A DNA stretch of 24,101 nucleotides from positions 1 to 24,101 of the IMG/VR virus record IMGVR_UViG_3300027861_000194; one strand, written 5' to 3'. The notes beneath the pieces are model-generated. The model saw nothing but the letters and a program-made list of their open reading frames with translations. It searched no databases and had not been told where the DNA came from. Made by a program: the position numbers and the translations under genes. Origin of the DNA: a virus. Shown here piece after piece: positions 1 through 24,101 of the stretch. Positions within the stretch are counted from its first letter, which is position 1. Each line of letters opens with the position of its first letter.

Positions 1-69
1 ACTTCCCATCCATACCAAAATAATATATTAGTTAATAGTTTTTTGAGTTTAGTCTTAAAGCCTTTTATT

Positions 70-225
70 TTATAATACTTTTTCTTTTTGCTGCTCCAAT
101 TCATCATCTTTATTTATTTGTTTCTTGTAACGCTTTACCCATTGCTCCATCCTCCAATCAAAATACATATTTAATAATATATATCCAGACATCATTAATA
201 ATATAACTATATATAAATGTTTCAT
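70..225 (-). CDS. Small single-pass membrane protein
   Basis: This 51-residue ORF is coupled to the zinc-ribbon-like ORF by an ATGA overlap. The N-terminus MKHLYIVILLMMSGYILLNM is one hydrophobic helix. The rest is charged (FDWRMEQWVKRYKKQINKDD, then a Glu/Gln-rich end). The layout, an N-terminal anchor followed by an amphipathic helix, resembles Rz/spanin-like or small inner-membrane proteins, but there is no firm evidence for either. Confidence 0.6.
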   Translation of the reverse strand: MKHLYIVILLMMSGYILLNMYFDWRMEQWVKRYKKQINKDDELEQQKEKVL

Positions 226-398
226 ACCTTACCACCTTTTTTACTTGTTATCTTTCCCCATCCATCGAACTCTTTTACTTCTTTACCATAAGTATTACAA
301 TCCTCACAATAAGACTCTAGTATTACTACTTTGTCATCTATTATAACTATTGTAGCCTTATCTATCTCAATCTCTTTACATTCGCATTTATAAACCAT
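222..398 (-). CDS. Small zinc-ribbon-like hypothetical protein
   Basis: This 58-residue ORF starts at ATG 398, 16 bases after the tRNA, and ends TGA at 222-224, overlapping the next ATG by 4 bases. It encodes MVYKCECKEIEIDKATIVII, then SYCEDCNTYGKEVKEFDGWG and a basic tail. Two cysteine pairs (C-x-C at 5 and 7, C-x2-C at about 31 and 34) suggest a small zinc-binding domain. Function is unknown. Confidence 0.65.
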   Translation of the reverse strand: MVYKCECKEIEIDKATIVIIDDKVVILESYCEDCNTYGKEVKEFDGWGKITSKKGGKV

Positions 399-413
399 TT
401 CTCTTTTATTTAG

Positions 414-487
414 TGGAGAATATCGGAGTCGAACCGATGACCTCTTCCGTGCAAGGGAAGCGCTCTAGCCATCTGAGCTAATCCCCC
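414..487 (-). tRNA. tRNA-Ala (anticodon UGC)
   Basis: A complete 74-base cloverleaf can be drawn. The 7-bp acceptor stem is GGGGGAT with ATTCTCC, including G-U at position 3-70, the identity element of alanine tRNA. A GCTC/GAGC D stem follows. The anticodon stem CTTCC/GGAAG has a CTTGCAC loop giving anticodon TGC. The T stem ATCGG/CCGAT has loop TTCGACT. The discriminator is A and CCA is not encoded (CTA follows). The 5' ten bases lie inside the HNH gene, whose stop TAG is at 478-480. Confidence 0.95.
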
Positions 488-810
488 TTATTTCTTTTTC
501 TTTTGTTCCAGATTGTTTTCTGATTGTGATGTGATAAACAAAGAGTCTGTAAATTATCCTGGTTTAACATATCTCCTCCATCGTTTATTTCTATTATGTG
601 ATCCACTATTAATCTTTCTATTGTTAGCTTTCCCTCTTCTTTACACCACTTACAAACTGGATATTGTTGTATATGATACTTTCTTAAATTCCTCCAGGCT
701 CTACTATTATAAAAGTCAGCGTTAATAGTTGTGCTCTTATTACTTTTTTTAGTCTTAGCGTTAGAGCTTGCTATCCATTTCTTTTTCTTTCCCTTTGGTA
801 AATTAGGCAT
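478..810 (-). CDS. HNH endonuclease
   Basis: This 110-residue HNH nuclease (PF01844 type) has a basic N-terminus (KGKKKKW), then YNSRAWRNLRKYHI and a zinc-binding C53-x2-C56. The HNH core is VDHIIEINDGGD (D70, H71), DNLQTLC (N86, C91) and SHHN (H94). Small HNH proteins of this kind lie next to terminase genes in many HK97-like phages and help terminase cut DNA at packaging sites. In this window it is at the opposite end from the terminase genes, but it would be adjacent to them if the ends join. Its last codons lie inside the tRNA gene. Confidence 0.88.
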   Translation of the reverse strand: MPNLPKGKKKKWIASSNAKTKKSNKSTTINADFYNSRAWRNLRKYHIQQYPVCKWCKEEGKLTIERLIVDHIIEINDGGDMLNQDNLQTLCLSHHNQKTIWNKRKRNKGD

Positions 811-1010
811 TAGTTTAAAAAGATATTGTTATCGTCCTCTGTTATTCCTGGTAATGAATACTCTATTTTAATTATTGGAGGTAATCCATTATCGTTAATC
901 CATTCATCAACAGAATCTATTAGAGCATCTATTGCTCTTGCTTGAGCTTCGTCTAGTAGTTCTGTATCGCTAACTATTATCTCAACGCTTACGCTTGCTA
1001 TTATCTTCAT
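810..1010 (-). CDS. Small acidic hypothetical protein
   Basis: This 66-residue acidic protein shows MKIIASVSVEIIVSDTELLD, a helical AQARAIDALIDSVDEWINDN, then PPIIKIEYSLPGITEDDNN. The beta-alpha-beta pattern is compact and soluble, but no family is recognised. Its TAA shares one base with the HNH start, so the two are probably translated together. Confidence 0.6.
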   Translation of the reverse strand: MKIIASVSVEIIVSDTELLDEAQARAIDALIDSVDEWINDNGLPPIIKIEYSLPGITEDDNNIFLN

Positions 1011-1143
1011 AATATAAATTATGTTCGTTTATAAACCCTTTAATAAAATAATGTATAAATATTAATACCATAATCGGTAAAATACTAAATAATATTATTA
1101 TAGATATTAAAGTATTAAAGATGGTCTTTATAATGCTTAACAT
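982..1143 (-). CDS. Small membrane protein
   Basis: This is a 53-residue protein if it starts at ATG 1143 (MLSIIKTIFNTL). The same frame has an earlier ATG at 1224 (80 residues), but that would overlap the upstream gene by 110 bases, so the shorter form is preferred. A long hydrophobic stretch, LISIIILFSILPIMVLIFI (about 12-30), gives one or two membrane helices, followed by a charged tail ending SKRKR. Function is unknown. Confidence 0.5.
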   Translation of the reverse strand: MLSIIKTIFNTLISIIILFSILPIMVLIFIHYFIKGFINEHNLYYEDNSKRKR

Positions 1144-1330
1144 TGTTAAAAGTTCTTGGTTTATAGTTGTTATTGTTTTTATATTCTTTTTTCTTTTCAG
1201 CTCTAAAACATTCTCTTTCTCCAAACATTAACTGAAATCCTATATCTGTATTAATAATTTTTGGCATATCTAACTCAAGTCCGTTCTCCGTTCTGATATA
1301 AATTTCTTGATGTTTTGTCGACTTAATCAA
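1115..1330 (-). CDS. Hypothetical protein
   Basis: This 71-residue protein begins MIKSTKHQEIYIRTENGLEL. It has a beta-like first half and a Lys/Asn-rich basic second half (AEKKKEYKNNNNYKPR). No motif is recognised. The frame is open with normal codon use, and it overlaps the upstream gene by 8 bases. Confidence 0.55.
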   Translation of the reverse strand: MIKSTKHQEIYIRTENGLELDMPKIINTDIGFQLMFGERECFRAEKKKEYKNNNNYKPRTFNNVKHYKDHL

Positions 1331-1685
1331 GATTAGCTTTATACTTATTAATTATTCTTTCCATTTGCGACTCATACCAAATAGGGAAGTCATAAGCTTG
1401 CTCTCCTTGTTCCCATACTCTATACAATACCGCTCTTAATCGTTGACTAGATGTCTTAGTTTTACCTATCTCGAAGTCTGTTGTAAATTGCTCAACCTCT
1501 TCTTGTTCTGCTTTGCTTATGTCATCAGAAGATATTAAAACCATTCCTGGACATTTGCGTAAGCTAAAAACTCTCATCATTGTTTCGTCTGGCATCTCTT
1601 GGCAATGTAGATTAATGCTAATTGTACCATCTGCTAACGTTGAAACCTTATTGATTCCAGCTTCTATTATTACTGATTTCTTCAT
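1323..1685 (-). CDS. Conserved-looking hypothetical phage protein
   Basis: This 120-residue protein shows MKKSVIIEAGINKVSTLADG, CPGMVLISSDDISKAEQEEV, then KTKTSSQRLRAVLYRVWEQ and an IWYESQMERIINKYKANLD end. The SQRLRAVLYRVWEQ stretch followed by a YESQMERIINKYK helix is a pattern I associate with phage proteins of unknown function. There is no catalytic motif. It is coupled to the ORF above by ATGA and overlaps the next gene by 8 bases. Confidence 0.7.
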   Translation of the reverse strand: MKKSVIIEAGINKVSTLADGTISINLHCQEMPDETMMRVFSLRKCPGMVLISSDDISKAEQEEVEQFTTDFEIGKTKTSSQRLRAVLYRVWEQGEQAYDFPIWYESQMERIINKYKANLD

Positions 1686-1804
1686 TGTTTGCTAATATAT
1701 AAAATAAATTCAATCTCTAAACCTTGCTCTATTAGACTTATTAAGACTGTATTGTTAATTAAGTTTTTAAGTTTATAATCCACAATATCCAGAATCGCAA
1801 TCAT
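1682..1804 (-). CDS. Small hypothetical ORF
   Basis: This 40-residue ORF starts at ATG 1804, 32 bases inside the end of the PP-loop gene, and ends in TGA that overlaps the next start by 4 bases (ATGA). It encodes MIAILDIVDYKLKNLINNTV and a hydrophobic helical end (ISLIEQGLEIEFILYISKQ). It fills the 87-base gap between two genes and makes the operon continuous. Evidence is positional, with no known family. Confidence 0.4.
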   Translation of the reverse strand: MIAILDIVDYKLKNLINNTVLISLIEQGLEIEFILYISKQ

Positions 1805-2642
1805 TAAAATCTTTCCATTCTAATTCTAATTGACTATTATAACTTATTATCTCTTTATAAGTCTGTCCTTTTTTAAAAGTATTAGGATAATTTAGTTCTT
1901 CTTGTTTACTAAACCATTCCATCTTATTTGAATGCTCATTACTCATTTTATTTAAAAACATTGGCTGCCTATGAAAACAACCAACACAATTATTATAATA
2001 TCCTTTTTCAAATTTAACCTCTTTGTTTTTATTCCAATAATCATTAATAAATCTAGCATCTATTCTATCTTCTATTAATGGGAATTTAGGCTTTCTCCAT
2101 TCAACCATACCCCATTTATTTCGAGTTTTATTTTTGCCTACTATTACTTTAATTTCTTCATTACCTTTATCATTTAATTTTTCAATCATTCTAGCAACTC
2201 TTTTTTCTTCTCCCTTTCTAAAGCCTATTCTCATTTCACAAACTTTATTTATTTCATTTTGCCACCATTCAAAAATAGGCTTCATTTTTAATTCAGTTGT
2301 GCAATATCTAACCATCATATTAGGTAAATAATGTGATCCGTTTTTACCTTTATTCCAATCTCCATTTATTATCTCTTCAAATGGTTTAGCAGTTAGCCAA
2401 GTAATTTCTTTTCCTATATACTGCTCTAACTCTAACATAATAGTAATTATATTATCTTGTTCTAAAGTTCCTATAAAATCAACTCCTATTTTATCACTTA
2501 CTATCTGTCTTATTTTTTTATCTGGATAAATACATTCTTTGTCGTTAGTTCTAACTAAAGAAAAAATATTATAGTCTGCTGGATAATTTTTAGCTATAAA
2601 ACTTGATGTTTTACCTCCACTAATTGAATTAACTGTTATCAT
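1773..2642 (-). CDS. PP-loop ATPase, PAPS reductase family
   Basis: This 289-residue protein begins with a PP-loop, SGGKTSS (about 8-14), the adenylylating P-loop of the ATP pyrophosphatase/PAPS-reductase superfamily. RYCTTELKMKP (C114) and a NCVGCFHR pair (C219, C222) are further conserved features, and the protein ends CDSGYCGL with another Cys. Members reduce PAPS or activate substrates for sulfur or nucleotide chemistry. In phages they are found near DNA-modification genes but their substrate is mostly unknown. Here it follows the methyltransferase and NinG-like genes. A role in DNA or tRNA modification is as plausible as sulfate assimilation. Confidence 0.8.
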   Translation of the reverse strand: MITVNSISGGKTSSFIAKNYPADYNIFSLVRTNDKECIYPDKKIRQIVSDKIGVDFIGTLEQDNIITIMLELEQYIGKEITWLTAKPFEEIINGDWNKGKNGSHYLPNMMVRYCTTELKMKPIFEWWQNEINKVCEMRIGFRKGEEKRVARMIEKLNDKGNEEIKVIVGKNKTRNKWGMVEWRKPKFPLIEDRIDARFINDYWNKNKEVKFEKGYYNNCVGCFHRQPMFLNKMSNEHSNKMEWFSKQEELNYPNTFKKGQTYKEIISYNSQLELEWKDFNDCDSGYCGL

Positions 2643-3028
2643 AGTTCTTTAATCTTTTGTTTATAAATTTCGATTGCTTCCTCATAATCTACTCTATTTA
2701 ATTTTGTTGTTATGTGCATTCTAGACTCTAACTCATCTACTGTACCCTTTCCCCATTTATTCTCTACTCCTCTAGCTGCTTTTATTTGATTGCCATTTAA
2801 AAAGGTATTGCAGTAACTACATTGTGCGTTTACGTTCTTCTCATCGAATCTTATTGAGAGATAACGTCTACTAAATAGATGGCCAGCGTGAGTTGATCCT
2901 CCAAAAGCTGGAGCTTCTTTGCCACAAGAGATACATTTACAATTCCCTTTATAATCAGAATCTCTTAATCTAATATACTCGCTAAATATCTTATCGAGCT
3001 TCTTTTTAAGTTTACTTATTGTTGACAT
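2639..3028 (-). CDS. ninG: NinG/Rap-like recombination nuclease
   Basis: This 129-residue protein fits the lambda NinG (Rap) family, a structure-specific nuclease of recombination intermediates. Seen are KLDKIFSEYIRLRDSD near the N-terminus, a zinc site C32-x2-C35 (CISC), AGHLFSR around H50, LSIRFDEKNVNAQCSYCN (C70, C73) and a C-terminal helix. Lambda NinG is somewhat longer, but this core is complete. It would resolve branched DNA formed in replication or recombination. Overlaps are 17 bases with the methyltransferase and 4 with the next gene. Confidence 0.85.
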   Translation of the reverse strand: MSTISKLKKKLDKIFSEYIRLRDSDYKGNCKCISCGKEAPAFGGSTHAGHLFSRRYLSIRFDEKNVNAQCSYCNTFLNGNQIKAARGVENKWGKGTVDELESRMHITTKLNRVDYEEAIEIYKQKIKEL

Positions 3029-4205
3029 ATATTTTTTTAAATATCTCCATTAATACATTAACAGTTATTGAGTTTCCAGCTTGTTTATATAGTTGAGTAT
3101 CAGAAACATCCTTAACACTAAAAAAGTCCTCATCTTTAAAGCCTTGTAGTCGCCAATATTCTAACGGTGTTAATTTTCTAATTCTATTATTAATTTTTAC
3201 ACCCGCACCAATCTTACCACTTACTAAACAATAACTGTTATTACTTTTGCCAATAATAAATTTACCCCCAAAAGATTCAGAGCTACCTAATTTTACAGGT
3301 GCTGCGTTATATTGTATGCTACTTTCTAAACAAGGCACATCTCCAACTACTTTATCACTTAAATAATATTTATCATCTACTTCTATAGCTTGACTATTAG
3401 CAGTATCTAAACAGTAAGAAGTTCCATCTGTTTTACATAAATGTCCAGTTCCTCCTTTTTTATTATCTCCTTTTCTACCTCCTAAATAATGAGTTCTTAT
3501 TTCATTAGTATTATTTTCTTTATCCTTTTCCTTTAAATTATCATCTATCCTTTTAACTACTTTATCGCTTAAATAATATTTACCATTAGGATTATCTTGT
3601 AATATATCGCCAAGCTTTAACTCTAATGGCATTTCTTTAGGGAAATTAAAATCTCTAAAGTCTTTAAAGCCTACTATAAATATTCTTTCTCTGTTTTGAG
3701 GAATACCATAGTTTTTAGTGTTTAATACTTTCCAATAGATATGATAGCCTAAACCATCTTCAAACATATCTAAACTTATTTGTCCATTTTGAGTACCTCC
3801 TCCATTGCTTAAAATATCTACAATAGTTTGAAATGTTCTTCCTTTATCATGGCTTAATAAACCTTTAACATTTTCTAAAATAAATGTTTTAGGCTGATTC
3901 TCTTTTATAAATTCTGCTACATTAAAAAATAATGTTCCTCTAGTTTCTTCAAAGCCTTTTCTTTTACCAGCCATAGAGAAAGATTGACAAGGAAATCCAG
4001 CAACATATAAATCTAATTGTTCTACTTCTTTATGATTTCTAACAGTAATATCATTATAAAAGGTTTGAGGCTTATGTAATTGCTCAAATGATTGTCTAGC
4101 ATATTTATCTATCTCACAAGCAAAAATAGAATCAAAATCAATTCCTAAATACTTTAAAGCCATTTCTGGAGCTCCTATACCACTAAAATCAGTTCCTATC
4201 TTCAT
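3012..4205 (-). CDS. C5-cytosine DNA methyltransferase
   Basis: This 397-residue enzyme transfers a methyl group from SAM to cytosine C5. Motif I is DFSGIGAPEMAL (about 6-17), with Ala-Pro in place of the usual second Gly. Motif IV is GFPCQSFSMAG, with catalytic C73; motif VI is ENV (111-113); motif VIII is QNRER (170-174). Motif IX-like RKLTPLEYWRLQGF and motif X AGNS (about 376-379) follow. The variable region (about 190-330), likely including target recognition, contains a duplicated KYYLSDKVV segment. No restriction partner is visible, so it probably protects phage DNA from host restriction. It overlaps the NinG-like gene by 17 bases. Confidence 0.92.
   Translation of the reverse strand: MKIGTDFSGIGAPEMALKYLGIDFDSIFACEIDKYARQSFEQLHKPQTFYNDITVRNHKEVEQLDLYVAGFPCQSFSMAGKRKGFEETRGTLFFNVAEFIKENQPKTFILENVKGLLSHDKGRTFQTIVDILSNGGGTQNGQISLDMFEDGLGYHIYWKVLNTKNYGIPQNRERIFIVGFKDFRDFNFPKEMPLELKLGDILQDNPNGKYYLSDKVVKRIDDNLKEKDKENNTNEIRTHYLGGRKGDNKKGGTGHLCKTDGTSYCLDTANSQAIEVDDKYYLSDKVVGDVPCLESSIQYNAAPVKLGSSESFGGKFIIGKSNNSYCLVSGKIGAGVKINNRIRKLTPLEYWRLQGFKDEDFFSVKDVSDTQLYKQAGNSITVNVLMEIFKKIYVNNK
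3345..3586. repeat. Near-perfect 32-bp direct repeat within the methyltransferase gene
   Basis: The stretches 3345-3376 and 3555-3586 are 32 bases long, identical except for two positions, and 210 bases apart. Each encodes a KYYLSDKVV segment in the same frame. They bracket most of the variable region of the methyltransferase, so recombination between them would delete 70 codons in frame. Confidence 0.8.
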
Positions 4206-4609
4206 TTCCCTATCTTTTTAACCTCTCTATTTTGCAGCTGCTTTCCCATTGTTTCCAGTCTTTTCTTATAGATGCTGAACTCTTCAATTTGATTAGTTTG
4301 TCGTTTAAGTTGTTCCGAGCTTTTAAAATCTCTAATAAACTTATTCCAAGTTGGTACATTAATAAATACTGGAGGATCAGTTTCTCTTAATCCTTTGTTT
4401 AAAGCATATTTAACCATCTCTAGCTCCATTGTAGCGTATTTAGTAGCTAAATCATCTACAAAAGTATTAGTTAATATAACAACCATTTCAGACTCTGGCT
4501 TCTGTCCTAATTGAATAAATAACTCTTGGAGCATATTATAACAATCGTTTTTTAATTGTTTTAAATCGTTCTTATATAAATACCAGATTTGTTTAGTTTT
4601 ATCTTTCAT
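4202..4609 (-). CDS. Hypothetical protein, possible replication accessory
   Basis: This 135-residue, mostly helical protein shows ELFIQLGQKPESEMVVILTN, FVDDLATKYATMELEMVKYAL, then DPPVFINVPTWNKFIRDFKS and a basic end. The central part (a helix bundle followed by the PVFINVPTWNKFI loop) recalls small phage helicase-loader-like or P-like accessory proteins, but no motif is decisive. It lies between the initiator block and the methyltransferase, with 4-base ATGA overlaps on both sides. Confidence 0.6.
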   Translation of the reverse strand: MKDKTKQIWYLYKNDLKQLKNDCYNMLQELFIQLGQKPESEMVVILTNTFVDDLATKYATMELEMVKYALNKGLRETDPPVFINVPTWNKFIRDFKSSEQLKRQTNQIEEFSIYKKRLETMGKQLQNREVKKIGK

Positions 4610-4812
4610 AATAATTTAAATAGTTTATTAATGTTTTTATCTAATCTATTAGCAGAAGTATTAAATATTTGTAAATTAATATCTTTATTTAATTCTATTG
4701 AGTTTATTCTTTTAGCTATTAGCTTTTCTTTCCAGTTTCCTTTCTTTTGATAATAACCAGGATATTGTTTTCTAATATCTTCTATTCTTTGACCTCCTAC
4801 TTTTCTAATCAT
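4606..4812 (-). CDS. Hypothetical basic protein
   Basis: This 68-residue basic protein begins MIRKVGGQRIEDIRKQYPGYYQKKGNW and ends in a helical segment (NINKLFKLL). The N-terminal QRIEDIRKQYPGYY pattern might form a small HTH or kinked helix, but I cannot assign it. It overlaps the next gene by 4 bases (ATGA). Confidence 0.6.
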   Translation of the reverse strand: MIRKVGGQRIEDIRKQYPGYYQKKGNWKEKLIAKRINSIELNKDINLQIFNTSANRLDKNINKLFKLL

Positions 4813-4955
4813 TATTTTTTTTTCTTTTTGTTTCCACTATTTCTAGAGAATGGATAACCCATAAATAAATAATACATATCCCATTTAATCTTTTTGTTCT
4901 TTCTAAACTTATCTGTTTCTGAAAGCTCAAACATTTTTTTTACTACCTTATTCAT
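4812..4955 (-). CDS. Small basic hypothetical protein
   Basis: This 47-residue ORF fills the apparent gap between two hypothetical genes. It starts at ATG 4955 inside the end of the upstream gene (8-base overlap) and its TAA shares one base with the next start (TAATG). The sequence MNKVVKKMFELSETDKFRKN leads into KWDMYYLFMGYPFS and a run of five Lys at the end. Both coupled junctions support it being real. Function is unknown. Confidence 0.6.
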   Translation of the reverse strand: MNKVVKKMFELSETDKFRKNKKIKWDMYYLFMGYPFSRNSGNKKKKK

Positions 4956-5196
4956 TAGATTGCCTTTTTACCTCTATTATTATATCCATTAATTCATCAT
5001 AAACTTGCTCCAGCTCTTCGCTTCCATCAGTCCATTTAACTATCTCCTTTTCATATTGGCTAGATACCTTTAAAAGTCTATTAAATTTCATTTTAACTAT
5101 TCCAGCGTGTGATCCTTTTAAATTGTATAGCTGCTCGTTAAAACATCTAAAAGTAGCTATTAATAAATTTAAATCTATTGTATCTTGTTTAGTCAT
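4948..5196 (-). CDS. Hypothetical protein in replication block
   Basis: This 82-residue, largely helical protein begins MTKQDTIDLNLLIATFRCFNE, has a basic middle (KMKFNRLLKVSSQYEK) and an acidic helix, SEELEQVYDELMDIIIEV. No motif is recognised. It is encoded between the initiator (8-base overlap) and a 47-residue ORF (8-base overlap). A role in replication, for example as an accessory or loader factor, is only suggested by location. Confidence 0.65.
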   Translation of the reverse strand: MTKQDTIDLNLLIATFRCFNEQLYNLKGSHAGIVKMKFNRLLKVSSQYEKEIVKWTDGSEELEQVYDELMDIIIEVKRQSNE

Positions 5197-5893
5197 CGAA
5201 TTGTTTATTTAGTATTTCTAATCCTTTATTATATTCATTCATCAAATCGTTAATCTTTCTCTTTTTTTCGCTTTTAAGAGCAAATATTCCAATCCAGCCA
5301 TTCTCCATTGATTGCTCAAGAATTAAAGCTTGCTCTTCTTTTGAAGTAGTTAGTTTAAGCAGTTTCTTAATCGCTGCTTTTTCTCCTAAATCTTTATAAG
5401 ACTTTCTATATTCTTTTTTTCTAAACTCTTTCCAGCTTTCCCAAGCTTCAACATTTAACTCAAAAGGATATTCAATCCCCTCTGTTTTACTATTATTAGT
5501 ATTTAGTTTAATTAAGTCTTTAGTATTATTAGTATTTAGTAGTTGCGTGTTTTCTGTATCCAGGCTTTCTGTATTCAGCTTTTCTGTATTCAGTAAATCT
5601 AAATTCGGCTTTTCAAATACTACATAATCATATCCTTTAAATCTATTATCTTTTCTTATCTGCTCTCGTTTCATATAGCCATTAGCAGTAAGCTCTTTAA
5701 AAGCTGAATAAATGCTTGTTTTACCATCTTTATGCCATTTACCTACTTCTTCTACATAAAGAGTCCAATCGTTTGGTAGAGCTAAGATATGACATAATAA
5801 ACCCTTTGCTTTTAAGCTTAAATTCTTATTGAAGATAAACTCATTATTAATAGTAGTAAAATTATTGTCTTTTTTAACTCTAATTAACTTCAT
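5189..5893 (-). CDS. Replication initiator/organisation protein, winged helix N-terminus
   Basis: This 234-residue protein has an N-terminal winged helix (KNLSLKAKGLLCHILALPND, about 24-42; KTSIYSAFKELTANGYMKRE, about 58-77), the pattern of phage replication proteins that bind the origin. Residues 101-136 are a low-complexity linker with LNTEK/LNTES/LDTEN repeats, encoded by 15-bp DNA repeats. Residues about 150-205 (EAWESWKEFRKKEY, ILEQSMENGWIGIF) match a C-terminal module seen in DnaD-like and helicase-loading phage proteins. The arrangement mirrors lambda O, whose linker region carries the origin. It overlaps the next gene by 8 bases. Confidence 0.8.
   Translation of the reverse strand: MKLIRVKKDNNFTTINNEFIFNKNLSLKAKGLLCHILALPNDWTLYVEEVGKWHKDGKTSIYSAFKELTANGYMKREQIRKDNRFKGYDYVVFEKPNLDLLNTEKLNTESLDTENTQLLNTNNTKDLIKLNTNNSKTEGIEYPFELNVEAWESWKEFRKKEYRKSYKDLGEKAAIKKLLKLTTSKEEQALILEQSMENGWIGIFALKSEKKRKINDLMNEYNKGLEILNKQFDD
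5491..5593. repeat. Iteron-like repeats inside the initiator gene (candidate origin)
   Basis: Three tandem 15-bp units beginning TTTCTGTATYCAG start at 5551, 5566 and 5581 on the plus strand. Next to them, a perfect 17-bp direct repeat TATTATTAGTATTTAGT occurs at 5491-5507 and 5524-5540 (33-bp period, about three helical turns) in an AT-rich stretch. The layout of regular short repeats beside an AT-rich block inside an initiator gene resembles the lambda origin in gene O. The repeats also encode the low-complexity linker, so a purely protein-level origin is the alternative. Confidence 0.5.
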
Positions 5894-6110
5894 TTCTTAA
5901 ACTATATTTAGAGATTACTGTTTTTCTTCCTAGTCTAGTTTCTACTTGGACTCTTTCATCAGGTATAATAAAACCATCGTTTCTTAGGCAGTAAATATGA
6001 TGACTTAGTCTTGTAATTCCATACTCCATAATAGCATCCCAGCTAGTAAGTGATCCGTATGTTTTTAGATGATTCAATACTTGGTCCTTTTGTGTTAGTT
6101 TTTTAGTCAT
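5880..6110 (-). CDS. Winged helix-turn-helix protein
   Basis: This 76-residue protein fits a small phage HTH family (PF14090-like). Seen are QKDQVLNHLKTYGSLTSWDAIMEYGITRLSHHIYCLRNDGFII (about 7-49), in which ITRLSHHIYCLRNDG is the recognition-helix pattern. A beta wing with RLGRKTVISKYSL follows. It overlaps the DnaA-domain gene by 8 bases and the initiator gene by 14, so it is embedded in the replication block. Roles could be repression, origin binding or helicase loading. Confidence 0.8.
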   Translation of the reverse strand: MTKKLTQKDQVLNHLKTYGSLTSWDAIMEYGITRLSHHIYCLRNDGFIIPDERVQVETRLGRKTVISKYSLRNEVN

Positions 6111-6492
6111 TGTTTTTCTGTATTAGTTCTGTTTCTATTCTTAAATTCTCTGCTTTTAAATAATTTATTTCATCTAAAAGCTCTTCTGTTGTGCTTAAGT
6201 CTAAATTAGATTTAATAAGATTAATAAAATATTCATATCTTTTACGATAAAAAGCATCTACACTAATTAAAGCTCTATTCTGCTTGATGTGATGAATTGC
6301 AGTAGCGTGATCCTGATTAAATATTTTTCCAGTTTCCGAGAAAGTCATCTCTAATAAATCTCTAGCAACATTAAAAACCATTCTACGAGCTTCTACAACT
6401 GACCTAAGCCTTGACTTACTTTCTAGTTGGTCCATAGTTATATGATTAACTATACAAGCAGTTTTTTTAATTTCTTCTATCGTGTTATCCAT
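6103..6492 (-). CDS. Free-standing DnaA domain IV-like DNA-binding protein
   Basis: This 129-residue protein (start ATG 6492; an ATG at 6510 would add six residues) corresponds to only the C-terminal, DnaA-box-binding domain of DnaA (Bac_DnaA_C, PF08299). Residues 26-70 carry KSRLRSVVEARRMVFNVARD, then LLEMTFSETGKIF and the signature NQDHATAIHHIKQ, equivalent to GRDHTTVLHACRK of E. coli. There is no AAA+ ATPase domain. Residues about 103-126 form a Leu/Ile-rich coiled coil that could dimerise it. It may bind DnaA boxes at the phage origin or act as a regulator or competitor of host DnaA. Confidence 0.85.
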   Translation of the reverse strand: MDNTIEEIKKTACIVNHITMDQLESKSRLRSVVEARRMVFNVARDLLEMTFSETGKIFNQDHATAIHHIKQNRALISVDAFYRKRYEYFINLIKSNLDLSTTEELLDEINYLKAENLRIETELIQKNND

Positions 6493-6676
6493 CAAATTCT
6501 TCTTTAACAATATTATAAATTTCTAAATCAATTTCTTTTAATTCTCTTAAAATCTTTCTAGATTCTCTTTTAGCTGCTGCTTTTTGCGTTTTGCTTATAT
6601 CTATTCCAGTAGCTTCATTTATTACTATATGAGACTTTTTAAGAATCTCATTAACCTTATCTTTCTTTTGTTTCAT
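6485..6676 (-). CDS. Small basic hypothetical protein
   Basis: This 63-residue, mostly helical protein begins MKQKKDKVNEILKKSHIVIN. Lys/Arg residues are concentrated in the first 45 residues (KTQKAAAKRESRKILRELKE), and the end is acidic (EEFDG). It lies upstream of the DnaA-domain gene and overlaps it by 8 bases with the preferred start. Composition would allow nucleic acid binding, but no motif supports a specific function. Confidence 0.65.
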   Translation of the reverse strand: MKQKKDKVNEILKKSHIVINEATGIDISKTQKAAAKRESRKILRELKEIDLEIYNIVKEEFDG

Positions 6677-6935
6677 CTTCTATTTTTTTAGATAAATTAT
6701 AAAATTCCTCAAGCCTTGCACATTCTTTAGCTTTTCTGTTTATTGTCTCACCTTCTTTAGGCTCTAAATACCAATCATCAACAATAACCTCTAAATATGT
6801 TTCTCTGTCTATTATTTCTGTTGCTTTTTTACTTAGTGAAAACAAGCTTACATTGTGAAAACCACTTTTAAAACAATAAGATCCAGGAAAGTCTAAATCT
6901 GCTTTTCTTTTGGTTTTACTAAAAAGGTAAGTCAT
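6657..6935 (-). CDS. Hypothetical early protein
   Basis: This is a 92-residue protein if it starts at ATG 6935 (MTYLFSKTKRKADLDF). An earlier in-frame ATG at 6965 would add ten residues but overlap the SSB-like gene by 47 bases, so the 17-base overlap is preferred. Features are a basic N-terminus, SYCFKSGFHNVSLFSLSKKA, an acidic middle (VIVDDWYLEPKEGE) and a helical end. No family is recognised. It overlaps the next gene by 20 bases. Confidence 0.65.
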   Translation of the reverse strand: MTYLFSKTKRKADLDFPGSYCFKSGFHNVSLFSLSKKATEIIDRETYLEVIVDDWYLEPKEGETINRKAKECARLEEFYNLSKKIEDETKER

Positions 6936-7353
6936 TGCTTTTAGTTTTAGTTGGTTTAACGTCATTTAATACCCATTCTTTAAAAGCGTCTGCTATCTCA
7001 AGAATCTTAGCTATATCAGACTCTCCAACGATATTACAAGCATTTGTAAGAGCATTCTGTTTAACTATTAACTCTTGTACATTGCTATTGTTAGATTGAT
7101 TGTTAGAGTAGTTGTTAGATGGTTTAAAGTCTGGAGATACTGGTTTAACTTTATTAATAGTTTTACCATTGTACTCTCTGCTTGTAAGCTCTATTTCTGT
7201 TTCTTTACCTACAATAAACTTATTTTGAGTTTCTGTCTTGCTTAAATACTCTGCAATCATTCCATCCTCAAACTCAATAATGTGCTTAAAGAACGTTCCC
7301 CATTGCGACTCGAAAGAGCCATCTTGTTTTAGTGATTTAACTATTTTTTTCAT
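6919..7353 (-). CDS. Putative single-stranded DNA-binding protein
   Basis: This 144-residue protein has an N-terminal beta-rich part resembling an OB-like fold (KSLKQDGSFESQWGTFFKHI, FEDGMIAEYLSK, NKFIVGKETEIEL). An Asn/Ser-rich linker follows (PSNNYSNNQSNNSNV), then a helical part and a tail ending KSNDLPF. The terminal NDLPF closely resembles the DDxPF tip through which SSBs recruit partners. Length fits a phage SSB. An SSB function fits its place before replication genes. The extra helical segment before the tail is atypical, so the call is moderate. Confidence 0.6.
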   Translation of the reverse strand: MKKIVKSLKQDGSFESQWGTFFKHIIEFEDGMIAEYLSKTETQNKFIVGKETEIELTSREYNGKTINKVKPVSPDFKPSNNYSNNQSNNSNVQELIVKQNALTNACNIVGESDIAKILEIADAFKEWVLNDVKPTKTKSNDLPF

Positions 7354-7363
7354 TTTAAATAAT

Positions 7364-7444
7364 TTAAATAAATAATAATATAATTGGAGAAAATACTAAT
7401 ATAACTCCTATGATTAATTCTAATGATGTTTCTTCTCTTTCCAT
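7364..7444 (-). CDS. 26-residue single-helix membrane peptide
   Basis: This tiny ORF starts at ATG 7444, sharing its first base with the TAA of the upstream gene (TAATG), and stops at TAA 7364-7366, ten bases before the SSB-like gene. It encodes MEREETSLEL followed by a hydrophobic stretch, IIGVILVFSPIILLFI. The charged N-terminus and single membrane helix look like a real micropeptide rather than noise, and it fills the gap between two coding genes. Function is unknown. Confidence 0.5.
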   Translation of the reverse strand: MEREETSLELIIGVILVFSPIILLFI

Positions 7445-7632
7445 TACTTAGAGTTTTCTATAAATAATAGTCTCTGTATTAATAGCTCTAATCCATCTGC
7501 TTTACCTTTATGATAGTAAGCCATATTAGAGTCTTTTCTAGATTCTTCTTGTTTAGACTTGTTAAGCTCTAGCTCTTTGTACTTTCTAAACTCTGCTATT
7601 GATTGCATAATTAATAATTCTTTTGTACTCAT
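7444..7632 (-). CDS. Small hypothetical early protein
   Basis: This 62-residue protein is the first gene after the early promoter candidate. It is helical and charged: MSTKELLIMQSIAEFRKYKE, then a basic/acidic middle and KADGLELLIQRLLFIENSK. No motif is recognised. It has no predicted membrane segment and could form a coiled coil. Its TAA shares one base with the start of the 26-residue ORF downstream. First position in the early operon suggests a host-takeover or regulatory role, which is not demonstrated. Confidence 0.7.
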   Translation of the reverse strand: MSTKELLIMQSIAEFRKYKELELNKSKQEESRKDSNMAYYHKGKADGLELLIQRLLFIENSK

Positions 7633-7695
7633 TTTAATTTAGTGTTAGTTAGTGTTTCAAATTCTTTGCTAAATTAAACAATATTTCTTTATGTG

Positions 7696-7703
7696 CAAAC
7701 TTA
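7696..7703 (-). promoter_or_regulatory. Candidate early promoter (-7 element)
   Basis: TAAGTTTG on the minus strand matches the Bacteroidota -7 consensus TAnnTTTG in full. A TTG lies 15 bases upstream (7719-7721), slightly closer than the usual -33 spacing. It lies 64 bases before the first early gene start (7632) and downstream of the late terminator, the expected place for the early/middle promoter. Confidence 0.5.
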
Positions 7704-7709
7704 TTCACA
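7701..7709 (+). promoter_or_regulatory. DnaA-box-like 9-mer
   Basis: TTATTCACA fits the DnaA box consensus TTATNCACA exactly. It overlaps the candidate early promoter by three bases. Because the phage encodes a DnaA domain IV protein at 6103-6492, this could be a binding site for either that protein or host DnaA. A single 9-mer can occur by chance in AT-rich DNA. Confidence 0.35.
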
Positions 7710-7805
7710 ATAAAAAGACAAAAAAAAGTAATTAAATTAACTTTACTAGGTTAAAGTAATTATATAAAAAAGTTAAAAAGAATTAAGATTTATTAGTTTT
7801 AAAAC

Positions 7806-7836
7806 AAAAAAAGAGCCTATTAATTAAAATAGACTC
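7806..7836 (-). terminator. Intrinsic terminator of the late operon
   Basis: On the minus strand GAGTCTATT pairs with AATAGGCTC (9 bp with one G-T pair) around a 6-base loop, followed directly by seven T residues. It stands 49 bases after the phosphoesterase stop and before the early-region promoter candidate, separating the two transcription modules. Confidence 0.9.
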
Positions 7837-7885
7837 CTCGAAAAACTAACACAAAATTGATTGGATGAATCAAAAAGCAAATATA

Positions 7886-8935
7886 TTAAAATATATGTGT
7901 TAAATGTGCTATCTGTCCATATTTATTATGAATAAAGCCCTCTACTGCTTTAATGCTACCAGTATAACCTTTTTGATAATGCCAAGAATCAGAGCCACTT
8001 GGAGAGCGTAAAAATTCAACAGTAACTCCTATATTATCAAAGCTACTCATAAATTTATATCTTTGTTTATGATGTAAGTGATGAAGATACCAATATCGAT
8101 ATTTAGTATTTGCCCACATTATCGGCTCTTCTTGAGCCATGTGTAAAGGTAAATTATTAAGCTTTGCTCCGTCTCCATGTGTCAATCCTATTAAGCTATT
8201 TTTCCAACTATAATACTTTCTATGCTTAGGTTCTGCATCAACACTAACTGCATCTGTATTTCTATACCAGCTTTTTAAAGCGTGTGCTAAATGAAATCCA
8301 CTCATATAATCGTGATTACTCATAGAGTGAACACAATCAACTGGAGCGATTTGAATCAGCATCTCTACTATTTCCACGTAAAGCTCTAAAGCTTCTGTAA
8401 AATGTCTAAACCATTTGCCATCTGTATCTTGAGGAGTTAGTCTAGTTGTGCTTCCCATTGTATTATCTGTGTGCAGTATGTCGTTACCAATGCAAAATAA
8501 TATCTTTTCTATTGGATAGCCTTCTGCATTCCTTAAAATACCCTTTACACCCTCTCTAACGCGCTCTTTTGCTATTTCTATATTGTAGTCCTCTCCAGTT
8601 TCTAAAGAGTCTGCAAATTTACCGATATGTACATCGGCTGGATTAATGATTAATAAATGGCCATCTTCTCTTTTTGGATAATCTATATGAGGATATGATG
8701 GAGAATAATTAGAAATTAAATCTTCAATAGACTTTAAAAATTCATCTCTTGTATATTCGTTAGGCTTTGCAAAAATTGAGAACTTTTTACTTTTATACCA
8801 ATAATGAGAAACAGAATTTACATCTATTCCAACCTCGTTACATTCATCAGCTAGTAGATTCTTTGCCTCTTTGTCTACTCTATATTCATCTATTAATTTC
8901 CATTCATCCTCTTTTAATCTATATCGTTTTCTCAT
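7886..8935 (-). CDS. Calcineurin-like metallophosphoesterase
   Basis: This 349-residue protein has the metallophosphoesterase motif series: DVHIG (D101, H103), GNDILH (about 150-155), SNHD (206-209), THGDG (252-256) and a histidine cluster HHLHH (about 285-289). These ligands would hold two metal ions, so a phosphodiesterase or nuclease activity is likely, but the substrate cannot be read. Residues 1-50 look like a small helix-turn-helix domain (LKEDEWKLIDEYR, then DVNSVSHYWYKSK), which suggests nucleic acid binding. It is the last gene of the late operon, coupled to the holin by ATGA and followed by a terminator 49 bases after its stop. Confidence 0.85.
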   Translation of the reverse strand: MRKRYRLKEDEWKLIDEYRVDKEAKNLLADECNEVGIDVNSVSHYWYKSKKFSIFAKPNEYTRDEFLKSIEDLISNYSPSYPHIDYPKREDGHLLIINPADVHIGKFADSLETGEDYNIEIAKERVREGVKGILRNAEGYPIEKILFCIGNDILHTDNTMGSTTRLTPQDTDGKWFRHFTEALELYVEIVEMLIQIAPVDCVHSMSNHDYMSGFHLAHALKSWYRNTDAVSVDAEPKHRKYYSWKNSLIGLTHGDGAKLNNLPLHMAQEEPIMWANTKYRYWYLHHLHHKQRYKFMSSFDNIGVTVEFLRSPSGSDSWHYQKGYTGSIKAVEGFIHNKYGQIAHLTHIF

Positions 8936-9312
8936 TTTTTTATCTTAGTTATCGTTCTTCCTACAAAGTAAGCTCCATAAATAGAAAGTAATAGGGTCTG
9001 ATAAACTGGAATATATGACTCGTTTAATTTAAACTCTCCTACATTGCCATCCATAAAGGATATTATAACAAAAACAACTGTTACAAATATTAAAGATAAT
9101 GGACGTATATTTTTACTGAGCTTATTATCGCTTAAATTATCAGACTTCCATCTATCAGTAACTTGATTAGAAGCGTTTTTTTCTGCTTCGTTTACTATCT
9201 TCTCAAGCTCGTTTTTTACTTGCTGGAGTTCTTCTTTGTTGGTAATAGTAGTATCTAATATCCCTTCAGCAGACTTAAACAACCCACTAAATAAACCGCT
9301 TAATATGTCCAT
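8932..9312 (-). CDS. Holin, 3TM superfamily-like
   Basis: This 126-residue protein has an N-terminal amphipathic/coiled region (about 1-50), then RWKSDNLSDNKLSKNIRPLSLIF leading into a first membrane helix (about 72-87). A second helix lies at about 102-118 and ends GAYFVGRTITKIKK. The NIRPL motif before TM1 and the GRTITK end match the 3TM holin family (PF11351 type) often paired with M15 endolysins. Holins form the inner-membrane lesion that times lysis. It overlaps the endolysin gene by 13 bases and the phosphoesterase by 4. Confidence 0.8.
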   Translation of the reverse strand: MDILSGLFSGLFKSAEGILDTTITNKEELQQVKNELEKIVNEAEKNASNQVTDRWKSDNLSDNKLSKNIRPLSLIFVTVVFVIISFMDGNVGEFKLNESYIPVYQTLLLSIYGAYFVGRTITKIKK

Positions 9313-9650
9313 ATCGAATCGCTTTTAGTATCGTCTATGTCAGCGTGTATAAATGTTTCGCTTATTCCTATTCTAGTAAAACCAGTAGTAATTAAAGCAG
9401 AAAATATCTTTAATCTTTCTAATCCACTATTACAAGCTATATCTACCGCCTTACCTTTCAAATGACTGCTATTTTTAGAGCTATTTTTTAAAGAGTTATT
9501 TTTCTCTTGACTCCTCCAGGAGCTTGTAATTTTAAATGGAGTATTAGCTTTCTCTCTTGCTTGGTCCAACATCTTTAAAAGTTTTGGACTCATTTTATCG
9601 TAACAGATTGCACCATCACAAGTAAACTCTTCTATCTTAAAATATTTCAT
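9300..9650 (-). CDS. Endolysin, peptidase M15-like
   Basis: This 116-residue protein is a small M15_3-type (PF08291) D,D- or L,D-carboxypeptidase/endopeptidase that cuts peptidoglycan cross-links at lysis. The zinc-site pattern is visible: SSHLKGKAVDI gives H63 and D70, and the second half gives H102 in FIHADID. SSWRS (R46) is also typical. The opening YFKIEEFTC and the end SIWTY are common in this family. There is no signal peptide, so export would depend on the holin encoded next. Its stop lies 13 bases inside the holin gene. Confidence 0.9.
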   Translation of the reverse strand: MKYFKIEEFTCDGAICYDKMSPKLLKMLDQAREKANTPFKITSSWRSQEKNNSLKNSSKNSSHLKGKAVDIACNSGLERLKIFSALITTGFTRIGISETFIHADIDDTKSDSIWTY

Positions 9651-9651
9651 A

Positions 9652-10116
9652 TTATCTTAAAGCTAAAGTTGCAGTCTTTGTTACTGGAGTCCTTCCTGAA
9701 CTATCAACAACAGTAAATACTAATGAATAAGAACCTCTTGAATTAACTACGCTAAAGCCTAACGTATGATTTGCAGTAGATAATCCCTGAGATACTTTGT
9801 TTGTATTGTTAGCAATAGCAGTTTCTTGAGCAGTAGTTAATCCTATACTATCATCTGAAGTATTAGAAGCACTTTTTATAAGAATGTGCATTAATGCCCT
9901 AAAGCTTTCTGTATCTATTGGTAATTGCTCCTCTATAACTCCATCTTCTAACTCATTTTCAGAATCGAATAAATCCTCTAATATATCTAATAATTCTGCT
10001 CTAGTTCTTTTCTCTTGAGTTGCTACGCTTACTAATGGCAAGCTTGAGCTAGGCCTTCTAATTAAATCTTTGTACTTATTAATTAAAGTTGTATCTCTAT
10101 AATTATCTTTACTCAT
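9652..10116 (-). CDS. Hypothetical protein, possible tail-associated
   Basis: This 154-residue protein is not recognised. The first part is helical and charged (RTRAELLDILEDLFDSENELEDG), the middle contains LTTAQETAIANNTNKV, and the end is a short beta-rich module (GFSVVNSRGSYSLVFTVVDS) resembling an Ig-like or fibre-head repeat. The LTTAQETAI-type segment is reminiscent of shaft or trimerisation linkers in tail fibres, which is weak evidence. It lies one base before the endolysin gene and overlaps the small membrane protein by 4 bases. Confidence 0.6.
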   Translation of the reverse strand: MSKDNYRDTTLINKYKDLIRRPSSSLPLVSVATQEKRTRAELLDILEDLFDSENELEDGVIEEQLPIDTESFRALMHILIKSASNTSDDSIGLTTAQETAIANNTNKVSQGLSTANHTLGFSVVNSRGSYSLVFTVVDSSGRTPVTKTATLALR

Positions 10117-10277
10117 TTTCTATTTTTTCTAAAATAAATTATTTTGTCAATAGTGTAAAATATTCCTACAACTAAAGCTATAATCTGTAAAATTGTATGT
10201 ACTTGAGTTAAACTAAAACCTATTGTAATTGTATTAATACTGAATACGTCTAAATTTTCTTTTATAAATTGTTTCAT
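10113..10277 (-). CDS. Small membrane protein between tail and lysis genes
   Basis: This is a 54-residue ORF starting with ATG at 10277 and ending TGA, which overlaps the next start by 4 bases (ATGA). The sequence MKQFIKENLDVFSINTITIG is followed by a hydrophobic stretch (LQIIALVVGIFYTI, about 30-43) and a basic end (YFRKNRK). One transmembrane helix is likely, perhaps two. Together with the 3TM-type protein at 8932-9312 it could be a holin or antiholin partner. That assignment is only positional. Confidence 0.65.
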   Translation of the reverse strand: MKQFIKENLDVFSINTITIGFSLTQVHTILQIIALVVGIFYTIDKIIYFRKNRK

Positions 10278-10282
10278 TGTTT

Positions 10283-11098
10283 TTAGATTACGCTTGTTCT
10301 AGGATCAAAAGAAGTTAATATTTCAATATCTCCGTACATTTTAGTTGAGCTTACTTTAGTTCCCTCTTTTTTAATTGTTGGAATTAATACCTCGTTAGGA
10401 TTTAAAGCTCCATCTGCTAAACTTGGAGTAATACTAGCAGAGAACACATAAGATGAATTATTTTGAGATGTCATACTATAACTATCTATTAAAGTTAAAG
10501 CAGTTGCAGTAGTTCCGTTTTCTGTTACTGGCTTTTTCCATAAGCTAAAAACAAATATTTCTCCAGCTCCAGCGTTAGTAGTAAATTTATAATTTATTCT
10601 CTCTACTTGGCATCCATTTTGCGGAGCATTTAAAAAGCCATATCTAGCACCCCAGTTATTATTTTTAGAGTCTCCACTTGATAAAATAGCTCCTGAATTG
10701 ACATTAAAATTATATTGAGTAAAAGACATTAATAAATCGTTTCCATGAGTATTACCTTGCTGGTATAAATGTAAATGATTTAATGAGTTTTTTCTAAATA
10801 AACTATTCCATTTATAATCTTTACTTAAAACAATGTAAGAGCCTAATGGAACAACCTCCTCTAAAGTAATTGAGGTAAATTGTAATCGTGTACTATTATA
10901 ATCAAAGTCAGCATCTAAAGTAAGTGAGTAAGAGTTTCCAGTTGTAGAACAAACTACTAAAACAACATCGCCACTATATAATAAAGTCCTAGTTGCAGTT
11001 CCTGGAATTACAGTTAAAAAGCTAATAGTTGCGCTTGTTGGCTGCTCTGATACTATCGCTACTGCTTCTGCTCTTAAATAATTTGTTATTGAACTCAT
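10283..11098 (-). CDS. Putative minor tail / fibre protein
   Basis: This 271-residue protein starts two bases after the large tail-tip gene. It is beta-rich with few charges: RTLLYSGDVVLVVCSTTGNS, LEEVVPLGSYIVLSKDYKWN, then KNNNWGARYGFLNAPQNGC and a C-terminal half of alternating hydrophobic strands. There is no signal peptide, catalytic motif or obvious collagen-like repeat. Position suggests a tail fibre, tip or decoration protein contacting the host surface. I cannot place it in a named family. Confidence 0.6.
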   Translation of the reverse strand: MSSITNYLRAEAVAIVSEQPTSATISFLTVIPGTATRTLLYSGDVVLVVCSTTGNSYSLTLDADFDYNSTRLQFTSITLEEVVPLGSYIVLSKDYKWNSLFRKNSLNHLHLYQQGNTHGNDLLMSFTQYNFNVNSGAILSSGDSKNNNWGARYGFLNAPQNGCQVERINYKFTTNAGAGEIFVFSLWKKPVTENGTTATALTLIDSYSMTSQNNSSYVFSASITPSLADGALNPNEVLIPTIKKEGTKVSSTKMYGDIEILTSFDPRTSVI

Positions 11099-11100
11099 AA

Positions 11101-13227
11101 TTATAAACTTACATTACCAACCTCATTAACAACTTCTAAACCAGTATCTACTCCAACTGATATAGTTTGCCCTGTGCTATCTAAATTAATTTCGTAATAT
11201 TCTCCGCTCCAAGTATCTTGTTGAGCATTAAACGTACATTGATAAGGAACAAATGAAGATCCATCTATTACAATTCCAAAGTAATAAGGTAATAAAGATT
11301 TATCAGTTATTTTTATTGCTCCATTAAAAGTTCTAGCTCCTACGTTTTGACCTTTTAATATTTGCTCTACTAGTAATTGTGTTATCCTTGTACCAGTTCC
11401 AGCGTTAAAAGCTTTCCAAGTAGGATTAAAATCTTCCCAAGCTGAACTAGTAAAATTATAAACTTCTATTCTTCCTATTCCATTTGGAGAACTACCTACT
11501 AATAAATCTGGAACTTCATAAGTTACGCCAGTAGAAATAGCAGTACCTCCAGGAGCATTAGTTGCTATATAATATTCTAAATTAGAAAGCTCGCCATCTA
11601 CTAAATATTGAACTCCTCCGTTTTCACTATATACTGGAGGAGAATAACAAAGAATGTGATCCGAGTCAGTAGTTCCCTCTACTACTTGAATAGCTGACTC
11701 AGAGCTTAAAGCATCTCCATATAAATTATAATAAATAGCAGCGTAACCATCTAAATATAAATCTCCAGTAAAAGGTAAATTTAAAGTTTCACAATTAATA
11801 TTAAAAGTAAAATTGTTATTTAAGTTATTAGCGTTTAATTCTATTGCTGAACTAAAAGTTAATGAATTTGCGAAATCAACATCGATGTCGTGCCAAGGCT
11901 CAACTGTTCCATTTCTTATAAATGCGTATTTAGTATCACTTGCTCCAACTAGTCTAAATCTTAGCTGTACTTTTATCTGTAAAATATTAGCGTTACCAGT
12001 AGATGGACTAAAAGCATCTAATGCTTGTATCTTAAAATCCCTATTAAATCTTAATGTAGAGTTATCTGTTGCAGTAACACTTCCTAAATTAACACTAAAT
12101 AAATCTGTTTTACTATTATTAATATCATATCCAGTACCACTAAAAGTTAAATTATTATATCTATATCCATTCCACAAAGGAATCTCATTAAAGTTAGGAG
12201 TAAATAATGTACTTGTATCTGAATTATTAGAATATTGTAAAAAAGGTAAATTAAAAGTTTGTAGTCTATCATAATTAGCTCTTACTTCTTTTAATACTGC
12301 TAGATAATCAAAGTCAGCTCCTCCTAATCTTTTATAATTTGTTCCCTCTTGTACTACTGCCGATGTAGAGCCTGAACTATCTGGAGAGCCAGTTGCATCA
12401 TTACCTACATTATAAGTTCTAAAAAAATGAGTATTTCCACTAGTCCAATTATCATAATAATTAACTTGAACAAATACCCAAGAGCCATTAGAGAAGAAAA
12501 CCCTCATTCCAAAAGTTTTACAAATAGAATCTAATAGCTCAAATGTAGTAGCGTATTCTTTTACTCCACTATCTCCTAACTCTACAAAAGCCATAAAATT
12601 AAAACGAGAATAAACTAAAGGATCTCTGTCTGCTTGATGAGTCATCGTATCAGTAGTCCAGTCTACAAATGTTCTCATAAATTTACCAAATGGAGTTGAG
12701 CCACTAAAAAAAGTATCTGTATTTATTTGTAATGTAAAAGCGTTTCTAAAGTATTGTAAACAAGTAAAAGAAGATGGAGTAGTATATCCAACTCCCTCAT
12801 TAAATTTAATATCTTGTAAATTAGATAATCCACAAACTGCCGTTAAACTAAATTCTCTAGGATATGCTACGTCTTGCTCTGGACTAATATCATTTAATAA
12901 ATTACCACACCAGAACAAAGTATAAGTAGAGTCATCATCTGAACGATAAACTCCTATTTGCCATCTACCATAAACACTAGCTTTTATGTCATTTATAAGC
13001 GATTGCTGGGCATTTGATGTAATAAGCATATCAAAGACTAACTCACTAGGAATTAATCCCGTAAATCTATCCTCGTCATCTGTTTGATAAGTTAAGTCGA
13101 AACCTCTAGAACTTAAATCTGGAGAATAATAAGTGTTATCAGTTGCTTCGTTATCGTAAATCTCTAAACGATAATAAACGCTGCTATCACTTGAAAAGCT
13201 TAATTCAAATTTTTTCTCTCTTGCCAT
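11101..13227 (-). CDS. Large tail-tip / minor tail protein
   Basis: This 708-residue, beta-rich, Ser/Thr/Asn/Tyr-rich protein is encoded directly after the tape measure (one-base overlap), where siphoviruses place distal tail and tip/hub components. The N-terminus (KFELSFSSDSSVYYRLEIYD) and segments such as VYGRWQIGVYRSDDDSTYTLFW and FELLDSICKTFGMRVFFSNGSW look like repeated domains of a baseplate hub or receptor-binding structure. No enzymatic motif was recognised. It is the longest gene in the window. The tail-tip role is inferred from position and composition. Confidence 0.75.
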   Translation of the reverse strand: MAREKKFELSFSSDSSVYYRLEIYDNEATDNTYYSPDLSSRGFDLTYQTDDEDRFTGLIPSELVFDMLITSNAQQSLINDIKASVYGRWQIGVYRSDDDSTYTLFWCGNLLNDISPEQDVAYPREFSLTAVCGLSNLQDIKFNEGVGYTTPSSFTCLQYFRNAFTLQINTDTFFSGSTPFGKFMRTFVDWTTDTMTHQADRDPLVYSRFNFMAFVELGDSGVKEYATTFELLDSICKTFGMRVFFSNGSWVFVQVNYYDNWTSGNTHFFRTYNVGNDATGSPDSSGSTSAVVQEGTNYKRLGGADFDYLAVLKEVRANYDRLQTFNLPFLQYSNNSDTSTLFTPNFNEIPLWNGYRYNNLTFSGTGYDINNSKTDLFSVNLGSVTATDNSTLRFNRDFKIQALDAFSPSTGNANILQIKVQLRFRLVGASDTKYAFIRNGTVEPWHDIDVDFANSLTFSSAIELNANNLNNNFTFNINCETLNLPFTGDLYLDGYAAIYYNLYGDALSSESAIQVVEGTTDSDHILCYSPPVYSENGGVQYLVDGELSNLEYYIATNAPGGTAISTGVTYEVPDLLVGSSPNGIGRIEVYNFTSSAWEDFNPTWKAFNAGTGTRITQLLVEQILKGQNVGARTFNGAIKITDKSLLPYYFGIVIDGSSFVPYQCTFNAQQDTWSGEYYEINLDSTGQTISVGVDTGLEVVNEVGNVSL

Positions 13228-15056
13228 TAGTAACCTCTTGTTCTGTTTCTGTTATTTTTAGCTCTATCACTACTTAATAAAATATCTGATCCTTTTATCG
13301 TTCCGAATACTTGAACATTACCGCCTCCACTTTCTCCTATCATTGATTTAAGTTTGTCTAATGGAGCTATAACTTCAGGATTAGACATTGATGTTCCTGG
13401 ACCTTCTCCGACCATTCCGATGGTACTTCCAGTTACTAATCCACCATCTGCAAAAGCTGGAATTAAACTATTAAAAGCAGTCTTTGCTAAACCTCCAGCC
13501 AGTCCAGCAACTACTGGAATTAAAGCTGGATTTAATGCGAATACTGGATTTTTTAAAGCCATAGAAACAGCTGAAGCTACACCCTCTGCAATTAAAGCTC
13601 CGATTGCTGACTTTGCTGCTGACTTTGCTGCTTCTGCAAAACTAGCAAAACTATCAGCTCCAGCCATTAAAACATTACCTAAAGTAACTCCCATTTTTTG
13701 TAACGAAATATCTAACTCCATTACTAAGTCCATTAAAGATATAATACTATTATCTAAATCGTCTGGCATTTTAACACCCTCTAAAGTTTCTGGAAGAGCT
13801 AAAGGATCTTTTCTTTCTTTTCTTGCTATTGGCTTTGTTGTTTCTTTTTTTCCAGAGCCTAATCCTATTCCCTTATTAAATTTATCTATTAAAGGTAATA
13901 CTTTCTGTAATGTGTTTTTTATTGAAGTTCCAAAATCATTAAACTCGTTTTCATATTCTTTAGTTTCAACTTTTAACTCTTCTAATCCATCTTTAATTGA
14001 ATCGAATGGATTACCAAAAGGCTCTTTTCCTAATAAAGTTAATAATTTATTAAACGCTACTACTATAACATTAAATGGATTAATGTCTATAAAAAATTGA
14101 AGCATATCAATAAGAGCATTTTTCCACCAGCTAATATCGCTAAATCGTTCTTTTAATGCTTCCCAGTTATCAGTAATAAATACAATAGCAGCCGCTAAAG
14201 CCGTAACTGCTGCAACAGTTGCTAATACTGGAGCAGAAATTCCAGCTATTGCAATAGCAATACTCCCTAAAACTATTAATAATGGTCCTAATGTAGCAGT
14301 TAATAAAGCTATTCCAATAATCATTTCTTGAGTCTTAGAGTCTAAATTGCTAAAGCCATTGAAAAATACCATTAATTTTTCTCCTAATTTAACTACTATT
14401 GGTATTAATTTTTCTCCTATTTCTTCAAATATATCGCCGAGACGATTCTTCATCTGTATTAATGGACCTAATCCCTCTTTGGATATTGCTTCAGCTTGTC
14501 CACCAAAAGCAGTAGATAAAGCATTAACTGCACTATTTAATCTTTCAACAGTTCCAACTTCTCCCTCTATTTGTATCCCATACCTACTTAAAGCATTAGT
14601 GCTAGATCCAACACTTTTAGCAACTAGTTTAGCTGCATCTCCTAATCCTACACCTTGAGCAGTTGCAAAGTCTTGAATTAATGGAGTAAGTTTTAATATC
14701 GCTGCTTCATTAAGTCCTAGTTGAGCTAGAAACCCTTGAGCTTCCATTGTAGCCTCATCTCCAAATAAAGTAACTTTTTGTAGTTCTTGAGCTTGATTTT
14801 TTAGACTTTTAAAAGCTTCTTCGTTTCCTTTTAATGAAGTTCTTAATTTTGTTTCTGCTTTTATTTGCTCGTCAAAAGCTTTAATAGCTACTGCACCAAA
14901 AGCTATTACTGGCATAGTTAAGCTTCTAGTCATTGTTTGACCAGTTCTTTTCATACTTGAGCCAAACTTTTTAAGTCTTCTAGTAGCTTTTTTTAAACTG
15001 CTCTGGAATTGTTTATCGTTTAAAGATAGTTTTACGCTTAAATTCTTTTCAGCCAT
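13227..15056 (-). CDS. Tape measure protein
   Basis: This 609-residue protein sets tail length and spans the tail lumen. The N-terminus has the recurrent tape-measure pattern FQSSLKKATRRLKKFGSSMKRT, then LTMPVIAFGAVAIKAFDEQ (about 46-64). A long hydrophobic stretch at about 245-295 is rich in Ala, Ile and Leu (IIGIALLTATLGPLLIVLG, then a second run), and another Ala/Gly-rich region lies near 480-550. Such membrane segments are common in tape measures and may insert in the host membrane during DNA delivery. At roughly 0.15 nm per residue the tail would be about 90 nm. The C-terminus ends RNRTRGY. Confidence 0.92.
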   Translation of the reverse strand: MAEKNLSVKLSLNDKQFQSSLKKATRRLKKFGSSMKRTGQTMTRSLTMPVIAFGAVAIKAFDEQIKAETKLRTSLKGNEEAFKSLKNQAQELQKVTLFGDEATMEAQGFLAQLGLNEAAILKLTPLIQDFATAQGVGLGDAAKLVAKSVGSSTNALSRYGIQIEGEVGTVERLNSAVNALSTAFGGQAEAISKEGLGPLIQMKNRLGDIFEEIGEKLIPIVVKLGEKLMVFFNGFSNLDSKTQEMIIGIALLTATLGPLLIVLGSIAIAIAGISAPVLATVAAVTALAAAIVFITDNWEALKERFSDISWWKNALIDMLQFFIDINPFNVIVVAFNKLLTLLGKEPFGNPFDSIKDGLEELKVETKEYENEFNDFGTSIKNTLQKVLPLIDKFNKGIGLGSGKKETTKPIARKERKDPLALPETLEGVKMPDDLDNSIISLMDLVMELDISLQKMGVTLGNVLMAGADSFASFAEAAKSAAKSAIGALIAEGVASAVSMALKNPVFALNPALIPVVAGLAGGLAKTAFNSLIPAFADGGLVTGSTIGMVGEGPGTSMSNPEVIAPLDKLKSMIGESGGGNVQVFGTIKGSDILLSSDRAKNNRNRTRGY

Positions 15057-15336
15057 TTTTTTTATTTATTAAATCGTATTTTTTAGCTATATACTCAGCT
15101 CGCTTTTTTTGTTTCTCAACATCTTTAACCTCTTCTCCTTTTTCCCATTCAAACTTAACTAGTTTTTCTGGAGTTAAATTTTGCCCTTTTTTAGTATGCG
15201 GCTGCAACATTAAACAAGCTAACCATCGTACTCTTTCCCATTCCCTCTTTTCTTTTGATTCTATTACGTCATTACGACCTTTTTGAATTAAAAAAAATTC
15301 GTGAAAAGTTAAATTCCAAAATTCATTAGGTAACAA
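15049..15336 (-). CDS. Tail assembly chaperone, -1 frame extension (gpT-like)
   Basis: This 95-residue reading frame starts with TTG if translated alone, with no nearby ATG. Its frame is open further upstream to 15414, adding 26 residues that end in WDTLESVGYGLG just before LLPNEFWNLTFHEFF. The segment GLGLLPNEFWNLTFHEFF resembles the conserved start of GT-type chaperone C-terminal domains (pattern GxxPxEFWxLTxxE). That conserved context begins before the TTG, so expression as a frameshift fusion with the gene above is more likely than independent initiation. It overlaps the tape measure gene by 8 bases. Confidence 0.8.
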   Translation of the reverse strand: MLPNEFWNLTFHEFFLIQKGRNDVIESKEKREWERVRWLACLMLQPHTKKGQNLTPEKLVKFEWEKGEEVKDVEKQKKRAEYIAKKYDLINKKNG

Positions 15337-15374
15337 TCCAAGCCCATAACCAACAGACTCTAATGTATCCCAAT

Positions 15375-15725
15375 CTATTTCTTTGCCGCTTTCTTCTTCT
15401 TTGCGGCTTTCACGTTTCCCTCGTTTCCAAGTTTAGCACTAAATTGAGTAGAAAACACTTCTAATACTTTATTTAAAGCATCAAAATCTTCATCTAATAA
15501 ATCTGCTACACTTTCAACTGTTAAAGAACATTCTTGTCCACTTACTCTTGATCCGTCCTTAATTCCGTTTAAAATCAAATAACAAGCATCGTCTAAACTC
15601 ATTGACTCTCCTAACTTATCTAAATCACTTAAAGCTCTATCTGTATCTTTACAGAACATTCTTAAAGCATTCATTCCAAATCTTACTGGATAATCCTTTC
15701 CGTTTATTAAAACTATTTCGTACAT
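15375..15725 (-). CDS. Tail assembly chaperone, 0-frame product (gpG-like)
   Basis: This 116-residue protein lies between major tail protein and tape measure, where siphoviruses encode tail assembly chaperones that coat the tape measure during tail growth. Seen are YEIVLINGKDYPVRFGMNAL, DTDRALSDLDKL, a DDACYLILNGIKDGSR helix and a Lys/Ala-rich end. The slippery heptamer GGGAAAC at codons 103-104 would send a fraction of ribosomes into the -1 frame. The fusion would have 225 residues: 104 from this frame and 121 from the next. The short form ends at TAG (15375-15377). Confidence 0.85.
   Translation of the reverse strand: MYEIVLINGKDYPVRFGMNALRMFCKDTDRALSDLDKLGESMSLDDACYLILNGIKDGSRVSGQECSLTVESVADLLDEDFDALNKVLEVFSTQFSAKLGNEGNVKAAKKKKAAKK
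15414..15420 (-). promoter_or_regulatory. Programmed -1 frameshift site GGGAAAC
   Basis: Read on the minus strand in the chaperone 0 frame, this is G_GGA_AAC, a perfect X_XXY_YYZ slippery heptamer that differs from the lambda G/GT site (GGGAAAG) only in the last base. From here the -1 frame is open without a stop to 15049. A-rich codons follow. No obvious strong pseudoknot was found by eye. Confidence 0.75.
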
Positions 15726-15727
15726 TT

Positions 15728-15804
15728 TTATCGTTTTTTTTTATCGTTAACATTTAATTAAAGTTGAAGAGGAGGAGCATTAGCTCCAACCTCGACAACG
15801 ATAA
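15728..15804 (-). promoter_or_regulatory. Structured spacer between major tail protein and chaperone
   Basis: The mRNA would fold a 37-base hairpin at 15763-15799 with stacked stems GTTG/CAAC, GAGG/CCTC and GGAGC/GCTCC around a TAAT loop. Flanking it, TTATCGTT (15797-15804) can pair with either of two downstream AACGATAA copies, at 15741-15748 and 15728-15735. The second copy ends only two bases before the chaperone start codon at 15725. It could be a weak terminator or a translational control element. There is no U-run directly after the inner hairpin. Confidence 0.55.
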
Positions 15805-15809
15805 AATCA

Positions 15810-16235
15810 TTATACTGCGTTCTGAGTTAAGTCTCCTGATCCCTCAATAGATACTGAGTAAGTTGGAGCGTCTTCTGTTCCTCCAGAAATCTCTAGAGAA
15901 GTAATAAAACCACTACCAGTATATGTATAACCAGCTGGAGTAGCTAGAGCAAAAGTAAATGTTACTGCCGTTCTATCTCTAGCTTGAGAAAATAACTCGT
16001 CTACGTCTGTTGTTGTTCCAGCACTTACAAAGTCCATAAGTCCATCAGCACTTAAAGAAAAGCTTTTAGTACCTCCTAAAAGAGTTCTGTTACCTCCTGA
16101 ATCTTTGTTAGTTATGTCGATTGTATCAACATTGTAAGATAAACTTACATTTTGTGAGTGCATTAATTTAAATTGAGTTCCTCCACTTGTAGAGTCTACT
16201 TTTAAAATTAAATCTGTTCCGTTAAAAATTGCCAT
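15810..16235 (-). CDS. Major tail protein, TP901-1-like
   Basis: This 141-residue tail tube subunit has a typical opening, MAIFNGTDLILKVDS, followed by VSLSYNVDTIDITNKDSGG, GTKSFSLSADGLMDF and a closing TYSVSIEGSGDLTQ. This is the pattern of the TP901-1-type phage major tail protein family, which polymerises as hexameric rings around the tape measure. It is the expected gene upstream of the assembly chaperones. Its stop is followed by an 84-base spacer with strong dyad symmetry. Confidence 0.88.
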   Translation of the reverse strand: MAIFNGTDLILKVDSTSGGTQFKLMHSQNVSLSYNVDTIDITNKDSGGNRTLLGGTKSFSLSADGLMDFVSAGTTTDVDELFSQARDRTAVTFTFALATPAGYTYTGSGFITSLEISGGTEDAPTYSVSIEGSGDLTQNAV

Positions 16236-16248
16236 TGTTTAAATTTTT

Positions 16249-16407
16249 TTATTTATTAATATCTTCTTTTTTGCTTTCTTTTTTATTATCAAGAGCTTTT
16301 AAAGACTTTAAAACTCTGAACTCTTTTATACCTACTTCGTAAGATTTGCCTTTTTCATAATCAACACCTCTAAAAGTAATATCTTTTTTTAACTTAATTT
16401 TATACAT
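16249..16407 (-). CDS. Small hypothetical protein between tail terminator and major tail protein
   Basis: This is a 52-residue ORF starting with ATG at 16407, three bases after the upstream stop, and ending with TAA 13 bases before the major tail protein start. The protein begins MYKIKLKKDITFRGVDYEKG and ends in a Lys/Glu-rich tail. It is basic, has no membrane segment and no motif I recognise. It fills an otherwise empty gap with normal codon use for this genome. Function is unknown. Position suggests a minor tail or assembly factor. Confidence 0.7.
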   Translation of the reverse strand: MYKIKLKKDITFRGVDYEKGKSYEVGIKEFRVLKSLKALDNKKESKKEDINK

Positions 16408-16409
16408 AT

Positions 16410-16829
16410 CTATCTGTTTATATTAAATCTGTAATCGTGAGCTATTTGATAAATTCCATTTGTTCCGCTTGTATCATCAAAAGACTCAACAGAATTTTCA
16501 AAAAATATCTTATCTACTACAACTCCATCATAAGTACCGCTTACATAATCTAAAGCAGTTCTTACATTAGCTGACAAAGTCATTAATTCACTATATTTAG
16601 AATGAACTAAAGTAATTTGAACACTAACATAGTCATAAGTAGATACTCCGTTTTTAGTCATATTAGGAATATCGCTAATAACTTGGTAAACTATAAAAGG
16701 CAATGTTCCGTTTTGCTGATTAATTTTATATCTAGATGGATAAATTCTAATTACTCCACCCTCAGTAACTAATGGAGCAACCGCTGAATCATTACTTAAA
16801 ATATTATATATAGCTTTTCCTACCTCCAT
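16410..16829 (-). CDS. Tail terminator/completion protein, DUF3168-like
   Basis: This 139-residue protein matches the DUF3168 (PF11367) pattern of tail terminator proteins, which cap the growing tail and fix its length. Visible features are MEVGKAIYNILSNDSAVAPLV at the N-terminus, IRIYPSRYKINQQNGTLPFIVYQ (the RIYP and LPFIVY pair is typical), and VQITLVHSKYSELMTLSANVRTALD. It lies between the gp10-like gene and the major tail protein, as expected. Confidence 0.85.
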   Translation of the reverse strand: MEVGKAIYNILSNDSAVAPLVTEGGVIRIYPSRYKINQQNGTLPFIVYQVISDIPNMTKNGVSTYDYVSVQITLVHSKYSELMTLSANVRTALDYVSGTYDGVVVDKIFFENSVESFDDTSGTNGIYQIAHDYRFNINR

Positions 16830-17293
16830 TATTTCTTAAATCGTTTTTCAATCAATCCTTTTAATTGATTTGTTACGTCATTTAATGCTTGTAATCCTTT
16901 GCTTCTTGCAGCATCATCTAACATTCTTAAACCAGCTACACCTCTAAAACCATATTCAAAAAAGTAAAAATAGAAACCAGTTTTATTTTCATTTGCGTAA
17001 GCTCCTTTTACTCTTGGACCTACAAAAACACTAGGAGCAACTCCTTTTCTATTTTTTCCATTTATTACTGCTAAAGACTTTTTTAATTGTCCAGTCTTTC
17101 TACTACTTGCACCTTTTAAAGTAGGTTTAATATTATCAACATTAGCTCTTAATTGTGTTAATATAGGCTTTGCTGCTTTTCTCATTGCTTGTCTTAAAAG
17201 AGTTTTGTTTTTAGAATCTGACATATTTAAAGACTCTAAATTTCTAGCTATTTCAGCAAGCTCTTTCTTATTTATTGTTAGCCCTACATTCAT
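16829..17293 (-). CDS. HK97 gp10-like head-tail/tail protein
   Basis: This 154-residue basic protein has the hallmarks of the HK97 gp10-like family (PF04883): an N-terminal helical segment, LLRQAMRKAAKPILTQLR (about 42-59), then RKTGQLKKSLAV (about 75-86), and a following beta region with VFVGPRVKGAYANE and FYFYFFEYGFRG. Such proteins act at the neck or upper tail. It is the third gene of the four-gene connector block and has one-base TAATG overlaps with both neighbours. Confidence 0.85.
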   Translation of the reverse strand: MNVGLTINKKELAEIARNLESLNMSDSKNKTLLRQAMRKAAKPILTQLRANVDNIKPTLKGASSRKTGQLKKSLAVINGKNRKGVAPSVFVGPRVKGAYANENKTGFYFYFFEYGFRGVAGLRMLDDAARSKGLQALNDVTNQLKGLIEKRFKK

Positions 17294-17634
17294 TAGGTTG
17301 AGAATATATCTTTTAAATCTTTTCTTTCTAAAGTCAAAATCATTTTATCCTTTCTTCCTACCTCTCTTATTCCAGTAATTGCATAAGAAGTATCTCCATT
17401 TCTAATATAGAAATCTGGACTTACTCCTATTGAATCTCTATATCTTATTAAACATTCTATCGTTTGTTCTCCTATAAATACATCAGATTCATAATTAGCC
17501 TTACCAGACTTAAAATTAAAATCTCCATAAATAGTTACACTTGTACCACTTCCAGCTATTCGCTCTCCGTAAGCATTAGTAGTATAAACTTGATTTAATA
17601 AAGTTAATTTTCTATCTAGCTTTCCAAATATCAT
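17293..17634 (-). CDS. Head closure / head-tail joining protein
   Basis: This 113-residue beta-rich protein fits the phage head-tail joining family (PF05521, SPP1 gp16-like), which plugs the connector after packaging. Seen are FGKLDRKLTLLNQVYTTNAYGE near the N-terminus, a common opening in this family, then FIGEQTIECLIRYRDSIGVSPDF and the closing strand KMILTLERKD. It lies at the expected place after the gp6-like connector, overlapping it by 4 bases, and shares one base with the next start. Confidence 0.8.
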   Translation of the reverse strand: MIFGKLDRKLTLLNQVYTTNAYGERIAGSGTSVTIYGDFNFKSGKANYESDVFIGEQTIECLIRYRDSIGVSPDFYIRNGDTSYAITGIREVGRKDKMILTLERKDLKDIFST

Positions 17635-18245
17635 AACTCTAAAAATCTGTAAGGAGTTAACATATACTCAACCATTAAAGGAAGTTCAGCAACTTGAGTA
17701 CCTAAAACAACATCCTGTCTTTGCTCATAGTATCTTCCAACTATAATTAACATAGCTTGTTTTATAGCGTCCTCTACTTCGTTAGCAGTTCTTCCAACCA
17801 CAAACTCAATATCTACCGCGTTAGGTCTTTCATAAGTATCTGGAAAAGATCCGTTATTACTTTGGTAAATTCTACCAGGTTTAATTTTATCGTCTAAATC
17901 ATATTCAGAAGCTGCTAAAGTTTGTAAAGAATTACTAGCATCATAATACTTTATATGTGTTACACTTTGCACTATTCCCACTTGTAAGTCAATATATGGA
18001 GGGAAAACATCAAAGTAAAGATTAAAAGTTTGAGTCATTAATCTTCTTCTTGTGAACTCCTCTACTTGATTTGTAGCAACTCCTATTAATGCTGTTATAT
18101 AATCATTGTCATCATCATAATCAGAATCTACTCTTAAATGTTGTTTAGCTTCAGCTAAAGATATAGCAGTTCCAGTTGGAGCAGTTTTTAAAACTAGCTT
18201 TCCGTAATTAATGTAACTATCAAGATTTAAGTAATTATATATCAT
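17631..18245 (-). CDS. Head-tail connector, gp6-like
   Basis: This 204-residue protein resembles the phage gp6-like head-tail connector family (PF05135 type), which forms the ring below the portal. Seen in the sequence are AISLAEAKQHLRVDSDYDDD (about 30-48), the typical opening of these proteins, then YITALIGVATNQVEEFTRRRL and a C-terminal helix that includes IKQAMLIIVGRYYEQRQDV. It is somewhat longer than the minimal family member and has an extra N-terminal segment. It follows the capsid gene and overlaps the next gene by 4 bases (ATGA). Confidence 0.85.
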   Translation of the reverse strand: MIYNYLNLDSYINYGKLVLKTAPTGTAISLAEAKQHLRVDSDYDDDNDYITALIGVATNQVEEFTRRRLMTQTFNLYFDVFPPYIDLQVGIVQSVTHIKYYDASNSLQTLAASEYDLDDKIKPGRIYQSNNGSFPDTYERPNAVDIEFVVGRTANEVEDAIKQAMLIIVGRYYEQRQDVVLGTQVAELPLMVEYMLTPYRFLEL

Positions 18246-18255
18246 TATAAAAAGT

Positions 18256-18286
18256 AAAAAAAGGAGAGAGCGATTAAACTCTCTCC
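18256..18286 (-). terminator. Intrinsic terminator after the capsid gene
   Basis: On the minus strand an 8-bp perfect stem, GGAGAGAG with CTCTCTCC, encloses an 8-base loop and is followed immediately by seven T residues. It begins 10 bases beyond the capsid stop and lies before the first connector gene (start 18245). Placement inside an otherwise continuous late operon suggests partial termination that raises capsid mRNA relative to the downstream connector and tail genes. That role is inferred. Confidence 0.85.
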
Positions 18287-18295
18287 AATTAAAAA

Positions 18296-19504
18296 TTATG
18301 CGTTATCAATTTTAACGAATGCAGTACCATTTTGAACAGCAGCACCATCTACAAGAGAAGTTGCAATCATACGTCCAACACCAGCAGCAGCATTAGTATA
18401 AGGATCAAACAATAAGTCTAGTCCACCAAACTGAGCGATATGCACTTTAGAATAATCTCCTAGTAAGTAGTTTGTACCAGTTCCAGCAGAGTTACCTACA
18501 TTAGAAGAAGCAAAAGCAAAGTAAGATAAAAATTCTTTTGTTGCATTATCATAAGCTGGAGATACAGATGCAACCTGAGCTAAACTTTTAGCTTCAGTTA
18601 ATGCTCCACCATCTAACAACCAAGCCATACGAGCAGCTTCTAAATTAACGCCATTAGCGATTAATGTAGCTTCCATATTTAAAAGTTCAGCAACAGTTGG
18701 AGCAGCACCAGCAACAGATTGGTCAGCAGCAGCAGCAAAGATAGAAGCTGGTCCGCTTGTTACGTTAGCATCAGCTAATAAAGCACCTTCTAAAGTTGCA
18801 GCGATGTTAGCAGCTAAGTTTCTTCTAACCGCACCTTCAACACCAGCATTTTGTGCCATTGCCTCAGCAGAAATTTCTACGATAGAAATCATCTTTTTTG
18901 GAGATAATGTTACACTAGTAGCAGTACCCGCAGCAGTAGCAGTTCCACCAGTCTCAGCAACGAATGCAGAAGAGATACCAGAAAGAACAGGTAATTTCAT
19001 ATCAGAAACACCAGAGTAAAAGTTAGCACCAGCAGAAGCAAGAACTAAGTTAGCTTCTAATTGGTCTGTAAAAGACATTACTTCAGTTGGATTAACCGCT
19101 GCATTACCTACTGCTCTATGTTCTAGAACTGAAGAAGGAATAGCGATACCTCTAAACATTTGGCCATTGTGCTCTCTACGAGCTTCTTGATCCATTTCTT
19201 TAACTAGACCTTCTAGTTTTCCTGTGTATGCTTGACGCATTGCTTCTTGAAAAGAAAACTCAGATACCTCTTTAGGAGAGTTAGTTCTTTCTTCTTTTAC
19301 TACTTTAGAAGCTTGGATGTTTTCAAACTTAACACTTCTTTCAACCATTGAATTTAATGATTCAACTTTTTCATTTAAAGAATCAAAGCTAGTTAGTTCG
19401 TCAGATGTCATATCTCTTTCCTCAACTTTACACAAGTCAACTAGAGCTTCCATCTTCTCAACATTTATAGCTCTTTCTTCTAATAAAGATTTACTATTTT
19501 TCAT
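18296..19504 (-). CDS. Major capsid protein, HK97 fold
   Basis: This 402-residue protein is the shell subunit (Phage_capsid, PF05065). Residues 1 to about 110 are charged and helical with coiled-coil character, like the HK97 delta domain that acts as an internal scaffold and is removed by the protease encoded just upstream. The body starts around residue 130 (HRAVGNAAVNPTEVMSF). It includes family-like segments such as LPVLSGISSAFVAETG, SPKKMISIVEISAEAMAQN and a C-terminal LFDPYTNAAAGVGRM. The gene is richer in Ala/Gly codons than its neighbours, as expected for a highly expressed structural gene. A strong terminator hairpin starts 10 bases after its stop. Confidence 0.95.
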   Translation of the reverse strand: MKNSKSLLEERAINVEKMEALVDLCKVEERDMTSDELTSFDSLNEKVESLNSMVERSVKFENIQASKVVKEERTNSPKEVSEFSFQEAMRQAYTGKLEGLVKEMDQEARREHNGQMFRGIAIPSSVLEHRAVGNAAVNPTEVMSFTDQLEANLVLASAGANFYSGVSDMKLPVLSGISSAFVAETGGTATAAGTATSVTLSPKKMISIVEISAEAMAQNAGVEGAVRRNLAANIAATLEGALLADANVTSGPASIFAAAADQSVAGAAPTVAELLNMEATLIANGVNLEAARMAWLLDGGALTEAKSLAQVASVSPAYDNATKEFLSYFAFASSNVGNSAGTGTNYLLGDYSKVHIAQFGGLDLLFDPYTNAAAGVGRMIATSLVDGAAVQNGTAFVKIDNA

Positions 19505-19512
19505 ATTAAAAA

Positions 19513-20643
19513 TTATTTGTTTTTTAAGACTTTCAATCGCATTTCTGTGAGGTTGCGATTTCTTAAATCTATTTCTTCTTTTTGTACCTCTTTTAATTCT
19601 TTCTCTAGACTTTCATCTAGTTTTATTTTTTCTTGTTCTTCTTGCCAAGTCTCTAATGAACGTAAAGCAAAAGAGCCAGCTTCATTATATGCTGGATAAG
19701 TTACAGAACTAACATCGTATAATCTAGATACTTTGTTTATTGTTCTAATGTTTCTACCCTCTACATTTTCCCAAGAGTCCTCTTCAACAGTAAATGCAAA
19801 ACTAGACTGGCTGATAGTTCCGTTTCTCAATAGAGTCATCAAGTCATTAGCTAAAGTTGTTTCTGGCATATCAGCCTCATACTTTAAACCTCTTTCATCT
19901 ACTGACAATCTTAAAGTATTGTTTGTAGTTCTAGCTAAAGGTAAACCATCGTGATTAATCAAAAACCTTACATCATCTTCTAATCTACCATCAAAAGCTC
20001 CTGGAGCAATATACTCAACAAAACCTCCTAAATCATTTGACTCAGAATTAAAGACTGCACCATAACCTACAACTACATTTTTTCCGTCATCGTTTCTAAC
20101 TTCAATATCAGATACATTAAAAGTCCTAACCTCTTTGTTAGTTATTGTTCTAATCTCTTGACTATCCTCTTCAATAGTAACATCTTCGTCCATATCTACT
20201 ACAACCTCAACATCTTCTTTGTTTTTTGCGTAATATATAATTATAGACTCTTCGTTCTCTTCTATCTTTTGGATATGTCTTAACTCTTTATTTTCCATAA
20301 TATTTCTTTTTTCTTCTTCTTCTATTTCTTTTATTTTTCTTTTGGTCCAAGCAAAACCAGGATCTCCTCCCCACAATCCCCAAGCAATTCTACCAGCACT
20401 AGGATAACCCTCATCTCCTTTATAAAAACCTTTTCCCTTTTTATCTACTTCGTGCCTACTTAAATAAGAGAACATTCTTTTAATCGTTCTTATAGATAGA
20501 TTAACTCTATTCTTTAAATCTCTTGCTCTTGCAACACCTACTTCTGTTCCCCCTCTTCCAAACTCTGCTCTCCATTCTAAAGCTTGTTCTGCTTCGTTAG
20601 CCATCTCTTGAGTCGGCTTTGTGTTTATATCAGCTAAAGCCAT
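19513..20643 (-). CDS. Prohead protease (S78) with extra N-terminal domain
   Basis: This is a 376-residue two-domain protein. Residues about 165-330 form an HK97-type prohead serine protease (peptidase S78), which trims capsid protein N-termini during head maturation. Likely catalytic residues are H231 in FLINHDG and S281 in SQSSFAF. S78 proteases alone are usually about 180-230 residues. Residues 1-105 form an additional domain with GGTEVGVARARDL, SRHEVDKKGKG and GYPSAGRIAWGLWGGD, a conserved segment I associate with phage head-maturation fusions but whose function I cannot assign. An internal Met at about residue 116, after an acidic and basic linker, could allow a protease-only form. It lies directly between portal and capsid genes. 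Confidence 0.9.
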   Translation of the reverse strand: MALADINTKPTQEMANEAEQALEWRAEFGRGGTEVGVARARDLKNRVNLSIRTIKRMFSYLSRHEVDKKGKGFYKGDEGYPSAGRIAWGLWGGDPGFAWTKRKIKEIEEEEKRNIMENKELRHIQKIEENEESIIIYYAKNKEDVEVVVDMDEDVTIEEDSQEIRTITNKEVRTFNVSDIEVRNDDGKNVVVGYGAVFNSESNDLGGFVEYIAPGAFDGRLEDDVRFLINHDGLPLARTTNNTLRLSVDERGLKYEADMPETTLANDLMTLLRNGTISQSSFAFTVEEDSWENVEGRNIRTINKVSRLYDVSSVTYPAYNEAGSFALRSLETWQEEQEKIKLDESLEKELKEVQKEEIDLRNRNLTEMRLKVLKNK

Positions 20644-21833
20644 TATTCGTTTTCCTCAGTTTGTCCTATTGGAGCAAAGTTTAGAGGATAATAATGTGTA
20701 TCTCCCTCATCTCCTATTCTATTTAAATCTTCCATTCGTCTTATCTCATTAATAGACAGTACACCAATAGCAGACATCTCTCTGTAATATGTAGCTCTTG
20801 CAGCAGAATCTCCTCTTAATAAACCTTTGGAATCTAATCTAACAAAATAATTATCTAGCTCATTCTCTCTAAATAGCTTTCTGTTTAATTCTTGCTCTAT
20901 TAAAACTAAATAAGGCTGCAAAGTAAATCTTACAAAGTCAATAGATAAAGCTTCTATACTTGAGTAGTTAGCTGCTTTCTCTAAATGTCCTATTAAACTT
21001 AATGGCACTTTAAATATTCTAGCTATTTCTTCTATCTGAAATCTTCTAGTTTCTAAAAGCTGGTAATCGTTAGCGTTTATTTTAGACTGCTCGAAAGTCA
21101 TACCTTCCTCAAGTATTGCAGTTTTACCAGCAACGAATGAGCCAGTAGTTGACTGATTCCAAGAAGTTTTTAATCTTGCGACTGCTTCTTTAGATAGTTT
21201 ACCTGGATGCTTTATAATTCCTCCTATTTGAGAACTATTACCTAAGTAACTATTAGCAGTATCATTAGAAGCTATTGAAGTTCCTATTGTTGTTCTTTGT
21301 GATCCTATTACACTTGTTCCCTCATATCCATTAAAAGATAAATTAAAGAAGTGTAGCATATCTTCTTTACGAATTGCTAAATCATAATCTTTAACATCGT
21401 AATAAATTTGGCCATCGTGATTAATAACTTTAACGTGCTGAGTTTTAATAGGTATTAATCCAACTGGTCTAGCTGAACTATCTCTCTCAATATAAAAATA
21501 ACTATTCCCCTCAAGTAATAAGTTATTCATTAAAACATCTAAAAATGTGTAAGTAGTCATGAAGTCATTAGGCTTTCTTGTCAAAAGTCTATTAACTGGA
21601 TGTGATACTTCTTCTATTTTATCTCCGTCTGTTTCAACTCGATAAACTCTAACTGGTAGAGAAGCTATTGATTCCGATATAATTCTAACACAAGCAAAGA
21701 CTGCTGAGAATGTCATTGATGAATCGGTAGTTACTGAAGTTCTATTAGCTGCACCTCCAAACGAAAAGCTTGAATTGGCATTTAAAAAATTATTGTTTCT
21801 TTTTTCACTACGAAAAAAATCTAATAAGCCCAT
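20643..21833 (-). CDS. Portal protein, HK97 type
   Basis: This 396-residue protein matches the HK97-type (Phage_portal, PF04860) pattern. Portals form the dodecameric ring at the unique capsid vertex through which DNA enters and leaves. Visible signatures are AVFACVRIISESIASLPVRV near residue 45, LLTRKPNDFMT near 85, then LEEGMTFEQSKINANDYQLLE and FKVPLSLIGHLEKAAN in the second half. The C-terminus is acidic. It lies between terL and the prohead protease, the standard order, and shares one base with the protease start (TAATG). Confidence 0.94.
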   Translation of the reverse strand: MGLLDFFRSEKRNNNFLNANSSFSFGGAANRTSVTTDSSMTFSAVFACVRIISESIASLPVRVYRVETDGDKIEEVSHPVNRLLTRKPNDFMTTYTFLDVLMNNLLLEGNSYFYIERDSSARPVGLIPIKTQHVKVINHDGQIYYDVKDYDLAIRKEDMLHFFNLSFNGYEGTSVIGSQRTTIGTSIASNDTANSYLGNSSQIGGIIKHPGKLSKEAVARLKTSWNQSTTGSFVAGKTAILEEGMTFEQSKINANDYQLLETRRFQIEEIARIFKVPLSLIGHLEKAANYSSIEALSIDFVRFTLQPYLVLIEQELNRKLFRENELDNYFVRLDSKGLLRGDSAARATYYREMSAIGVLSINEIRRMEDLNRIGDEGDTHYYPLNFAPIGQTEENE

Positions 21834-21856
21834 AAAGAAGATGTGTAATTACATAG

Positions 21857-21864
21857 CAAAGATA
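21857..21864 (-). promoter_or_regulatory. Candidate Bacteroidota promoter (-7 element) for portal operon
   Basis: Read on the minus strand, this is TATCTTTG followed by C, a perfect match to the Bacteroidota -7 consensus TAnnTTTG. It lies 24 bases upstream of the portal start inside the 109-base gap after terL, so the leader would be about 17 bases. No clear TTG -33 element is seen at the usual distance, so the call rests on the -7 motif and the position. It would allow head and tail genes to be transcribed separately from the terminase genes. Confidence 0.5.
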
Positions 21865-21942
21865 CGAAAAGGTACACTATTTTTAATTCCATATCTTTTT
21901 TAAAAATTTTTTTTATTAGTGTTAATATCTTTGGTAAAAAAA

Positions 21943-23511
21943 TTATATCCAAACAATACCTCTATCATCATAGCTAGACTCCTCAGTATCGTCATTCATA
22001 TAAGAGCCAATAGCCATAACTAAAGAAACCATACCATCTATCTTTTCTGTTGCTTTGCTTTTATCAAATTTAATGTTACCGGCTGGATCAGACTTAACCG
22101 CTACATTACTAGCCATCCATCTTAAGACTTTATTACCTCCGTGATTTAATTGTTTATTTAAAATTAACTTTTCTAGTTCTTTTGTTGGAGATGATAGACT
22201 AGCGAAACCTTGACCAAATGGAATCATAGGAAGTCCATCGTTTACTAAATCTATAACTAACTGTGAAGCATTCCATCTATCGTAAGCTATCTCTTTTATG
22301 TTTACAATCTCAGCAACTTCTTTAATTCGTTTCTTTATATAATTGTAATCCGTAACATCTCCTTCTGTCAATTCCATATTAGTATCTTCTTTGGACCATC
22401 CAATATAATCTACTTGGTCTCTTCTGCTTCTTACGAATGCCGTATCTTTAGGAGCAAAGAAATAAGGAATAATTGTAAACCTATCATCTTCAGGAATGAT
22501 TAAAACAAATGCAGAAACATCTCTTACACTTGCTAAGTCAAGCCCAGCATAAGCAGTCATTCCTCTATAATCTTCTAATCTTACTGGAGCTTTATCACAT
22601 TCCATCCATTGCTGATCCGATAGCCATTTACTAGCTGAACTCATCCACTGATTTAAATGTAACATTCTAAAAGTATTCTCATAGCTAGGAAGTTTTATAG
22701 CTTTCTCTTGCTCTCTTTTTAGATAGTCTAATTTAACTACACCACTTTCTAAACCAGGATTAGCTAACCTTAATGCTTCTTCGCTAGTCCAATCTATATC
22801 TAAAGGACAATCATATTTAATATAATAAAATGATTCATCTTTAATAATACCCTCTGAAACTTTACGACCATAATCCTCTGTCTTATAACAAACAGATTCT
22901 CTATTATATCCAGCAGTAGTTATTGCTATTGTTAAAGGCTGACGTCTTGACCCTACACTAGTTGTTAAAGCATCCCATAGACTAGAGTCTTTTTGAACGA
23001 AAAACTCATCCATACAAATAAAGGAAGCGTTATATCCGTACTTACTAGAAGCTTCACTACTAATGGCCTTAAAAGATGAATTGCTTTTTTCGTGTATAAT
23101 TGAATTCTTAAATACTTGTAAATTGTTTACTAGTTGTTTGTCAGCTCTAACCATTCCAGAAGCCACCTCAAATATAATTCCAGCTTGTTGTCTATCTCCA
23201 GCAGCAACGTAACACTCTGCTGATGGCTCTCCGTCTGCTAGTAACATATATAAAGCGATTGCAGAAATAAGAGTAGACTTTCCGTTCTTTCTTGGTAAAC
23301 ATATATAAGCAGTTCTAAATCTCCTTAGTTCTGTTGTTCTATATTTCCAACCAAACAAATCTCTTACTATCTTTTTTTGAAATGGCTCAAGCTTAAAACT
23401 TGTACCTCCTAACTCACCCTTTAAATGTCTAATGTGATTCTCAATAAAATAAACTACTCTATCAGCAGCTTTATCATCAAAGTAAAAAGTATTATCGCTT
23501 TTAATATCCAT
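21943..23511 (-). CDS. terL: Terminase large subunit (ATPase and nuclease)
   Basis: This is the DNA-packaging motor, 522 residues, of the Terminase_1 (HK97/YmfN-like) type. The N-terminal ATPase has a Walker A motif PRKNGKS at about residues 73-79 and a Walker B SFICMDEF at about 163-170, with E169 as the likely catalytic glutamate. The C-terminal RNase H-like nuclease shows acidic positions in GLDLASVRD (D325, D331), AYDRW (D411) and KIDGM (D492). Length is normal and no frame interruption is seen. It is coupled to terS by a one-base overlap. It is followed by a 109-base gap holding a promoter-like element before the portal gene. Confidence 0.95.
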   Translation of the reverse strand: MDIKSDNTFYFDDKAADRVVYFIENHIRHLKGELGGTSFKLEPFQKKIVRDLFGWKYRTTELRRFRTAYICLPRKNGKSTLISAIALYMLLADGEPSAECYVAAGDRQQAGIIFEVASGMVRADKQLVNNLQVFKNSIIHEKSNSSFKAISSEASSKYGYNASFICMDEFFVQKDSSLWDALTTSVGSRRQPLTIAITTAGYNRESVCYKTEDYGRKVSEGIIKDESFYYIKYDCPLDIDWTSEEALRLANPGLESGVVKLDYLKREQEKAIKLPSYENTFRMLHLNQWMSSASKWLSDQQWMECDKAPVRLEDYRGMTAYAGLDLASVRDVSAFVLIIPEDDRFTIIPYFFAPKDTAFVRSRRDQVDYIGWSKEDTNMELTEGDVTDYNYIKKRIKEVAEIVNIKEIAYDRWNASQLVIDLVNDGLPMIPFGQGFASLSSPTKELEKLILNKQLNHGGNKVLRWMASNVAVKSDPAGNIKFDKSKATEKIDGMVSLVMAIGSYMNDDTEESSYDDRGIVWI

Positions 23512-23984
23512 TAGTCAAAGAAGTTAAAATCGTCTGTTCGTTCTTGCTCTTGTTCTGGCATTGATAAGCTAGCTCGACTTGATGGAGTAAAACCAAATTG
23601 AGTAGATAATTTGATTGCATTTTGGAGAGCTGCTTGCATTACTTTGTACTTAGGATTAATTTTAGTCATTCTTAATTTACCATCTTTATCAACTGTTTGC
23701 TCTGTAAAGTTTCCGCCTAGCTCTGCCGAGATACTTCTGTAAATTCCCATCTCGTTACAATAAGCAGCCAGGATCGATAAGTCAGTAAGATGTAGCATCT
23801 TAATTTTAGCTAGTTCGTTAGATACTATATCCCATTCATCAGCTCCCTCTTGATTTAAAAATAAAGGAGCATCAGGCATGGTTACAACTTGACTAGTTAC
23901 CATTTCATTATCAACTAATCTAGACTTTTCTAAAGTTCCTTTTAATTCTTTTACCGCAGTTGGTAATTTTTTTTTCCCTCTCAT
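23511..23984 (-). CDS. terS: Terminase small subunit, P27-like
   Basis: This 157-residue protein looks like a P27-family phage terminase small subunit, which recognises the packaging site and recruits the large subunit. Visible features are the basic N-terminus (MRGKKKLP), a central alpha-helical region typical of the family (ADEWDIVSNELAKI, then LTDLSILAAYCNEM), and a C-terminal helix followed by an acidic tail (TDDFNFFD). Its length is normal for the family. Its stop shares one base with the start of the large terminase (TAATG), which supports translational coupling. It is the first full gene of the late operon, and the 117 bases before it hold several dyads. The family call rests on overall pattern and position, not on a catalytic motif. 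Confidence 0.85.
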   Translation of the reverse strand: MRGKKKLPTAVKELKGTLEKSRLVDNEMVTSQVVTMPDAPLFLNQEGADEWDIVSNELAKIKMLHLTDLSILAAYCNEMGIYRSISAELGGNFTEQTVDKDGKLRMTKINPKYKVMQAALQNAIKLSTQFGFTPSSRASLSMPEQEQERTDDFNFFD

Positions 23985-23989
23985 TTTAT

Positions 23990-24101
23990 TTTAGCTTGGC
24001 TAAACAACTATTATATTTTCATCCATAAACTTAAACTAGTTTTAGTTTAGTAAATCTATCCCTACGATTTAGTATCAATATTGCGTGTAAAATATCGATA
24101 C
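23990..24101 (-). promoter_or_regulatory. Dyad-rich region upstream of the terminase genes
   Basis: Three inverted repeats lie before terS. The arms 24072-24082 and 24091-24101 match at 10 of 11 positions around an 8-base spacer; AAACTAGTTT at 24033-24042 is a perfect palindrome; TTTAGC/GCTAAA at 23990-24004 has a 3-base spacer. No T-run makes any of them an intrinsic terminator. They could be operator or terminase-recognition sites. The first dyad ends exactly at the window edge. Confidence 0.35.
24031..24101 (-). CDS. Partial ORF entering from the right edge
   Basis: A minus-strand frame is open from the window edge to TAA at 24031-24033. It encodes IDILHAILILNRRDRFTKLK and two more residues. 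No start is inside the window. If the window ends are joined, the frame continues from an ATG at 11-13 to give a 27-residue ORF. Length is too short to be sure, but the Arg/Lys-rich helical end looks protein-like. Confidence 0.3.
   Translation of the reverse strand, partial: IDILHAILILNRRDRFTKLKLV

Follow-up and report, generated by a model that had tools for sequence, protein, structure and literature searches.

A putative lambda-type programmed -1 ribosomal frameshift with a covarying hairpin in the predicted tail assembly chaperone gene of a probable Bacteroidota phage

The window, i.e. the whole stretch of viral DNA analyzed (24,101 nt; IMG/VR record IMGVR_UViG_3300027861_000194, positions 1 to 24,101), carries on its minus strand, in gene order, a gene for a major tail (tube) protein (15810..16235; PF06199 and phrog_1407), a junction gene with a G-like and a T part, and a tape measure gene (13227..15056; matched in PHROGs by tail length tape measure proteins), the ATG of which overlaps the end of the -1 frame. 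The 0-frame ORF of the junction gene (15375..15725, minus strand) encodes a putative G-like tail assembly chaperone of 116 residues with 104 distinct relatives, and the -1 frame part of the proposed G-T fusion (15049..15414, minus strand) encodes a further 121 residues followed by a stop. As for lambda G/GT, the two overlapping frames have the major tail protein gene on one side and the tape measure gene on the other.

Several other features of the window may be mentioned. A 708-residue protein (11101-13227) encoded after the tape measure gene gave no match in Pfam and PHROGs searches. A tRNA-Ala (TGC) at 413-487, near one contig end, shares 10 bases with the end of an HNH endonuclease gene (478-810), and an Rfam search of the window returned one tRNA and nothing else. 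A C5 cytosine DNA methylase gene (3012-4205; PF00145) adjoins a NinG homologue (2639-3028; PF05766), and a 135-residue ORF (6103-6510), listed with a TTG start and too short for the ATPase part, encodes a stand-alone DnaA C-terminal DNA-binding domain (PF08299, E 1.7e-13).

Read from the ATG at 15725, the 0 frame passes in register through ...AAC GAG GGA AAC GTG..., and its codons 102-104 (GAG GGA AAC) contain the slippery heptamer G_GGA_AAC (15414..15420, minus strand), made up of the last base of GAG together with GGA and AAC. The X_XXY_YYZ register claimed in the earlier note that this analysis followed up is thereby borne out, as is the single-base difference from the GGGAAAG of lambda, the heptamer of the window ending in C and that of lambda in G. 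The -1 frame stays open for 127 codons, 15432 to 15049; its earliest ATG, GTG or TTG is the TTG at 15336, 26 codons past the slip, and its earliest ATG lies 70 codons past the heptamer. A slip at codon 104 would give a fusion of 104 + 121 = 225 residues, of which the 26 between the slip and the TTG would be lost from two separate genes. The open frame down to 15049, the lack of an ATG near its start and both of these lengths had been given correctly in the earlier note. In the ORFs of the window X_XXY_YYZ heptamers occur in register at 0.0114 per codon, and GGGAAAC occurs in register once in the window. Taken alone, the heptamer is weak evidence, because the chance of at least one in-register X_XXY_YYZ within the 19-codon overlap is about 20% (p about 0.20).

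The same figure is what speaks for reading the site as a heptamer that arose by chance in a gene broken recently, or as a sequencing error, but the relatives make such an origin scarcely conceivable. Scans of viral contigs yielded 104 distinct junctions with the same two-frame layout, drawn from many samples, and the layout is also present in distant phages with other slip sites. An in-register heptamer is found together with an open -1 frame in all 104, the heptamer being G_GGA_AAC in 101 and A_AAA_AAG in three, and no relative with a single intact frame was seen. The earlier note had proposed an alignment of related phages and had named relatives without the heptamer or the open segment as contrary evidence; in the relatives the heptamer is either retained or swapped for another canonical one. 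Among near relatives, 80/80 have GGGAAAC at this codon. The codons GAG, GGA and AAC show zero synonymous variation over 101 sequences, whereas GAG and GAA, and likewise AAC and AAT, interchange at other places in the gene. Synonymous options exist at 71 near-invariant positions; eight of these lack synonymous variation, and three of the eight are the consecutive GAG GGA AAC.

A predicted stimulatory hairpin, absent from the earlier note, occupies 15385..15407 (minus strand) and consists of GCCGC (15407-15403), a 13-nt loop (15402-15390) and GCGGC (15389-15385), with an energy of -8.7 kcal/mol and a z of -3.5 against dinucleotide shuffles. It is separated from the heptamer by the 6-nt spacer GTGAAA (15408..15413, minus strand), the length of which is constant in all GGGAAAC relatives having the stem. 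The usual spacer for 3' stimulators of -1 frameshifting is 5-9 nt (PMC5009743), and in this the covarying hairpin at 6 nt agrees with a canonical -1 cassette. The stem was found in 103 of the 104 distinct junctions, with compensatory changes, 6 nt past GGGAAAC and 5 nt past AAAAAAG. It takes the forms GCCGC/GCGGC, GCCAC/GTGGC and GCTCC/GGAGC (or GGGGC), with loops mostly of 4, 7, 10 or 13 nt, and GGGAGC/GCTCCC in the A_AAA_AAG relatives (n = 3).

MAFFT misaligned the arms of the hairpin, the loop of which varies in length from 4 to 13 nt, and stem pairs were counted by script and on the letters with the loops cut out. Such counting favours the proposed stem, and controls with slid registers and shuffled sequences therefore matter. 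Over 12 distinct forms with loops removed, 98.3% of cells were paired and two stem pairs had two-sided changes; the covariation score of these forms was 0.312, where shuffles gave 0.113 and slid registers no more than 0.091. The RNA structure, rather than the residues that it encodes, appears to be under selection, because pairing persists even though the residues encoded at the hairpin, in either frame, change from clade to clade. The junction as a whole stands far above chance, since the position of the heptamer is unchanged in those 80/80 near relatives and the hairpin covaries.

A profile search of the 121-residue T part encoded in the -1 frame, as suggested in the earlier note, aligned this segment with Phage_TAC_6 (PF09550) at E 1.4e-4 and 22.6 bits, slightly under the Pfam cut-off of 23.4; the alignment covers profile positions 1-34 of 58 and residues 15-47 of the segment (15280..15378, minus strand). 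Among 32 aligned relatives, 17 match TAC_6 at E <= 0.1 (best 6.4e-5), and the score of the segment against TIGR02216 was far under the cut-off. For the G protein there was a match to phrog_2115 (tail protein, E 6e-5) but no clear Pfam family, and a tblastn search against annotated phages gave nothing. AlphaFold models most of this protein confidently, with disorder from residue 102 onwards, and the slip is thus predicted to fall in a flexible linker. No credible relative came from searching PDB sequences with profiles of G and T, nor from Foldseek with the two AlphaFold models.

If the two frames were separate genes, the second protein would be made by re-initiation once the 0 frame has ended, beginning at the TTG (15334..15336, minus strand), likely to be called as its start, or at a start farther downstream. 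The TTG is indeed present in the window, and Bacteroidota genes need no Shine-Dalgarno sequence, so that no motif excludes an independent start. Nevertheless, no conserved downstream start codon for the -1 frame exists across the 104 distinct junctions: the first start of that frame ranges from 26 to 116 codons past the heptamer, and the TTG of the window is the first in only 22 of them. A TTG start would also remove part of the T domain, as the earlier note had argued, since the conserved residues and a predicted helix (17-26) begin upstream of the TTG (residue 29) and the TAC_6 match begins 14 residues before it, at residue 15. Independent initiation, which would in addition leave the frozen heptamer codons and the covarying hairpin unexplained, is very unlikely, and we judge the TTG, not conserved and inside the conserved domain, to be unused.

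A G-like gene joined in the same place to a T segment in the -1 frame was also found in Bacteroidales MAGs (Paludibacteraceae, Alistipes), in the Bacteroides phage Bacuni_F1 and in most of the gut viral contigs examined. In distant Bacteroidales phages and prophage-like loci the slip site, A_AAA_AAA or C_CCA_AAA, usually lies some 10 nt ahead of the stop of the 0 frame, and in the gut group no simple conserved hairpin was evident past it. Bacuni_F1, F2 and F4 and the Cellulophaga phage phi39:1 resemble the window in that a small gene and the tape measure gene flank a related T segment. In Bacuni_F1 the T part is in the -1 frame, as in the window, but the slip would occur at an A9 run directly before the stop; in phi39:1 (2083-2809) its frame with respect to the G-like gene is +1/-2, with an A8G run at the junction, in contrast to the -1 frame of the remaining relatives. 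The G and T parts are annotated as separate hypothetical proteins in the Bacuni_F1 and phi39:1 records, and the annotated start of phi39:1 gp20 lies inside the conserved segment. The two corresponding phi39:1 proteins are without the MS/MS 'structural' label that their neighbours carry, an indirect hint that they may be absent from the virion.

At the A8-9 junctions of gut Bacteroidales, slippage by the polymerase is also possible. Applied to the window, where RNA polymerase rather than the ribosome would join the frames, an explanation drawn from these A8-A9 runs of distant relatives is still less probable than independent initiation: the window and 101 of the 104 near relatives have only GGGAAAC, without a long homopolymer, and a fixed codon register with a hairpin 5-6 nt away is the mark of a ribosomal site.

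We consider programmed -1 ribosomal frameshifting of the lambda G/GT type, giving a 225-residue fusion in a Bacteroidota phage, to be the best explanation, with a probability of roughly 0.93. The G/GT-like frameshift proposed in the earlier note is supported by the conserved heptamer, the covarying hairpin and the lack of a conserved downstream start. The majority of ribosomes would read the 0 frame to the TAG and produce the 116-residue G-like protein, and a minority would be held up at G_GGA_AAC by the hairpin 6 nt downstream, slip by -1 through tandem tRNA re-pairing and continue in the -1 frame. The product would be a 225-residue G-T fusion with a Phage_TAC_6-type domain as its C-terminal part. 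By analogy with lambda, the G part may form a coat on the tape measure protein, with the T part bringing in tail tube subunits, and the best reading is that the unshifted 116-residue product would be in excess, as for gpG over gpGT. That ribosomes shift here in cells, how efficiently they do so, and the role as a chaperone are inferences. In another phage tail chaperone cluster, two genes tested showed 6% and 7% shifting (PMC3711429). One point against concerns efficiency in the real host: the heptamer ends in AAC, and A_AAA_AAC shifts far less readily in E. coli than A_AAA_AAG does (PMC5009743). The TAC_6 score under the cut-off, and the G part with neither a clear Pfam family nor a structural match, likewise count against this reading.

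The likeness to lambda gpG/gpGT (G_GGA_AAG) rests on layout and slip site, and not on homology of G or T: the position in the gene order, the -1 direction, the heptamer class and the pairing of a short G-like protein with an extended fusion are shared, and the short, strongly covarying hairpin after the slip site sets the window apart. The G-T frameshift is reportedly conserved in long-tailed dsDNA phages, according to Xu, Hendrix and Duda in 2004. Both the lambda case and this conservation are reviewed in PMC5009743, where the g-t frameshift site of the haloarchaeal virus HCTV-1 is listed as G_GGA_AAC. HCTV-1 shares with the window an identical heptamer in a gene of the same kind, but its host is archaeal. 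The Phage_TAC_6/rcc01693 family (PF09550, TIGR02216) aligns with the -1 segment, which differs from it in forming the C-terminal part of a frameshift fusion. The host of the source phage is most likely a member of the Bacteroidota, because the wider relatives are Bacteroidales MAG loci, Bacuni_F1 and phi39:1, and the phage itself is probably a tailed, marine flavobacterial siphovirus.

In the literature searched, which covered few subscription journals, no earlier description of tail chaperone frameshifting in Bacteroides or flavobacterial phages was found. The mechanism is already well known in phages, and the evolutionary evidence here is unusually clear. The reading offered corrects a likely gene-caller error, in which two genes are called, 26 residues missed and the domain truncated. 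It also brings a large group of Bacteroidota phages, with their textbook slip site and covarying hairpin, into the best-known case of recoding by phages. It is possible, though we hold this view only tentatively, that Bacteroidota phages have kept an old G/T junction and swapped its slip site several times, among G_GGA_AAC with a hairpin, A_AAA_AAG with a hairpin, A8-9 or C_CCA_AAA before the stop, and the +1/-2 arrangement of phi39:1. Such natural exchange among relatives provides a ready set for testing heptamers on Bacteroidota ribosomes. If this view is true, the preference of the marine clade for AAC, a weak slip codon in E. coli, would indicate host-specific slipperiness of tRNA(Asn) on Bacteroidota ribosomes.
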